Assembly: GCF_003314975.1 (NCBI RefSeq)
Contig: NZ_QNRF01000001.1
Coordinates: 1 to 64,000 of the forward strand
Direction of reading: 5' to 3'
Source of the DNA: Marinomonas aquiplantarum
Lineage (GTDB): Bacteria > Pseudomonadota > Gammaproteobacteria > Pseudomonadales > Marinomonadaceae
DNA: 64,000 bases
A program made the position numbers and the translations under genes. The notes below the pieces were generated by a model. The model was not told the origin of the DNA. It worked only from the letters and a program-made list of their open reading frames with translations, and ran no database searches. Of the stretch, positions 1 through 64,000 are shown piece by piece. Position 1 is the stretch's first letter. Each line of letters opens with the position of its first letter.

Positions 1-25
1 TTTCGGTAAAACGTGACTTCTTCAT
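1..25 (-). CDS. IS3-family transposase OrfA, N-terminal fragment
   Basis: Eight codons are visible (MKKSRFTE), starting with ATG at 25. In this family the sequence usually continues into a helix-turn-helix domain that binds the terminal repeats, and OrfB is made by frameshifting. The assignment rests on a short but characteristic N-terminus plus a good ribosome site. The rest of the gene lies outside the window to the left. Confidence 0.45.
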
Positions 26-95
26 AGATCGCTCCTGATGCATTGATCATAAAACTCTCTACTTAAAACCCCAATCATTTTTTGGGGGGATTACA
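1..95 (-). mobile_element. End of an IS3-family insertion sequence (partial)
   Basis: A minus-strand reading frame starts at 25 behind a GGAGCGATCT ribosome site and reads MKKSRFTE before leaving the window. That N-terminus is typical of OrfA of IS3-family (IS407-like) transposases. Outside it, a GC-rich palindromic stretch ends in ATTACA at 95, which fits the TG...CA termini of this family, so the element boundary is placed there. Only the 5' end is visible, so completeness and target duplication cannot be judged. Confidence 0.4.
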
Positions 96-110
96 ATGCC
101 ATGTGACTTC

Positions 111-131
111 AAGCCTTCAGGATGAAGGCTT
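111..131. repeat. Perfect 9-bp stem hairpin before the DUF2235 gene
   Basis: AAGCCTTCA and TGAAGGCTT form a perfect 9-bp stem around a 3-base loop, about 20 bases upstream of the start codon at 153. No T-run follows, so it is not an ordinary rho-independent terminator. It could be a leader RNA hairpin or part of the boundary left by the neighbouring insertion sequence. Confidence 0.5.
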
Positions 132-152
132 CTAAACGACAAGGAGAGAAGT

Positions 153-1160
153 ATGTCGATATTATTTTTTCATTTCGATGGCACGGACAATAGCCCAAAA
201 GACGCCTACTCATCAGAACAAAGCATAAGCAGCATCACCAACGTATTAAAGTCTCACTTACTGCTAGGCGGCCACATAAAGCACCACACAACACACAAAC
301 GAGACACCACACTGATACATTCATGCCATCGAAGCTTTTACTACCCTGGTATCGGCACTTATGGACATTGGATAGAACAAAAATTGAACGCCGTCTTCGC
401 TATTGAATCTGGTCACATTGCTCACATTTTAAACCGAGCCTTAAATGACTTTAAACAACACTATCAGCAATCCACTCAACAGATAGTGTTAATAGGCTTT
501 AGTCGAGGGGCCGCGTTAGCAAGGCGTTTTGCGGCATTGATCAGCCCGCTCATTGATCGACCAATAATCATCGAAGCAGTCATCGATACCGTGGCCTCCA
601 TCGGTTGGCCAAACCTGAACATGACACAACGCCCAAGGACCGAAGTGGTATTTGAACAGGGCAACACCTTACCTAGTGGCGTTCAACAAGCATTACACCT
701 AGTCGCGTTGGATGAGCAACGTATCGCCTTTCGGCCAACCTTGATGAACCAAGATGGTCGTGTATTAGAAATTTGGTTAGCAGGAGTACATTCAGACATT
801 GGTGGTGGCTATCGAAAAGATGGCATAGGCGATCTGGCTTTACGTATTTTAATCAACTGGGTCGAACAACAAACCCAGCAACCTTGTTACCAAGCCCCAC
901 GTCTAATGCCGATTCAAGCAGACATTTGGCAATCTTTACTAACAGTCAAACCCAACCATTTAAGCAAAATACATTACCAAGAGCGCTTAAGCATATGGCG
1001 CAACCTAACCCTCGCACCAAGACATTGTTGTGTTTTACAACACGACCAACCTAACCCAAAATTGTCACCCAAATGGCACCAGAGCGTCACACAACACATT
1101 CGCAGTAACCTTGGCTACTTCCCTCTCGCACAGTGCCCGATATCCGCCACAATTTGGTGA
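153..1160 (+). CDS. DUF2235 alpha/beta-hydrolase (Tle1-like phospholipase family)
   Basis: The 335-residue protein begins with a FFHFDGTDNSP segment typical of DUF2235 proteins. It has the nucleophile elbow GFSRGA near residues 115-120, a later VIDTV acid segment and GVHSDIGGGY near 208-220 for the catalytic His. The same pattern occurs in Tle1 phospholipase effectors of type VI secretion, but those are longer, and no VgrG, PAAR or immunity-like partner is visible here. The start is supported by AAGGAGAG 7 bases upstream. No signal peptide is seen. It is probably a serine lipase or esterase; a secreted-effector role is unproven. It stands alone between a mobile-element end and repeat DNA. Confidence 0.75.
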   Translation: MSILFFHFDGTDNSPKDAYSSEQSISSITNVLKSHLLLGGHIKHHTTHKRDTTLIHSCHRSFYYPGIGTYGHWIEQKLNAVFAIESGHIAHILNRALNDFKQHYQQSTQQIVLIGFSRGAALARRFAALISPLIDRPIIIEAVIDTVASIGWPNLNMTQRPRTEVVFEQGNTLPSGVQQALHLVALDEQRIAFRPTLMNQDGRVLEIWLAGVHSDIGGGYRKDGIGDLALRILINWVEQQTQQPCYQAPRLMPIQADIWQSLLTVKPNHLSKIHYQERLSIWRNLTLAPRHCCVLQHDQPNPKLSPKWHQSVTQHIRSNLGYFPLAQCPISATIW

Positions 1161-1222
1161 TCAATTCCTGCTGCATTATATGTCTTTAAAGAGGAAGCCG
1201 GTTTTTATATATGCAGCCTTAG

Positions 1223-1270
1223 TCCCCTCCCCTTATGTCTTTGAAGGGGAGGGTTAGGGAGGGGTTCCGA
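1223..1270 (+). repeat. GC-rich palindromic repeat, type 2 unit
   Basis: The unit reads CCCCTCCCCTT, a short loop, then AAGGGGAGGGTTAGGGAGGGG. The arms are complementary and the tail sets the orientation. It is one of many copies in the window and lies in the degenerate half of the 161-bp duplication. Confidence 0.85.
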
Positions 1271-1380
1271 TCTTTCAATGGGACAATCTTTGAACCTTCA
1301 GCTTGCTAATCTAATACTTTTCTAGCATTCCATACTAAATCGTCTCTTCAAAGGGGAAGTTGGCTTGTATATGTGCAGTC

Positions 1381-3396
1381 TTAGTCCCCTCCCCTTATGT
1401 CTTTGAAGGGGAGGGTTAGGGAGGGGTTCCGCTCTTTCAATAGGACAACCTTAGAACCTTCAGCTTGCTGATCTAATGCTCTTCTAGCATTCCACACTAA
1501 ATCGCCAATACCATCCGTTGGTTTAAAGTCAGTTGGAGCGTTGATCAAGATTTCACGCACTTTTTCATGATCAAAGTTATGACACGCTTTATCCAATTGC
1601 GCTATGGTGGCTTCAAAATCCGTCAGTGATAAAAACTGCTCATTGGCGGCCATAATGCGCTTATGCTCTGTCGCATGCACATTGTCACCGATAAGCAATT
1701 CTTCAAACAGTTTTTCACCAGGGCGCAAACCAGTAAACTGAATTTCAATGTCGCCATGCGGATTTTCATCTGATTTAACTTCCAGACCAGACAAACGAAT
1801 AAGGTTCTTGGCGAGATCGACTATTTTAACAGGCTCTCCCATATCCAACACAAACACGTCCCCCCCTTTGCCCATGGCACCAGCCTGGATCACCAGCTGA
1901 GCTGCTTCAGGAATGGTCATAAAATATCGAATAATATCGGGGTGAGTAACAGTGATAGGCTGATTATCCGAAATCTGTTTTTTAAAGACAGGAATAACCG
2001 AGCCAGAAGAGCCAAGCACATTACCAAAACGCACCATACAGAAACGCGTAAATTTTTCTTGTTTCTCGGCCTTTTTCGCTTCAGCCTCTGCTAATGCTTG
2101 TAGCCCCAGCTCAGCCATACGCTTTGTTGCCCCCATGACATTCGTTGGCCGTACTGCTTTATCCGTAGAGATTAAGACAAACGATTCTACACCACTTTCA
2201 ATCGCAGCTTTAGCAGCATAATAAGTTCCAAAAGCATTATTACGAACTCCTTCTACAACATTGTATTCCACCAAAGGCACATGCTTGTATGCGGCGGCAT
2301 GATAAACCGTATGCACACCGAAGGCTTTCATGGTTGATGCTAATCGATTAATTCGTTGAACCGAGCCAATCAAAGGCACAATGTCGACGTTATAAGACTG
2401 CTGTTCTAGGATTTCATTAAGCTCTTTATCAATTTGATAAACTGCATATTCAGAGACATCAAATAGAATTAACCGACGAGGCTGTTGTACTAAAATCTGA
2501 CGGCACAATTCAGAACCAATAGACCCACCCGCCCCCGTCACCATCACTACTTTACCGGAGATGTTAGCCTGCATTAACGAAGCCACAGGCTCAACCACAT
2601 CACGGCCGAGCAAATCATCGACAGCCACGTCCTGCAATTCACTCACTTTCGCCTTACCTGTCACTATGTCATTAAAGTCTGGCACAGTAAGCACTTCCAC
2701 AGGGTAAGGCATAAGCAACTCAATCACTTGCTTACGTTCAGCTCGGGTCGCTTTAGGAATCGCTAGCAACACTTTCTCAATCGAGTATTTCTCAATTAAT
2801 GCCTCAATCTTATCGACATTATAAACAGGAATACCTTGAATAATGGTATTGGCTAAAGAATGATCTCGATCGATGAACCCCTTCACTCGATAACTCGATG
2901 CCTGACGCAAGGCCAAAGTTAGCTGCCGACCAGTAGAACCGGCCCCAAACACCAACACAAATTCAGAGCCTTTTTGCGGCGGTTGCGTCAAGAGACCACG
3001 AATCAAAACACGAGAACCGCCACACAACATCACCAAAAATGGAAAATAAATAATAGGCACGGTACGTGGAATATCAGCTTCAAAAAAATACGCAAGAGAT
3101 GTAATACTAAATGCAGACACCGCCGCACCCAGCAAAATCGCACTAAAAGCATGAAAGGTTAGATAACGCAGGATGGCTCGATATAAGCCAAGCTTCACAT
3201 TCACAAACAAGGTAACGGCTATGGTGCCTGCTAAAACCAACCAAACGGAATGCCCCTGAAAGGCACTGAATTCACCTAGACGAGCCCAGTAAGCAAAAAC
3301 AAACGCAAGGTAAACAAAAACAGAATCGACAGCCAAACTGATAAGGCGTTTATAAAAACGCGGCAAAGACCAAAGAAAATCCAATTTTTTTACCAT
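1381..3396 (-). CDS. wbpM: Membrane UDP-GlcNAc 4,6-dehydratase, WbpM/PglF type
   Basis: The 671-residue inner-membrane protein has about four N-terminal helices (residues 15-125), a nucleotide-binding core with GAGSTG near 151-156, and a C-terminal dehydratase domain with GAGGSIG at 288-294. The usual SDR Tyr is replaced by Met in the MGATK motif (421-425), as is normal in this class. It should convert UDP-GlcNAc to the 4-keto-6-deoxy intermediate for QuiNAc, FucNAc or related sugars. It is separated from the rest of the locus by a 430-bp repeat-filled gap, so it may be transcribed on its own. The last 16 residues are encoded by a palindromic repeat and are unlikely to be ancestral. Confidence 0.9.
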   Translation of the reverse strand: MVKKLDFLWSLPRFYKRLISLAVDSVFVYLAFVFAYWARLGEFSAFQGHSVWLVLAGTIAVTLFVNVKLGLYRAILRYLTFHAFSAILLGAAVSAFSITSLAYFFEADIPRTVPIIYFPFLVMLCGGSRVLIRGLLTQPPQKGSEFVLVFGAGSTGRQLTLALRQASSYRVKGFIDRDHSLANTIIQGIPVYNVDKIEALIEKYSIEKVLLAIPKATRAERKQVIELLMPYPVEVLTVPDFNDIVTGKAKVSELQDVAVDDLLGRDVVEPVASLMQANISGKVVMVTGAGGSIGSELCRQILVQQPRRLILFDVSEYAVYQIDKELNEILEQQSYNVDIVPLIGSVQRINRLASTMKAFGVHTVYHAAAYKHVPLVEYNVVEGVRNNAFGTYYAAKAAIESGVESFVLISTDKAVRPTNVMGATKRMAELGLQALAEAEAKKAEKQEKFTRFCMVRFGNVLGSSGSVIPVFKKQISDNQPITVTHPDIIRYFMTIPEAAQLVIQAGAMGKGGDVFVLDMGEPVKIVDLAKNLIRLSGLEVKSDENPHGDIEIQFTGLRPGEKLFEELLIGDNVHATEHKRIMAANEQFLSLTDFEATIAQLDKACHNFDHEKVREILINAPTDFKPTDGIGDLVWNARRALDQQAEGSKVVLLKERNPSLTLPFKDIRGGD
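1384..1431 (+). repeat. GC-rich palindromic repeat used as coding sequence
   Basis: This copy is nearly identical to the one at 1223-1270 but lies inside the WbpM-like gene. Read on the minus strand it encodes the last 16 residues, ending in LPFKDIRGGD, just before the stop at 1381. The native C-terminus was therefore probably replaced or extended by repeat insertion. Confidence 0.85.
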
Positions 3397-3454
3397 TCAA
3401 TACACCCTGTATGCATAAACTCAAATCGAATCCCCTCACGTTTTAGGAGAAGAT

Positions 3455-3776
3455 GAACTGTTTTTATTCCCTCCCTTCATGTCTTCCAAGAGGCAGACGA
3501 ATCATTTTTATCCCCCCCCTCATGTCTTTCAAGGGGCAGACGAACTGTTTTTATCCCCTCCCCTTATGTCTTCCAAGGGGCAGATGAACTGTTTTTATCC
3601 CCTCCCCTTATGTCTTTCAAGGGGAGGGCTAGGGAGGGGTTCCGCTCTTATTCCCCCTACAAAGATGGAGGCTGGATTCCGCTCTTGCTCTATCCCTCCC
3701 TAATACACCCAAGGAGAAAACGACTGTTTTTATCTCCTCCCCTTATCTCTTTCAAGGGGAGGGCTAGGGAGGGGTC
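3455..3776 (+). repeat. Tandem 44-bp array of degenerate palindromic repeats
   Basis: Four head-to-tail units start at about 3455, 3499, 3542 and 3586. Each begins GAA(C/T)(T/C) followed by a T-rich run and CCCTCCCCTTATGTCTT, and the fourth runs into a full AGGGGAGGGCTAGGGAGGGG tail. Another full copy lies at about 3723-3776. The array fills most of the 432-bp space between the WbpM-like gene and the phosphoglycosyltransferase gene. I see no gene there. Units vary and there are no unique spacers, so it is not a CRISPR. Confidence 0.85.
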
Positions 3777-3828
3777 ATGACTTTAACTAAAAGCATTCTA
3801 CGCTAATTTCGCAATAAATGCGCAAAAA

Positions 3829-4380
3829 CTAGCCCTTAACCCGATCACCAGACCCACTACCCGTTACCGTCTTAATGATATAGACCAAATAATTTTTCAA
3901 AGACATATCGCGAATCATCTTCGCATCTGTTTCCGCCAACAACTCAGGCGTCGACATATCAATATCTGAAATCTGTGCCAATCCTGTAATACCAGGTCGC
4001 ACGGCAAACACACCTTTAGCATCACGCGCTTGCGTCAACTCTGTTTGATTAAACAACCCAGGGCGCGGGCCAACCAAGCTCATCTCGCCTTTTAATACAT
4101 TCCAAAGCTGCGGCAATTCATCCAGCTTAGTACGACGTAAAAAGCCACCTAGCTTAGTAATGGAAGCCGTAGATGCCAAATGGCTGGCCACCGATGCCGT
4201 ATCCAGAGACATAGTACGAAATTTCACTAGAATAAACGGCTTTTGATTTCGCCCTACACGTTCCTGACGAAAAAGTGGTGACCCCGTATCAGATAAACCA
4301 ACAAGGTAAATAACCAACAACACCGGAGAGCCACATACCAAGCCCAATAGAGAAAACACTAAATCCAATAACCTAATCAT
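3829..4380 (-). CDS. Initiating sugar-phosphate transferase, PglC-like
   Basis: The 183-residue protein is a small monotopic phosphoglycosyltransferase. It has one N-terminal hydrophobic segment (residues 4-28), then [14 protein letters not shown], the catalytic Asp-Glu pair in [12 protein letters not shown], and SLVGPRPG. It lacks the N-terminal membrane domain of WcaJ and WbaP and matches the size of PglC and WbpL-replacing enzymes. It should load the first sugar phosphate (probably a UDP-QuiNAc-type donor, given the neighbours) onto undecaprenyl phosphate. It lies 16 bp after the WbpV-like reductase gene, so the two are probably co-transcribed. The stop is followed by repeat DNA. Confidence 0.9.
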
Positions 4381-4396
4381 TCACTTCATCCAGTTT

Positions 4397-5341
4397 TTAA
4401 TTTTTTTTCGTCGCAGCCAAGGCAAAACCATGCTCAACAGAATAAGGTGGAGCCCAGTCTAGCGTATTTTTCGTATGCTCAATATCCAGTTGTAAAGATC
4501 CAACCAAACGATCCACCACAGCTTCTTTCCTGAACAACTTTCCTGCCAACTTAAAACACCACACAGGGACAGGAAGCGACAAATTTGCTTTACCTTGCGC
4601 TTTGGCCATCAAGGCGACCATACGAGACGTCGACATATCATCGTCATCTGACACTAAAAACACTTGGTTTGCCGCTTTGGGATGATCAATACAAACTTTA
4701 ATCAAATCCACCAAGTTATAAACAGAAACCAAGCTACGTTTATTCTGATTAATCGCACGAAACGGCAAGGGAAAACCTTTACCAACAAGTTTCATTAAAG
4801 AGGCAAAATTGGCTTTTACACCTTCACCATAAACAAGCGGTGGTCGAATAATCACAATCTCCATGCCTGTTTCTTTGCCAAGCGCTAGAAGCTGCTCTTC
4901 AGCCTCAGACTTAGACTTACCAGCAGGGTCTTCTGGTGACCGCTGATTAAAAGCTGTAAGCGGGGCACCCCGTGAAGTAGACTCACCATTTACTTTAATA
5001 GAGCTCAAAAAAATAAAGCGTTTAACACCTTCCTTTGCTGCTTGTCGAGCTAAATGTAAAGTCACCTTCGTATTGACAGCACGAAAATCAGATAACGGGT
5101 CAGTAGATAACTCTCTCATGATATGCACGCGGGCTGCAGCATGAATAAACACATTCGCTCCTGACAATAAAGCAGAAACATCCGCCTGATCCAGATCTCC
5201 TAATGCAAGAAGTTTAGAGTTGCTCTCATCTGCTAGTTGACTCCGACATAACCCAAGCACTTCGAAACTTAGAAGGCTCTCAAGCTGTAAAAATAAGTGC
5301 GAGCCAATGAAGCCACTAGCCCCAGTTAATATAATTTTCAT
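4397..5341 (-). CDS. WbpV-like NAD-dependent reductase/epimerase lacking the catalytic Tyr
   Basis: This extended SDR protein of about 314 residues has the dinucleotide motif TGASGFIGSHL at its N-terminus, the family segment FLSSIKVNG and later IIRPPLVYG. Relatives such as WbpV reduce UDP-4-keto-6-deoxy-GlcNAc to UDP-QuiNAc. In those enzymes the active site reads DPYGxSK. Here the same place reads DPAGKSK, so the catalytic Tyr (about residue 140) is Ala while the Lys remains. ATG at 5341 is preferred over GTG at 5344 because it sits at a better distance from AGAGAG. If the change is real, the enzyme may be inactive, altered, or dependent on another acid. Confidence 0.8.
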   Translation of the reverse strand: MKIILTGASGFIGSHLFLQLESLLSFEVLGLCRSQLADESNSKLLALGDLDQADVSALLSGANVFIHAAARVHIMRELSTDPLSDFRAVNTKVTLHLARQAAKEGVKRFIFLSSIKVNGESTSRGAPLTAFNQRSPEDPAGKSKSEAEEQLLALGKETGMEIVIIRPPLVYGEGVKANFASLMKLVGKGFPLPFRAINQNKRSLVSVYNLVDLIKVCIDHPKAANQVFLVSDDDDMSTSRMVALMAKAQGKANLSLPVPVWCFKLAGKLFRKEAVVDRLVGSLQLDIEHTKNTLDWAPPYSVEHGFALAATKKN

Positions 5342-5411
5342 CACGTACTCTCTGATAGCTTCTGGAAGATTGCGAAAATATAACCATATTAAAGCTTAAC
5401 TATATATTTAG

Positions 5412-6638
5412 TTAGTTAGACTCTAACAATACAGCAGCTAATTTTTTAGCAAGCATTCCATACTCATACTCTTCTAAAGCTACTTTCCGACCATTTTCTC
5501 CCATTTTTTGGCGTTGCTTTATCGGTAATTGATAGATTTTCAATATTGCGTCTGCCAAAGCTTTCGGATTACCGGATTCTATTTCAAATCCAACTTCAGC
5601 GTTTTTTATAGGGTTATAATCACCTGACTCTATGTAATACACAATCGGCTTTGCTGCATATAGATAATCAAAAAGCTTATTAGGAGAAACTCCAAATCTA
5701 TACATTGGTTCTTTTTTTGCACCTATAGCCAAAACATCAAATTTTTCTAACATGCTTTGCACTTGCTGCTTTTTAACGAAGTCTAAAATCAATATATTAT
5801 TAAGCTTTTTTCGTTCTACATAATCAACTAGATGCTGCTTATCTTTCCCACCACCAACAAATACAAAATTAATATCCTCAACCTCTTTTAAGAGCTCTGC
5901 AGCATCAATAAGTGTATGCAAATCATTAGCTAGACCAAAGGTTCCAGTATATCCAACAACAAAGCTATTTTTGGGTAGTTTTTCTAAAATATTTCCGTCT
6001 AAAAGGAGAGGGTTACTAACCTCATCTATAGAAAATCCATTAGAAATCCAAGTGAATTCATCTCGATTTAAACCATGTCTCATCATATGCTCTATAGAGT
6101 TTTTAAGATTAGATACCACATGGTCTGCATCACGATAGGCTTTATTTTCAACCCATTGCATTAGCCGAATAAAAGGATGCTTTGGAGAGTAACCTCCAAC
6201 TTCTGTTAAGGTTAAAGGCCAGATATCTCGGACTTCAAAAACCAGCCTTGCAGAAAAAACTTTTGCCAGACGCTGGGCGCCTAAAAACGCAACAGGCGAA
6301 GGTGAAGAACACAAAATAGCATCAGGTTTATCCTCAATTAATTTAGCTAACTTCTGAATCCGCCAAGGAAATAAAAACCAATTTAATACACGTTGTTTGC
6401 TATGAGCCCCTTCGTAATCCGGCATTTTCACCCAAACAAAAGTAAACCCAGCCACCTCCTCAAAAGTAACATCACCACTTAAACTAGGCTGGCTATATAA
6501 TAAATGATTTGAAGAAGAAGCTATCAAATAAACCTTGTGACCTTGCTTGGCTAACTCTCTAGCTAAATAGAAATTTCTTCCACCCATACCAGTCTCAGGA
6601 GTAGAAGCATACTGATTTACTATCCAAATTTTTTTCAC
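5412..6638 (-). CDS. GT4-family glycosyltransferase (WbuB-like)
   Basis: The 408-residue protein opens with WIVNQYASTPETGMGGR, typical of WbuB-like GT-B enzymes. It has a donor-binding half with VVGYTGTFG and GVSPNKLFDYLYAAKPIVYY. It probably transfers a sugar to the lipid-linked acceptor on the cytoplasmic face. The GTG start overlaps the stop of the LpxD-like gene by 4 bases, so the two are translationally coupled. Donor and linkage cannot be read from sequence. It is one of only two ordinary glycosyltransferases in the locus. Confidence 0.85.
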   Translation of the reverse strand: MKKIWIVNQYASTPETGMGGRNFYLARELAKQGHKVYLIASSSNHLLYSQPSLSGDVTFEEVAGFTFVWVKMPDYEGAHSKQRVLNWFLFPWRIQKLAKLIEDKPDAILCSSPSPVAFLGAQRLAKVFSARLVFEVRDIWPLTLTEVGGYSPKHPFIRLMQWVENKAYRDADHVVSNLKNSIEHMMRHGLNRDEFTWISNGFSIDEVSNPLLLDGNILEKLPKNSFVVGYTGTFGLANDLHTLIDAAELLKEVEDINFVFVGGGKDKQHLVDYVERKKLNNILILDFVKKQQVQSMLEKFDVLAIGAKKEPMYRFGVSPNKLFDYLYAAKPIVYYIESGDYNPIKNAEVGFEIESGNPKALADAILKIYQLPIKQRQKMGENGRKVALEEYEYGMLAKKLAAVLLESN

Positions 6639-7507
6639 TTAATATCTCGTATTTTTTTAGCGGGATTTCCTGCAAATACAGTATTATTAGGTATATCCTT
6701 AGTCACAACAGCACCAATACCAATTAAGGAATTCTTACCTATTTTTATTTTTTGTAAAATAGAGCAGTTCGGACCAATCCAACACCCCTCACCAACTATT
6801 ACACCACCACTAAATTGCGCACACGCAGTAATAATTGTTTTTTCACCAATAATACAATTATGTGCAATATGAACTAAATTATCTGTTTTGACATCGCTAT
6901 GTATTTCCGTATTAGACAGAGTGCCTCTTGCAATCGAGTTCAAAGAGCCTACTTCAACATTTTCCCCAATCACGACTCCACCAAGGTGTGGAAACCTTAA
7001 AGGCTCACCGTCACCCAACCTTTCAAAACCAAAACCGTCACCTCCAACAGAAGAAGAAGACCTTATACGTGAGTTCTTTCCAACCTGAGTACCGGAGTGA
7101 ATTACTGTGTTATGCTCTATAATAACGCCCTCAGCAATTTTACATCCATCTTCTATTACAACATTTTTTCCGATTACTGCGGTTGGATGGATATCACTTG
7201 TAAAATCATAGGTTGAAAAACCAAAAATATCATTTAAAAAGGATAATATGCGTATAAAATCTAAACGTGGGTTATCACTTAATAAATAACCTGTACTGTT
7301 TAATTGCTTAAGTGAAGAGTCCTTTGGAACAACCAATATGGTATTAGGTTTAAAGCCACTTAGATCATTGGTAAAGCTTAATTCGCCAGAACTACAATCC
7401 GTAAAAGAAGACACTCCTCTTACCTCTAAATCAGCCCCCTTAAACTCCAAACCTACTCTTTGAGCAATTTCAGACAATAGTATATTTTTTGTTAATTGAT
7501 AACCCAT
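6635..7507 (-). CDS. LpxD-like hexapeptide-repeat N-acyltransferase
   Basis: The 290-residue protein has an N-terminal LpxD-type domain (residues 1-95, with SSGELSFTND) and a left-handed beta-helix of hexapeptide repeats (about 105-280). The segment VHIAHNCIIG contains the His pair expected for acyl transfer. It ends GNPAKKIRDIK. It is shorter than housekeeping LpxD (about 340 residues) and lies in a sugar locus, so it is better seen as an amino-sugar acyltransferase than as the lipid A enzyme. It overlaps the PIG-L deacetylase gene by 16 bp, which suggests a deacetylate-then-reacylate pair. LpxD relatives use acyl-ACP, and an ACP is encoded in the same locus. Confidence 0.75.
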   Translation of the reverse strand: MGYQLTKNILLSEIAQRVGLEFKGADLEVRGVSSFTDCSSGELSFTNDLSGFKPNTILVVPKDSSLKQLNSTGYLLSDNPRLDFIRILSFLNDIFGFSTYDFTSDIHPTAVIGKNVVIEDGCKIAEGVIIEHNTVIHSGTQVGKNSRIRSSSSVGGDGFGFERLGDGEPLRFPHLGGVVIGENVEVGSLNSIARGTLSNTEIHSDVKTDNLVHIAHNCIIGEKTIITACAQFSGGVIVGEGCWIGPNCSILQKIKIGKNSLIGIGAVVTKDIPNNTVFAGNPAKKIRDIK

Positions 7508-8130
7508 CGTATCACCTCAAAACTTTCCGCGTACTTAGCACCAATTTGAACACCGCGAGTTTTAGCTAAAGAAAAAATAAAAGAACGACTCATATAGTCT
7601 CTTTCAGCTTGAGATTCATAACACTGTAATGCATTGTATTTAGCATCAACATGTTTCTCTTCTAGCTTAACAAAGCAAGTTGTATCAAAAGAAAGATTAT
7701 TCCATATCAATTCGTATCCTAATATAGAAGTATTTTTGAAGGCCCTTAGCCCCTCCTGTGCTATTGTAGTATGATCTTGGTGAATATCTTTAAGTGATGG
7801 CATTAAAACCAAATCGAATTCACTTTCACTTCTGATGTTTATAAGATTTTCTAGAATTTCCTGCCGTGCATAATTAAGGCGTCTAACTTGATAATTAAAT
7901 ATTATTAAGTTCTCAGGATCTATTCCGAGCTTTGCTGTTGCTGATTTGACTTCTGTTTTAAGGATATTCTTTGGTAAATGGTCAGGGACAGACTCTTCAG
8001 CAGTAGAGAACGCCACATATGTCACCTTTGCACCCTGACTTATTAGTTTTGAAATAAAACCTCCCGCACCAAGTTCACCATCATCAGTATGCGGTGCTAA
8101 AACTAAAACATTTTGATATTTCAAAGCCAT
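7492..8130 (-). CDS. PIG-L/LmbE-family N-deacetylase
   Basis: The 212-residue protein has the zinc-binding motif APHTDDGELGAGG (residues 12-24) and a second His pair in HQDHTT near 118. Both are characteristic of the MshB, LmbE and PIG-L family, which removes acetyl groups from GlcNAc-type sugars. ATG is preceded by GGTGAATAT. The gene sits between wbpI and the LpxD-like acyltransferase and overlaps the latter. It probably exposes an amine on a sugar nucleotide or lipid-linked sugar for new acylation. The exact substrate is unknown. Confidence 0.85.
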   Translation of the reverse strand: MALKYQNVLVLAPHTDDGELGAGGFISKLISQGAKVTYVAFSTAEESVPDHLPKNILKTEVKSATAKLGIDPENLIIFNYQVRRLNYARQEILENLINIRSESEFDLVLMPSLKDIHQDHTTIAQEGLRAFKNTSILGYELIWNNLSFDTTCFVKLEEKHVDAKYNALQCYESQAERDYMSRSFIFSLAKTRGVQIGAKYAESFEVIRWVIN

Positions 8131-8165
8131 ATATTCACCACTATTAAAACTTAAATTCTAAAAAG

Positions 8166-9254
8166 CTAAATTATCGTTGAGTGATTTAACAATGTATCAA
8201 TTATCATTTCACTCGCCTTACCATCACCATATAAATCAACATTGAAATCAGATATTATATTAGCCCTTTTATATTCAGAGACTATTCTATCAGCATCAGC
8301 ACCTACCAGAACATTATAACCATAATCGACTAATTCAACCCACTCAGTCTCATTTCTTAAAGTAATACATTTCTTCCTAAAGAAGTATGCTTCTTTTTGA
8401 AGTCCACCACTATCAGTCATTACAAGTTCACAGTTCATAACAAACCAAACCATATTTAAATAACCGACAGGATCAATGAGAGTCAATTTCGATAGATCAA
8501 AATTATTAGCCTCTAAAACCTTTTTAGTTCTTGGGTGAATAGGGAGAACAACTTCAACATTTTCAGAAATTATATTAAGAGCAGTGATAATATTAGCCAG
8601 CCTATCAATATTATCCGTATTTTCAGCTCTATGAATAGTACATAAAATAAACTTACCTAATTTTAAATTATCTGGAGAACGAGAAAGATCAGCATAGAAT
8701 TTTGCCCCATCTTGCATCACATCACCAGACAAAACCACAGAAGGGCTATATGACCACTTTTCAACACCTTCTAGAGCCAAATTATCCACGGCCTGTTTTG
8801 TAGGACAAAAAAGATATGTACTAATCCTATCAGTTAATATTCTATTTATCTCTTCAGGCATCTGCATATTGTGCGATCTTAAACCGGCTTCAATATGCAC
8901 AATTTTAATATTTAACTTTGAGGCAGCAATCGCACCAGAAAGAGTCGAGTTTGTATCACCATATACAAGGACCCAATCAGGAGACTCTTTAATCAAAATG
9001 GATTCGATAGCCTCTATCATTTGGCCTGTCATTTGACCATGAGTCTTGCCACCCACACCTAAAAAGTAATCTGGTTTGGGTATATGCATCTCATCAAAAA
9101 ATATGTCACTCATATTCTGATCATAATGCTGCCCAGTATGAACAATAATTTCTTTTATATCTATGCCTTGTTGCATTCTAGATATTATAACTCTGCTAAT
9201 ACTGCCAGCTTTTATAAACTGAGGACGTGCCCCAAGTATTGTAACGATTTTCAT
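8166..9254 (-). CDS. wbpI: UDP-GlcNAc3NAcA 2-epimerase, WbpI/WecB family
   Basis: The protein of about 362 residues starts MKIVTILGARPQFIKAG and has KTHGQMTGQM, VYGDTNSTLSGA, IEAGLRS and TDSGGLQKEA, the standard signatures of non-hydrolysing UDP-sugar 2-epimerases. Segments such as THGQMTGQM and the NETEWVEL region resemble WbpI more than WecB. Because wbpA, B, D and E are in the same locus, the likely reaction is UDP-GlcNAc3NAcA to UDP-ManNAc3NAcA. ATG at 9254 is preferred; an in-frame TTG at 9266 lacks support. WecB activity is the alternative. Confidence 0.85.
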   Translation of the reverse strand: MKIVTILGARPQFIKAGSISRVIISRMQQGIDIKEIIVHTGQHYDQNMSDIFFDEMHIPKPDYFLGVGGKTHGQMTGQMIEAIESILIKESPDWVLVYGDTNSTLSGAIAASKLNIKIVHIEAGLRSHNMQMPEEINRILTDRISTYLFCPTKQAVDNLALEGVEKWSYSPSVVLSGDVMQDGAKFYADLSRSPDNLKLGKFILCTIHRAENTDNIDRLANIITALNIISENVEVVLPIHPRTKKVLEANNFDLSKLTLIDPVGYLNMVWFVMNCELVMTDSGGLQKEAYFFRKKCITLRNETEWVELVDYGYNVLVGADADRIVSEYKRANIISDFNVDLYGDGKASEMIIDTLLNHSTII

Positions 9255-9276
9255 TTTATCAACCAACGTTAAAATA

Positions 9277-10140
9277 TTATTTCAGCTTTCGAAACGGCTT
9301 CAGCTTTAAAAAATAGAGAACCCAAAAAAATATATACTTGGGAACACCTCTTAAGTTATTCCTCCAACTTACCCTACATGAAAAGCAATTTGGCCTATCA
9401 CAAAGATGATATAAATTATTCTCTTTAATTTTTTTATATTCAATTCTGTATGCATCTAAACAACTAATTACTATTGAATATGCATTACCGATATATCCTA
9501 CCTGAAGAGATTCACTATCTATATAATCAGAGTAAAACTTGTTAAATCCAGCACTACAGCCACCAAAGTCTCTCTTAATATATTTTAGTAACACGCCATC
9601 TTTTGAATAATATTGACCGAAAAAACCAGAAAACCAACTTTTACAAGTTAATCCTAAGTTTTCTTGTGCTAAATGAACAGTCGTAAAACCAGGACTACTG
9701 CCAACACAGCCAACAACTATCATTTTAGCATTCAAATCTAACAACTTATTCATCGGATAATAGGATTTAGAGTATGCATTATGACCTTCCAATATATATG
9801 GTGCCTTAGGGCCTATCGCCAGAAAAGAGTTAGTTGGATGCTCACTCCTCATACAGCAATCGTCTTTCATGAAAACTTTTGCTAAAGCTCCAGTATTCGC
9901 AGGTGTTTTAGAGTTAAAAGCTAGATCGTAACTTAGGTTTAGCCGAAAAGACATTCTTGAAAAACCAAGTGTCACCACTGTCCCAGTCTCTCCTACAGCC
10001 TCTTTCAAAGCATCAAGAATAATAGAAGGCCCACCCTTAACTCTACCCAACTTGTTTAAAGCAGCACGAATGAGAACCACGTCTCCATCTACAATTCCTA
10101 ATTTATGAAATTGCTCTATTAAATTTTCTTTTTCATGCAT
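9277..10140 (-). CDS. AAC(3)-like (antibiotic_NAT family) N-acetyltransferase
   Basis: The 287-residue protein has the fold markers of the aminoglycoside 3-N-acetyltransferase family: VVLIRAALNKLGRVKGGPSI at the start, VTLGFSR, and SEHPTNSFLAIGP near residues 110-120. Members in polysaccharide loci acetylate amino sugars rather than antibiotics. It follows the ceramidase-like gene with a 2-bp gap. Its C-terminus has several Cys (CDRPNCFSC), unusual for this family and possibly metal-binding. There is no reason to call it a resistance gene in this setting. Confidence 0.75.
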   Translation of the reverse strand: MHEKENLIEQFHKLGIVDGDVVLIRAALNKLGRVKGGPSIILDALKEAVGETGTVVTLGFSRMSFRLNLSYDLAFNSKTPANTGALAKVFMKDDCCMRSEHPTNSFLAIGPKAPYILEGHNAYSKSYYPMNKLLDLNAKMIVVGCVGSSPGFTTVHLAQENLGLTCKSWFSGFFGQYYSKDGVLLKYIKRDFGGCSAGFNKFYSDYIDSESLQVGYIGNAYSIVISCLDAYRIEYKKIKENNLYHLCDRPNCFSCRVSWRNNLRGVPKYIFFWVLYFLKLKPFRKLK

Positions 10141-10142
10141 AA

Positions 10143-11402
10143 CTAATCCTGAGAACCATTTGTGACATATTTGATAGCAGAAACTATACTCTGAAATAGT
10201 TCTGTTAGACTATCACTTGATATAGGAGAGTCCCATCCATAATTCTTATAGGAATTAACCTCATACCCCCCCTCCTGGACTTCTGTAGGGTATGGTAGAT
10301 AACCTATAATGTTTTCTGCGTAGCCTAATGGCACTATATTAAGCTCTTTGAAAGCTGATTTTATCTCAAAAAAGTATCTTGAATTAACTTCAGCAGGTAT
10401 ACTTATGAAAACAATGCCCCCAACATTGATTATTTTAACTTCTATATTCTTAATTGTTTTAAGGGTGGTAGATTTTAGATCAAATTGAAAAATATGGGAA
10501 AAGATAAATTCTGATGAGGTTATATTATTAAATGTTCTTCTCTTCTCAACAGTTTTAACTACACTATTATTAAAATAATCAAAAAAACGAAGTGTTGGCG
10601 AAATAAAAGAGTGACCGTTTACTAAAGCTTTTATAAAAACCAAAAAATTTGAGGGAGAATATCGAGAAATGACCGAATCTGGTCTAATATCACCAGAAAA
10701 ACCTTGTGTAAAAATAACATTATCAAACAGATGAGATAAATCACGTCGCAATATCCCAGGGAAATCTGAAGATATTGCATTATTGTTATTAAAAACTGGA
10801 TGACAGGAAAGGTTTATTAAAATACTATTTTCAGAAGATGAGACAAAATTAACAACCCTTACATAATGATCAAATTTTTTAGAATAATTCGGAGACATAA
10901 TCATTCTTTTCTTCATAAAAAAAGACTTAATATCTCTAGAGAGTAAACGTCTATTCACTATTAGCCCACTGGGCAGCTGAGCTTCATAGAAAAATACACT
11001 TCCTTCCTCCAATTTAGAAAAGGCAATTGATACACACGCCTTGATCTTATCAGTTATTTCACCAATAAAACCAGCATCCTGTTCACCAAAGAAAGTTGAA
11101 GATGAATTAGGAGCTGAGTGAGTATGAGTAGCATTGAAAACAACTTCACTTGATGAGACCCCAAATTCTTCAAGTAGCCAGCGATATATAAAATCAAGAT
11201 AACTACCGTCTAAATATAGAGTATCCACGGAAACAAGAATGAAATTATTACCCTTTACATCCTTTACCCATAGAACCCCAACTTCCAACTCAGACAAACC
11301 AAATTTTTCTGTAGAACTGTCTCTTTTTGCAAAACCAGCTAAACATGATGAAGTAAAGAGATCTGGATTGACATTTAATTTAGCAATGGAAACTTTATAC
11401 AC
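10143..11402 (-). CDS. Neutral/alkaline ceramidase-like amidase
   Basis: The protein has THTHSAP near residue 95, NLSCHPVF near 210 and GFSGDIRPD, which match the zinc-binding core of the neutral ceramidase N-terminal family (amide hydrolases that release a fatty acid). At about 420 residues it lacks the C-terminal immunoglobulin-like domain of full ceramidases. There is no signal peptide, so it is probably cytoplasmic. GTG at 11402 is proposed because AGTAGG lies upstream; an in-frame TTG at 11426 would overlap the preceding gene by 32 bp. Placed directly before an N-acetyltransferase, it may remove an N-acyl group from a sugar. The gene is very AT-rich. Confidence 0.7.
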   Translation of the reverse strand: MYKVSIAKLNVNPDLFTSSCLAGFAKRDSSTEKFGLSELEVGVLWVKDVKGNNFILVSVDTLYLDGSYLDFIYRWLLEEFGVSSSEVVFNATHTHSAPNSSSTFFGEQDAGFIGEITDKIKACVSIAFSKLEEGSVFFYEAQLPSGLIVNRRLLSRDIKSFFMKKRMIMSPNYSKKFDHYVRVVNFVSSSENSILINLSCHPVFNNNNAISSDFPGILRRDLSHLFDNVIFTQGFSGDIRPDSVISRYSPSNFLVFIKALVNGHSFISPTLRFFDYFNNSVVKTVEKRRTFNNITSSEFIFSHIFQFDLKSTTLKTIKNIEVKIINVGGIVFISIPAEVNSRYFFEIKSAFKELNIVPLGYAENIIGYLPYPTEVQEGGYEVNSYKNYGWDSPISSDSLTELFQSIVSAIKYVTNGSQD

Positions 11403-12531
11403 TATGTAACCTACTATACAAATCAAGTAACACTTTTGATTCGTTATCCCAATTTAAAGTCTTTCTCAACTCCTGGACATTAAACTTTAAAGTGTTCATC
11501 TTATTACTATTATTTAATAGATCTTTAACACATTCAACTAGCGAATCCACGTTACTATCCTCAAAACACAACCCAATCTCATATTTATTTACTAACTTAG
11601 ACATTTCTTCCAAGTCAGCAACAATAACAGGCAAACTAGCGCTTATATATTCAAAAATCTTGTTGGGCAAGCAGAGGTCATGATTCTTACAAGTATTACG
11701 TATAGCATGTATACCAACATCGGCACTGATAGTATACTTTAGTAGTTCATCCTGACTTACTGGAGGTAAATAAAATATCGATTGCTTATTTTTTATCTCC
11801 TTTAACCTATCTTGCATTTTAGATACAAAAGGCCCATCCCCCATAAATATAAAGGCTACATCATTACGTTCACTTAACTTTAACGCAGCATCAAAAAGAA
11901 CATTCACACCACGAGTTTCACTTATTAAACCTTGATATAAAAAAACCTTACGATCGTCAGAAATAGGTAACAAGCTTCGAAATAAATCATAATTACCTCT
12001 TTGCGTATAGGAAGGAATATTCCTGATTGTTACTACATCAGGCACCTTTAAATAACTCTGTAAATACTCGGAAATCCCATCAGAAACACTTATAACTGCA
12101 TCACAGCGCCCCCCAAAACACCGTTCAAACACTTCCATCAAATAAATTAAAACTCTAGGATGTTTTTTATGATGAGACTCCGACCAGAGTTCATGCGAAT
12201 CATAAACAAGTTTTGACATCGTAAATAAAGATATAAAAAACGCAATAGGGAGAGACGTCAAATCATGAGCATGAACAACACTATTCTTCTCACGTAAAGA
12301 ATAAAAAAACATTCCAATATATGAACTAATAAACTGAATAATCTTTATTGAGCTAATACCAAAACGCTTTATCTTGACACCCTCCCTAATTTCAGATTTT
12401 GGTAAATCTCTCCCATTCATACATAAAACAGTAACATCAAATCCACTATTTGATAACGAATATGTTTCATTCCTAACTCGAGAATCTATACGGTAATCAG
12501 TCATTAGTATATGCAATACTTTTATATCCAT
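11395..12531 (-). CDS. GT4-family glycosyltransferase
   Basis: The 378-residue GT-B protein has an N-terminal acceptor half (VLHILMTDYRIDSRV, then VHAHD near residue 95) and a donor half with FLYQGLISETRGV, FIFMGDGP and NKIFEYISASLPVIVAD. It is a retaining GT4 enzyme of unknown donor, acting in the cytoplasm on the growing lipid-linked repeat unit. It is separated from the upstream polymerase gene by a 578-bp gap and overlaps the ceramidase-like gene by 8 bp, or by 32 bp if the TTG start is used. Confidence 0.85.
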   Translation of the reverse strand: MDIKVLHILMTDYRIDSRVRNETYSLSNSGFDVTVLCMNGRDLPKSEIREGVKIKRFGISSIKIIQFISSYIGMFFYSLREKNSVVHAHDLTSLPIAFFISLFTMSKLVYDSHELWSESHHKKHPRVLIYLMEVFERCFGGRCDAVISVSDGISEYLQSYLKVPDVVTIRNIPSYTQRGNYDLFRSLLPISDDRKVFLYQGLISETRGVNVLFDAALKLSERNDVAFIFMGDGPFVSKMQDRLKEIKNKQSIFYLPPVSQDELLKYTISADVGIHAIRNTCKNHDLCLPNKIFEYISASLPVIVADLEEMSKLVNKYEIGLCFEDSNVDSLVECVKDLLNNSNKMNTLKFNVQELRKTLNWDNESKVLLDLYSRLHSV

Positions 12532-13109
12532 TTATATCACCAACCCCTTCTAATATTTATAATTTTACATTCAAATTCAACATTAACTATAATAGCACTT
12601 AGTTTTCTATCCTTTGGAAACCAGCATAATATAAAACTGACTTTATCGCTATAGATTCATTCTACTATTCTTTATCAAATCCCTTTTCTATTAACAAACA
12701 TTTTTTCTCCACAACTTAACTTCTAAAATCATATAAAAACCACTTAAAGGACCTCTGAAGCATCACTATGAATTATATTATTTAAAACTATCTATCAGAA
12801 CAAATAACCACTCGCCTATCACAACCAAATTTTCTACAAAACAATACCTAACAAAACCGAGTAAATACTGATTTTTGGTGTTTCCAACTATAGACTTCAA
12901 TTAAAACGCTTTCGCCAACACGGCGGCTGGAGGCATTACGAATGCGATCTAAAATAATTTTAGAAACGCCAGCATCTTAAATGGTTATATTTTTTGCACA
13001 TTAATCTTATCGTTAGCAATAAATATACAATAAAACTTATTAGCAGCGATCAAAGCGTACTCTTTTAAAGTTATACGCGTATCAAAGCGGTGAGGTTAAA
13101 TTTATGATT
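12532..13109. other. 578-bp AT-rich gap with a possible gene relic
   Basis: No intact gene is visible between the polymerase and the glycosyltransferase. About 12895-12985 is less AT-rich than its surroundings and reads like coding sequence in both directions. On the plus strand it gives RFRQHGGWRHYECDLK before a stop; on the minus strand it gives LDRIRNASSRRVGES, also soon stopped. Neither frame is long enough for a gene, so it is probably a relic from recombination in the locus. The remainder is AT-rich with no recognisable element. Confidence 0.45.
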
Positions 13110-14351
13110 TTAGCTTTCATGATCAATAGGACTCCTTATCAACAAAGTCAATAAAATAATTACAATGAGGCCATGTGTTAACAAAGTCGTAAAAAAATCA
13201 GAAGATATTAGTGCACTACGAAGTGGAATAACCGTAATAGCGAGAACAAGCCAAAGTGCCCCAGTATTTTTTGTAACGACATCTAAAATGCGTAAAACGT
13301 ATGCAAACATAATCGTATAAATTAATACGCCCCAGTACCCAAAATGAGCATATCCAGTGCTTATATAACCATTATTTGCAGAAGTTCCGCTCCCTACATA
13401 CTCACCTATAAGTTTAGGCAGACTCAAATCGTATGGATAGCTTACAAGCCCCGATAAAACTGAGTTACTCCAGTAAACAAAGGGATTATTCGAAAAAAAC
13501 TCGAAATACTGATATGTTAAATAAGCGGGCACATAAAAAACTCTTCTAACAATTAACGAACCAAAAATCGCATACCCAAAAGCTAAATATAATAATAAGC
13601 AGGAAATCACTAACACAGTTAAACCAAGTGGCAAAATGTAGGATTTATTACTTTTTCTAAACCAAAACCAAATACCAAATACAAGAACCAACCCAAAAAG
13701 CACAGACTTGTGTGCTGAATATGCATAAAATACAACTTGTGCTATTACCCCAAGAACCACAAAAAACCAATTACGTCTCCATAAAAAATATGATATAAAA
13801 AAAATAGAAAATATTTTATATGTCCACACATTTGTATATGCGAGCACCCCCCCTGAAGCCAGCTCAGAATTTTCCTCTCTATACTCATATACACGATAAA
13901 TATTCAAATTAAAAGTCGCTCCGGAGACTATATACCATATAACAAGAAATATAATCGCCCCCCCTGAAATCATCAAAAATAACTTATCACCATAGCGAAA
14001 CCTTGGTATATAAGGTATTTTAATCCAAGAACTTTTCGAAATGAAAGCAAATAAGAAAAACGAAAGAACTGTTACAGCAACAGGATTTATACTCCAGCCT
14101 GTTAAACCATAGAGGCTTGTTAATGGAACAATTAAAAAAAGTGCAAAAGTAATCAAAAAATAATCTGTGATAGATAGAACTCTTTTTTTTATAAAAGGAA
14201 GTACAACTAAATATGTAGCCCATGAAGAAAAATAAGTTAAGATAGAAAATTCCAACACAAAACCACTATACTCAAAAGCTGGATTTACAAGTAAGACATA
14301 AGAAACATCTAGTACAACTCTAAACAGCACCATTAAAATGTAAAAAAACAT
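13110..14351 (-). CDS. wzy: Wzy-like repeat-unit polymerase
   Basis: The 413-residue protein is hydrophobic along its length with about ten to twelve predicted membrane helices. A larger polar loop lies around residues 290-335 (WSNSVLSGLVSYPYDLSLP, then a Gly/Ser/Asn-rich stretch). It has no conserved catalytic motif, which is normal for Wzy. Position, topology and company (a flippase and Wzz in the same locus) support a polymerase role in the periplasm. Its start overlaps the deacetylase stop by one base (TAATG). It is AT-rich like its neighbours. An O-acetyltransferase or other membrane enzyme is less likely. Confidence 0.7.
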   Translation of the reverse strand: MFFYILMVLFRVVLDVSYVLLVNPAFEYSGFVLEFSILTYFSSWATYLVVLPFIKKRVLSITDYFLITFALFLIVPLTSLYGLTGWSINPVAVTVLSFFLFAFISKSSWIKIPYIPRFRYGDKLFLMISGGAIIFLVIWYIVSGATFNLNIYRVYEYREENSELASGGVLAYTNVWTYKIFSIFFISYFLWRRNWFFVVLGVIAQVVFYAYSAHKSVLFGLVLVFGIWFWFRKSNKSYILPLGLTVLVISCLLLYLAFGYAIFGSLIVRRVFYVPAYLTYQYFEFFSNNPFVYWSNSVLSGLVSYPYDLSLPKLIGEYVGSGTSANNGYISTGYAHFGYWGVLIYTIMFAYVLRILDVVTKNTGALWLVLAITVIPLRSALISSDFFTTLLTHGLIVIILLTLLIRSPIDHES

Positions 14352-15700
14352 TAAGAAATAACTCTTTTATAGATATCTCTTAAAGCTATATTATAAAGCT
14401 CCGAATTATGCCACAACAATGTAAAACAACCATCTACCCGTCGGCAAACGTCCTTTATTTCTAAAATTTTTTGTAGAGCAGCTTCTCCACTCCCCAACCC
14501 CATGTAACCAGCTCCCATAATACTACACTCCATTACCACTAATGGCCGAATACGTAAAAGCAATGATTTTTGAGTAACAACATTAAACGCGCTATATTCA
14601 TAACAAGTACCACAACGAAATCCTGGACGGTCAGCGTAGCTTAGTGTGCTGTCGTAGGTCATACCAGCATCTTCCCAAGATTGCAGTGTGACTGGATTCT
14701 CCCAACGTAGGTAATGCATACGCCCGCCAAAACCACCTTGCTCAATGCCTTCTTCTTTACAGACCCTGAGCAAGCAGTCAGCTTCCTGTTGAATTGCCGC
14801 TGGATTCTGATATGTGTCATAACTAGGATGCAGGCCAATTTCATGGCCTCGCAGGTGTATTTGCCGTAGCAGCTGGCGGATACGAGAATCTTCTGGCTGG
14901 TAATCAGCGTCATTGAGGTGGTCACCACCACATATAAAATAGAAAGCGCTAGTTAGGTTATTGGCTTCGGACTGTTGCATAATCCAATCAAAAGTATTGA
15001 AGGGGTCATTATGATGTAGATGGTTTCTTGACTTCAAACGTATCCAAGGTGCTATTATTGCACCTTTGAAGTTACTGTATTTCAACACATCGCCAGCCAT
15101 GGCCCTTAGTAGAGGTTTAAGCGTCCTAAACGCGTAACGACTTGGCCTGTCCACATCATGACTCAACTTAATGCTAAACTGGTGCTTTTTTATCGACACG
15201 CTTGGCCAAACTTTCTGTATAACCTGCCCTAATAAATGCAACCATTCATCCACTACGGGGCGCTCTAGGTAATCGTGTTGATAAGCATGGGAAGAAGTAG
15301 CTGGAAAACGACCATGTAGGTCTAAATCAGTACGTCCAATCTCTTCGATTCGATTTAACATCCAGTAGGTCAGACCAAGAATATCGTAATGAATCACTGT
15401 ATGATGAGTCTTTTGCTCAATCAATGGCTCAGGCAACTCGCTGACGCAAGGTGCCGGTAAAGGATCACCTAATACGCTTACCCAACCCGCTTTGGTAGCA
15501 TTCCATTTACTGCATGGAAAATCTGAGCGTGACTGATGAAAAGCCTCCTCTAGCTTAGGAAATAAAATATAGCTATCTGGGAGGCCGACTAACGACAATT
15601 TAAGACCAGAAAGGCTTTGATCAAGCATAAAGCAGAGGCCAAAACGCTCTTTGAGGATAGTACAGAGCCAACTAAGCTCTGATGTAGAAAATTGGAGCAT
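14351..15700 (-). CDS. Polysaccharide deacetylase-family protein
   Basis: The 449-residue protein has a poorly characterised N-terminal part (1-165) and a NodB-like domain. The latter carries the metal-site segment KLSHDVDRPSRYAFR near 175-190, HEIGLHPSYDTYQNP near 290 and an RMHYLRWENP segment. No signal peptide is seen. Relatives occur in capsule and exopolysaccharide loci and are thought to remove N-acetyl or other acyl groups from sugars. The gene precedes wzy and follows the GNAT gene at a distance of about 93 bp. Confidence 0.75.
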   Translation of the reverse strand: MLQFSTSELSWLCTILKERFGLCFMLDQSLSGLKLSLVGLPDSYILFPKLEEAFHQSRSDFPCSKWNATKAGWVSVLGDPLPAPCVSELPEPLIEQKTHHTVIHYDILGLTYWMLNRIEEIGRTDLDLHGRFPATSSHAYQHDYLERPVVDEWLHLLGQVIQKVWPSVSIKKHQFSIKLSHDVDRPSRYAFRTLKPLLRAMAGDVLKYSNFKGAIIAPWIRLKSRNHLHHNDPFNTFDWIMQQSEANNLTSAFYFICGGDHLNDADYQPEDSRIRQLLRQIHLRGHEIGLHPSYDTYQNPAAIQQEADCLLRVCKEEGIEQGGFGGRMHYLRWENPVTLQSWEDAGMTYDSTLSYADRPGFRCGTCYEYSAFNVVTQKSLLLRIRPLVVMECSIMGAGYMGLGSGEAALQKILEIKDVCRRVDGCFTLLWHNSELYNIALRDIYKRVIS

Positions 15701-15793
15701 GTAAAATATATCCTTGTTTGACCGCTGAACGATTAGTTACTAAATACCGACACACTATTTTATATAAAACAACCTAACTTATCAGTGATTGAC

Positions 15794-16873
15794 CTACGCA
15801 CGCCCCTCCAAAACAATTCCTGTAACATCCCAACCAAGAATATCCAGGGCACTTTCCATACCATCATTTATTTTTCTTGGCATGATTTTAGATTGTTTTT
15901 TCCTAAAACACCTATATAATTTTTCTGTCAGCATACATCCATTATTAATGAAACCGTATTGGTATAGCGCACTATCTTCTGCACAAAGAATCAACACACT
16001 ATAAAAACCAGATTCCTTTAGTGCATTAATTAATTTATAAAATAAAACCTTTGCGTCTTTTTCCAAATTAGAGTGGACACAAAAATCCTCCAAAAAAACC
16101 TCTCGCCTCATTGTTTTTCTCAATGAGATAATACAATACCCTTTAATACGACCTTCATTTATAACATATGTAAAATGGTCTTTATAAGGGTTATTCCAAA
16201 ACCTCCATGATAAATCAGCTTTACTTCGTCTAGGAGACGTCGAAAAATTTAACCTAGCTTGATCCCAAAAATCATCAAAAAATGTTTTTTTTATAGCATC
16301 ATCTTCTGATAAAAAACCATTTTTTATTAGCTTATTCTTAGCATCTAAACCAATATCTGAGGCTTTAAAGATCTTATTTTTCAGTATACTTCCTGAAAAT
16401 ATAAGCTCAGTAAAAAAGCCTTTTGTAGAATGTCGAGCTGAGTACCACTTAACAGGAAATTCGTACCCCATTGCTTTGCGTTGGCGTATTGCTGCTGGCG
16501 GTCCCATAGTTGAGAACAAAGCATCATAACGAGCTTGATATGCTTTGATGAATTTTTTTTCAAACCTAGGGTACAGGATTTTATTTCTATACTCGGGCAA
16601 CACCATTGTATTTTCAGTCTTACCAAAAAGTAGATCCGCATTACCATTGCTAAACGCAATAGGCATAACGCCATGATGACCAATAAGTTTCACTTCACCT
16701 TTGTCATTAGTTGCCTCAATAAGCCACATATCACCGCGACCTTCCGGAGCCTCCAACCACTGCCATGCAAACTGATCAGCCGTACGCCGGTTACCTGTTA
16801 TCTGAAAGTATAACTCGTTTATTGCTCTTTCATCGCCAAGCTTATAAGGTCTGTACGAATAAGTTTCAGCCAT
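15794..16873 (-). CDS. GNAT/FemAB-like acyltransferase
   Basis: The 359-residue protein begins YSYRPYKLGDERAINELYFQ, a GNAT-like opening, followed by WLIEA and IGHHGVMPIAF. A second GNAT-like half follows (about 220-340, with RIKGYCIISLR). This two-lobed size resembles FemAB-like enzymes that move acyl or aminoacyl groups. It overlaps the ACP gene by 8 bp, so it may take an acyl group from that ACP, though this is inference. Its substrate is unknown. Confidence 0.65.
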   Translation of the reverse strand: MAETYSYRPYKLGDERAINELYFQITGNRRTADQFAWQWLEAPEGRGDMWLIEATNDKGEVKLIGHHGVMPIAFSNGNADLLFGKTENTMVLPEYRNKILYPRFEKKFIKAYQARYDALFSTMGPPAAIRQRKAMGYEFPVKWYSARHSTKGFFTELIFSGSILKNKIFKASDIGLDAKNKLIKNGFLSEDDAIKKTFFDDFWDQARLNFSTSPRRSKADLSWRFWNNPYKDHFTYVINEGRIKGYCIISLRKTMRREVFLEDFCVHSNLEKDAKVLFYKLINALKESGFYSVLILCAEDSALYQYGFINNGCMLTEKLYRCFRKKQSKIMPRKINDGMESALDILGWDVTGIVLEGRA

Positions 16874-17102
16874 CCAATTTACTCACAAGATATAATCGAA
16901 CTTCGTCTAAGTTATTCATTCCTTCAAAATCATCATCAGGTATTTCAACACCTAGTTGCTCATCAATTTCCGTAAAGAAATTAAACATATCTAGGCTATC
17001 CAACCCCATATCTTCAAATGATTGCTCTGCATGAATATTTTCTTTTTCTACATCCACACCAGACTTTACAAGAATATCAATGAGCTTTTCATTATTTATC
17101 AT
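16866..17102 (-). CDS. Dedicated acyl carrier protein
   Basis: The acidic 78-residue protein has the phosphopantetheine site DMGLDSLDMF, with Ser36 as the attachment residue, and a typical third-helix segment. ATG at 17102 is chosen because GAGAGGAAAG lies just upstream. A longer in-frame start at 17153 would add residues encoded inside the KAS III gene and is unlikely. It overlaps the KAS III gene by 11 bp and the GNAT gene by 8 bp, so the three are tightly coupled. It is not in the normal fab gene context, which points to a specialised acyl group for polysaccharide decoration. Confidence 0.9.
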   Translation of the reverse strand: MINNEKLIDILVKSGVDVEKENIHAEQSFEDMGLDSLDMFNFFTEIDEQLGVEIPDDDFEGMNNLDEVRLYLVSKLDG

Positions 17103-18030
17103 TTCTTTCCTCTCTATATAACATATTAGTTGCCCAAGATAGACCAACTCCAAAACCTGACATTAGGACTTTTTGCACATTATCCTTATTTAAAACGTTT
17201 TGTAACAAAAAAGGTATTGATGAGGATATAGTATTACCTGTATTGCGAATATCGCTGATAAAACGATCACTTACCTCTGGGAAACGCTTGGCTATTGCAT
17301 CTACAATGGATGCACTGCCTTGATGCAAACAATAAATATCGATATCTGTCATTTGAAGATTGTTACTTTCTAGATAATCACGTATTTGCTTAGGCACTTT
17401 TTTTGACGCGAAGTTGAATACCTGCCGTCCATTCATTGAAAGTGTTTTATCATTAACAAGCAGGTTAGAAGCACCACTGCCGTCTGTGTCCAACAGAGGT
17501 TTACCAAACTTCCATTCACTCTCTTCAGTCAACCATGTTGCCGTAGCAGCATCACCGAACAATAATGTTGTTATGCGATCTTTCCGATCGATTATCTTAG
17601 AGTAAGGATCTGCTGTAATCAGTAGAGCGTTTTTTAAACCTGCCTGCTCCATCAACCCCTTTACTACTGAAAGGCCATACACATAACCAGAGCACCCAAG
17701 CGATAGATCAAAAGCTGCAACTCTACCTTTTAAATCTAACTTGTCTTGAACAATCGCAGCTGTATGAGGCAGCCCCGAACCATCCCCATTTTGTGTCACT
17801 ACGACGACGGCATCAACTGTTTCCAGATCTAAATCATGATCTTGAACCAATACCTTAACTGCAGCCACTGCCATATCAGAGGTTTCCATACCATCAGGCA
17901 TACAGGGAAGCTGCAACGCTCCTATTTTGGTTGAAATAAAATCGTCACTTTCACCAAACTGCCGCGCTTGCTCAACATTGTTAATTTTATTTTCAGGCAA
18001 ATAACTGCCAATTGCACGAATACCAATCAT
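17092..18030 (-). CDS. 3-oxoacyl-ACP synthase III (KAS III, FabH-like)
   Basis: The 312-residue protein has the complete KAS III triad: Cys113 in LSLGCSGYVYG, His236 in CLHQGSAS and Asn266 in NTGNTISSSIP. FabH enzymes condense acetyl-CoA or another starter with malonyl-ACP. The paired ACP gene suggests it builds or transfers a short acyl chain for sugar modification rather than membrane lipids. The segment VTQNGDGSGLPHTAA resembles PqsD or flagellin-glycosylation FabH variants. It overlaps the preceding 196-residue gene by 4 bases (ATGA). Confidence 0.85.
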   Translation of the reverse strand: MIGIRAIGSYLPENKINNVEQARQFGESDDFISTKIGALQLPCMPDGMETSDMAVAAVKVLVQDHDLDLETVDAVVVVTQNGDGSGLPHTAAIVQDKLDLKGRVAAFDLSLGCSGYVYGLSVVKGLMEQAGLKNALLITADPYSKIIDRKDRITTLLFGDAATATWLTEESEWKFGKPLLDTDGSGASNLLVNDKTLSMNGRQVFNFASKKVPKQIRDYLESNNLQMTDIDIYCLHQGSASIVDAIAKRFPEVSDRFISDIRNTGNTISSSIPFLLQNVLNKDNVQKVLMSGFGVGLSWATNMLYREERNDK

Positions 18031-18617
18031 GGATCACCCACAATAAATCGAATTTCACCCACATGTTCTTTATCAATCAATATTTGATTGCAGCTAAACA
18101 TACCTTTACGCTCACTCTTACGTGTAATGATAATTTGATCAAATGAATCAGGCATGGATTTGAGCATGTCGATCTGGCCAAATACCCATTTGCCATTTAT
18201 ATCAGGACTCAAAGCATAATTAAGTTTTTTTGTCATCGCGACAATATTTTCAATGGCACTATAATCATTATCAATGTTCAAGGTAATCGTACGATCTTCT
18301 ATGAAGCTTGGTGCTATGAGACCATCCTCATCAAAAGGGTAGCGTGACACTACAGGAACGTCCGTTTCGACTATCCAGAATCGGATTTCCTCGTCACTAG
18401 ACTTGCGCCAAATGCCATTACCTACCACATGCTGATCTTTGCTGGGTCTGTCGTTTAGTGCCAAGTCACACTGATTTTTTGCAAAAGATTTAAAACTCAG
18501 TTTTCTAATACTGCCTGCACCAAGCCCATTGGCAAGACCAGTAGTTATCTTACTAAAGAAGTCTGTACCATGCAGGTAGCTCCTATTACCTTTATATTGC
18601 ATTTCAAGTTTTGACAT
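18027..18617 (-). CDS. Conserved-looking protein of unknown function in the acyl mini-cluster
   Basis: I do not recognise this 196-residue soluble protein. It has no signal peptide or membrane helix. It begins MSKLEMQYKGNRSYLHGTDF and has mixed alpha/beta character. It overlaps the flippase gene by 14 bp and the KAS III gene by 4 bp, so it is clearly part of the same translational unit. By position it could supply a missing step of acyl synthesis, such as a dehydratase, thioesterase or hot-dog-fold enzyme, but no motif supports a choice. GGAAGAG upstream supports the start at 18617. Confidence 0.7.
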   Translation of the reverse strand: MSKLEMQYKGNRSYLHGTDFFSKITTGLANGLGAGSIRKLSFKSFAKNQCDLALNDRPSKDQHVVGNGIWRKSSDEEIRFWIVETDVPVVSRYPFDEDGLIAPSFIEDRTITLNIDNDYSAIENIVAMTKKLNYALSPDINGKWVFGQIDMLKSMPDSFDQIIITRKSERKGMFSCNQILIDKEHVGEIRFIVGDP

Positions 18618-20058
18618 AACTCTTCCACACTTTGTAATTCACCCCATAGGCCACTAGCATGGCCATGCTTGATATAAAAACATCGATCAACGCACTGCCG
18701 CCTCTGATCATATAAAAATAATTAAATCCATCTACTGAGACTAACACCAAAACCGATACCATTGCCGCTTGGCACAAAATAACTACCATTCTCACAGAAC
18801 TACCACCAGAAACGGTTGTTAACCACAATAAAAATGCAAGATAACAAGCTGAACTGGAAACAGAAAATGCGAGTAGCGCAAGCACTGGATCAGATATGTA
18901 GACACCAAGACCAATCGAGACAATACGAACCGACATCATTGTGAATTGAAAAATCGTACCCGCGAACTGTTTATCTAACACCGCACACAGAGTGGTTACC
19001 GGTGCCGTCACAAACCCCATCAAAAGCATTGGTACTAATATTGCCGCGTATACGCCAGCAACACGCCAATTATCACCAAACACTAACGAAAAAAGCACCT
19101 CAGCATTAATAACCATAAACATACCAGCTGGAAAGGCCAGCATAGCAAGTGTCAATACCACTTTGAATAACAACTGATCTAAATTACCTTCTCGTCGCGC
19201 TTGAGGCGCACTCGATAAAAAAACATTGGCGACTGCTTGACCGATAATGGAAGCGGGCATAGACACAACTCGATGTGCCAAAGCATATAATCCCGCCACG
19301 TTACTACTAAATAGAGCTGCAAAAATCAGTGGTGGTAGCTGGCCACCTACCGCATTAAATATTCCCGTCCACGTTGAAAATAAAGGGAAATTTTTATATC
19401 GTACCGCTAATTTTTTTATTCTTTTTAGCTGGATTTTTTTTACTAAGTATACAATATCAACTATTCTAACAAGTCGAATAAAGCCAAATCCTTGACCAAC
19501 TGCTTGCCCAAATAGCAGTACAGCGGCCCCAAATTTAAAAAAAACAGTCTGGATAAGCAACATTGAGAATGACTGATGAAGTTTCGTCATTGCAACATCT
19601 TTGTACTTCTTTTTTCTAATAGCCCATTTGTTTAAAATCGAATAGGAACCAGTCAAAAAGAAACCAAGTGGAATTAGCCAAACAAAAGGTAGGAGGCGAC
19701 TAATATTCAATGCATCAAGAAGCCACTCCCCCCAAAAAACGGCTGTAACCGTCATTATAACAGTTAAAAAAATGAGAATAATGGCGCAGAGTGCCATAAT
19801 ATTCATCGCGGCTATATCTGTTTTAGGAAGTGGTATTGCAATCTCATACCTCAAACATCCAAATACTGTTGTGATACTCAAAATACTCGCATAGACAGCT
19901 AACACGCCAAAATCATCAGGTGTATATAGACGCGTCAATAATGGAGAGACTAGCACTAACAAAAGCTGCGCACTTGCAGTACCACCAACTAAAACACTTA
20001 CACCACGAGCAAAAGTATTTTGTATTTGTTTTTTTCTAATAACATCAACTTGTTTCAA
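18604..20058 (-). CDS. wzx: Wzx-type lipid-linked repeat-unit flippase
   Basis: The 484-residue inner-membrane protein has about twelve to fourteen helices. The N-terminal region (GTASAQLLLVLVSPLLTRLYTP, with PDDFGVLAVYAS) is diagnostic of the polysaccharide-transport MATE/MOP branch. It should flip the undecaprenyl-linked repeat unit to the periplasm for Wzy. The only reasonable start is TTG at 20058, behind GGTAGTAG. About 77 bp separate it from the wbpE stop. Confidence 0.9.
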   Translation of the reverse strand: MKQVDVIRKKQIQNTFARGVSVLVGGTASAQLLLVLVSPLLTRLYTPDDFGVLAVYASILSITTVFGCLRYEIAIPLPKTDIAAMNIMALCAIILIFLTVIMTVTAVFWGEWLLDALNISRLLPFVWLIPLGFFLTGSYSILNKWAIRKKKYKDVAMTKLHQSFSMLLIQTVFFKFGAAVLLFGQAVGQGFGFIRLVRIVDIVYLVKKIQLKRIKKLAVRYKNFPLFSTWTGIFNAVGGQLPPLIFAALFSSNVAGLYALAHRVVSMPASIIGQAVANVFLSSAPQARREGNLDQLLFKVVLTLAMLAFPAGMFMVINAEVLFSLVFGDNWRVAGVYAAILVPMLLMGFVTAPVTTLCAVLDKQFAGTIFQFTMMSVRIVSIGLGVYISDPVLALLAFSVSSSACYLAFLLWLTTVSGGSSVRMVVILCQAAMVSVLVLVSVDGFNYFYMIRGGSALIDVFISSMAMLVAYGVNYKVWKSYVKT

Positions 20059-20135
20059 GTATAACTACTACCTAGTGTTAAATTATGCATAAGTATTAAA
20101 TAAAGAAACTCATCAAGTAAGAATGACATACATTC

Positions 20136-21218
20136 TTACTTGCCTAATGTACTCACAACTTTTTGCAAATCTGCATCTGTCATATACGGATGCATTGGCA
20201 AACTCATAACTTTTTCCGCTACAGCGTCCCCTATTGGTAACAGTGCATTCAAATCAGCTACTGCGGGTTGTTTATTTAACGGGATGGGGTAATGAACAGC
20301 AGTTGGAATATCAGCTTTTTTAAATTTGGCTTGCACCTGCTCGCGGCTTTCAACTTGTATCGTGTATTGCGCATAGGCGCTGGTGTTATAAACTTCAATA
20401 GACGGCGTTGTCACTATGCCTGCTTGGCTTAGTAATTGATCGTATTTTGAAGCGACTTGCTGGCGCAGATCGATCTCTTCAGAGAAGATTTCAAGCTTAG
20501 GCAACAAAATCGCAGCCTGAAGTGTGTCTAAGCGACTGTTTAAACCTACTCGAACATGATGATAGCGACGATCTTGGCCGTGGCGAGCTATTTGTCGCAA
20601 CACTTTGGCTAATTCCTCATCGTTAGTAAAAATAGCACCACCGTCACCGTAACATCCTAGAGGCTTACTTGGAAAAAAACTAGTGCACGCTATCGTGCTT
20701 AGATTACAAGAATTCTTACCCTTGTAAGTCGCACCAAAACTTTGTGCTGCGTCCTCTATGACAGGTATACCGTATTTACTAGCAATGGCGTTGATGGCAT
20801 CAAAATCTGCACATTGGCCATATAGCGATACAGGAATAATCGCTTTAGTTTTTGAAGTGATAGCAGCTTCTAACTTTTTAGGGTCAAGATTATAGGTTTT
20901 AGGGCATATATCTACATAAACAGGCTTAGCTCCAAGCAAAGCTACCGTTTCAGCTGTTGCAATATAAGTGAACCCAGGCGTAATCACTTCATCACCAGGA
21001 CCAATACCAAATGCCATTTGAGCTATTTGTAGAGCATCTGTGCCGTTGGCAACACTAATACAATGCTTAGCGCCCGTAAAGGCAGCCAGCTTCTCTTCCA
21101 ACTCAGCGACCTCTGGACCAAGTATATACTGACCGTGAGCCAATACTTTTTGAATACTTGCATCTATTTTATCTTTAATGCGTGCCTGTTGTGCTGCTAA
21201 GTCGATAAATTGCATCAT
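20136..21218 (-). CDS. wbpE: PLP-dependent sugar aminotransferase WbpE
   Basis: The 360-residue DegT/DnrJ/EryC1-family protein starts [18 protein letters not shown]. It contains [21 protein letters not shown] and the internal-aldimine Lys in [15 protein letters not shown]. With WbpA, B and D beside it, the expected role is transfer of an amino group to UDP-3-keto-GlcNAcA, giving UDP-GlcNAc3NA. Its start overlaps the wbpD stop by 4 bases (ATGA). Confidence 0.92.
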
Positions 21219-21793
21219 GTTTTTTTACTCAATAACTTTCCTGTTAGCTGATAACGTTCACCTGTATGAGAACAAACCACTTCACCGTTGCCTTCTAACG
21301 GCAAATCAAGCTGTTCGCCATATTCACTCATCCAGCCGATTTGTTTTGCTGGGACGCCCACCATTAAGGCATAAGCAGGAACATCTTTATTAATCACAGC
21401 ACCAGCACCAACAAAGGCGAATTCACCAATAGTCACACCACATACAACCGTACAGTTTGCTCCAAGTGTTGCGCCTTTTTTAATTAGAGTGTCTAGGTAT
21501 TGATCTTTGCGTTCGATCAAAGAACGAGGATTATAGACATTGGTAAACACCATGCTGGGGCCACAAAAAACACCTTCTTCAAGGTGGACATTGTCATAGA
21601 CAGAGACGTTATTTTGAATTTTGCAGTGATCGCCTATCGTGACTTTATTACCCACAAAGACGTTTTGCCCTAGCGATACACCTTTACCTATTTGAGCACC
21701 GCCACAAACATGAACGAAGTGCCAAACACGTGAATCAGGGCCTATTTGTGCCCCGTCGTCAACGATGGCACTTTCATGCTGATAAAAAGCCAT
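21215..21793 (-). CDS. wbpD: UDP-GlcNAc3NA N-acetyltransferase WbpD
   Basis: The 192-residue protein is a left-handed beta-helix acyltransferase built from hexapeptide repeats from about residue 10 to 155, with VYNPRS and GVPAKQIGW near the end of the helix. It should acetylate the 3-amino group made by WbpE, using acetyl-CoA in the cytoplasm. It lies 1 bp from the wbpB stop and overlaps wbpE by 4 bp, which fits tight coupling within the pathway. Confidence 0.92.
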
Positions 21794-21794
21794 G

Positions 21795-22742
21795 TTATTT
21801 CTTAACCTTTGATAATAATGGGTGAGGATTAACTGGATTTTCGACTATTGCAGATTTACGCATCACATCTACCGTCTCTATAGCCGCGCGGTTGTCTTCT
21901 ACACCATAACCTTGGCCCGCTAAAATACGCTGATAACTTTGCGTATGCAGATCAGTGAAACCGCCAGAAAACTCAAGCTCCTCACCTTCAATATCGATAC
22001 TTCGATAAGTGGACTTTTCACCATGAACGGCATTATCCGGCAAATGATTAGCATCAATCGATAGAAACCAACGAACATGCGCTCGCTCATACTCTAAATA
22101 ACCCGCAGAGGTTTTTTCATCTCGGTAATGCACTTCATTATGCTTAATATCACCAAAAATAAAGTGCAACATATCGTAAAAATGCACGCCAATGTTTGTT
22201 GCAACCCCCCCTGATTTTTCATCAAAGCCTTTCCAAGACTTCAAATACCACTTACCGCGTGAGGTTAAGTAGGTTAAGTCCACGTTAAACACCTTATCTG
22301 CAGGTGCAGCTTGCACTTTTTCACGCAATGCGATGATCGATGGGTGCAAGCGTAACTGAAGAATAGAATTCACTTTTGCGCCATATTCTTTTTGATAGCG
22401 ATTTAACGTATCAAGGTCTGCAGTATTCAACACCAATGGCTTTTCACAAATAACATCGATAGCATTTTGCAAAGCAAACTTCATATGCGGTAGATGCAAA
22501 TAATTAGGTGATGCTACAGCTATGTAATCCAATTTTTCACCGCTTAATTTCAGATCATCAACAAAAGCAGAAAATGCTTCAAATTCAGTAAAAAATTCCG
22601 CATCTGGAAAATGGCTATCCATAATACCGACAGAGTCATTAACATCCATAGCAACGACGAGGTCATTACCTGTTTCTTTAATCGCTTTAAGGTGTCGTGG
22701 TGCGATATAACCAGCCGCACCAATAAGAGCAAATCGTTTCAT
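21795..22742 (-). CDS. wbpB: UDP-GlcNAcA 3-dehydrogenase WbpB (Gfo/Idh/MocA family)
   Basis: The protein of about 315 residues starts [17 protein letters not shown], an NAD-binding fold, and has the family signature CEKPLVLN. It is expected to oxidise C3 of UDP-GlcNAcA, the step before WbpE. ATG at 22742 gives the best distance to GGTGA; ATG at 22748 is too close, and GTG at 22775 would lengthen the protein without support. It follows wbpA by about 50 bp. Confidence 0.9.
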
Positions 22743-22794
22743 TTTCATTTCACCGAATAAATCATTATAAATCACTAAAATTTAAAAATATGAG

Positions 22795-24057
22795 CTACAA
22801 CCGTAAGTCAGACTGACCACAAGGCAAAACATATTTCACATCATAAAGAACATGCTTTTCTTTGCCAAAACCTCGAATTTTTTCTTCACCCCAGCTCTTA
22901 TAATCTGAATGATCAACGGCTAGAACAATAGCATCGTAGTAACCATTTTTAAGCTCGCTTATTAGCTCAATATCGTATTCATGTTTGACTTCTTCAGCGC
23001 TTGCCCAGTGATCATAAACATCAACATTCATATTAAAGCTCTTAAGCTCTTTTACCATGTCGACAATTTTCGTATTTCGCACATCAGGACAATCGCCCTT
23101 AAAGGTAAAGCCGAGAATCAATACTTTTGCTTCATCTACATGTATCTTGCGCTTAGAAACGGCTTTAACAAGTTGAGTTGCTGTATATTGTCCCATACCA
23201 TCATTAATTCGGCGCCCCGCCAAAATCACTTCTGGCTGATAGCCCACTTCTTTTGCTTTATGAGTTAAATAATAAGGATCTACACTAATACAATGACCGC
23301 CCACTAAACCTGGCTTAAAAGGTAAAAAATTCCATTTTGTACCTGCAGCATCAAGCACTTCTTGTGTGTCAATCTGTAAAACATTAAAAATTTTGGCAAA
23401 TTCATTAATAATGGCAATATTCAAATCACGTTGCGTATTTTCAATGACTTTTGCCGCTTCAGCGACCTTTATAGAACTCGCTATGTGAGTGCCAGCCGTA
23501 ATAATCGAGCCATATAAATCGTCAACAAATTTTGCAATTTCAGGTGTAGAGCCGGAAGTGATTTTTTTGATTTTTGTAAGAGTATTTACCTTGTCACCAG
23601 GGTTAATTCGCTCTGGACTATAGCCTGCGAAAAAGTCTGTATTAAACTTTAGACCTGAAGCTTTCTCTATAATCGGGATGCATACCTCTTCGGTAGCCCC
23701 CGGATAAACTGTAGATTCATAAACAACAACATCACCCGGTTTAATCACTGTTGCCAACATGGCCGACGCTTTACGAAGGGGTGTTAAATCTGGCGCATTA
23801 CTTTCATCAATAGGCGTAGGTACCGTTATGATATAAATATTACAGTCTTTTATATCTTCAATAGCCGAAGAAAACTTAAGAGAACTTGCTTCTTTTAACT
23901 CTTCAGGGGTCACTTCCAATGTTGAGTCTTCTCCAGACAACAACTCGCTGACACGCACTTGATTAATATCAAAACCAACTACTTGTTGCTTCTTTCCAAA
24001 CTCTACTGCGAGAGGTAAACCAACATACCCCAAACCAATCACTGCAATTTTTTTCAT
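22795..24057 (-). CDS. wbpA: UDP-GlcNAc 6-dehydrogenase WbpA
   Basis: The 420-residue protein has the NAD-binding segment GLGYVGLPLAVEFGK, STVYPGATEE, and the catalytic Cys in LVGGHCISVDPYYL. These are typical of UDP-GlcNAc to UDP-GlcNAcA four-electron dehydrogenases. It heads the wbpABDE block and supplies the first committed precursor. A candidate promoter lies just upstream at 24124-24151. Confidence 0.93.
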   Translation of the reverse strand: MKKIAVIGLGYVGLPLAVEFGKKQQVVGFDINQVRVSELLSGEDSTLEVTPEELKEASSLKFSSAIEDIKDCNIYIITVPTPIDESNAPDLTPLRKASAMLATVIKPGDVVVYESTVYPGATEEVCIPIIEKASGLKFNTDFFAGYSPERINPGDKVNTLTKIKKITSGSTPEIAKFVDDLYGSIITAGTHIASSIKVAEAAKVIENTQRDLNIAIINEFAKIFNVLQIDTQEVLDAAGTKWNFLPFKPGLVGGHCISVDPYYLTHKAKEVGYQPEVILAGRRINDGMGQYTATQLVKAVSKRKIHVDEAKVLILGFTFKGDCPDVRNTKIVDMVKELKSFNMNVDVYDHWASAEEVKHEYDIELISELKNGYYDAIVLAVDHSDYKSWGEEKIRGFGKEKHVLYDVKYVLPCGQSDLRL

Positions 24058-24123
24058 TATTTATCCAATTATTTTACTAAATTTGCGACCTTATTCTGCG
24101 TACTTAACCCATAAGCTACATTT

Positions 24124-24151
24124 AGTATAGATCTCCGCCTCATACAGTCCA
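24124..24151 (-). promoter_or_regulatory. Candidate promoter for wbpABDE
   Basis: Read on the minus strand, TGGACT (24151-24146) is followed after 16 bp by TATACT (24129-24124). These match the sigma-70 consensus at 4/6 and 5/6 positions. It lies between the MarR gene stop and wbpA and would give a leader of about 60 bases. It would allow wbpA and the following genes to be transcribed apart from the export genes. Confidence 0.4.
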
Positions 24152-24173
24152 CATGGAATATAGGTAACATATA

Positions 24174-24494
24174 TTAAAATTTAACTTCATCACGAAGCTG
24201 CTCTATCTCTTTTTCAAGCGCTTCGTATTCTACTACTTTTCTTTTCAGAAACCGTTGAGTCAGAGATACTTTTTCCTCAATACCCTTTGGCGTTAATAGG
24301 TATAAATAACCCACTTTATTTGTATTTTTTTTAAAGTTCTCGGCTTTAATCAAGCCTTTTTCAACCAAGGCTTTTAAGCAGAAGTTGGTTTTGCCTAAAC
24401 TGATACCTAAACGCTTGGCCAGCTCTCGCTGGCTGATGTCTGGGTCTTGTTCAAGCTCTTTTAAAATTTTATAGCGACTTTCTTCGTCTAACAT
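24174..24494 (-). CDS. MarR-family EPS-associated transcriptional regulator
   Basis: The 106-residue protein has a winged helix-turn-helix (QRELAKRLGISLGKTNFCLKALVEKGLIK, given here only as a region near residues 21-49) and a C-terminal coiled segment rich in Lys and Glu (75-105). This size and layout match the small EPS-associated MarR-like regulators found at the head of exopolysaccharide operons. It lies between wzz and wbpA, where it is well placed to control the biosynthetic block. Confidence 0.85.
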   Translation of the reverse strand: MLDEESRYKILKELEQDPDISQRELAKRLGISLGKTNFCLKALVEKGLIKAENFKKNTNKVGYLYLLTPKGIEEKVSLTQRFLKRKVVEYEALEKEIEQLRDEVKF

Positions 24495-24901
24495 GTAAGC
24501 GCCTTATGAGTAAGATGCTATTAATAACAAACGGATATAGACAATAACAAAGAAGAGATCAGTAAAAACTGATTTAAGGGAAAAGAGGGCAAATGTTTGA
24601 TCGCTTGTACTATCCCTCTAAGCTTCTTCAGTGAACATCCTATACCGTTCATTTGCTGAACAAGCTTAAATGAGAATGAGCAATATTGCAAAGAATGTGT
24701 TTGAAAAGAGTTTGTAAAATGGATGCTTTTGGAGCTCGTAGCGGAAGTGACAAGTTATCGACCCCATCCTAGCCTTCCCCTTGAAGAAAAGGGAAGGAAC
24801 TTGCAACCCCATTCTAGCCTTCCCCTTGGAAGAGATAAGGGGAAGGAATAAGGTAAACCCCCATCCAATCACCTGCCTTTGAAGAAAGGGGGAGGGACAA
24901 T
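24495..24901. other. 407-bp intergenic region with inverted palindromic repeats
   Basis: The left part (24495-24760) has no recognisable gene; it has a small hairpin ATCAGT-AAAA-ACTGAT near 24560. The right part (about 24762-24900) holds three units of the GC-rich palindromic repeat family in the orientation opposite to those at 1-4 kb, for example CCCCATCCTAGCCTTCCCC. An open frame across the repeats on the minus strand has no coding character. Confidence 0.7.
24762..24900 (-). repeat. Three GC-rich palindromic repeats, minus orientation
   Basis: The units start near 24762, 24807 and 24859. The first two have the tail read as CCCCAT(C/T)CTAGCCTTCCCC and complementary AAGGG arms. The third is more diverged. 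They separate wzz from the MarR gene and could act as a transcription or RNA-stability barrier between export and biosynthesis genes. Confidence 0.8.
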
Positions 24902-25849
24902 TCATTCATCTTTTTTGGTGAAGGCAAAGCGTATAAGCACAATTCCCATGCCCAACATGCCACCAAGTAAGGTTGCGATCACACAAATCAAGGCACGCTT
25001 TGGTCCCGCTTTTTCTTCCGGTACCACAGCTGGGTCAATCACTTTAAATGCAAACTCTGTTTGCACTTCCGCCAACATGAGGTTTTTCGTTTGCTCTTCG
25101 ATGAGCTGATAAAACACAGACTGCATGTCGGCAATTTTGGTGCGCTCGATCTGTTCTTCTAGGTAATCAATGTTGTCACGGGTTTCTTTCAAGGATTTGT
25201 CTTTCATCCAAGCATTTAGCTCTATTACCAAGTCATCCACCCACTCTTTCGCCAAAACAGGGGAGAAATAGGTGATAGACAACGTCACCAAGCCATTATC
25301 TTTAGATTCAGCAACTGACAAAATTTCTTTAAAGGCTTTATAGGCCTCCCAATCCGTTGGTGTTTGAGATTTACCGGGTGGCGCTTCTCTTATCCATGCC
25401 TCTGAACTCGAGTCATAAACCTCTTCGTCAAGTTGCAATTCGCCTGATCCAGCGTTCCATTCCTTACCCGCCATCAATGGCACAAGAAGATCGTATTTAT
25501 GAATAAAGGCATTAATAAACTGACGTGACTGCAATACGGCCAGTGCCATGGCTTTATTGTCCGTGCCTCCGCCACCAAGACTGATGCCGGCTAACGAAGC
25601 CAAACCGCCAAATTGCGATGCCATAGCGGACAAACCACTGGACCCACTGTCGCTTGCCGATGCTAATACCGCCTCAGCCTTGTAAGTGTTCGGTTGCGAC
25701 AAAGCATATAAAACACCACCCGCTGCAAATACCATGGTCAACAAAATAATGATCCACTTCCCTTGCCAGAGGGCGACAAACAATTCTTTTAGATCGATCT
25801 CATCATCACTCGGTTGATAATACTGAGGTGGTAAATTTTGATTATTCAT
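24902..25849 (-). CDS. wzz: Wzz-type chain-length regulator (PCP)
   Basis: The 315-residue protein has an N-terminal membrane helix (about 30-52), a periplasmic domain with coiled segments, and a second helix near the C-terminus (about 285-308) ending in FAFTKKDE. The opening segment DEIDLKELFVALWQGKW is typical of Wzz. It lacks the cytoplasmic tyrosine-kinase domain of Wzc, so it is a PCP-1-type regulator. It should work with Wzy to set chain length. It is 116 bp from the SLBB protein gene. Confidence 0.9.
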   Translation of the reverse strand: MNNQNLPPQYYQPSDDEIDLKELFVALWQGKWIIILLTMVFAAGGVLYALSQPNTYKAEAVLASASDSGSSGLSAMASQFGGLASLAGISLGGGGTDNKAMALAVLQSRQFINAFIHKYDLLVPLMAGKEWNAGSGELQLDEEVYDSSSEAWIREAPPGKSQTPTDWEAYKAFKEILSVAESKDNGLVTLSITYFSPVLAKEWVDDLVIELNAWMKDKSLKETRDNIDYLEEQIERTKIADMQSVFYQLIEEQTKNLMLAEVQTEFAFKVIDPAVVPEEKAGPKRALICVIATLLGGMLGMGIVLIRFAFTKKDE

Positions 25850-25965
25850 TTTTTTCTCTACGTTTTAACCTTACCAGCCAGCGAATGAACAGCCAGCAAA
25901 TTAACGGCGTTAAACAAAATACTAACGAAACTTGCTATGACTTAGGACTCATTAATCTGGATCTA

Positions 25966-28584
25966 TTAATCTTTCACCGCACTCCAAGCCACACCCAATT
26001 GATACAAGATCTGAGTGGCTGTTGATAAGGTACTTAGGCTATCCATGTAATCCGTATTAATGGGGACAATAATGGTATCTCCCGGCGCCAAGGCTTTATC
26101 ATGTCTACTAAACCAAAATGAGTTATTAGGCAATTCAACCGAACCATTGGCTTTGATGACATACACTCGCTCGGAATCCGCTTGACGCTTCAAACCACCC
26201 GCCGCTTCCAAGTAGTCGTCCACTGCTAAATTCGAGTCGTACGTGTGGTGAGAGGCGAATTGCACTTCCCCCACCACACTGACAACTGGATTGAGTGCCG
26301 GAATAAACAGCTTGTCACCTTTCTCCAGCAGCACATTGGCTTGCTTGTTGCCAGTCATCGCTTGTTTAACATCAATGACCAAGCGCCCAACTGGTTCGGC
26401 CTGATCCAATTGATTCACAATCGCCAATGCTTGTTCTGGCGTGGATGCTGAGGTGTTTTCACGACGAAGCGACATGGCGCTGATCTCTTGCTTCAACTGA
26501 GCAGTAAGAAAATCGATTCGCTCCTTTTCCTGACGCTTCAAGCGCTCACGGCTTAATACCGCTCCTTCAGGGTAAGCGAATGATGTAAAGCCACCAGCAC
26601 GCTCAATGACGTCTTTTAGGGTTTCACCACGCTGAAACGAATATTTACCAGGAAACACCACCTCGCCCTGCAACTCCACCACCAAGTCTTTTTGATACCC
26701 TGGCTGAGTACGGATCATAATGTTGTCTTGGGCCCTTAGGGCAATTGGGTACTTGCCACTGAGAGCATCTTGTAACGAGAAACCAATTTGCTGGTTCACT
26801 GTTCTCCCATAGTTAGATACTTTTTCACGTCGAGTTAGCTCAGCCGATCTCAAATACGCCTCTTCCGTTAAGCCTCCAGCCGCCGCTATTAAGGATGGTA
26901 GATCACCATTTTTCGCCAATGGGTAAGTACCAGGAAACTTAACCGCACCAGATATCTCAACCAGCGCCGCTGGCGCTCCCAATGAAGCCTGCTCTAACAA
27001 ACGCTCTATAATAGGTTGCAACAAGGCCTCTCGATTAGCCTGTCGATTTCGCGCTAAACTGGAAATATCATCCACCTGCGCTGTGTCTAATTCTGTTGTA
27101 CTCACTTGCTGAATTAACGCACCTGTTTCTGTATCAACATATTCTTTATCAGACAAATCGCTGTGACTGGACACCTTTTCTCTCGGCTTTGTATAGGAAT
27201 CCCAATAAGCCATATCCAAGCCATTCGAGAAGACAAAGATTTGGTCTCTTTCTTGTAACAGCAAGTTATCTCTCGAGTCTTGATATTGCAAAGCATTCGA
27301 CAAGTTAAACTGGTACACCTCAATGTCTTTGTCTTGATTATATTCGCGAACCAATAAAGCGTAGGTTAAATCGGCACTGGGTTTTAAATCGTCGTCGATG
27401 GAACCAATCACATCGCTAATGCGCATTCCTTTTTGATAGGCCATTGCTCCCTGGCGTATCACATCCCCTCGCACCGCAACCGCTCCTCTCAACGAAGAGG
27501 ACGCTTTGAATAGTTGCACTTGATCGCCGCCGCGAACCTCAAAGCGACGCCCTTGCGCTTTTGTTAAATCCACCGTAAATTGCTTCACGCCTTCGGCCGT
27601 GGCACGACGCACACTTACTTTAGATAAATACGCTTGCGGCGTTGCACCGCCGGATATCTCAAGCAATTGATCTAAGCTGGTCGTGTTTTTCAATTCATAA
27701 ATAGCCGGGCGCTGTACTTCACCTGCTAACTCAATCGTGCTGCGTAACGTAGGAACAAACAAAGTATCCCCAGCGGATAAGCGAACATCATTCGCGGTAT
27801 CGCCTTTTAATAACAGTTCGTATAGATCAAACTCTCGGACAACTTTGCCTTTTCGCTTCAATTGAATGTGACGCAAACTGCCGGTTTCTTTCACGCCACC
27901 CGTTGCCACAAGTGCTTGCGTAATGGTTGTCAGCGCATTGACATTGAATGAGCCTGGCTGCTGCACTTCACCCACAATGTAAACCTGCATAGTGCGCATG
28001 GAACCCATTGCAATCGACACATCAACACCAATGACCTTTTGCTTGAAGACTCGAGAGATCTGATCACTTAACTGTGCGAATGTTTGACCTGCTGCTGATA
28101 TGGGACCGAGATCGGGAATGTTTAAGCGACCGTCTCTGTCTATGGTCAACTCATAACTGGCACTGGTTTTACCAAAGGTTTGCACACTCACACTGTCGCC
28201 TGGCCCCATTTGGTAATCCAGTGGCACTGGCAAGTTGTCGACCACGGTAAAGCCTTGAGCATCGCCTTTTAACACATCATAACCAAACTTCTTTAATATT
28301 TTGGCGTCAGCTTTATTTTGCGTTTCGTCCTCTCCCCCCACTTCTTCACTAGCGGCCTTCATGGTCGACTGGACCATTGGTGCTTGCTGAGTGGCGGATT
28401 CCTGAACCCCAGATGACACATCAATCGCGTTAAGGTCTATTCCATATTGCTTAGCCAGCGCTTCTTGCTGGGCTTTCGGCAAGCTTTGAAATTGACTAAT
28501 CTGTGCGGCGGTCGGTGTAAAAGCCAGCACACTGGTTGTCATCACAGTACATAAAGCAGCAGTAAGAAGTCGTTTTAAATACAT
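25966..28584 (-). CDS. Large SLBB-domain outer-membrane exporter (Wza/WbfF-like)
   Basis: The 872-residue protein has a signal peptide ending near VLAFTP, a polysaccharide-export domain (about residues 120-210, with MGPGDSVSVQTFG), and at least four SLBB-type segments spread from 215 to 830. No lipobox Cys follows the signal, unlike classical Wza, and it is more than twice the length of Wza. Large multi-SLBB exporters of this type pair with Wzz in Vibrio capsule and O-antigen loci (WbfF, OtnA). It is expected to form or line the outer-membrane exit for the polysaccharide. Confidence 0.88.
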   Translation of the reverse strand: MYLKRLLTAALCTVMTTSVLAFTPTAAQISQFQSLPKAQQEALAKQYGIDLNAIDVSSGVQESATQQAPMVQSTMKAASEEVGGEDETQNKADAKILKKFGYDVLKGDAQGFTVVDNLPVPLDYQMGPGDSVSVQTFGKTSASYELTIDRDGRLNIPDLGPISAAGQTFAQLSDQISRVFKQKVIGVDVSIAMGSMRTMQVYIVGEVQQPGSFNVNALTTITQALVATGGVKETGSLRHIQLKRKGKVVREFDLYELLLKGDTANDVRLSAGDTLFVPTLRSTIELAGEVQRPAIYELKNTTSLDQLLEISGGATPQAYLSKVSVRRATAEGVKQFTVDLTKAQGRRFEVRGGDQVQLFKASSSLRGAVAVRGDVIRQGAMAYQKGMRISDVIGSIDDDLKPSADLTYALLVREYNQDKDIEVYQFNLSNALQYQDSRDNLLLQERDQIFVFSNGLDMAYWDSYTKPREKVSSHSDLSDKEYVDTETGALIQQVSTTELDTAQVDDISSLARNRQANREALLQPIIERLLEQASLGAPAALVEISGAVKFPGTYPLAKNGDLPSLIAAAGGLTEEAYLRSAELTRREKVSNYGRTVNQQIGFSLQDALSGKYPIALRAQDNIMIRTQPGYQKDLVVELQGEVVFPGKYSFQRGETLKDVIERAGGFTSFAYPEGAVLSRERLKRQEKERIDFLTAQLKQEISAMSLRRENTSASTPEQALAIVNQLDQAEPVGRLVIDVKQAMTGNKQANVLLEKGDKLFIPALNPVVSVVGEVQFASHHTYDSNLAVDDYLEAAGGLKRQADSERVYVIKANGSVELPNNSFWFSRHDKALAPGDTIIVPINTDYMDSLSTLSTATQILYQLGVAWSAVKD

Positions 28585-28633
28585 ATCAGTTTCTTTATCG
28601 TCACGTCTAAAAAGTTAATTTTTGCCATCATGG

Positions 28634-29959
28634 CTAGAAACGAAGCTCATAACCAGCACTCCACTCGCTGATTTGATGCTGCCCATTACCTGCCGACGCG
28701 TCGTCCTGTGCGATTACATCTAACTGCAACATACCGGACAAAGCGGGCATTCTATACATAAATTTAGTGGTTTTTACTGGCTCGCCGTCTAGTTTAGACG
28801 ACTGATAACTCACACCAATACTGTGATCATTCATCCTTTGCACATAAAAGGCAATGGAGTAGCTATCATCTAGCAAGTAGCTGTTGTTGGTTACCGAGTC
28901 GGATGTAGACGGGTATGCTCCTGAATGCCAATCTGTGGCGTCATAGTCATTGGTGTGCTGTTGAGTTTCAAGTACCACTCTCACGGTATTGTCTTTGACC
29001 TTCGCACTGCCAGTCCAACCTAGCATCCAAGCCCCCAGTGAAACCACGTCAGCGGTCGATGCCAATTCGGTATAAACACTGTGATAGAGATTATCAAAAT
29101 GCGGTAACGTCAGCTTCGCATCGAACGCTAGCTGTTTGTCATCTTCCGCTGCAGAACCTGAAAACCAATTTTGATAGGTCGTGCCGATTTCGACATTACG
29201 CCAAGGCTTGGCAACAAAACGCACCGCGCCATGGTTATCATAGGCGGCATTTTCAGGCTCAGTCATCAACGCCTGAAAACTCCAAACACCAAGCACCTTA
29301 TTGTGACTGATGTAATTGGCATTCAAAGACGAGGGCGCTTTGGTATAAGAAGCGAGTATTAGATTGTGCTGCCAGCCTTGTCCCCACCAGTAGTCCAACT
29401 CTCCCACGGTAAACAACCACTTGCCCGCGTTTAAAGACAGATAGCTGTCAGTCCAAGCGATTTCCTCTTCGTCATTATAGTCTCGATAGGCAAGGCTTAA
29501 ACGATACGCAAAGGAGGTTCCAAGGTAATCAACACTGGTACTTACACTCGACTTATTTTCACTAAGCTCGCCGTAACCTGGGTATGGTGATTGGTCCGTA
29601 GCAAACTGCATCTCTAGGGATTTATTACCACGATTTAACTTAGCGGAATTTAATGTATAGCGAAGCTCACTTCTGGCCAGCTGAACATAATCTTCCAAAG
29701 ACTGTGCCTCAGCATTATTTAAATCATCACCGATTAATGACCAACGAAGTGGGTACTGATTGATGGGAGCACTAATATGCCCAGCATCAGATAGCAAAAC
29801 CAAGGAAGATCTTAAGAAAGGGTCACTGGTTTCCAACCAAGGCGAGGCACTCAAACTGCCACTTAAGCCACTACTAACAGTAACGACTGAACAAAGAAGG
29901 GTACGATAAAGACAGCGATGCGCTAATTCATATTTGGTGTGTGGCTTAACCGAGGACAT
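28634..29959 (-). CDS. wzi: Wzi-family capsule assembly protein
   Basis: The 441-residue protein has an N-terminal signal (about 1-42, ending GSLSASPW) and alternating hydrophobic strands to the C-terminal YELRF. The terminal aromatic residue is typical of an outer-membrane beta-barrel. Internal segments such as LDYWWGQGWQHNLILASY match the Wzi capsule-assembly family, which anchors capsule to the cell surface. It is first in the minus-strand export group and divergent from the gfcA-like gene. Confidence 0.88.
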   Translation of the reverse strand: MSSVKPHTKYELAHRCLYRTLLCSVVTVSSGLSGSLSASPWLETSDPFLRSSLVLLSDAGHISAPINQYPLRWSLIGDDLNNAEAQSLEDYVQLARSELRYTLNSAKLNRGNKSLEMQFATDQSPYPGYGELSENKSSVSTSVDYLGTSFAYRLSLAYRDYNDEEEIAWTDSYLSLNAGKWLFTVGELDYWWGQGWQHNLILASYTKAPSSLNANYISHNKVLGVWSFQALMTEPENAAYDNHGAVRFVAKPWRNVEIGTTYQNWFSGSAAEDDKQLAFDAKLTLPHFDNLYHSVYTELASTADVVSLGAWMLGWTGSAKVKDNTVRVVLETQQHTNDYDATDWHSGAYPSTSDSVTNNSYLLDDSYSIAFYVQRMNDHSIGVSYQSSKLDGEPVKTTKFMYRMPALSGMLQLDVIAQDDASAGNGQHQISEWSAGYELRF

Positions 29960-30294
29960 TCATTTCTCTCTGTTTACGGACCAAAAAATTTACTGAATAA
30001 AAAACTTTATTATTTAAAAAGCAGTCACACGAGAAGAATACGCTTAACGACCACAAATTATCACGTGCAAGCCATTTACTAAAAAGCAATGAAAAAAGAC
30101 AATGCGCTAATTAAAGCACTATTAACTCTGCACTGTATCTGGCTTAACCAACGAAACTCTAAACCGCTTTGAAACCGATATTATGCTATCCATAAATATC
30201 AACAAAACAACATTTGATGCAATGATGCAGCAAAAACGCCGACAAATAAAGTGACGATATGTATTTTACAAAGCCTTTCCAGCCTGTGTTTTTT

Positions 30295-30324
30295 TTGAAC
30301 AAAATGATCAGCGGGGCTTACATT
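30295..30324 (+). promoter_or_regulatory. Candidate promoter for the gfcA-like gene
   Basis: TTGAAC (30295-30300) is followed after 18 bp by TACATT (30319-30324). Both are near consensus. Transcription would start about 65 bases before the ATG and include the whole hairpin at 30345-30376. Confidence 0.4.
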
Positions 30325-30344
30325 CTTAAAAACCATGCAATAGA

Positions 30345-30376
30345 ATCGATGGTGAAGATTTATCTTCAACATCGAT
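30345..30376 (+). promoter_or_regulatory. 15-bp leader inverted repeat upstream of gfcA
   Basis: ATCGATGGTGAAGAT and ATCTTCAACATCGAT are complementary at 14 of 15 positions with only two bases between them. It lies in the presumed leader, 10 bases before the AAGGAA ribosome site. As DNA it could be an operator for a dimeric regulator; as RNA it would be a long stable hairpin. There is no T-run after it, so simple termination is unlikely. Confidence 0.75.
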
Positions 30377-30396
30377 GTTTATGATAAGGAAATATT

Positions 30397-30687
30397 ATGA
30401 AACGTACTCTTTTGGCTACTGTTGTAGCTTTCTCTCTTGGTTTTACTGGCCAAGTATTCGCAGAAGCAGCTACTGGCGCTGCTGGTGGTGCTGGTGGTGC
30501 TGGTGGTGCTGCTGCTGCTGGTGGTGCCGCTGCTGGTGGTACTGCTGCTGCAAGTGCTGCGGCGATTGGTGGTGTTGGTTCGATTGCTGCAACCTCTATC
30601 GCTATCACTTCTGTTGCAGCGGTTGCCGTTGTTGCAGACGAAAATGATGGTGCTGATGAAACCACTAGCACTTCTACAAATTCCTAG
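30397..30687 (+). CDS. gfcA: GfcA/YjbE-like small Ala/Gly-rich secreted protein
   Basis: The 96-residue protein has a signal peptide (cut near VFAEA), then a low-complexity Ala/Gly region (residues 25-55), a hydrophobic stretch (about 57-83) and a Thr/Ser tail. E. coli GfcA and YjbE have the same plan (signal, low-complexity Thr/Gly/Ala part, one hydrophobic stretch, Ser/Thr tail), and genes for GfcB, C and D follow. Its exact role is unknown; in E. coli the operon is needed for group 4 capsule. A strong terminator follows, so it may be made in excess over gfcBCD. The coding DNA contains a slippage-prone GCTGGTGGT repeat. Confidence 0.8.
   Translation: MKRTLLATVVAFSLGFTGQVFAEAATGAAGGAGGAGGAAAAGGAAAGGTAAASAAAIGGVGSIAATSIAITSVAAVAVVADENDGADETTSTSTNS
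30477..30546 (+). repeat. GCTGGTGGT microsatellite inside gfcA
   Basis: The nine-base unit GCTGGTGGT occurs at least three times in a row and is followed by GCT runs and more GGTGGT. All units are multiples of three, so slippage would change the length of the Ala/Gly tract without breaking the frame. Shadow reading frames here (Trp/Cys-rich) are artefacts of the repeat. Confidence 0.85.
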
Positions 30688-30716
30688 GTTCTAATCTAGG
30701 CATTTGAAAAGATATC

Positions 30717-30747
30717 AATCGCCCAGATCATTCTGGGCGATTTTTTC
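30717..30747 (+). terminator. Rho-independent terminator after gfcA
   Basis: AATCGCCCAGA pairs with TCTGGGCGATT around a 4-base loop, followed by a run of T. It lies 30 bp after the gfcA stop and 31 bp before the next gene. It should limit read-through into the gfcBCD-like genes. Confidence 0.9.
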
Positions 30748-30777
30748 TCTCTGCACACACCTTAATATGGCTTTCTC

Positions 30778-31467
30778 ATGACAAAGCTTCCAACGCTTAA
30801 ATTACTGTCTTTTATACTGTTCACTTTTTTTCTCTCTGCCTGTTCTCGTAATACCCAAAGTTCAATCGATTCACTCAATGCCATTCTTGATGCTGAACGC
30901 TCTCCCGATATAGCAGAATCACACATTCGGTCTTTGCCTTACCCAGCCAGCATTGTCACCATCAATGATCGAAAACCTATTTTAATGATATTAGCCTTCG
31001 TGGATTCCTTTGGTGATTCAGACGCTAAACAACTCACTTGGTATGCGGCGGATGGCGGCAGCATCACCACTAAAAATGGCCGAATCGTCCATACCACCGG
31101 ATTTAACGCAAACAATTTAGAGAACCTTTCCAGTTTTCAAGCAACGCCTCCCGCTCCTATTAAGGCAATGAGCTGGCAAGCCGTTTATGATTGGTCCCCT
31201 CATTATCGCTACCATTTCAGTGCCGATGTATCGACACAATCTATTGAAGATGAGCTCATCACGACGTTTTTATGGGAACAGAGCACCAAGCACATAACAG
31301 AGCAAGTTCGCTTTACCAGCTTTGAACATGACTTGGTCAATGAATTCTGGATTGCACCGGCCACACAAACGACAAAAGCCTTCACGGTAAAATCTACTCA
31401 ATATATTGGCCCTAATATGGACAAAGTTAACATGCTGATGATTCGACCTTATGTTGAACCTTTATAA
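30778..31467 (+). CDS. gfcB: GfcB/YjbF-family lipoprotein
   Basis: The 229-residue protein has a lipoprotein signal with the lipobox LSAC (Cys near residue 22). The body fits the YjbF/GfcB family, with SIVTINDRKPILMILAF and later WYAADGGSITTKNGRI. It should be anchored in the outer membrane and take part in capsule or EPS assembly together with GfcC and GfcD. The family link also rests on gene order. The ribosome site is weak. Confidence 0.8.
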   Translation: MTKLPTLKLLSFILFTFFLSACSRNTQSSIDSLNAILDAERSPDIAESHIRSLPYPASIVTINDRKPILMILAFVDSFGDSDAKQLTWYAADGGSITTKNGRIVHTTGFNANNLENLSSFQATPPAPIKAMSWQAVYDWSPHYRYHFSADVSTQSIEDELITTFLWEQSTKHITEQVRFTSFEHDLVNEFWIAPATQTTKAFTVKSTQYIGPNMDKVNMLMIRPYVEPL

Positions 31468-31543
31468 CCCGCCTATTCGTTCTGAAGAATACAATGATGA
31501 AGCGCACAGTAGTATGACATTATGTCAGCAAGGAATTCGAGTT

Positions 31544-32266
31544 ATGTGTAGATCTATTGGTTATATTTTGTTCACCGCCAGTTTGTGTTTTACATCCCTT
31601 TTTGCGCTGGCTCAGCCTGTCAAAATACAGCTTTTACAACCGCAGATAATGCTAGAGTATGGCGATCCAGTTCGTCTCTCTCAGCTATTGAGCGACGCTC
31701 AAAAGCAAGTAGATTATCCTGTCTATCCATTAGGCATAAGTTTGATCTCACCAACTAAACAAGGGCAGATTGAGGAGCAAAAGCGTCTTATCTTTAGCGC
31801 CTTAGAGACAATAAACACCAAAGACACTCAACGCATTGCAGAGCAACTTAAAGCATTACACTTTGTCTATCGAGAGAAGCTGGAAACCCACCTAGCAAAA
31901 GTCAGATCGATTAAGAAAAACAATCCTTTATTGACTGCTGACTACACTTTGTCGATTCCCTCTCGACCACCTCATATTCGAGTCATTACGCCCAAGCGCA
32001 CCACTCATGAGGTCGTAAAACAATCTCCCAACACGCACTTAAAAAACTACCTGACACCGGGCATCGCGGGAGATGACTATGATTCAGCTTGGGTCATACA
32101 GGCCGACCAAACCGTTCAATATATAAAAGACATACAATGGCGAGGGAAACACCACTACCTCAGCCCTGGTAGCATTGTTTTTGTTGGTTTAGACGACTTA
32201 CCTCATCCGTATCAGACGCTTAATAACGATATAGCTCAGCTATTAACACAACATCTGGAGCGATAA
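31544..32266 (+). CDS. gfcC: GfcC/YjbG-family periplasmic capsule protein
   Basis: The protein of about 240 residues has a signal peptide (MCRSIGYILFTASLCFTSLF, cleaved after ALAQ), then a periplasmic body that ends in a SLBB-like stretch (YLSPGSIVFVGLDDLP). ATG at 31544 is chosen because AAGGA precedes it and the signal peptide follows at once; an upstream ATG at 31451 would overlap gfcB and bury the signal. It shares its last base with the gfcD start (TAATG). Confidence 0.8.
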   Translation: MCRSIGYILFTASLCFTSLFALAQPVKIQLLQPQIMLEYGDPVRLSQLLSDAQKQVDYPVYPLGISLISPTKQGQIEEQKRLIFSALETINTKDTQRIAEQLKALHFVYREKLETHLAKVRSIKKNNPLLTADYTLSIPSRPPHIRVITPKRTTHEVVKQSPNTHLKNYLTPGIAGDDYDSAWVIQADQTVQYIKDIQWRGKHHYLSPGSIVFVGLDDLPHPYQTLNNDIAQLLTQHLER

Positions 32267-34527
32267 TGCGCGCCTTATTTATACCTAAGACAAAATATTC
32301 TAAGACCAGACCTTCTAAAACCTCAGTCTTTTATTGTTTGTCTGCCATTATCAGCACTAATACGTTGCTACTCTCTAATGCTTATGCGGCTGATACAACC
32401 AGCGATTATGAACCATTCCAACCTGTCGAGTTCAAGCCATCACAAATGAACCTAGGTGGCGTTGGCTTAATACAAGTTCCGTCGGGCCGTATGGCCGATG
32501 AAGGTGCGTTTAGCCTAAGCTATGCACAAAATGATGAATACGATTTTTATACCGTTTCTCTTCAGCTGATGCCTTGGCTTGAAACCACCTTCCGATATAC
32601 GCAAGTTGAAGATGTCCTTTACAGCAGCGATGAAACCTTTAGCGGCAGTACTCGTTATACCGATAAAGGCATTGATATCAAAGCTAGGCTTTGGCAAGAG
32701 AGTCGTTATTTGCCAGAGGTGTCCATTGGCTTAAAAGACATTGGTGGAACAGGCTTATTTGATGGCGAATACCTTGCTGGTAGTAAACGCTTTTACACAC
32801 AAGACTACGGACACTTTGACGTTACCTTAGGGCTAGGTTGGGGCTATTTTGGTACGAGAAACAACGTCAGTAACCCTTTTTGTTCCGCAGCAGACCGCTT
32901 TTGTGATCGCCTATCTAGTTATTCCGGAAATGGTGGCATGGTGGACTATGAACGCTGGTTTACAGGATCAGCCTCTTTATTTGGCGGCATAGAATACCAA
33001 ACACCTTACCAGCCATTGCGCCTGAAGTTGGAATACGATGGCAATGATTACAGTCAAGATTTTCCAGCCACCCGTGGCAATGTGGATATGACCCCTAAAA
33101 CACCTTGGAATATTGGGGCGGTTTATGCTTTAAGTGACGGTTTTGATTTACGACTGAGTTATGAACGAGGCACCACCTTCACCTTTGGTGTCAGTTTAAA
33201 TACCAACTTTGATACCATTAAAAGCTCATGGATTGATGAACCGAGCTCAGAATCCGAGCGCCCTCGTCCGACCTCACTGGAAGAGGTTGATTGGCAGACA
33301 CTGGATACATCGCTGAATAAGGTGGCAGGGTACAATACTGACCAGGTGTATCAAGATGGTGACACCCTTACCTTTGTTACGCGCCAACATAAATACCGAG
33401 ATCGTGACGTGGCATTGGAAAAAGCCTCAGCTGTGTTAAGTAAGCAATTGCCGGATCAGGTACAGCATTATCAAATTCAGGAAACTGAAAAAAATATGGC
33501 CTTGAGCACTACTGAGATTTCAGCAGCCAAGTACCAAGATATAGCCAATGTTACTTACCTAAACCCTAAAATAAGCGATGCCACTTCTAGCTTGGCCTCT
33601 GAAAGCATCACTTCAGAGCCCCTTTATGATGATTTCGAGCCTCTTAGTTATGGCTTCAAACCTCATTTAAGCCAAGCATTCGGTGGTCCTGAAAGTTTTT
33701 ACATTTACAATTTAAGCATCAAAGGCGGTGCAGCTTACTGGCTGACGGATCAAGTCGAGTTGTCGGCCGGTATTTCGATTAACGTACTGAATAATTATGA
33801 CAAACTTAGATTTAATGTCTTAGAAGACGGCACGTCCAATTATCGAGTCAGAACCTTAATACGAGCTTATGTGCTCGAAAACGATGCTTTGCTTAATAAT
33901 CTCCAACTCACTTGGTATCAAAAATATGGCCAAAACTGGTATCAGCAGGTTTATGGCGGTTATTTGGAGACCATGTTCGCTGGGGTTGGCTCTGAAGTGC
34001 TGTATAGAAAACCGAATACTAACTGGGCCATTGGCGCCGATGTTAACTTCATTGCGCAGCGCGACCCGAATTCGGTGTTCGGTGTATTTAATAGTGATGA
34101 TGGCTACAGCCGTTCAGATAAAGTCTTATCTCGGGGCAGTACTGGTCATTTGTCTGTCTACTACCAACCTCAATGGTCGTTTTTACAGAACACATTATTC
34201 CGAGTCGATATGGGCAAATTTTTAGCCGGTGATGTTGGAGCACGTGTCGATTTTTCCAAACAGTACAAGAGCGGTGTCATTGTTGGTGCTTATGCCAGCA
34301 AAACGGACATGTCGGCGGAAGAATTTGGTGAAGGCAGTTTTACAAAAGGGTTTTACTTATCCATACCGTTTGACACTTTATCCTTTAAACCAACCACCAG
34401 CCGCGCGAACTTTGGCTGGCAACCCATCACCCGAGATGGCGGCCAAAAACTAAGCAAACGCAGTAGCTTGTTTAATGTAACCGATGTAGTGTCACCTTGG
34501 TATCAAAGACCGAACCAAAACGACTAA
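32266..34527 (+). CDS. gfcD: GfcD/YjbH-family outer-membrane protein
   Basis: The 753-residue protein has a signal peptide (cut near NAYAADT). Two YjbH-type regions can be seen: MNLGGVGLIQVPSGRMADEG near residues 62-82 and a second beta-rich half from about 470 to 740. Strand-like aromatic alternation predicts one or two barrels in the outer membrane. YjbH and GfcD are required for group 4 capsule or EPS secretion in E. coli. It ends the operon; an AGTCGGGT/ACCCGACT hairpin without a T-run follows near 34541-34568. Confidence 0.88.
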   Translation: MRALFIPKTKYSKTRPSKTSVFYCLSAIISTNTLLLSNAYAADTTSDYEPFQPVEFKPSQMNLGGVGLIQVPSGRMADEGAFSLSYAQNDEYDFYTVSLQLMPWLETTFRYTQVEDVLYSSDETFSGSTRYTDKGIDIKARLWQESRYLPEVSIGLKDIGGTGLFDGEYLAGSKRFYTQDYGHFDVTLGLGWGYFGTRNNVSNPFCSAADRFCDRLSSYSGNGGMVDYERWFTGSASLFGGIEYQTPYQPLRLKLEYDGNDYSQDFPATRGNVDMTPKTPWNIGAVYALSDGFDLRLSYERGTTFTFGVSLNTNFDTIKSSWIDEPSSESERPRPTSLEEVDWQTLDTSLNKVAGYNTDQVYQDGDTLTFVTRQHKYRDRDVALEKASAVLSKQLPDQVQHYQIQETEKNMALSTTEISAAKYQDIANVTYLNPKISDATSSLASESITSEPLYDDFEPLSYGFKPHLSQAFGGPESFYIYNLSIKGGAAYWLTDQVELSAGISINVLNNYDKLRFNVLEDGTSNYRVRTLIRAYVLENDALLNNLQLTWYQKYGQNWYQQVYGGYLETMFAGVGSEVLYRKPNTNWAIGADVNFIAQRDPNSVFGVFNSDDGYSRSDKVLSRGSTGHLSVYYQPQWSFLQNTLFRVDMGKFLAGDVGARVDFSKQYKSGVIVGAYASKTDMSAEEFGEGSFTKGFYLSIPFDTLSFKPTTSRANFGWQPITRDGGQKLSKRSSLFNVTDVVSPWYQRPNQND

Positions 34528-34680
34528 AACTATCCCTATTAGTCGGGTTAGCAAACGCTCACCCGACTTCACTCCCTCACTGTTCATATTTCTCTTCAAA
34601 ACCCCATTTCAAACAACTACTTGGCTCACCCTCATTTTTAGTTTAGTCTTTTAAACTGCTTTTGCTGTACAGGGATTGGT

Positions 34681-36120
34681 ATGTTATCTATTAAGCATCA
34701 TGGAGCGGTACATGGGGTGACAGGCTCTTGTCACGAATTGTTTGTCGATGAACAGCAGTCTGTGTTGATCGATTGTGGCTTATTTCAAGGGGCTGAGACC
34801 TCCAGTCTAGGAGCCACTGCGGATCACCTGGAAATAGACTTTGATCTCTCAGCCGTACAAGCTTTGATCGTCACTCACGTTCATATCGATCATGTAGGGC
34901 GAATCCCTTATCTGCTGGCAGCTGGTTTCACTGGGCCAATTTATTGTTCTAAACCCAGCGCAACCTTATTGCCTTTGGTCATCGAAGATGCATTGAAAGT
35001 TGGTGTAACGCGTAATAAGAGCATTATTGACGCTTGCTTAGAGCGCATCCATGAGCAAATCGTCCCTTTGGATTATCAAGAGTGGATGAAAATTCCCATG
35101 AAAACGGAGACGAAGGTTCAACTGCGTCTTTCGCGCGCGGGCCATATTCTGGGCTCGGCTTACGCCTCTTTTAGAGTGTCTAATGAGGCCATCAAATTGC
35201 AAAACAAGCCTTATCATGATGTGGTGTTTTCAGGTGATCTCGGTGCGCCTCACTCCCCTTTATTGCCCGCTCCCAAATCCCCACATAAGGCCGACCAATT
35301 GGTGATCGAAAGTACCTACGGCGATCGCAATCATGAAGACAGATCAAGCCGTGTTGATCGCTTACAACAGAGTCTAGAGCGAGCTTTAAGCGACTCTGGC
35401 ACCGTGTTGATTCCCGCCTTTAGTATCGGCCGCACACAAGAGTTACTCTACGAATTGGAATCCATCATTCATAAAAATCGCCAGAAGCCCGTCAGTCACA
35501 CCGCTTCTGGCGTCCAATTAGATTGGCAAGATCTGGACATTATTATCGACTCCCCACTCGCCAATCGCTTCACTCAGGTTTATCAGTCATTAGCGCCCTA
35601 TTGGGATGACGAAGCGCAAAGTCGCATTGCTGAAGGTCGCCATCCTCTGGATTTTGAGCAGGTTACCACCATTGATGACCACGAAACCCACCTTCAGACT
35701 GTCGATTATTTGAAACGCCAAACCCGGCCCGCCATTGTTATTGCGGCATCAGGCATGTGTGCAGGTGGCCGTATTGTGAATTACATCAAGGCGCTGATCG
35801 GTGATGAACGTAATGACATTGTATTTGTTGGTTACCAAGCCGCTGGCACGCCTGGACGAGAGATATTAACTTACCACGACAAAGATGATGGCTATGTGAC
35901 ATTAGACGGCGAACGCTTTGCGATTAAAGCGCAGGTACAGCAGATTAGTGGCTACTCCGCCCATGCTGGGCAAGAAGATTTGTTGAACTTCATCCGCCGC
36001 ATGCGCAGCCAACCAAAGCGTATTCACATAGTGCATGGTGATGACCAAGCCAAACTGGCTCTCAAGAAGTGTATTAAGAAAGAGTTTAAAGGTGTTGAGG
36101 TTGTTATCCCAGACAGCTGA
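34681..36120 (+). CDS. MBL-fold/beta-CASP hydrolase with RMMBL domain
   Basis: The 479-residue protein has the metal-binding motif THVHIDHVG (His66, His68, Asp70, His71), a beta-CASP region with IESTYGDRNH and IPAFSIGRTQE, and a C-terminal RMMBL part (SGYSAHAGQEDLLNF and IHIVHGDDQAK). These are marks of CPSF73-like RNases and related nucleases. Such standalone proteins are common in bacteria, but their targets are not well known. It is unlikely to be linked to the gfc genes (154-bp gap). Confidence 0.85.
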   Translation: MLSIKHHGAVHGVTGSCHELFVDEQQSVLIDCGLFQGAETSSLGATADHLEIDFDLSAVQALIVTHVHIDHVGRIPYLLAAGFTGPIYCSKPSATLLPLVIEDALKVGVTRNKSIIDACLERIHEQIVPLDYQEWMKIPMKTETKVQLRLSRAGHILGSAYASFRVSNEAIKLQNKPYHDVVFSGDLGAPHSPLLPAPKSPHKADQLVIESTYGDRNHEDRSSRVDRLQQSLERALSDSGTVLIPAFSIGRTQELLYELESIIHKNRQKPVSHTASGVQLDWQDLDIIIDSPLANRFTQVYQSLAPYWDDEAQSRIAEGRHPLDFEQVTTIDDHETHLQTVDYLKRQTRPAIVIAASGMCAGGRIVNYIKALIGDERNDIVFVGYQAAGTPGREILTYHDKDDGYVTLDGERFAIKAQVQQISGYSAHAGQEDLLNFIRRMRSQPKRIHIVHGDDQAKLALKKCIKKEFKGVEVVIPDS

Positions 36121-36133
36121 GGTTGAAAGTTAT

Positions 36134-36345
36134 CCCCTCTAACTCCCCCTTAAAAAGGGGGAGAACCAAAAGCGTCCCCTCCCCTTAACAAGGGGAGGGC
36201 TAGGGTGGGGTTAGGTCTATCACTTCCCTGTAACCCCCTCTAACTCCCCCTTGAAAAGGGGGAGAACCAAAAGCGGCTTCGCACAGGAAATGGAGATTTT
36301 TAATCCCCTCCCCTTAACAAGGGGAGGGCTAGGGTGGGGTGAATT
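36134..36345 (+). repeat. Composite palindromic repeat block left of the DUF559 gene
   Basis: Two unit types alternate: type 1 (CCCCTCTAACTCCCCCTT, loop, AAGGGGGAGAACC) and type 2 (TCCCCTCCCCTT, loop, AAGGGGAGGGCTAGGGTGGGG), joined by short linkers. Positions 36201-36271 are identical over 71 bp to 36830-36900 on the other side of the DUF559 gene. The last linker and type 2 unit resemble the block at 39206-39312. Confidence 0.9.
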
Positions 36346-36375
36346 ACCTTTAAAAAAACACATAGGAGTCAAGGA

Positions 36376-36750
36376 ATGACGAAACTATTTAATTTAAAGC
36401 GAACAAAGCGTTTCCGTGCCGATTTAAGAACAAATATGACAGAGCCTGAAAGGCGTCTTTGGAGACACCTTAGAGGATGCCAATTCGGCGTTAAATTTAG
36501 ACGACAATATGGCATAGGATGCTATGTCGTCGATTTCTACTGTCCTTCTTTAAAACTGGTAATTGAAATAGATGGTGATAGCCATTTTTCTACACAGGGT
36601 ATTGCTCATGATCGTATTCGAGATGAATACCTCTCTTCTATGGGGATAAGTATTATTCGCTTTACAAATGACGAAATTATGCATGAGCTTGGCTCAGTGG
36701 TTCTTGCTATTGATGCACAAATTACACTACCCCCTCTAACTCCCCCTTAA
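36376..36750 (+). CDS. DUF559 Vsr-like endonuclease-domain protein
   Basis: The 124-residue protein has TEPERRLWRHLRG (22-34), KFRRQYGIGCYVVDFYC and KLVIEIDGDSHF, then HDRIRDEYLSSMGISIIRFT. Asp53, Glu64 and Asp66 fit the nuclease core of the DUF559/Vsr group. ATG follows AGGAGTCAAGGA. The last codons (about LPPLTPP) and the TAA come from a palindromic repeat. It sits between two repeat blocks that share a 71-bp perfect direct repeat. The substrate is unknown; a link with repeat movement is possible. Confidence 0.85.
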   Translation: MTKLFNLKRTKRFRADLRTNMTEPERRLWRHLRGCQFGVKFRRQYGIGCYVVDFYCPSLKLVIEIDGDSHFSTQGIAHDRIRDEYLSSMGISIIRFTNDEIMHELGSVVLAIDAQITLPPLTPP

Positions 36751-37003
36751 TAAGGGGGAGAACCAAAGGAGAACTCCCCTTAAAATGGGGGTGAACAAAA
36801 GCGTTCCCTCCCCTTACCAAGGGGAGGGTTAGGGTGGGGTTAGGTCTATCACTTCCCTGTAACCCCCTCTAACTCCCCCTTGAAAAGGGGGAGAACCAAA
36901 GGAGAACTCCCCTTAATAAGGGAAAGGACCAAAAGCGTCCCCTCCCCTTATGTCTTCCAAGGGGAGGGCTAGGGTGGGGTTATGTCTACCCCCCTTGAAA
37001 AGG
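36728..37003 (+). repeat. Composite palindromic repeat block right of the DUF559 gene
   Basis: Alternating type 1 and type 2 palindromic units fill this stretch, including the 71-bp perfect copy (36830-36900) of the left block. The block begins within the 3' end of the DUF559 gene and ends near the stop of the convergent lysR gene. It contains no gene of its own. Confidence 0.9.
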
Positions 37004-37042
37004 GAGGTTAGCTATGGCAACAAACAAAGCAGCGCTAAGTCA

Positions 37043-37942
37043 TCAAAAGTAGTCTCGCTTCGCTTCATAAGCTTGTTTAATGTGTTCGATTAACCGCTGT
37101 AACTTTTGCGGTAAGTATTTTGTGTAAGGGTAAATGGCGTAAACCTCCAATTGCCTTGCTTGATAGTCATTTAAAATGGTCACCAAGTTACCCGCCACTA
37201 GATCTTCGTAAACACAGCAACGAGGCACATACACAATACCAAAGTTATCTAACGCAGCCTTTCGCAATGCCTGAGCATTATTTGTCATCAAGCAACCACT
37301 AATGCGAACGTGTTCTTCAACCCCATTTTTAGTAAAGCGCCAATCAAATGAGCCTTTTGCTTGATAGGTATAAGCCAAACAGTTGTGTGCTTTCAAATCC
37401 TCTATTTTTTGTGGTTCACCATGAGTTTTCAAGTAATCGGGGGAACAACATACCACCCATCTGGACTGAATTAAGGGACGCGCGATCAAGCTGGAATCGT
37501 CTAAAACGCCGGTTCGAATGGCGATATCAATGCCTTGTTCGATCAAGTCGACAAAGTCATTTTCCAATCGCATATCTACTTTGATATTTGGGTACTTTTG
37601 ACAAAAACTGGCGACCGCTTCCGCTAGTAAAAGCTCCCCTGAAATGGTCGGCACGGACATTTTGATCAACCCGCTCATGTCTGTATTGTGCTCAGATACA
37701 GCCGCGATGGCATCTGTCACTTGTCCTTCAATGTGTCTCGCATGCGCGTACAGCGCCTCGCCCGCTTCGGTTAAACTCAAGCGACGAGTGGTTCGATGAA
37801 GCAACTGTGCCCCTAGTCTGGCCTCTAGTTTACTTATGCGCTTGCTTAATGCTGGTGTCGACATATCCGCTTGCTCGGACGCTTTTACAAAGGATCCCGC
37901 TTTCACCAGGGTCACAAACAGAATCAGATCTTCGGCATTCAT
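37043..37942 (-). CDS. LysR-family transcriptional regulator
   Basis: The 299-residue protein has the N-terminal winged helix (LFVTLVKAGSFVKASEQADM, SKRISKLEARLGAQLLHR) and a substrate-binding domain from about residue 90, with the DLIEQGIDIAIRTG segment common in the family. It is divergent from the alpha-hydroxyacid dehydrogenase gene with a 110-bp gap, so it probably controls that gene in response to its substrate or product. Confidence 0.9.
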   Translation of the reverse strand: MNAEDLILFVTLVKAGSFVKASEQADMSTPALSKRISKLEARLGAQLLHRTTRRLSLTEAGEALYAHARHIEGQVTDAIAAVSEHNTDMSGLIKMSVPTISGELLLAEAVASFCQKYPNIKVDMRLENDFVDLIEQGIDIAIRTGVLDDSSLIARPLIQSRWVVCCSPDYLKTHGEPQKIEDLKAHNCLAYTYQAKGSFDWRFTKNGVEEHVRISGCLMTNNAQALRKAALDNFGIVYVPRCCVYEDLVAGNLVTILNDYQARQLEVYAIYPYTKYLPQKLQRLIEHIKQAYEAKRDYF

Positions 37943-38052
37943 TTGATTACACCGTTAGAGGAAAGAGTTTATTAGTTTATGTCGTATTAATTATAAATAA
38001 AACTCAGGATAAGATTTATACACGTCAATCTTTTTCATAATGAGGCAACACC

Positions 38053-39201
38053 ATGAGACTCAAGGACTGTCATAACTTTCACGATTTCCGCTTATTGGCT
38101 AGGAAACGACTGCCCGGCCCCATTTTTAACTACATTGATGGCGGTTCTGACGATGAAACCACTTACCGTCGCAACACGGCCGCTTTTGATACCTGTGACT
38201 TAATTCCGAATGTTCTTACCGGCGTCAAAGACGTGGACTTGTCTGTCACCGTAATGGGGCAAAAGCTGGCGCTACCCATCTACTGTTCACCCACTGCATT
38301 ACAACGCTTGTTCCATCATGACGGTGAAAGAGCCGTCGCCAATGCTGCTGAAAAATACGGCACACTGTTTGGTGTCTCTTCCCTTGGAACGGTCAGCATG
38401 GAAGAAATCGCCAAACAAACCACTACTCCTCAGGTGTATCAGTTTTACTTTCATAAAGACCGAGAACTCAACCGTGCCATGATGCAGCGAGCAAAAGAAG
38501 CCGGCGTACAAGTGATGATGCTCACAGTGGATTCTATTACGGGCGGCAACCGCGAACGTGACCTTCGCACCGGTTTTTCGATTCCGTTTCGCCTTACCTT
38601 CAGCGGCATGCTGCAGTTTATAATGAAACCTATGTGGGGCATTAATTACGTCACACACGAAAAATTTCGTTTGCCGCAATTGGAAAAACACATCGACATG
38701 GGGTCAGGTGCAACCTCGATTGGCGACTACTTTACCAACATGCTCGACCCTTCCATGGATTGGGACGATGTTGAGGAAATGGTGAAATTCTGGGACGGTG
38801 AGTTTTGTCTCAAGGGCATAATGAGCCGAGAAGATGCTCGCAAAGCCGTGGAAATTGGTTGTACTGGCGTCATCGTGTCCAATCATGGAGGACGTCAACT
38901 GGATGGCTCGCGCAGCTCTTTCGATCAACTGGCCGAAATTGTTGACGAAGTGGGTGATGAAATCGATGTTATCTTTGACAGCGGTGTGCAACGTGGCACA
39001 CATGTACTCAAAGCCTTGTCACTTGGTGCCAAAGCCGTCGGCATTGGCCGTATGTATTTATACCCTCTCGCCGCTGCAGGCCAACCCGGTGTTGAACGCG
39101 CACTCGGACTGATGAAAGCCGAACTCGAACGTGACATGAAACTGATGGGCAAAACGTCGATAGATCAGCTCACGAGAGAGAACTTGCGGTTTCGGTCTTA
39201 G
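38053..39201 (+). CDS. FMN-dependent alpha-hydroxyacid dehydrogenase (LldD-like)
   Basis: The 382-residue protein has the family segment FNYIDGGSDDETTYRRN, the FMN-site stretch IYCSPTALQRLFHHDGE, the catalytic-His region SNHGGRQLDGS, and GIGRMYLYPLAAAG. These match L-lactate dehydrogenase (LldD), glycolate oxidase and mandelate dehydrogenase. The substrate cannot be settled; L-lactate is the most common. It is divergent from a lysR gene, with no lldP or lldR beside it. Confidence 0.85.
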   Translation: MRLKDCHNFHDFRLLARKRLPGPIFNYIDGGSDDETTYRRNTAAFDTCDLIPNVLTGVKDVDLSVTVMGQKLALPIYCSPTALQRLFHHDGERAVANAAEKYGTLFGVSSLGTVSMEEIAKQTTTPQVYQFYFHKDRELNRAMMQRAKEAGVQVMMLTVDSITGGNRERDLRTGFSIPFRLTFSGMLQFIMKPMWGINYVTHEKFRLPQLEKHIDMGSGATSIGDYFTNMLDPSMDWDDVEEMVKFWDGEFCLKGIMSREDARKAVEIGCTGVIVSNHGGRQLDGSRSSFDQLAEIVDEVGDEIDVIFDSGVQRGTHVLKALSLGAKAVGIGRMYLYPLAAAGQPGVERALGLMKAELERDMKLMGKTSIDQLTRENLRFRS

Positions 39202-39205
39202 ACCA

Positions 39206-39312
39206 ACCCCCTTTCAAAAAGGGGGAGAACTAAGAGCAGCGGCGCATAGTAAATGAAGCACTTTTAATCCCCTCCCCTTATGTCTTTCAAGGGGAGGGCT
39301 AGGGAGGGGGAA
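39206..39312 (+). repeat. Composite palindromic repeat after the LldD-like gene
   Basis: A type 1 unit (CCCCCTTTCAAAAAGGGGGAG), a linker similar to that at about 36270-36300, and a type 2 unit (CCCCTCCCCTTATGTCTTTC, then AAGGGGAGGGCTAGGGAGGGG) follow the stop codon. As the linker is conserved, the type 1 plus type 2 pair seems to move as one element. Confidence 0.85.
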
Positions 39313-39329
39313 ATTTGTACCGAGAACAC

Positions 39330-39591
39330 CTAAATCCCTAAACTTTTCTTCGCTTCCTCAAGTGAAACCGTATTACCGTCACGAGCTTCTTCCAAACCTT
39401 GATAAACAACACGAAGAAAAGCCAAGCTCTCCTGCGACTTTTTCATACTCTTCTAGGTTCTGAACAGCGGAAACGCCACGACCTCGGCTTGTTAACAAGA
39501 TAGGCCTGTGTGTTTCTTACGTCCTGCTAACCACTTTCCCAGGATTTATTTTGAGATCAGAAAGAGGCACCTCTTCTTCGGAAAATTTCAT
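39330..39591 (-). pseudogene. Phd/YefM-type antitoxin gene with frameshifts
   Basis: The minus strand reads MKFSEEEVPLSDLKINPGK, then after a frameshift HRPILLTSRGRGVSAVQNL and EEYEKVAGELGF, then after another shift FLRVVYQGLEEARDG and LEEAKKSLGI with a stop. Joined together this is a complete Phd/YefM antitoxin. At least two frame changes make it non-functional. No RelE, Doc or other toxin gene follows; the downstream side is repeat DNA. The rest of the 580-bp space (39592-39781) has no visible gene. Confidence 0.8.
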
Positions 39592-39781
39592 TGCACCACA
39601 TATTTAAAATCAACAGAGCTATTTTTAGCACAAGTTAAAGGTGCTACCAAAAACATTAATATTTCACCCTTAACTTAAGTGAGTAAACCTGCTTATTAGA
39701 AATATACATAATAGTGAAATTAGGCCTTAATCACTTATTGTCTTAATATCTACCGACAAAAGTGGAAAGGAAAACGGAGAA

Positions 39782-40537
39782 ATGGATAAAAAATCATCTA
39801 CAAAACAGACAGTAGCTAAACACATCATTGACTTCCTTCTTTGTGAAGGGCTGACTCTAATGACAGGTGCTGCACTCGGAGCAATAATTTCACTTGCTCT
39901 AACTTGGGAAGACGCAATAAATTTTTGGAGCATGATAGGAGCACTTCTTGCCGGACTAGGCACTATCGGTCTGCTTACTTTCGGTTGGATAAAAGGCAAT
40001 AAGTGGCTAATAGATCTTAAGCATCAAAAAAGACTTGAGCTTTCAATTGATTCAGGAAATAGGTTACTTAGTTTTTGTCACGATTTAATTGAATATACAA
40101 CCACAGAGTTCAAATATCAGCTCTTCAATCTCATGGATGATTATGAAAAATTTGGTCACTATACAGTTAGAGAAAAAAAAGAATATGAAGATCAAGAAGT
40201 ACAAAAAATCCTTAAAGAACTAGAATTTGAAAAGCTCAAACTTTTAAACATCCTGATTTATAAATTGAGTAAGATTGACCTTGAGCTTGAAACATTTTCA
40301 ATATTAATAGATAACGATGAGGTTGAAAGTGAATGCCATTCTTTATATGCAGTATCAATAAACATAAATCAGAAAATTAAAGACAGTGTAAAAGTATTAT
40401 TTTGCTCTCAAAATGCAGTCGAAGCATCTAAACCACTTGAAGATGATATCGGGGAATTTTGCAACAAGCTAAAGGATCTCCATCGAAGAACATTCAAGAA
40501 CGTTCTCTTAAAAAATTCTCAATATCTAGGTAACTGA
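39782..40537 (+). CDS. Unknown two-helix membrane protein with helical cytoplasmic tail
   Basis: I do not recognise this 251-residue protein. Two hydrophobic helices lie near residues 22-44 and 48-71; the rest is highly charged and helical, rich in Lys, Glu and Leu. The start is supported by GGAAAACGGAGAA. The gene is AT-rich and stands alone between the remains of two antitoxin genes, so it seems to be part of an accessory, transferred segment. A defence or stress role is possible but has no motif support. Confidence 0.65.
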   Translation: MDKKSSTKQTVAKHIIDFLLCEGLTLMTGAALGAIISLALTWEDAINFWSMIGALLAGLGTIGLLTFGWIKGNKWLIDLKHQKRLELSIDSGNRLLSFCHDLIEYTTTEFKYQLFNLMDDYEKFGHYTVREKKEYEDQEVQKILKELEFEKLKLLNILIYKLSKIDLELETFSILIDNDEVESECHSLYAVSININQKIKDSVKVLFCSQNAVEASKPLEDDIGEFCNKLKDLHRRTFKNVLLKNSQYLGN

Positions 40538-40560
40538 TTATTACTTTAAAAGCACATCTA

Positions 40561-40629
40561 GCGTTTGTTTCAACTCTTGAGCGTTTTGCTACCGCTCTGG
40601 GTAAGAAACTCGAAATTCGTTTGGTGTGA
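40561..40629 (+). pseudogene. C-terminal remnant of an XRE/HigA-like antitoxin
   Basis: The plus strand reads FVSTLERFATALGKKLEIRLV and then a stop. This matches the usual C-terminal end of helix-turn-helix antitoxins, whose segment STLER(I/L)A.ALGKKLEIRLV is well conserved. No start, HTH or toxin gene is present. It lies directly downstream of the unknown membrane-protein gene. Confidence 0.65.
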
Positions 40630-40729
40630 TTTTTTCATCTGCAAAACTATAAAAAACCACCTAACAACGTCTAATAAAGTGTTCGCGCCAGTGTCTTTAT
40701 GAGGCGTTGTTGATGATTTGAATAGAGAC

Positions 40730-42439
40730 CTACAAGGCCCCAACTAAGTCCCGCCATTGCTGACGATACAGGTTCAACAATGGTTTTATCTGTGCGTCAC
40801 ACAAGGCGAGGCTGAGACGACCTTTTAGCTTCAAACTTTTGTTAGACAGCAAGGCGGCGCCACCAGACGTACCAGTGACATCACGGGAAGCATAGATTTC
40901 ATTTTGGTTACGCATACAGGCAAGTAAAGTGAGAAAATTGATGTTATTACTAAACGCGCCTTCAACAATCACTGTATGACTGGTGTCCATTAGGTCCAGA
41001 CAGTAATCTGTCATCAAGGCCACGTAGACATCCGCTAAGGCCGATTGTTGAGCGGCTGATAGCTCCATTCCACGGTCAATAATGCGACCTTCGCAGTGAG
41101 CAAAGGGGCCGCCTCCTTTTGAAAAAGCAGGCAGTGCCAAAATACCGTGTTCAAGGATAAAGCTCACATCGCTCAAAGACGCTTTGCTGTCACTGCGCAA
41201 TTGCTCCCATTCACGACCGCCCATAAAACGAATCGTTGGTGTCGCTCGCCCCAGGGCATCCACGTTAGCCAACATGTCTTTGCTTTCTTGCAAGGCATCA
41301 AGCTTGCCATTAATGGTGGCAATGACCGTCCAAGTGCCGCTCGATACTACTGTGAGTTTCTCCATCGGTTGCCCAATGTATGGGACTAAAGATGCGTTGG
41401 AATCGTGTATACCATTGAAAATAACGCAACTGGCTGGCAAGCCGATTTCGTTCGCTAAGTCTGGCAAAATGGTGCCCAGCTTTGCTCCTGTCTCCATAAC
41501 ATCAGGAAATCTGTTCGCCCATGTTTGCTGCTCACAAAAAGACGAAAACTGACAGTTCGTCGGATTCCAAAGATCGGTATGACAACCCAGTGAAGTTACT
41601 TCAGCGGCTTTGTTTCCGCTCAATTTGTAGCCCCAATACTGAGGATACAAAAGCAATGAATCGACCTTGGAAAAATCCTCTGGAAAGCGCTTTTGCTGCC
41701 AAAACAATTGCGCTCCCAGATTCAAACCTTGCGGTAACCTTGGACTAAAGGATTCGCTGAAATCTGGACGGAGCGCATCGTATTCGTCTTTAAACTCAGA
41801 CACGCCATCGTATTCGTAATCCAGAATCGGCAGAACGAGGTTATCCCCCTGCATACAAGCAATGGTGGCGCCATGAGTGGTGATAGCAATACTGGAAATA
41901 AAGTAACCTTGGGCTAAGTTGGCCAAAGTCTCTTTGATCCACTGCCAGATGGATTCCACATCCACATGAGGATACGGCGGTTCATCCAGCACCTTATTAA
42001 CACGCTTTTCAATCTGTAATAAAGCCCCCGTTTGGCCATCCATTAAGCAAATTTTAATGTTCGTTTTGCCTATGTCTAAAACGGCTACAACACGGGTTTT
42101 ATCGGGTTGTAAAATGTTAAAACGAAACACTTCTTGCAAGGCGTCAGCAACAGGTTCAAAGGATGGCGTTTTGGTTTCCATAATATCCGCCATGTATTCC
42201 CACCAGCGTTGCATCACTGGATGATCCGCCAAGGCTTCAGCATCCAGATCATCCGCGTCAAACGTCGCATACAATCGACTGCCATTCTGATCGCTATTGG
42301 AAACATCGAGATGTATATAATAATTACGGATACCATGGTGCTTAAGGTGTTCTGCTAACTCTGGCCACAGATTGTCGTGGCGCTGTTTATACTCAGCTTC
42401 ACAGCCTTTGTGTAAATACATTACCGAGGCGTATCTCAT
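40730..42439 (-). CDS. rhaUK: Fused L-rhamnose mutarotase and rhamnulokinase-like kinase (RhaU-RhaK)
   Basis: Residues 1-104 are a complete L-rhamnose mutarotase: YKQRHDNLWPEL with active-site His near 21, YYIHLD near 40, WWEYMADIM near 79-87, ending LQEVFRF. After a short linker, residues 116-569 form a FGGY-family kinase starting VVAVLDIGKTNIKICLMDG, with ITTHGATIACM and VSSGTWTVIA. In R. leguminosarum rhaU and rhaK are neighbouring separate genes; here they are one frame with no internal stop. The protein should convert beta-L-rhamnose to the alpha form and phosphorylate the sugar. It is the last gene of the transporter operon. Confidence 0.88.
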   Translation of the reverse strand: MRYASVMYLHKGCEAEYKQRHDNLWPELAEHLKHHGIRNYYIHLDVSNSDQNGSRLYATFDADDLDAEALADHPVMQRWWEYMADIMETKTPSFEPVADALQEVFRFNILQPDKTRVVAVLDIGKTNIKICLMDGQTGALLQIEKRVNKVLDEPPYPHVDVESIWQWIKETLANLAQGYFISSIAITTHGATIACMQGDNLVLPILDYEYDGVSEFKDEYDALRPDFSESFSPRLPQGLNLGAQLFWQQKRFPEDFSKVDSLLLYPQYWGYKLSGNKAAEVTSLGCHTDLWNPTNCQFSSFCEQQTWANRFPDVMETGAKLGTILPDLANEIGLPASCVIFNGIHDSNASLVPYIGQPMEKLTVVSSGTWTVIATINGKLDALQESKDMLANVDALGRATPTIRFMGGREWEQLRSDSKASLSDVSFILEHGILALPAFSKGGGPFAHCEGRIIDRGMELSAAQQSALADVYVALMTDYCLDLMDTSHTVIVEGAFSNNINFLTLLACMRNQNEIYASRDVTGTSGGAALLSNKSLKLKGRLSLALCDAQIKPLLNLYRQQWRDLVGAL

Positions 42440-42460
42440 AACACGAATGCCTTTTTATTT

Positions 42461-43468
42461 TTATTTAGAGTGCTTTAATGAGTTTTTATAGAGAGTAATG
42501 AGCACAGGTAAACTCACGACCACAATCAACATCACACCGACGATGATCGTCATCACAATGCCAGGAATGTTCAGCAAGCCCATACCAAAAGTCACTAAGC
42601 CCATTAGAATGACCGCCAGAACCACACCGCCAATGGTGCCGCTTCCGCCAAGAATGCTTACCCCGCCCAACACAACCATGGTGATGATACTCAGCTCCCA
42701 ACCCATTGCGATGCTTGGACGCGTACTGCCTAAGCGAGACGTTAATAGTACGGCTGCAATGCCAGACATCACGCCCACCAAGGTAAACAGGGTCAAGCGA
42801 TGTTTGTCGACTTTAATGCCAGAGTAATACGACGCCGTCGGGTTATTACCAATCGCATAGGTGTAACGACCAAATGTAGTGCGATGCAACAACCAATAAA
42901 ACAGCAAGGCAAACAAAACAAACAACACTAACTCAAAAGAGAATACCCAATACACATAACCTTGCCCAAAGAATTCAAAGCCATCTGGGTAATCACGAAC
43001 GACTTGATCGCCTAGGAGTATGTAGCTGATACCTCGGAACAGACTCATGGTACCGATGGTGACCACAATGGACGGGATTTTAAATCGCGTCACCAGAACC
43101 CCATTAAACAAGCCACAAGCAGAGCCAACCAAAACACCCACAAACACCACCCCATAAACAGGCGCGCCCATTTGTGCCACTAAGCCCATTAAGGTACTGG
43201 AAAGTGAGATGATGGCCGCCACAGAAATGTCGATTTCTTTGGCAATGATCAACATTGCCATCGGCAAGGCAATTAAGGCTTTCTCGGTAAAATTAAAGGT
43301 CGCATCCGATAAATTCCATGGGTCTAAAAAGTAAGGAGATAAATACGAGTTCATCACACAAACCAGAAAGACAATCAGAATTAAGAAAGTCTCCCAGCGC
43401 AAGAACCCTTGTAACCTACTCGTTGAAAGGGCGTCTGGTGTAGTGGATTTTTTTATTATTGTGTCCAT
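42461..43468 (-). CDS. rhaQ: Rhamnose ABC transporter permease RhaQ
   Basis: The 335-residue inner-membrane protein belongs to the RbsC/AraH permease family, with about eight to ten helices and the conserved segment VVLGGVSILGGSGTIGGVVL near residue 265. It pairs with RhaP and the ATPase for sugar import. The gene is 21 bp from the fused rhaUK and 15 bp from rhaP. Confidence 0.88.
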   Translation of the reverse strand: MDTIIKKSTTPDALSTSRLQGFLRWETFLILIVFLVCVMNSYLSPYFLDPWNLSDATFNFTEKALIALPMAMLIIAKEIDISVAAIISLSSTLMGLVAQMGAPVYGVVFVGVLVGSACGLFNGVLVTRFKIPSIVVTIGTMSLFRGISYILLGDQVVRDYPDGFEFFGQGYVYWVFSFELVLFVLFALLFYWLLHRTTFGRYTYAIGNNPTASYYSGIKVDKHRLTLFTLVGVMSGIAAVLLTSRLGSTRPSIAMGWELSIITMVVLGGVSILGGSGTIGGVVLAVILMGLVTFGMGLLNIPGIVMTIIVGVMLIVVVSLPVLITLYKNSLKHSK

Positions 43469-43483
43469 AAAAATCTCTTTCTT

Positions 43484-44491
43484 TTAATGTGATTGTGTCG
43501 ACAGGAAACGGGAAGCTTGATCCGGTTTACGCAAGATAATGCGTGCTTTGTCTTTATTCGATGAGGCATTCGCAATGACGGCAATAATGATGACAGTGCC
43601 TGAAATGGCCATTTGCCAAAAAGGCGAGACACCAATAATCGGCAAGGCGTTATTCACCACACCTATAAAGAGCGCACCAATCACACAACCGATGACGGAA
43701 CCTAACCCACCAATAATACTGACACCACCAATCACACAAGCCGCAATGACCTGTAATTCAAAGCCATTTGCCACATCCACATAAGCCACAGCAAAACGTG
43801 AGACCCAGAAGTAGCCGCACAACCCCGCCAAGGTGCCAGACACTAAAAAACCGTAAAATTGCACTTTACCCACGTTTACCCCTGAATAAAAAGCCGCCAT
43901 TGGGTTACCGCCCGCTGCATAGAAATTGCGCCCCCAAACACTGAATTTCATCGTCCAGAAAGCCAGCACAATCAGGAAGATTGCCGTCCAACCCAGTACT
44001 GGTATCGACAAAATCTCAAAACGAGGCAGTCCAATAAAAGACTTACTCATTTGGTGAGAATTCACCCAAGCCCCATCCGATAACAAAAATGTCGCACCAC
44101 GGTAAATACTCATGGTGCCAAGGGTAATGACTATGGAAGGGACTTTTAATAACCAAACAAACAAGCCATTGATGGCGCCTAAAAACGCACCGACTAGCAA
44201 GGATAAGAGAATCAAAAAAGCCATACTGATGTCAGGAAATGCCTGATTCACCATGGCCACCAGCATACCGGTAAAGGCCACATTGGCCGCGACGGAAAGG
44301 TCAATACAACGGGTCAGTATCACCAGCATTTGGCCTAACGCCAACATGATCAAAATGGCGGTATCGTTAAAAATACCAATACTGTTCGTGAGGCTAATAA
44401 AGTCTGGACTAATCGCCCCAACACTAAAAAACATCGCCAATACAATTAGGCTCAATATGCCTTCACGAGAATAAATAAAACGCTTTAACAT
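43484..44491 (-). CDS. rhaP: Rhamnose ABC transporter permease RhaP
   Basis: The 335-residue permease of the RbsC/AraH type has helices throughout and the segment VIGGVSIIGGLGSVIGCVIG near residues 255-275. It differs clearly from RhaQ, and both are expected in the heterodimeric importer. Its start overlaps the ATPase stop by 7 bp. Confidence 0.88.
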   Translation of the reverse strand: MLKRFIYSREGILSLIVLAMFFSVGAISPDFISLTNSIGIFNDTAILIMLALGQMLVILTRCIDLSVAANVAFTGMLVAMVNQAFPDISMAFLILLSLLVGAFLGAINGLFVWLLKVPSIVITLGTMSIYRGATFLLSDGAWVNSHQMSKSFIGLPRFEILSIPVLGWTAIFLIVLAFWTMKFSVWGRNFYAAGGNPMAAFYSGVNVGKVQFYGFLVSGTLAGLCGYFWVSRFAVAYVDVANGFELQVIAACVIGGVSIIGGLGSVIGCVIGALFIGVVNNALPIIGVSPFWQMAISGTVIIIAVIANASSNKDKARIILRKPDQASRFLSTQSH

Positions 44492-45999
44492 GCCAAACTA
44501 CCTCCGGTCGCCATGGAAACCACTTTTTCAGGTGTGGCGTTCATCCGTGATAATTCACCAACCATTAAACCTTCGTTCATGACCAAAATACGGTCTGACA
44601 TGCCCAAAATTTCTGGCAATTCGGACGATACCATAATCACCGACAAGCCAGCTTCTACCAATTCCGACATGAACTCATGCACGGCAGCTTTCGAGCCAAT
44701 ATCAATCCCTTTGGTTGGTTCATCCAGAATGATGACTTTAGGGTTGGTAGCAAGCCATTTGGCAATCACCACCTTTTGTTGATTCCCTCCGGATAAATTC
44801 ATGACTTTCTCGTTCCAACTAGAGGCTTTTACTTGTAAACGCTCACAATATTGACGAGCCAAGTTCATCTCACTTTCTTGATCAATTTGGCCTTGTTTCA
44901 CTAGGCTTTTCATCTGCGGCAAACTGACGTTCTGATAAATGGGCAACTCCAACACAACACCTTGCTTCTGACGCTCTTCTGGCACATACACAATGCCGTT
45001 ATCAATGGCCTCTTTAGGTGAGTGAATGGTCACTTTTTCTCCATTCATTTTGACCGTACCAGTGATAGGCTGAGTGGTGCCAAACAGGGCTTGCATGACT
45101 TCAGTTCGACCCGAACCCACTAGACCATAAACACCAAGAATTTCGCCTTTTTTCAAACTGAAACTGATGTTGTCGAACTCAGTGGCGTGACACAAATGGC
45201 TAACTTCTAACAATGTTTCGCCAATCTTTACCTCTTTTTTCGGATAAGTGGCTTCGATACTTCGGGCCACCATCATTTCGACCAAGGCCGCTTCATTAGT
45301 ATCCTCAATGAGCCCTTCTGCCACGTAACAACCATCGCGAAACACAGTGTAACGATCCGCTAGGGCGAAAATTTCATCAAATTTATGTGTAATAAAGAGT
45401 ATCGCTTTCCCTTGCTGTTTTAGGGTATTCACGAGCTCATACAATTCTTGAATTTCATGGTGAGACAAGGCCGCCGTTGGTTCATCTAAGATCACTACTT
45501 TGGCGTCAATAGACAAAGCACGGGCAATTCCCACCATGTGCTTTTGACCAATGCTGAGTTCTCGTAGAATTTGATTCGGATCCATGTCCGCTTTAATGGA
45601 CGACAATATCTCTTGGGACCGTGTCACCATGGTCGACCAATCAATAGAAAGATATCGAGTTAGCCCCCTTTTTTTCATGGGGTAATTGCCAAGGAAGATA
45701 TTCTCCGCCACGGTCAGGTCATCAAATAAGACGGTTTCCTGATGGATCGCAGTAATGCCCAAAGCATGAGAATCATGAGGAGAATGAAACTGAACTGGCT
45801 GGCCGTTAAAGATAATCTCCCCACCATCGGGCTGATAAATGCCTGTCATGGTTTTCACTAGGGTCGATTTACCCGCGCCATTTTCACCAATCAATGCGGT
45901 GACTTGACCTGGGTAAAGGTGAAGATCAACACCGTCCAGTGCTTTCACACCAGGGAAGACCTTACTCACCTTTTTTAGACTAAAAATTGCATCGTTCAT
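44485..45999 (-). CDS. rhaT: Rhamnose ABC transporter ATPase RhaT
   Basis: The 504-residue protein has two ABC domains. The first has a full Walker A (GENGAGKST) and LSIGQKHMVGIARAL with VVILDEPTAAL. The second has GLVGSGRTEVM as its Walker A-like loop and LSGGNQQKVVIAKWL with VIILDEPTKGID. This doubled plan is typical of RbsA/AraG-type importers. It follows rhaS after a repeat-filled gap of about 175 bp. Confidence 0.9.
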   Translation of the reverse strand: MNDAIFSLKKVSKVFPGVKALDGVDLHLYPGQVTALIGENGAGKSTLVKTMTGIYQPDGGEIIFNGQPVQFHSPHDSHALGITAIHQETVLFDDLTVAENIFLGNYPMKKRGLTRYLSIDWSTMVTRSQEILSSIKADMDPNQILRELSIGQKHMVGIARALSIDAKVVILDEPTAALSHHEIQELYELVNTLKQQGKAILFITHKFDEIFALADRYTVFRDGCYVAEGLIEDTNEAALVEMMVARSIEATYPKKEVKIGETLLEVSHLCHATEFDNISFSLKKGEILGVYGLVGSGRTEVMQALFGTTQPITGTVKMNGEKVTIHSPKEAIDNGIVYVPEERQKQGVVLELPIYQNVSLPQMKSLVKQGQIDQESEMNLARQYCERLQVKASSWNEKVMNLSGGNQQKVVIAKWLATNPKVIILDEPTKGIDIGSKAAVHEFMSELVEAGLSVIMVSSELPEILGMSDRILVMNEGLMVGELSRMNATPEKVVSMATGGSLAC

Positions 46000-46050
46000 A
46001 ACGGCTGCTCTTATTGTTATTCATTATGACATTATCGAATGAGATAAAAC

Positions 46051-46174
46051 CCCATCCTAGCCTTCCCCTTGAAGTAAGGGGAAGGAACAAAAACACTTAG
46101 CCCTTTCCCCTGCTAAGGGAAGGAACAAAAGCTCTAAGCTCCTCCCCCTACTAAGGGGGAGGCTGGGAGGGGGT
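46051..46174. repeat. Palindromic repeats between rhaS and rhaT
   Basis: Two units in minus orientation (CCCCATCCTAGCCTTCCCC and a shorter TTTCCCC...AAGGGAAGG) are followed by one in plus orientation (CTCCCCCTACTAAGGGGGAGG, then TGGGAGGGGG). The block touches the rhaS stop codon. Position between the binding-protein gene and the rest of the transporter suggests a role in unequal expression by RNA stabilisation or partial termination. Confidence 0.8.
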
Positions 46175-47166
46175 TAAAAGATAGAAGAGAATTGATCAAC
46201 GTTAGACGCGTCGTAAACAAAAGGTTTTGCCATCGCGCCGTCACCATTGCTGTCGACTTCCAGTGTTCCCATACGCCCCATTGGCACTTCGGTTTTACTG
46301 CCTTTGCCTTTCACTAGGTTATAAGCCAGCATAGTAGCCGAGTAACCAAGGTCAATTGGGTTCCAAATCGCAAAACTGTGAATCGCGCCACTGTGCACAT
46401 GGCCCGCTAGTTCAGACGGTAAGCCTAAGCCTGTGACATAGACTTTCCCCGTCAATCCCATATCACTCACGGCTTGCGCAGCGGCCAAAATACCAACCGT
46501 AGTTGGTGCTACGATGACGTCTAAGTCTGGGTAATTCTTAATCAAAGCGGTTGCTTCACGGAAACTTTTATCTGCTAAGTCATCGCCATAAACCGTATCA
46601 ACCAATGTTAGATTAGGGAATTTACTAAGAGACTTTTTCATTTCGCCAATCCAAATATTTTGGTTGGTCGAGGTAGGTGTCGCACTCAAGATAGCGAAGG
46701 TTCCAGACGATTTGCCTTTGACTTTAATGGCATCGGCAGCAAGCTGCACATTCATTTCGCCAATCAAGCTGTTACTAGAAGGGTTTAGATGGATTTGTCG
46801 ACCAGCTTTACCAACACCAGAGTCCCAAGAAATGACTTTGATACCACGTTGCTGGGCTTTTCTTAGGGAAGGTACTAAAGCATCGGCGTCATTCGCTGAC
46901 ACGGCAATGGCGTCAACACGTTGAGCGATCAAAGAATTGATGATCTCAATCTGGCCTTCCGCCGTGGTTGACGTTGGACCTGTGTAGATGATTTTAACAT
47001 CGCCAAGCTCTTTACTGGCCTCTTCCGCACCACGATAGGCCGCTTCAAAAAAGCCAATCCCCAAAGCCTTTACTAAGAGCGCAACGCGAACCTGATCGGC
47101 AGCATACGCACCAGAAGTAAATAGAGTGGCGCAAGTCAGCAACACTGTGATGAGTTTCGTTTTCAT
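46174..47166 (-). CDS. rhaS: Rhamnose ABC transporter substrate-binding protein RhaS
   Basis: The mature periplasmic protein comes from a 330-residue precursor starting MKTKLITVLLTCATLFTSGA with a signal cut near AYAADQ. The body fits the Peripla_BP_4 family (VRVALLVKALGIGFFEAAYRG, and NDADALVPSLRKAQQRGIKV). ATG at 47166 is chosen over an upstream in-frame start because GGAGATAATT precedes it and the signal peptide starts here. It follows rhaR by 62 bp. Confidence 0.9.
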   Translation of the reverse strand: MKTKLITVLLTCATLFTSGAYAADQVRVALLVKALGIGFFEAAYRGAEEASKELGDVKIIYTGPTSTTAEGQIEIINSLIAQRVDAIAVSANDADALVPSLRKAQQRGIKVISWDSGVGKAGRQIHLNPSSNSLIGEMNVQLAADAIKVKGKSSGTFAILSATPTSTNQNIWIGEMKKSLSKFPNLTLVDTVYGDDLADKSFREATALIKNYPDLDVIVAPTTVGILAAAQAVSDMGLTGKVYVTGLGLPSELAGHVHSGAIHSFAIWNPIDLGYSATMLAYNLVKGKGSKTEVPMGRMGTLEVDSNGDGAMAKPFVYDASNVDQFSSIF

Positions 47167-47228
47167 AATTATCTCCAAGAGCGCGCTCATCACCACACAA
47201 TCAGATATTGCCAAGCATGAGACGCGGT

Positions 47229-48011
47229 TTATTGTTTTTGTTTTTCCACTATGATCAAACGACAACCAGCCGATTGAATCACTTCTTTACTCTTGTTATC
47301 TATGCCATCGTCCGTAATGACGATGTCTATTTGAGACAGAGGACAAATGACCATACTTGATCGGTTTTGAAACTTTGAACTATCAACCAAAAGCACCCGC
47401 TGATCGGCTCGATTTATCAATTTCATCACCGCTTGTACGATTTGTGGATCTGTCTCCATTACACCATGAGAATTCACACCATATGCACCGATAAAAAGAA
47501 TGTCTGCGTAGGTATGATTGGAAATATCACTCGGAAACGGACTCAAAATGATGTTCTGTTCCCGGTGAATTTTGCCACTCGGCACTGTGACGCTACATTT
47601 GCTCTTTTTTATCAATTGATCCGCAATCGAAAACGAGTTCGTCAACACTTGTAACTTCAAACTTCGCATATACTCAGACATAGCTGCAGTGGTTGTACCA
47701 CCACTGATCATAATCGACATGTTGTCCGACAATAATTCTACGGCCGCTTTTGCTATGCTCCGCTTTACATCCATATTAATCGTTTGGCTGACTGAATATG
47801 GTCGCCCAAGCAAACTGACATCCGACGGTGGGTTGATGGCCTCAGCCCCTCCTCGCACTCGTCGCAACTTTCCTTCCTGATCTAGAGAAGCAATGTCCCT
47901 TCGCACTGTGGCTTCGGATGCGCCTAGCACATCCGCTAGGTGCGTCACCGTCACAATGGGTCGAGCCTCTACTTCTGACAGGATAACTCTGTGCCTTTCA
48001 ATTTCGTGCAT
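47229..48011 (-). CDS. rhaR: DeoR-family rhamnose regulator RhaR
   Basis: The 260-residue protein has the DeoR helix-turn-helix (VTHLADVLGASEATVRRDIASL, near residues 22-43) and a sugar-phosphate sensor domain (VELLSDNMSIMISGGTTTAAM, LFIGAYGVNSHGVMETDP). Members of the family are repressors released by a sugar phosphate or related metabolite. It is first in the transporter operon and divergent from rhaD, facing a symmetric inverted repeat that it probably binds. Confidence 0.88.
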   Translation of the reverse strand: MHEIERHRVILSEVEARPIVTVTHLADVLGASEATVRRDIASLDQEGKLRRVRGGAEAINPPSDVSLLGRPYSVSQTINMDVKRSIAKAAVELLSDNMSIMISGGTTTAAMSEYMRSLKLQVLTNSFSIADQLIKKSKCSVTVPSGKIHREQNIILSPFPSDISNHTYADILFIGAYGVNSHGVMETDPQIVQAVMKLINRADQRVLLVDSSKFQNRSSMVICPLSQIDIVITDDGIDNKSKEVIQSAGCRLIIVEKQKQ

Positions 48012-48029
48012 TGATCATCCTCGATATTC

Positions 48030-48057
48030 AATATAATTAATTTTCAATCATTATCAA
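48030..48057 (-). promoter_or_regulatory. Candidate promoter for rhaRSTPQUK
   Basis: On the minus strand TTGATA (48057-48052) and TATATT (48035-48030) are spaced by 16 bp. The -35 hexamer is inside the left arm of the 16-bp inverted repeat. The predicted leader before rhaR is only about 12 bases, just enough for the GAGGA ribosome site. Confidence 0.6.
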
Positions 48058-48110
48058 GCACAATCGATCAAAACATCTCAAAAAAGATAAATAATGCTTG
48101 ATAATGATTG
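48045..48110. promoter_or_regulatory. Perfect 16-bp inverted repeat, probable RhaR operators
   Basis: CAATCATTATCAAGCA (48045-48060) and TGCTTGATAATGATTG (48095-48110) are exact reverse complements, 34 bp apart. Each arm carries TTGATA, which serves as -35 for the promoter pointing outward. A repressor bound to the two arms would shut both the transporter operon and rhaDI. Confidence 0.8.
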
Positions 48111-48125
48111 TTTTTGTTTTAGTAT
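48098..48125 (+). promoter_or_regulatory. Candidate promoter for rhaDI
   Basis: TTGATA (48098-48103) and TAGTAT (48120-48125) are spaced by 16 bp, mirroring the opposite promoter. The -35 hexamer is in the right arm of the inverted repeat. The leader to the rhaD ATG would be about 120 bases. Confidence 0.55.
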
Positions 48126-48250
48126 GAAAGCTATCGATCATTCTAACCCGCTGGTTGTGCATAACAAAAATAAAATTGAAGTCTGCATTTTATCTGCCTA
48201 TTCGAACAGAACTCTAGGCCAATAAACCAGACAATACTTGAGGTTAAACC

Positions 48251-50341
48251 ATGTCTACTAATTTACTAGCCAATCTTTGGAACGATGCGGATGCGTCCTT
48301 GATGTCTGAGCCAGAATTATTGCAATATCGATCAAACTTGCTTGGTTCTGACATGCGCGTGACGAATTACGGTGGCGGCAATACCTCAGCCAAACTTCAA
48401 ATGAATGATCCACTGACAGGGCAAACTACTACGGTTTTGTGGGTCAAAGGCTCAGGGGGCGATATTGGCTCTATGGAGCTGGAAGGTTTCTCAACGCTTT
48501 ATTTGGATAAACTGAATCAGCTTTTGCCTCTTTATCGTGGTGTCGAATTTGAAGATGAAATGGTCGCGTATCTTCCCCATTGCACATTCAACCTAAATAG
48601 CAGAGCGGCCAGTATCGATACGCCACTGCATGCCTATTTGCCATATCAGCATGTTGATCACCTGCATCCAGATGCAGTCATTGCCATTGCCGCAAGCAAA
48701 AATAGCCAGCAACTCACGGAAGACATTTTTAACGGTGAGATTGGCTGGCTACCATGGCGCCGTCCTGGATTCCAACTGGGCATGGACTTACATAAAATCG
48801 CCTCGGAGAATCCACACTTAAAAGGAGTGGTACTTGAAAGTCACGGACTATTTACCTGGGCCAATGACAACAAAGAGTGCTACCTAAACTCGTTAAACAT
48901 CATTAACAAAGCACAAACTTGGCTGGAAAAACAAAGCGCTGGTAAAGCTGCATTTGGTGGCGAGCGATTTACGACCTTAGCCGAGGACAAGCGTCGCCAA
49001 GTTGTGTCTCGTTTAATGCCATTGATTCGCGGTAAAACCAGTGAAAAACAACGTCAAATTGGTCACTTCAATGATTGCGATGAAGTGCTGAAGTTTGTTA
49101 ATTCTGTGGATTTGGATCGTCTGGCGAAACTTGGTACGTCTTGTCCAGATCATTTCTTGCGTACCAAAATTCGACCTTTTGTGGTGGCTTATGATCCACA
49201 AAAAGACAACTTAGATGACGTCATCGAATCCTTAGAGCAAAGCTTGGCAGACTATCGCAACGACTACGCTGGTTACTACCAACGCTGTAAACGCGACAAC
49301 AGCCCAGCTATGCGCGATCCAAATCCTGTCATCTATTTAATTCCAGGAGTTGGCATGTTGTCGTTTGCAAAAGACAAAGCCACCGCTCGAATTGCCGGTG
49401 AATTTTATGTCAATGCCATCAATGTGATGCGCGGTGCCGATAGCGTGAGTGAATACGTTGGCTTACCTGAACAAGAAGCCTTTGATATTGAATATTGGCT
49501 GTTAGAAGAAGCAAAATTGCAGCGCATGCCGAAACCCAAATCCTTAGCAGGTCACATTGCCTTGGTCACAGGCGGTGCTGGCGGCATTGGTCTGGCGACA
49601 GCAAAACGCCTTGCAACAGAAGGTGCCAACATTGTACTCATGGACATTGATGAGGAAGCATTGGCCGTTGCTAAAAATGAACTGTCCAACGAATTTGGCA
49701 AAGATTGCGCTGCAAGCATCAAAATGGATGTGACTCAGGAAGAGGATGTTGTTCGTGCGGTAAACTACTGTGCTCTTGCCTTTGGCGGCTTAGATATAGT
49801 GGTCTCCAATGCTGGTATTGCCTCTTCTGCCCCGCTAGAAGAAACCTCTCTTGAGCTATGGAATAAAAATCAGAGTATTTTATCAACAGGGTATTTTCTG
49901 GTTGCACGGGAAGCCTTTAGTTTGCTTAAACAACAAAACATGGGCGGCAATATGGTGTTCATTGCCAGTAAAAATGGTTTGGTTGCGTCCGCCAATGCCA
50001 GCGCTTATTGTGTGGCTAAAGCGGCCGAGATTCAGCTGTCTCGATGCGTTGCTTTGGAAGGTGCACCTCTTGGCATTCGATCTAATGTGGTGAACCCAGA
50101 TGCCGTATTGCGCGGTTCAAAAATCTGGACCGGTAAATGGAAAGAAGAGAGAGCCAGCGCTTACCAGCTATCGACCGACGATTTGGAAGAGCATTATCGT
50201 CAACGCAGTATGTTGAAACTGAATGTGCTGCCAGAAGACATTGCCGAGGCCATCTACTTCTTTGCCTCGGATGCTTCTGCCAAATCGACGGGCAACATAC
50301 TTAATGTTGATGCGGGTCACGCCCCCTCGTTTACTCGCTAG
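48251..50341 (+). CDS. rhaD: Bifunctional rhamnulose-1-phosphate aldolase/dehydrogenase RhaD
   Basis: The 696-residue protein has an N-terminal class II aldolase domain (to about 420; VTNYGGGNTSAK, VLESHGLFTW) and a C-terminal SDR domain starting HIALVTGGAGGIGLATAKRL, with YCVAKAAE holding the Tyr-Lys pair. It should split L-rhamnulose-1-phosphate and oxidise the lactaldehyde product. The same fusion is known as RhaD/YuxG. It is first in the divergent rhaDI operon. Confidence 0.92.
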   Translation: MSTNLLANLWNDADASLMSEPELLQYRSNLLGSDMRVTNYGGGNTSAKLQMNDPLTGQTTTVLWVKGSGGDIGSMELEGFSTLYLDKLNQLLPLYRGVEFEDEMVAYLPHCTFNLNSRAASIDTPLHAYLPYQHVDHLHPDAVIAIAASKNSQQLTEDIFNGEIGWLPWRRPGFQLGMDLHKIASENPHLKGVVLESHGLFTWANDNKECYLNSLNIINKAQTWLEKQSAGKAAFGGERFTTLAEDKRRQVVSRLMPLIRGKTSEKQRQIGHFNDCDEVLKFVNSVDLDRLAKLGTSCPDHFLRTKIRPFVVAYDPQKDNLDDVIESLEQSLADYRNDYAGYYQRCKRDNSPAMRDPNPVIYLIPGVGMLSFAKDKATARIAGEFYVNAINVMRGADSVSEYVGLPEQEAFDIEYWLLEEAKLQRMPKPKSLAGHIALVTGGAGGIGLATAKRLATEGANIVLMDIDEEALAVAKNELSNEFGKDCAASIKMDVTQEEDVVRAVNYCALAFGGLDIVVSNAGIASSAPLEETSLELWNKNQSILSTGYFLVAREAFSLLKQQNMGGNMVFIASKNGLVASANASAYCVAKAAEIQLSRCVALEGAPLGIRSNVVNPDAVLRGSKIWTGKWKEERASAYQLSTDDLEEHYRQRSMLKLNVLPEDIAEAIYFFASDASAKSTGNILNVDAGHAPSFTR

Positions 50342-50399
50342 CGCCATGAGAAACATTTAACAAGAACCGACTAAATAAGAACAACAAAAGGATTCGATC

Positions 50400-51692
50400 A
50401 TGACTCTATTAATTGATCAAAACTTGTTACAAGAACAAAACACTAAGCAAGAATCGGCACTAAACACAGATTACAACGCCCTTGCAGAGAAATTAGACCG
50501 TTCAGGCATTCAAATTGACACCGTCTTAGAGCAAGCAAAACAATTTTCAGTCGCGGTTCCTTCTTGGGGAGTCGGTACAGGCGGAACCCGTTTTGCTCGC
50601 TTTCCTGGTCAAGGTGAACCTCGCAATATTTTTGAAAAGCTCGATGATTGCTCTGTCATCCAACAACTATCACAAGCCACACCGGCGGTTTCATTACACA
50701 TCCCTTGGGACAGACCGAAGGACCCGAAGGAGTTGCGACAGTACGCGGAACAATATGGTCTTCATTTCGATGCCATGAACTCCAACACTTTCCAAGATCA
50801 AATTGATCAAGACGAATCGTACAAATTTGGTAGCTTAACGCACACCAATAAAGCGGTACGTGAACAAGCCATTGCTCATAACATTGACGTGGTGGAATTG
50901 GGTCAAAAACTTGGCTCAAAAGCACTCACAGTATGGGTAGGCGATGGCTCTAACTTTCCAGGACAACAACATTTTAAAAACAGCTTTAGCCATTATTTAG
51001 ACAGCATCAAGACGATCTATGATAGCTTGCCTGATGATTGGAACATGCTGCTAGAACACAAGATATTTGAGCCTGCCTTTTACTCAACCGTGATTCAAGA
51101 CTGGGGCAGCAGCTACCTTGCCGCCAAAGAAACCGGCGAACGCTGTTTATCCTTGGTGGATTTAGGGCACCATGCGCCAAACGTTAACATCGAAATGATC
51201 GTCAGTCGGCTGGCACAATTTGGTAAGCTAGGTGGCTTCCACTTTAACGACAGTAAGTACGGCGATGATGATTTGGACAGCGGCTCGATTAACCCTTATC
51301 AACTCTTCTTAATTTTCAATGAATTAACCGACATCCGAGCTCAAGATCCCGCTTACAGCCCTTTCTATATGTTGGATCAATCACACAATGTAACCGATCC
51401 TATCGAGAGTCTGATGTACAGTGCAGCCGAAGTACAACGTGCTTTTGTGAAAAGCTTACTTGTCGACCGCCAAGCCTTGTCTCAGTATCAAGAAGACAAT
51501 GATCCTATGATGGCACAAGCTAGCTTAAAACAAGCTTACAATTTAGATGTCGAACCAATACTGCAAATGGCACGTTTGCAAGCCGGTGGCGCTATCGATC
51601 CTGTTAGTTGTTACCGTGCCAGCGGCTATCGCGCGACCGTAGCAAAATCTCGTCCGGCCGATCCTAATAAAACGGGGTCTGGTATTGTGTAG
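50400..51692 (+). CDS. rhaI: L-rhamnose isomerase RhaI
   Basis: The 430-residue protein belongs to the rhizobial-type L-rhamnose isomerase group: VPSWGVGTGGTRFARFPG near residues 57-74, then MLLEHKIFEPAFY and VDLGHHAPNVNIEM. Metal-ligand Glu, Asp and His residues lie in these segments. It makes L-rhamnulose for the kinase. It follows rhaD by 58 bp and ends before a strong terminator. Confidence 0.9.
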   Translation: MTLLIDQNLLQEQNTKQESALNTDYNALAEKLDRSGIQIDTVLEQAKQFSVAVPSWGVGTGGTRFARFPGQGEPRNIFEKLDDCSVIQQLSQATPAVSLHIPWDRPKDPKELRQYAEQYGLHFDAMNSNTFQDQIDQDESYKFGSLTHTNKAVREQAIAHNIDVVELGQKLGSKALTVWVGDGSNFPGQQHFKNSFSHYLDSIKTIYDSLPDDWNMLLEHKIFEPAFYSTVIQDWGSSYLAAKETGERCLSLVDLGHHAPNVNIEMIVSRLAQFGKLGGFHFNDSKYGDDDLDSGSINPYQLFLIFNELTDIRAQDPAYSPFYMLDQSHNVTDPIESLMYSAAEVQRAFVKSLLVDRQALSQYQEDNDPMMAQASLKQAYNLDVEPILQMARLQAGGAIDPVSCYRASGYRATVAKSRPADPNKTGSGIV

Positions 51693-51733
51693 AAAAAATC
51701 GACTCTAGGGTTTAAACGAAAAAGATTCAACAC

Positions 51734-51768
51734 AAAAGCACGAGGTGACATTGGTTTCGTGCTTTTTT
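51734..51768 (+). terminator. Terminator after rhaI, possibly bidirectional
   Basis: AAAAGCACGA pairs with TCGTGCTTTT around a 13-base loop and is followed by T residues. It lies between rhaI and the convergent YcaQ-like gene, and the opposite strand also ends in T-rich sequence. Confidence 0.85.
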
Positions 51769-51769
51769 G

Positions 51770-53005
51770 CTATCCATCACCGAGCGCTTGTAACGCGATT
51801 CGCAAAGGCGACTTTAGAGCACTAGGTTCAACTGAGGTTAAGGTCACTGAATCACATTGCTGGAATTGACTAAATGCTTTAATAGCGTCGACAAAGGCAC
51901 TTAGAATGATGTCGACATCAAAGTTCGATGTTTCTATCTGTTTTTCTAAGTAGAGAGATTTAATTTCCAAGCGGCGCTCTTGACGGTGTGCTTTGCAGTC
52001 CATGCGTCCAATAAACTCCCCTCGAAATAATAACGGCAAGCAGAAATAGCCGTATTGGCGCTTTGGCTCTGGCACATAACACTCGATCTGATAATCGAAC
52101 TGAAACACAGATCTAAGGCGATCTCGCTGAATAACACTATTATCAAAAGGGGACAAAATAGTCAGACGATTATTCAACCTTGGCGTGCGGTAATCTAACG
52201 CTCCAGCTGGCATCAAGAAACGCTCACCATCGTCTAATTCGATTTCTTCCAACGCACCTTGATACAAGCGATCACGCACCAAGGTTTTCATCGCCTGACG
52301 AAGCTCTGTACTTCGGCGCAAATAGGTTAGCCCTTTTAATGAAACGAAACCATGGCAACGCAATTGTTGATCCAGCATGTGTGCAGCATATTCATCGGCG
52401 CTGGGCAGACGAGTGTCAATGTGAGATGGTAAAACACGCTCCGTTAAATCATATACTTTTTGGAAACCTTCTCGGTGACTTACCATTAACTCACCTTCCA
52501 TATACAACTGTTCAAGCGCTTTTTTCGCCGGTTTCCAATCCCACCAACCTGCAGAGTTAGCGTTTTTATTAGCCTCTAAATCACGAGATCGCAGCGGGCC
52601 ATCGGAGCGAATACGAGCCAGTAATTCAGCCATCAATTTCTTATCTGGATTTTTATACCAATGAACTTGGCCACATTGAATGGCTTTTTTATAAGGTAGG
52701 GAAAATCGAAAGTCGTCTATGGGTAAAAAGGCCGCTGCATGAGACCAATACTCAAAAATACGGCCATTCGCTAGCAAGCTATGAATCATCTCAGGTTGGA
52801 ATTTAGGCACCCTGGTATGCAAAACATGATGATGCGCTCGCTCAACCACTGAAATCGTATCTATTTGCACGTAACCTAGGTGTTTAATCGCTTCGTGCGT
52901 CCCAGCCAAACCTCGGCCAAAAGGGTTCATCTGCAACAAACCTTGCGACGATAAAGCAAATCGACGTAAACGCTCTAAATCGGCTCTCCGAGTGATTTTC
53001 ATCAT
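51770..53005 (-). CDS. YcaQ/AlkX-family DNA glycosylase
   Basis: The 411-residue protein is a winged-helix HTH_42 protein of the YcaQ family. It contains LGYVQIDTISVVERAHHHVL near residues 47-66; its Q-hydrophobic-D motif (QID) is the type found in the AlkX/YcaQ branch that removes alkylated bases and unhooks crosslinks, as distinct from the QxQ of AlkZ. Segments FEYWSHAAAFLP and LTILSPFDNSVI also fit. It stands alone and is convergent with rhaI. Confidence 0.85.
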   Translation of the reverse strand: MMKITRRADLERLRRFALSSQGLLQMNPFGRGLAGTHEAIKHLGYVQIDTISVVERAHHHVLHTRVPKFQPEMIHSLLANGRIFEYWSHAAAFLPIDDFRFSLPYKKAIQCGQVHWYKNPDKKLMAELLARIRSDGPLRSRDLEANKNANSAGWWDWKPAKKALEQLYMEGELMVSHREGFQKVYDLTERVLPSHIDTRLPSADEYAAHMLDQQLRCHGFVSLKGLTYLRRSTELRQAMKTLVRDRLYQGALEEIELDDGERFLMPAGALDYRTPRLNNRLTILSPFDNSVIQRDRLRSVFQFDYQIECYVPEPKRQYGYFCLPLLFRGEFIGRMDCKAHRQERRLEIKSLYLEKQIETSNFDVDIILSAFVDAIKAFSQFQQCDSVTLTSVEPSALKSPLRIALQALGDG

Positions 53006-53107
53006 GATTGACCTAGCTCAAATAAGGGTTTCCTTTAAATTACCCATTCTGATGCCATGAAGCGAATAAAAATCAAACAGCAAACCTTTAAACCATAACA
53101 AGTCAGA

Positions 53108-53539
53108 TTAAATTAGGGCCTTTAATCGACTGGAAATAAGATGATCTGCTTTGAGTTGCAATAAGTCCCATAGATTACCGTATAAGTCTTCAAAAACAGC
53201 AACGGTTCCATATTCTTGCTCTGTGGCCTCACGAACAAAATGGACACCCTCAGCCCGCATGCGCCGATAGTCTCGCCAAAAGTCATCCGTGTTTAAAAAC
53301 AAGAAAACACGGCCACCCGCTTGGTTACCAATAAACGCCAATTGCTCTGGCTTAGACGCTTTCGCCAATAATAAGGTCGTCCCTTTTGAACCAGGTGGAG
53401 ACACTACTACCCAACGCTTATCCTGTTCAGGCTGATAGGTGTCTTCAATTAATTCGAATTTGAGTTTATTCACATAAAAATCAATAGCTTCGTCGTAGTC
53501 ACGGACCACCAAAGCCACATGCACAATATCTTGTTTCAT
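53108..53539 (-). CDS. VOC (glyoxalase/dioxygenase-fold) protein
   Basis: The 143-residue protein has two VOC modules: VHVALVVRDYDEAIDFYVNKL at the N-terminus and a C-terminal part with GTVAVFEDLYGNLWDLLQ. His6 and the Glu in FEDLYGN are candidate metal ligands. The family includes glyoxalases, dioxygenases and resistance proteins; nothing here settles the substrate. Confidence 0.8.
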   Translation of the reverse strand: MKQDIVHVALVVRDYDEAIDFYVNKLKFELIEDTYQPEQDKRWVVVSPPGSKGTTLLLAKASKPEQLAFIGNQAGGRVFLFLNTDDFWRDYRRMRAEGVHFVREATEQEYGTVAVFEDLYGNLWDLLQLKADHLISSRLKALI

Positions 53540-53677
53540 CTGCTCTACACTCGCTTTAACAAAGTTAACGACAAGGAATCTTATCTAATAGAAGGGGAAT
53601 GAATCTAGAAAAGGAAAGGGAAACGGTCACCGCAATCAAGACTTAAAGCATTTGATTGCGGTCTCTCGATGTATCGA

Positions 53678-54322
53678 TTATGCGTTTGGCGATACGGGAA
53701 TTTCGTCTTGATTGTCTAGCACTAACCATTCTGCCAACTTGATGCGAAGGTCATCCACACCGTCGCCATTCAAGGCTGAGAAGGTTTGTACCGTGCCATC
53801 AATGTTTTGCTGTTTTAGCTCGCGCTGAATCGACAACATAGTCGACTTCGCTGGCCCACGCTTTAGTTTGTCTGACTTGGTCAATAGTACATGCACTTTC
53901 ATGCCATTGGCTTTCGCCCAATCCAACATCATTTCGTCGAATTCCTTAAGTGGATGACGAATGTCCATGACCAATACTACGCCAGCTAAGGAACGACGGT
54001 TCATTAGGTAATCTTGCATGTGTGCTTGCCAGACCTTTTTCATCTCGATCGGCACTTTCGCAAAGCCATAACCCGGTAAGTCGATCAAGCGACGATCATC
54101 AAGGTTTAAACCAAAGCAGTTGATCAACTGAGTACGACCCGGTGTTTTTGAGGTACGAGCCAATTTCTTTTGGTTCGTTAAGGTGTTCAATGCTGTAGAT
54201 TTACCCGCATTGGAGCGTCCAGCAAAGGCTACTTCAACACCTTGATCAAGTGGGCATTGAGAGAGTTTTTCCGCACTTTTAATGAAATAAGCCGATTGGA
54301 ACGTGGAGTCGTAAGGTGTCAT
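53678..54322 (-). CDS. engB: Ribosome biogenesis GTPase EngB (YihA/YsxC)
   Basis: The 214-residue protein has GTPase motifs G1 [10 protein letters not shown]3 [10 protein letters not shown]4 TKSDKL and a G5-like SALNGDG. The [10 protein letters not shown] and [11 protein letters not shown] segments are diagnostic of EngB, which helps assemble the large ribosomal subunit. It is divergent from dsbA with a 247-bp AT-rich gap in which I see no other gene. Confidence 0.95.
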
Positions 54323-54569
54323 AAATTTGATATTCGTCAGTCGATTGAGATTGGCATTCGCAGATGCATTTTAGTGTGTATATAATGCCAGCAATCCGTT
54401 TAAGATGCCATTTAAAAGGCTATTGGCTCTGCCCAATTGTCCCTATTGATGTAAACTTTATGTAAACTTACCGGAAATGCCGAACCTTCTTCCATAATCG
54501 GGATCGAAGTTTTTTATGTTTAAGTGCATGATGTCACTATAGTTTCATTTTTATCATTAGGAGCTTTCC

Positions 54570-55190
54570 ATGAAAAAGCTGTTTACAGCTCTGATCTTTT
54601 CTCTACTTATGCCGCTAACTGCGATGGCGGCGGAATACAGTGATGGTAATGGTTACACCACCATCAAAACCCCAGTTCGTACCAGCGACCCAAGCAAAAT
54701 CGAAGTCACTGAAATTTTTTGGTATGGCTGCCCGCATTGTTACGCCTTAGAGCCACTGGTACAAGCTTGGAAAAAAGACGCGCCAGCCGACGTCGATTTT
54801 AAATACCTGCCTGCCGTATTTGGCCGTGGTTGGTTAGCCCATGCAAAAGCCTTTTACATTGCTGATATTCTTGGCGTAGAAGATAAAATTCGCGGTGACT
54901 TGTTTAATGCTATTCATGTTGAACATCGTCGTCTAAACTCAGAGGACGCGCTTGCTGAGTTTTTTGTGAATTATGGCGTTAATGAAGACGACTTCCACAA
55001 GCTGTACGATTCTTTCTCAGTGAACAGTCGTTTGAGTCAAGCCGATGCTAAAATTCGCGCTTACGGTGCGCGCGGCGTACCAGGCATCATTGTTAATGGT
55101 AAGTACCTGGTGTCTGCACAAACTGCTAATGGCAATGAAAATATCTTTAAAGTGGTCGATTTTCTAATCGAAAAAGAACGTCAAAATTAA
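54570..55190 (+). CDS. dsbA: Periplasmic thiol:disulfide oxidoreductase DsbA
   Basis: The 206-residue precursor has a signal peptide (MKKLFTALIFSLLMPLTAMA), the active site CPHC in FWYGCPHCYALEP, and the cis-Pro loop RGVPGIIVNGKY. It introduces disulfide bonds in periplasmic proteins. TTAGGAGC gives a good ribosome site. It is followed after 16 bp by the diguanylate cyclase gene, an arrangement also seen in Pseudomonas. Confidence 0.95.
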   Translation: MKKLFTALIFSLLMPLTAMAAEYSDGNGYTTIKTPVRTSDPSKIEVTEIFWYGCPHCYALEPLVQAWKKDAPADVDFKYLPAVFGRGWLAHAKAFYIADILGVEDKIRGDLFNAIHVEHRRLNSEDALAEFFVNYGVNEDDFHKLYDSFSVNSRLSQADAKIRAYGARGVPGIIVNGKYLVSAQTANGNENIFKVVDFLIEKERQN

Positions 55191-55206
55191 TATGAGTTGA
55201 GGTGGT

Positions 55207-56742
55207 ATGACGGAGTCATCAAGCGATAAATTGATCGAAGTTCTACGCAAAGCCGTTTCTAGAACTAGCATGCTCGCTGAAGGGAATTATCCTGAGCTTG
55301 ATTCCGTTGTCCGCCAACTTAGGCAAAGCATTACCCAAGGGGTTGATGCTGACGAAATACAGAAACTGCTTAATCAAGCTGAGCCGAAGTTTCTGAGCAG
55401 TGATAAGGCTCAGGAAGAAAGAGCAAAACTGGTTCGCACCTGTTTGCAAAACTTGATTGATGTATTAGAAAAAAATACTAGCCACCCGCTTCCTGGCCCA
55501 CTCAAGAAACAATTGGAATACGAAATCCGTAGCAAATGGCAACAGTCTTACGAGTGGCCACATCTGCTTAAATTGTTTTTAGAGTTAAGCCAACAAACTT
55601 TTAATCAGACCGACTCAAGTCATCAGACTGAGAAGAATTCCCTCTTTCAACGCCTGTTCAATCGCAGTAAAAACACCAATCAAGCGCCTTCCAACGATCA
55701 AGATATTATGGCGCAGATCAGTCACACTCTGGCGGGTTTGGTGGACAATTTATCCTTGCCAAAGCACTATCATGGGGAAATGACAACCTTAAAAAGTGCT
55801 TTAACAGGCAACAGTAATCTCGAACAATTACCGACCTTGCTGGATGAAGTCATCGCCCTCGTGATGATTGCCATTGGCAAAACACAAGAAAGCCTGACCA
55901 AATACCTAAGTGAATTGAACAAACAACTGGCGAGCATCAACGCGTCTGTCTCCAGCAGTTATCAGTCACAAAAAAATCTCTCGGAAAGTCGCGAAGGTTT
56001 TAATACCAAATTGCAAAAGCAAGTGGAAGAAACCAGCCAAGCGGTTCAAGGTGCTAATGATCTAGAAAGCTTGCAGCAGTTAATCAATGAACGCTTATCA
56101 AACATTTCCAGCACCATGTCCGAGTATCGCTCGCGCATGCAAGAGCAAGAAAAAGACGCGAATCAGTCGATTACCAGCCTGAAAAACAAAGTTACTCGTA
56201 TGGAAAAGGATTCCGCGTCGTTGCGCTCTATGCTGCAAGAGAAATTGGCACAAGCCATGACCGATTCCTTAACTGAGCTCCCTAATCGTACAGCCTATCA
56301 AGATGCCATTTTACCGCTTTGTCAGGTCATGCAAAAAACGCAAAAACCGTTATGTTTGGCAGTATGCGACATCGACTTCTTTAAAAAGGTAAACGACACT
56401 TGGGGGCATTTGGCGGGTGACAAAGTCCTTAGTATTGTACCAAAGCAAATCCGCAGTGTTTTACAGAAAGAAGATCTGATTTTCCGTTACGGCGGCGAAG
56501 AGTTTGTCATCGTGTTTCCTAATACACCTTTGGATAAAGCCATCGAAAAAGCCGAGCTCATTCGCCAAACCGTCGAGAAGACCCCTTTCAATATGCAAGG
56601 CGAGCCCGTGTCTATTTCCGTGTCCATTGGTATTGCCGAGCACAAAGCCAAAGAGACACCAGAAAGCTTATTTGAACGAGCGGATAAACAGCTTTATCAG
56701 GCAAAAGATTCTGGCCGTAATCGTGTGATGGCCGAAAAATAG
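55207..56742 (+). CDS. Diguanylate cyclase (GGDEF) with coiled-coil N-terminal part
   Basis: The 511-residue protein has no membrane helix. An N-terminal region of about 340 residues contains a long predicted coiled coil (about 220-340). The C-terminal GGDEF domain has TDSLTELPNRTAY, CDIDFFKKVNDTWGH and an active GGEEF. The RxxD inhibitory site expected five residues before GGEEF reads QKED, so product inhibition is probably absent. It should make cyclic di-GMP, which often controls polysaccharide and biofilm formation. Confidence 0.9.
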   Translation: MTESSSDKLIEVLRKAVSRTSMLAEGNYPELDSVVRQLRQSITQGVDADEIQKLLNQAEPKFLSSDKAQEERAKLVRTCLQNLIDVLEKNTSHPLPGPLKKQLEYEIRSKWQQSYEWPHLLKLFLELSQQTFNQTDSSHQTEKNSLFQRLFNRSKNTNQAPSNDQDIMAQISHTLAGLVDNLSLPKHYHGEMTTLKSALTGNSNLEQLPTLLDEVIALVMIAIGKTQESLTKYLSELNKQLASINASVSSSYQSQKNLSESREGFNTKLQKQVEETSQAVQGANDLESLQQLINERLSNISSTMSEYRSRMQEQEKDANQSITSLKNKVTRMEKDSASLRSMLQEKLAQAMTDSLTELPNRTAYQDAILPLCQVMQKTQKPLCLAVCDIDFFKKVNDTWGHLAGDKVLSIVPKQIRSVLQKEDLIFRYGGEEFVIVFPNTPLDKAIEKAELIRQTVEKTPFNMQGEPVSISVSIGIAEHKAKETPESLFERADKQLYQAKDSGRNRVMAEK

Positions 56743-56864
56743 ACCGAATAAGCAGTACCCGCGCTCGGCTACGACAGGTACAATAAACACCATTAGCAAA
56801 TACAGATAATGCCATGCTGGACGCTTTTTTTCGTCGCCAGCATTTTGTTAGGATGAATTCACTT

Positions 56865-57620
56865 ATGCAAGATGACCAAAAGAACACCACCCATTTTGGC
56901 TTTAAAGAAATTCCAGCCGATGAAAAAGTACAAGCCGTAGCACAAGTGTTTCACTCGGTTGCCGCCAAATACGACATTATGAATGACTTGATGTCAGGTG
57001 GTATTCATCGCCTATGGAAACGCCATACCATTAGCCAATCTGGTGTTCGTGCGGGCAACAAGGTTTTGGATATTGCTGGCGGTACAGGCGACCTGACGCT
57101 GAAATTCTCTCGTTTGGTTGGCAGTGAAGGTCAGGTTATTCTCGCTGACATTAATGATTCCATGCTGAAAGTTGGTCGTGACAAACTGGCTAATCAAGGT
57201 GTGGTTGGTAACGTCAAGTTTGTACAAGCCAATGCGGAAGAATTGCCTTTCCCAGATAACACCTTTGACTGCATCACCATTGCTTTTGGTCTGCGCAACG
57301 TCACGGACAAATCCAAGGCATTGGCTTCCATGTACCGTGTACTCAAACCTGGCGGTCGTCTGTTGGTATTAGAATTTTCCAAACCAGAATCGGAAGTACT
57401 ATCAAAGATCTACGATCAGTATTCTTTCCGCCTGCTACCGACTATGGGTAAGTTGATCGCCAACGACGCAGACAGTTATCGCTATTTGGCTGAATCCATT
57501 CGTATGCACCCAGATCAAGAAACCCTGAAAGGCATGATGGAAGAAGTTGGCTTCGAGCGCAGCAGCTATCAAAATCTGACCGGCGGCATTGTCGCACTCC
57601 ACAAAGGGTTTAAATTCTAA
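56865..57620 (+). CDS. ubiE: Ubiquinone/menaquinone C-methyltransferase UbiE
   Basis: The protein of about 251 residues begins [21 protein letters not shown] and has [21 protein letters not shown], the SAM motif [11 protein letters not shown] and [20 protein letters not shown]. These are diagnostic of UbiE. ATG at 56865 aligns with known UbiE starts; an upstream start at 56814 would add 17 extra residues. It is followed by ubiB after 2 bp, without ubiJ in between. Confidence 0.95.
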
Positions 57621-57622
57621 CC

Positions 57623-59266
57623 ATGTTCACCAGTGCATTTCGTTTTCTGCGCATCCTATACACCGTGGTGCGCTTTCGCCTTGACGTGTTTATCCCGTTT
57701 TCTCTACTGCCTTGGTATCTGCGTTATACACTCGGCGCTTTGTGTGCCATTGGCCGTAAGCGCGCTAGTCAAAATCGAGGTGAACGACTGCGCTTAGCGT
57801 TGGAGTCACTTGGCCCCATCTTTGTGAAATTTGGGCAAATTCTCTCTACTCGTCGCGATTTATTAGACGATGACTTAGCCGATGAGCTGGCCAAATTACA
57901 AGATAAGGTGCCACCCTTTTCAGGCAAGGTCGCGAAAGCCATTATTGAGCGAGACTTAAAAGCCCCAATTGAACATTTGTTTGCAGCGTTTTCAGAAACA
58001 CCCCTCGCATCGGCTTCAATTGCACAAGTGCATACGGCCACCTTGCACAGTGGTGAAGACGTCGTGGTAAAAGTCATTCGACCTAAAATCGAAAACACGA
58101 TCGGCAAGGACATCAGTCTGCTTTACAGCTTGGCGCATTTTGTTGCCAACGTCAGTGAAGATGGCCGTCGCTTGCGCCCTATTGAAGTGGTGACCGATTA
58201 TGAATACACCATTTTAGATGAACTAGACTTGGCGAAAGAAGCGGCCAATACCGGCTTACTACAGCGTAACTTTACTCAGTCTGAGTTGCTGTATGTCCCG
58301 CAAGTGTATTGGGACTATTGCCATCGAAATGTCATGGTGATGGAACGCATTTCAGGCATTCCCGTGGCCGACATTCCGGCTCTTAATCAAGCCAATGTCA
58401 ACATGAAGTGCTTGGCCGAACGTGGCGTAGAAATTTTCTTCACACAAGTCTTCTCGCACAGTTTCTTTCATGCTGACATGCACCCTGGCAACATTTTTGT
58501 TGACCCAAGCAACCCTGACAAGCCCAAATACATCGCTATAGATTGCGCCATCATGGGCAGTCTAGATGACGAAGACAAAAGCTACCTTGCCCGTAATTTA
58601 CTGGCCTTTTTCCAACGGGATTACCGCCTGGTCGCCGAGCTGCATGTAGAAAGTGGCTGGGTACCAAAAGGCACTCCGGTACATGCTTTCGAATCAGCAA
58701 TACGCAGTGTCTGTGAGCCTATGTTTGCTAAGCCATTAAAAGACATTTCTTTTGGTCAGGTGTTAATCGGTTTGTTCCAGACGGCACGTCGCTTTAATAT
58801 GGAAGTGCAGCCGCAGTTAGTATTACTTGAAAAAACCTTACTTAACATTGAAGGCTTAGGTCGCCAGCTGTACCCAGACCTTGATCTTTGGGTGACAGCG
58901 AAACCTTTCCTTGAGCGCTGGATGCGTGAACAAATGGGACCTAAGCGCGTGATGGAAGAAGTGCGCAAACAGGCACCACAGTGGGCTGGGCATTTACCGC
59001 AGATCCCTAACCTAGTGTTTACAGCCTTAACCCAACTGTCCCATCAGGAAGAGCGCATGCAAGCGCAAACCAATGAGATAAAAGAGCTAAGCCAAGAGCT
59101 GAAACTGCGCCGCCGTAACTGGCCATTCCGCTTATTGGGAGTATTCAGTTTAGCCGCAGCTTGGTTAGTCACCGAGCCGGACAAACTGCAACAACTCAAG
59201 CACGCAGACCTGACCAGTATTGGATTATTTCTAATAGGCTTGTATTTACTTGTCTTAAAACCGTAA
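57623..59266 (+). CDS. ubiB: Ubiquinone biosynthesis atypical kinase UbiB
   Basis: The 547-residue protein has the UbiB/ADCK core: [13 protein letters not shown] near residues 73-85, ASIAQVHTA near 130, and [12 protein letters not shown] near 285. Two hydrophobic segments lie at the C-terminal end (about 500-545), which anchor it to the inner membrane. It is needed for efficient ubiquinone synthesis. It lies between ubiE and hisE. Confidence 0.95.
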
Positions 59267-59282
59267 CATTTGAGAGACTATA

Positions 59283-59615
59283 ATGAAAACCGATGTTTTG
59301 GCTGAGTTAGCAGCCACTCTAGAGCAACGCAAAAACGCTTCAGCCGATTCTTCTTATGTCGCTAGCCTGCATGCCAAAGGATTAAACAAGATCCTTGAAA
59401 AAGTTGGTGAAGAGAGCATTGAAACAATTATTGCAGCAAAGGACGCGATCACTTCAGGTGATAAATCTGATCTGGTCTATGAAACAGCTGACCTTTGGTT
59501 CCATACCTTAGTTATGTTATCTCATTTAGACTTGGGTCCTGATGCTATACTGGATGAGTTAGCTCGTCGATTTAATTTGTCTGGCTTAGAAGAAAAAGCC
59601 AGTAGAGACCAATAA
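59283..59615 (+). CDS. hisE: Phosphoribosyl-ATP pyrophosphatase HisE
   Basis: The 110-residue protein contains [16 protein letters not shown] and [16 protein letters not shown], the MazG-like HisE signature. It acts in the second step of histidine synthesis. In Pseudomonas hisI lies just before hisE; here ubiB is immediately upstream, so hisI must be elsewhere. It leads into tatABC. Confidence 0.93.
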
Positions 59616-59646
59616 GCAGTAGAAACGAATAAGCAGGAGAAATGTT

Positions 59647-59865
59647 ATGTTAGGTGGAATCAGTATTTGGCAACTTCTTATCGTGTTGGCCATCTTAGTA
59701 CTTATTTTTGGCACGAAAAAATTGAAAAACTTAGGCTCTGACCTTGGTGGCGCGGTAAAAGGCTTTAAAGAAGCGGTCGATAAAGACGGCGACGATGAAG
59801 CAGATAAAACCGCTCAGCAAAAAGTCATCGATGGCGAAGCCAAAAAAGACGATAAGAGCGCTTAA
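59647..59865 (+). CDS. tatA: Twin-arginine translocase subunit TatA
   Basis: The 72-residue protein has one N-terminal helix ([18 protein letters not shown]), the [13 protein letters not shown] amphipathic hinge and a charged tail. This is typical TatA. AGGAGAAATGTT gives the ribosome site. It is 3 bp from tatB. Confidence 0.95.
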
Positions 59866-59868
59866 TCC

Positions 59869-60267
59869 GTGTTCGATATTGGCTTTTCAGAACTGTTAGT
59901 TGTCTTTGTGGTTGGCCTATTAATATTAGGACCAGAGCGTCTTCCTCATGCCGCTAAGACAGCCGGTCTTTGGATTCGTAAAATTCGTCGCAGCATTAAC
60001 TCAGTACAAAGAGAGATTAATGCTCAGCTTGATAACGAAGAGATGCAGCAAAAAATTGCCGAAACCAACAAGCGTATGCTGCAAGAAGGTCAGGCAATCC
60101 AAAACACCATCACTCCGCTTGCCGTGTCGCAAACTGAACCAGAGCCCGTTCCTGTCGCGACTGCGCAACACACAGACCAAGTCGATGCGGCTGGTCTGAC
60201 GGAATCGCCTGAAGCAATAACCGATACGGACACAAAGGCAAAACAAGACACTAAAAGCAGCGATTAA
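59869..60267 (+). CDS. tatB: Twin-arginine translocase subunit TatB
   Basis: The 132-residue protein starts from GTG and has the N-terminal helix segment FDIGFSELLVVFVVGLLIL, with the conserved Glu8, then GPERLPHAAKTAGLW and a long charged amphipathic region with a low-complexity tail. It acts with TatC in signal-peptide recognition. Confidence 0.93.
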   Translation: MFDIGFSELLVVFVVGLLILGPERLPHAAKTAGLWIRKIRRSINSVQREINAQLDNEEMQQKIAETNKRMLQEGQAIQNTITPLAVSQTEPEPVPVATAQHTDQVDAAGLTESPEAITDTDTKAKQDTKSSD

Positions 60268-60302
60268 TAGATTCCTGATCACAAGATACGGGCAAGCCTT
60301 TT

Positions 60303-61085
60303 ATGAGTACAGATTCATCCCAACAAGCCCCTTTAGTGGCTCACTTAATTGAGTTAAGGAATCGACTTCTTAAGTCGGTTTTGGCCATTTTACTGATTTT
60401 CATTGGCCTCTATTATTTTGCCAATGATTTATATTTGATCGTCTCCGAACCTCTGAGATTACTTTTGCCTGAAGGCAGCTCCTTGATTGCGACCGAAGTG
60501 GCTTCGCCTTTTTTAGCACCCTTAAAATTGACCTTCGCCATCGCGGTGCTATTGTCTGTCCCTTACACCCTATTCCAAGCTTGGTCTTTTATCGCCCCAG
60601 CCCTGTATAAGAACGAAAAGACCATTGCGATACCACTACTCATCTCCAGCATCTTTCTGTTTTACATGGGGGTGCTTTTCGCTTACTACGTGGTGCTACC
60701 TTTGATTTTTGGCTTCTTCACCACAGTCGGCCCGGGTGAAGTGACGGTCATGACGGACATTAATAACTACCTAAACTTTGTCCTCAAACTGTTTTTCGCC
60801 TTTGGCGTGACGTTTGAAATTCCAGTGGCGACTTATCTATTGATCAAAGCGGGCGCTACCACCGTCGCCAAACTCTCTAAAAAGCGACCTTTTATATTCC
60901 TTGGGTGTTTTGTGGTCGGCATGTTGATCACACCGCCTGATATTTTCTCTCAGACCTTATTGGCCATTCCCATGTGGATGCTGTTTGAAGTCGGCTTATT
61001 GGCAGGCCGCACAGTGAAAAACCAGGATGATGAAGAAAGCGAGGAGTCGGAAGACAATACTCAAGCAACAGAACCTAAAGCCTAA
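60303..61085 (+). CDS. tatC: Twin-arginine translocase subunit TatC
   Basis: The 260-residue protein has six membrane helices, an N-terminal HLIELRNRLLKS segment and the FYMGVLFAYYVVLPL helix, as in TatC. The C-terminal tail is acidic (DDEESEESED), longer than in E. coli. It is last in the tat operon and is followed by a terminator. Confidence 0.95.
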   Translation: MSTDSSQQAPLVAHLIELRNRLLKSVLAILLIFIGLYYFANDLYLIVSEPLRLLLPEGSSLIATEVASPFLAPLKLTFAIAVLLSVPYTLFQAWSFIAPALYKNEKTIAIPLLISSIFLFYMGVLFAYYVVLPLIFGFFTTVGPGEVTVMTDINNYLNFVLKLFFAFGVTFEIPVATYLLIKAGATTVAKLSKKRPFIFLGCFVVGMLITPPDIFSQTLLAIPMWMLFEVGLLAGRTVKNQDDEESEESEDNTQATEPKA

Positions 61086-61102
61086 CGGCTAAATTCATTT
61101 GA

Positions 61103-61130
61103 GCCTGACCATTCTGTGTCAGGCATTTTG
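61103..61130 (+). terminator. Terminator after tatC
   Basis: GCCTGAC pairs with GTCAGGC around an 8-base loop, followed by ATTTTG. It lies between the convergent tatC and dtd genes. The T-run is short, so efficiency may be moderate. Confidence 0.65.
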
Positions 61131-61155
61131 CCCTGCAAGGTTAAATTGGTGTCAC

Positions 61156-61590
61156 TTAATCCAGCATAAAAGTGACTGGCCCGTCATTGATGAAGGCAAC
61201 CTTCATGTCAGCGCCGAAACGTCCCGTTTCAACCTTACCATGCTGAGCACGCACCTTTTCAACAAATGCATTAAACAAACGCTCACCTTCCGCTGGCACC
61301 GCCGCGCTAGAAAAGCCGGGGCGCAGGCCTTTTTTGGTTTCGGCCGCTAGGGTAAATTGCGACACCAGCAAAACACCACCACCAACTTGCTGGACATTCA
61401 GGTTCATCTTGCCCTCATCATCGCTGAACATGCGATATTTAAGCAATTTATCCGCAAGGCGCTGAACATCCATTTCAGTATCCCCTTTTTCAATCCCAAC
61501 CAGAACCAGCTGACCATGATCTATGGCGCCAACTATCTCGCCATCAACTGTTACACTGGCATTCAAGGCTCGCTGCACTAATACTTTCAT
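61156..61590 (-). CDS. dtd: D-aminoacyl-tRNA deacylase Dtd
   Basis: The protein of about 144 residues begins MKVLVQRALNASVTVDGEIVG and has LLVSQFTLAAETKKGLRPGF (SQFTL with the catalytic Thr) and NDGPVTFMLD at the end. These are the two active-site motifs of Dtd, which hydrolyses D-Tyr and other D-aminoacyl tRNAs. ATG at 61590 is preceded by GAGGACTTGG; a longer frame to 61707 crosses the typA terminator and is rejected. Confidence 0.95.
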   Translation of the reverse strand: MKVLVQRALNASVTVDGEIVGAIDHGQLVLVGIEKGDTEMDVQRLADKLLKYRMFSDDEGKMNLNVQQVGGGVLLVSQFTLAAETKKGLRPGFSSAAVPAEGERLFNAFVEKVRAQHGKVETGRFGADMKVAFINDGPVTFMLD

Positions 61591-61631
61591 CCAAGTCCTC
61601 TTTTTCTTGCTCCATAAGCCAGATAAAACAA

Positions 61632-61649
61632 AAGCGCCCGAAGGCGCTT
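61632..61649 (-). terminator. Terminator after typA
   Basis: On the minus strand AAGCGCC-TTCG-GGCGCTT is followed by TTGTTTTA. The stem of seven G/C-rich pairs with a stable tetraloop lies 85 bp after the typA stop and 42 bp before the dtd start. A second smaller hairpin (AAGCC-AAAA-GGCTT) lies near 61660-61674. Confidence 0.85.
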
Positions 61650-61733
61650 CTGTCGCTCCTAAGCCAAAAGGCTTATTTGCTGCTGCTCGCTTAATTGCTA
61701 TGCTCAATTTGCTCTGAACATAGCATAAAACGC

Positions 61734-63554
61734 TTACTTACGGCCAGCGCGCTTACGCTCGTTTTCCGTTAGTAGTTTCTTACGAATACGGATGCTTTCT
61801 GGTGTCACTTCTACCAACTCATCGTCTTCGATAAACTCAAGCGCTTGCTCAAGTGTGTGCTTGATTGGCGGCGTCAGCGTCAAGGCTTCATCCGTACCAG
61901 AAGCACGTACGTTAGTCAGCTGCTTACCCTTAACTGGGTTAACCGCTAGATCGTTATCACGTGAGTGAATACCAATGATCTGACCTTCGTAGATGTCCAC
62001 AGCGTGACCCAAGAACATACGTCCACGACTCTGCAAGTTAAACAAAGCGTAAGCCGCTGTTTTACCAGTCAACATACTAACCAGTACACCGTTTTGACGG
62101 CCAGTTACTTCACCGTCTTTAACAGGACCATAGTGATCGAAGACACTGGTCATGATACCGGAACCAGACGTCAGAGTTAGGAACAAACCACGGAAACCAA
62201 TCAAGCCACGAGAAGGCACGATGAACTCAAGACGTACACGGCCCTTACCATCTGGCTCCATGTTCGTTAGTTCTGCTTTACGCAGACCAAGCTCTTCCAT
62301 GATAGAACCTTGATGTTGCTCTTCAACGTCAATTACCACTTGCTCAAATGGTTCTTGGATTTGGCCATCAATTTCTTTTTTCACTACTTCTGGACGAGAT
62401 ACGCCCATTTCGAAACCTTCACGACGCATGGTTTCAATCAATACAGATAAGTGCAATTCACCACGACCCGATACGATGAACTTGTCAGGCGTATCGCCTT
62501 GGTTCACACGCAGTGCCACGTTGTGGATAAGCTCTTGGTCTAGACGGTCTTTGATGTTACGTGTTGTAACGAACTTACCTTCTTTACCGGCAAATGGTGA
62601 ATCGTTAACGATGAAGGTCATGCTAACGGTTGGCTCATCTACGGTTAGAGCAGGTAGAGACTCAACGCATGTAGGATCACACAAAGTATCAGAGATGCTT
62701 AGACCATCAATACCAGTAATACATACAATGTCACCCGCGTAAGCTTGGTCAGTGTCGACACGTTGTAGACCATGGTAGCCCTTAACGTTTAGCACTTTAC
62801 CTTTGCGCTCTTTACCATCAGCCGATTTCACAACGACTTGCTGGTTAGGAGACAAACTACCACGAGTAATACGGCCCACACCGATAACACCAACGTAGCT
62901 ATCGTAATCCAATGCTGATACCTGCATTTGGAACGTGCCTTCTGGGTCAACATCAGGAACAGGTACACTGTCGACGATCATTTGGTAAAGCGGTGTCATG
63001 TCTTCTGCCATTTGCTCTGGATCATTACCAGAAATACCATTGATAGCAGAAGCATAAATTACAGGGAAATCAAGTTGCTCTTCAGATGCACCAAGACTGT
63101 CAAATAGATCAAATACTTGATCCATTACCCAATCAGGACGAGCACCTGGGCGGTCAATCTTGTTGATAACAACGATTGGACGTAAACCACGCTCAAATGC
63201 TTTAGATGTTACGAAGCGCGTTTGTGGCATTGGACCATCAACCGCATCAACCAACAACAATACAGAGTCAACCATAGACAATACGCGCTCTACTTCACCA
63301 CCGAAGTCAGCGTGTCCAGGTGTGTCTACGATATTGATACGGTAGTCGTTCCATTTAATCGCTGTGTTTTTCGCCAAGATGGTAATACCACGTTCTTTTT
63401 CTTGATCGTTGGAGTCCATGATGCGCTCTGCACCTTCGTCTTTACGATCAAGTGTTCCTGACTGGCTTAATAGCTGGTCAACTAGTGTTGTTTTACCATG
63501 GTCAACGTGAGCTATAATAGCGACGTTACGTAACTTACTAATATCAATAGACAT
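61734..63554 (-). CDS. typA: Ribosome-associated GTPase TypA/BipA
   Basis: The 606-residue protein has GTPase motifs G1 [10 protein letters not shown]3 [13 protein letters not shown] and G4 NKIDRPGA, then EF-G-like domains and the C-terminal [15 protein letters not shown] region of BipA. It acts in ribosome assembly and stress or cold adaptation. A long leader region (63555-63839) without a gene precedes it; I could not settle on a single promoter there. Confidence 0.96.
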
Positions 63555-63839
63555 TTTATTTCTCTGTAATAAGCGAGGCTCAAATTAAGTGTCGCATTCC
63601 GCCCTTGCGAAACAGACTTTTAAGCACATCGGATCTAGATATGGGACAAAATTCGCGCAATTGTACCCTTATATTTGTTAAGTTCCCATTAAACTACACA
63701 AATAAATTCTATTTTCATGAATTTGCGGTTATTTAAAAGACATTCGAATCACGACCTTTGACAAGGAAATGGAACAGAGAAAATTGCACAGAGTTTGATC
63801 AAGCTAACTATTGAAGTGAACGGATTCAGGTAAGCACTT

Positions 63840-64000
63840 CTACAGACGTGATAACTCAGAAGGCGATTTAAACGACAACCCCCACTCCCCAAGAACCTCC
63901 TCACGTAATGCCGGCACCAAATCCTGACCTAAACCGGCGAAACTCTCTGCTTTGGGCCACACACCTTTATAGCCAGAATGCAGCGCGCCAACGCCATCAT
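63840..64000 (-). CDS. Unidentified partial gene at the right edge (C-terminal part)
   Basis: The minus strand holds an open frame entering from the right edge, reading ...DGVGALHSGYKGVWPKAES and ending near FKSPSELSRL at the TAG at 63840. Composition and codon use look coding. I do not recognise the family from these 52 residues. It is transcribed in the same direction as typA, about 285 bp upstream. Confidence 0.55.
   Translation of the reverse strand, partial: DGVGALHSGYKGVWPKAESFAGLGQDLVPALREEVLGEWGLSFKSPSELSRL

Follow-up and report, generated by a model that had tools for sequence, protein, structure and literature searches.

REP and REPIN sequences are short palindromes arranged in inverted doublets, the REPIN being the inverted-doublet structure itself. 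In REP-RAYT systems a gene of the HUH/Y1 type lies between the repeats, which carry a GTAG or CGTC tag at one end. Whether palindromes without a tag go with particular proteins is a question that Di Nocera et al. (2013, PMC3733652) do not settle. Another class, the BoxC, PIT or TM repeats, is present in E. coli K-12 and has been linked to strain-to-strain instability by Holder et al. (2015, PMC4666352). As far as its text is available, this study counts 23 copies of the triplex motif in E. coli MG1655, whose loci vary more between strains than controls; the TM_ECO single strand forms a triplex in solution, and stable triplex was not seen in E. coli cells. According to the same available text, the genes flanking the motif have no function in common, nothing related to mobility was seen near it, the mechanism was called unclear and a companion nuclease gene is not described. 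The DUF559 (COG2852) proteins, for their part, form a widespread family of which little function is known. In the literature open to us, from which subscription journals are mostly missing, we did not find any link of DUF559 to these repeats.

In the window (the whole 64-kb stretch of Marinomonas aquiplantarum DNA that was analysed), a DUF559 gene is enclosed by arrays of palindromes (Table 1). The first-pass annotation had described REP-like palindromes that accompany a Vsr-like nuclease, with the gene between the copies of a 71-bp perfect direct repeat and its last codons and stop made of repeat sequence, and we confirmed each of these points. The repeat copies are identical over exactly 71 nt, are not extendable either way and sit inside a 125-nt repeat pair of 92% identity; the open reading frame is where it was placed; its end lies in unit 5, the stop codon falling in stem and loop; and both the repeats and, in a structural model, the Vsr-like fold were recovered. 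The gene is an intergenic ORF, not inside another gene, and next to it are genes for a beta-CASP metallo-hydrolase and for a LysR protein. No intron family was found at 35900-37300, where the only hits were three miRNA matches far below cut-off.

Table 1. Positions of the DUF559 gene, of the cassette around it and of the dispersed units in the window.
Feature	Position	Strand	Details
DUF559 (PF04480) nuclease gene, 124 aa	36376..36750	+	Pfam E 1.9e-30; 105.3 bits vs curated cut-off 20.6
71-bp exact direct repeat, left copy	36201..36271	+	from tail of unit 2 to unit 3
71-bp exact direct repeat, right copy	36830..36900	+	from tail of unit 6 to unit 7
Triplex-type unit 1	36131..36163	-	hairpin 36143-36163, left tail, match 0.89
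Triplex-type unit 2	36177..36212	+	hairpin 36177-36199, spacer CTA, tail match 1.0; ends doublet 1
Triplex-type unit 3	36232..36264	-	hairpin 36244-36264, left tail, match 1.0
Triplex-type unit 4	36306..36341	+	hairpin 36306-36328, gene-facing tail, match 0.9; ends doublet 2
Triplex-type unit 5	36728..36760	-	hairpin 36740-36760, gene-facing tail, match 1.0; holds last codons and stop of the ORF
Triplex-type unit 6	36806..36841	+	hairpin 36806-36828, tail match 1.0; ends doublet 3
Triplex-type unit 7	36861..36893	-	hairpin 36873-36893, left tail, match 1.0
Triplex-type unit 8	36940..36981	+	hairpin 36940-36968, 9-nt loop, tail match 1.0; ends doublet 4
Dispersed unit without DUF559	1225..1253	+	tail match 1.0
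Dispersed unit without DUF559	1387..1415	+	tail match 1.0
Dispersed unit	3600..3628	+	tail match 1.0
Dispersed unit	3736..3762	+	tail match 0.89, spacer 5
Dispersed unit, TTCC-type arm	24818..24846	-	tail match 0.9
Dispersed unit	39270..39298	+	tail match 0.9; adjoins hairpin 39207-39225, poor tail (0.62)
Dispersed outward doublet	46061..46162	.	hairpins 46061-46085 (left tail 1.0) and 46141-46162 (right tail 1.0)

The cassette has a regular layout of two inverted doublets, the DUF559 gene and two more inverted doublets. All eight hairpins are perfect and have the C-rich arm first, the arms being CCCTCCCCTT/CTCCCCCTT, and in each of the four doublets the G-rich tails lie at the outer ends, to the left of the left unit and to the right of the right one. 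When up to three mismatches were allowed, two palindrome patterns gave 3 and 4 matches in the window, all of them mismatch-free, against averages of 0.01 and 0.00 in dinucleotide shuffles, and the left flank folded as single-stranded DNA is stabler than its shuffles (z -3.8, 0/200). We observed that the tails are complementary to the hairpins in a particular way: set against the reversed purine arm, G in the tail faces G in the arm and T or A in the tail faces A in the arm, which is the arrangement of an antiparallel third strand. This third-strand match reaches at least 0.9 in seven of the eight tails and 0.89 in the other, with a spacer of 3 nt, as in the unit with arm AAGGGGAGGG, spacer CTA and tail GGGTGGGGTT. 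In the window the spacers are CTA or TTA, then comes the G-run, and GTAG is absent from them.

Because of this third-strand tail, we place the repeats with the known BoxC/PIT/TM class. Both kinds have a pyrimidine arm, a loop, a purine arm, a 3-nt spacer and a second purine run, and both are intergenic, dispersed and partly in tandem inverted pairs; they differ in that the strict TM_ECO consensus has 0 matches in the M. aquiplantarum genome (G000). With the REP/REPIN-RAYT systems (PMC3733652, in its accessible part) the locus shares short palindromes, inverted doublets, dispersed non-autonomous copies and a gene between repeats. The difference is that DUF559, with its predicted Vsr-fold nuclease, takes the place of the HUH/Y1 gene between the repeats, and that in the window a G-rich third-strand tail stands where a GTAG tag would be.

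Nine further hairpins of the same kind, some without a good tail, lie in the 64-kb window, at 1.2, 1.4, 3.6, 3.7, 24.8, 39.2-39.3 (two) and 46.1 kb (two). Not one hairpin of this kind arose in any of three mononucleotide shuffles of the window. Over the whole genome, the short-loop core CCCTTNNNAAGGG has at least 46 copies, a lower bound because this pattern misses longer loops, and its reversed control has 0. Neither these nine hairpins nor the regularity of eight hairpins in four doublets figured in the first-pass annotation, and the third-strand tail is also an addition of the present analysis.

The window gene is the sole match to PF04480 at E 0.001 in the M. aquiplantarum genome, and its closest named relative among the matches listed is in Marinomonas sp. 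TW1 (95% identity). In 81 sequences, E25, W29, R43, Q44, D53, F54, Y55, E64, D66, G67, H70 and D79 are invariant, among which D53, E64, D66, H70 and D79 are, we assume, the EDxHD motif of the protein. An AlphaFold2 model has a pLDDT of 85, with low values over residues 69-71, H70 among them. Its best match, in structure (Z 15.0, 93 residues, 1.3 A, 41% identity) as in profile search (1.5e-32), is NGO0050 (3HRL). The homing endonuclease I-Bth0305I (3R3P) also matches in both (Z 11.4, 95 residues, 2.9 A; profile 1.4e-5), and the profile search gave no other match at 0.01. Among the structural matches Vsr comes fourth with 1CW0 (Z 9.6, 101 residues, 2.4 A), after a mitoribosomal protein (9.9), and 1VSR gives 9.3, at 20% identity; mitoribosomal proteins match the model about as well as Vsr does (9i05 Z 9.9, 6z1p Z 8.9). 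On the basis of the model, the DUF559 protein is a small predicted endonuclease of the Vsr fold (PD-(D/E)XK or EDxHD-like), and the E. coli protein YcjD, annotated DUF559, is counted as a PD-(D/E)XK member in the available part of PMC1189080. The predicted fold is common to Vsr-like EDxHD homing endonuclease I-Bth0305I and, unlike the latter, the DUF559 gene is bracketed by repeats with no intron found. It is also common to the Vsr mismatch endonuclease (1CW0, 1VSR), whose sampled loci are without such repeats (0/30). We did not call DUF559 a defence system since the PADLOC matches were only partial (DpdF 3e-8, mREase_II 7e-7). Relatives were sparse in phages (6 records) and in plasmids (55 records), and none of them reached 60% identity.

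We then looked at the flanks of DUF559 genes in other genomes. PF04480 was found in 12 of 48 Marinomonas genomes, as eight stand-alone genes and four matches within larger open frames (1581 to 1939 aa), which we left out of the stand-alone count. Reading the stretches by eye, as the first-pass annotation had proposed for related genomes, we saw palindrome arrays on both sides of all eight stand-alone genes, with loops of 3 to 9 nt; in genome G023 the left array is more than 1 kb from the gene, beyond two ORFs. We also assembled the best 80 of at least 550 loci from a scan with one genome per species, a sample which, being the best 80, leans toward relatives of the window protein and in which some flanks are short. 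By their record titles these loci come from Proteobacteria, Bacteroidota, Patescibacteria, Nitrospirota, Chloroflexota, Cyanobacteria, Planctomycetota, Elusimicrobia and others. Scoring C-arm-first hairpins with a perfect stem of at least 8 bp and a loop of 3-14, we counted, in these best 80 of at least 550 loci, 175 in the first 250 bp from the gene (4.5/kb), 11 in the next 250 bp and 0 to 0.18 per kb beyond 500 bp; hairpins of mixed composition had no peak near DUF559 in the same loci. A C-arm-first hairpin lies within 500 bp of the gene in 73 of these best 80 loci, on both sides in 52, and is missing in seven, compared with 101/2099 and, for both sides, 7/2099 control placements in the same loci.

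Similar results were obtained with other samples, using a hairpin at 900 bp or less from the locus centre as the measure. It was present in 29 of 30 loci that are the top-scoring matches in the phylum, with at most one per genome, and in 19 of 20 loci of weaker matches hand-picked from the lower part of the match list. By the same measure, Vsr genes gave 0/30, Y1 transposase genes, many of them of IS200-like size, 1/30, and stretches about 30 kb from DUF559 genes 1/19 (13 from contigs of the hand-picked sample and six from contigs of other DUF559 matches). DUF559 genes are consequently much nearer to the palindromes than Vsr genes, Y1 genes and control placements, in agreement with what the first-pass annotation had put forward. 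This linkage across phyla suggests that DUF559 may be the enzyme that cuts or spreads the repeats. Similarity of the nucleases and similarity of the arms are weakly correlated over the 73 loci (Mantel r 0.18, 0/999 permutations as high) and across phyla (r 0.11, 10/999 as high), a covariation that fits a recognition of shape above one of sequence and would also fit plain common descent.

The tails were then scored over 134 distinct loci pooled from the best-80 sample, the eight Marinomonas genes and the samples of 30 and 20; overlaps were counted once, including the DNA shared by the Marinomonas and best-80 sets (L007/L022, L004/L023, L003/L025), and L266, at a contig end, was excluded. At least one near-gene hairpin is present in 126 of these loci, for a total of 334 units, and the third-strand match is 0.9 or higher in 216 units, in 90 loci, about a third of units being below; tails shuffled over 50 rounds reached this value 2.4 times on average and 8 at most. 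The match of a unit to its own tail was 0.969 and to swapped tails 0.772, a comparison biased by the selection of units for an own match of at least 0.8, so we relied on the shuffled tails. The spacer is 3 nt in 194 of 236 third-strand matches (a count that still holds the three duplicate loci), GTA or GTAG spacers were seen in a few loci (L037, L067), and a coarse threshold test on G counts gave a G-quadruplex motif in 64 of 167 tailed sides. We observed a rule of orientation as well: in 123 of 142 flanks the unit nearest to the gene has its tail turned inward (binomial p 8e-20). Of the 78 pairs of adjacent units, 48 are tail-outward doublets, the remaining arrangements counting 15, 9 and 6.

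The gene and its arrays are present or absent at homologous sites. In Marinomonas, DUF559 occupies three sites across eight genomes. At the site of the window, G036 has a cassette of the same kind and G029 has an array and, by eye, an IS3-like insertion ahead of the gene; the G029 copy resembles the one that G026 has at astB (67%) more than it does that of the window (54%). At the same site G026 has no gene, with one unit of at least 8 bp and one degenerate unit, and G027 has neither such a hairpin nor a DUF559 match, the neighbouring gene being 91-92% identical and the downstream genes appearing rearranged. The astB junction, compared in 30 loci of 48, carries the gene and arrays in three and hairpins without a detected gene in four, in one of which an N gap separates the arrays; in the other 23 there is no hairpin of at least 8 bp. 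G018, whose astB is 96% identical to that of G028, kept one degenerate unit by eye. An IS3-like transposase gene and TetR or other ORFs (named by eye) also lie inside Marinomonas arrays. The view of the first-pass annotation that gene and repeats could be a small mobile cassette is partly supported: different Marinomonas genomes have gene and array, solo units or neither at the same junction, and three sites are used in eight genomes. We found no case of precise excision at the Marinomonas sites compared. Among nine stretches from E. coli strains without ycjD, no clean empty ycjD site was found; seven have efflux genes beside fabI or sapF, on which the accessible part of PMC12817139 bears, and two stop short. 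These differences between sites fit gain and loss around resident units and do not go as far as proving transposition.

The first-pass annotation had also proposed to test whether repeat number follows the presence of the gene. The motif is commoner in genomes with the gene, though some repeat-rich genomes are without it, and neither of the two outcomes which that annotation had named as speaking against its view came about. In 299 genomes of the phylum, the strict TM motif was found in 41 of 80 with a strong DUF559 match (best E of 1e-12 or lower) and in 15 of the 219 others, among which 28 weaker matches are counted (Fisher p 2.7e-16, a value confounded by shared ancestry). This confounding is reduced by stratification within 15 listed mixed families, where the figures are 22/49 and 8/111 (p 1e-10). 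The 39 other strong-DUF559 genomes are without the strict motif, and their units have other arms or none. In Marinomonas, the eight genomes with the gene have 2, 2, 3, 6, 7, 17, 17 and 28 copies of CCCCTTNNNAAGGGG outside the cassette and the 40 without it a median of 1, so that copies are commoner with the gene (p 6.7e-4, again confounded by shared ancestry); one of the 40 has 38 copies and another 14. For E. coli, in 60 rows taken across the ranking, the median of other matching places is 21 with ycjD (n=37) and 5 without (n=23), or 6 once a 0.79-Mb record is dropped, a contrast that is confounded by lineage; as many as 20 such places are still present where ycjD is missing. We searched ten repeat-bearing genomes without a stand-alone gene (eight of the 15 motif-bearing ones without a strong match and two Marinomonas) for a remnant of DUF559: there was none in eight, and the other two have only weak PF04480 matches inside frames of 585 and 2404 aa. 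Repeat-rich genomes without DUF559 count against a strict dependence of the repeats on the gene. REPs can outlive their RAYT, and these orphan repeat genomes resemble that situation.

Taken as a whole, these observations make it rather probable, in our opinion, that the DUF559 gene belongs with the repeats in a single nuclease-repeat system, the repeats being BoxC/PIT/TM-type elements. Several other explanations have to be considered. The repeats could be regulatory or insulating DNA, acting as terminators or as silencers of transcription or translation around a potentially harmful nuclease gene whose protein is inert on them; the confinement of the enrichment to the first 250 bp and the window stop codon inside a hairpin agree with this, and a terminator role has been suggested for such hairpins in Enterobacter sp. 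638 (PMC2869309). Insulation does not predict the third-strand tails, their orientation or the far-off copies, nor is it favoured by the absence of enrichment of mixed-composition hairpins and of this kind of hairpin at the 30 Vsr loci, and PIT elements are reported to have neither promoter nor terminator activity (PMC4666352), so we regard it as unlikely. It could also be that something other than DUF559 spreads the arrays, that these are unstable hotspots of insertion and that DUF559 has landed in them as a passenger, as the IS3-like transposase gene and the TetR and other ORFs seen by eye in arrays, and repeats without a DUF559 gene, would indicate. A passenger is hardly likely because the repeats flank 29/30 and 19/20 loci which were not chosen for repeats and the tails point inward in 123/142 flanks, the other gene families compared being Vsr and Y1 only.

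The Vsr fold of the model leads to a different proposal, in which DUF559 would work in VSP-type mismatch repair, with the C-rich repeats as substrates prone to methylation or deamination. Caulobacter cells that lack the methyltransferase ScmA need the DUF559 protein VsrA for their SOS response (PMC12907096); the authors of that study consider VsrA a possible cause of the breaks, and the tie described there is to a cytosine methyltransferase, not to repeats. Given that the ScmA sites (YGCCGGCR) are unlike the window arms and that true Vsr genes are without the repeats (0/30), we attach little probability to this proposal. Least of all do we expect a RAYT/HUH (Y1) transposase to move the repeats as it does for GTAG-tagged REPs: inverted doublets do resemble REPINs, a few loci have GTA/GTAG spacers and the M. 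aquiplantarum genome has one Y1 match, but the 3.5 kb surrounding this Y1 gene are free of hairpins of at least 8 bp, only one of 30 Y1 loci has this kind of hairpin and the spacers of the window are free of GTAG, which makes it very improbable.

The best reading is, for us, that DUF559 would be the dedicated nuclease of the repeats, comparable with REP-RAYT or with a homing endonuclease; we infer both the binding and the cutting of the repeats by DUF559, and their spread would follow from it. The repeat has a polypyrimidine arm and a complementary polypurine arm joined by a loop, then a spacer of about 3 nt and a G-rich run able to fold back as an antiparallel third strand. Units tend toward inverted doublets with tails outward, the gene being placed between two units with gene-facing tails. 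Most likely, DUF559 would recognise the repeat either folded, as hairpin or triplex, or as duplex, and nick or cut at it or beside it. Other copies could then serve to mend the break, or the array could slip and recombine, so that repeats, and occasionally the gene, would be copied, deleted or moved, and units elsewhere in the genome would be non-autonomous relatives surviving the loss of the gene. A larger picture can be drawn, that of a pan-bacterial mobile element whose Vsr-fold nuclease would recognise intrastrand-triplex DNA, bracketed by inward-facing units and spreading via cut folded repeats at replication forks, an element that would supply the origin long missing for the BoxC/PIT/TM repeats and for their reported genome instability; we consider it tentative and rather doubtful.

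Tying the repeats to DUF559 would merge two questions into one, which is approachable in K-12 with ycjD. The E. coli repeat arm CCCTCTCCC led in the literature to Holder et al. (2015, PMC4666352), and in the copy list of that article, as far as available, copy 9 (1,351,204-1,351,239) adjoins ycjD (1,351,407-1,351,760), annotated DUF559.

Downstream of the beta-CASP metallo-hydrolase gene that neighbours DUF559, we observed near-identical tandem doublets in the Marinomonas genome G029 (L244:1987-5344) and at locus L002; an IS3-like transposase gene, named by eye, separates the array from DUF559, and the array has the appearance of a hotspot for insertions. A TetR-like ORF and another ORF (names by eye) lie between the repeat array and DUF559 in G023 (L004:300-1430); the corresponding stretch of G007 (L006) holds the array only. 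Repeat arrays may collect cargo. Downstream of the beta-CASP gene in other Marinomonas genomes (L160 and L161), the arrays consist of a different repeat, GTAGGCCGGATGAGG...CCGG, similar to classical REPs.

In the genome of M. aquiplantarum, units with a TTCC-type arm form a second subfamily, which is dispersed (L013, L015, L020, L021) and includes two units in the window.

Units with a TTCC-type arm in the window
Feature	Arm	Positions
TTCC-type unit	CCTTCCCCTT	24818-24846
TTCC-type unit	CCTTCCCCTT	46061-46085

The same genome carries a palindrome, CCCCCTTTAATCCCCC...GGGGGATTAAAGGGGG (L014:917-960 and 2240-2290), related yet distinct, which adjoins other genes, away from DUF559. It also has an array upstream of a ureE-like gene (L016; name by eye). 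In G019, a genome without DUF559, triplex-type doublets lie in intergenic regions of the urea-transport and urease genes, again named by eye (L242).

In the fabI-ycjD-sapF stretch of E. coli MG1655 (L208:5195-5830), a TM unit lies downstream of ycjD, the E. coli family member. A second hairpin-like stretch overlaps the 3' end of ycjD, and the start region of the gene is inside a long inverted repeat, CACCTCATTCTGACAA. Efflux genes are present at the ycjD site in seven of the nine stretches opened from strains lacking ycjD.
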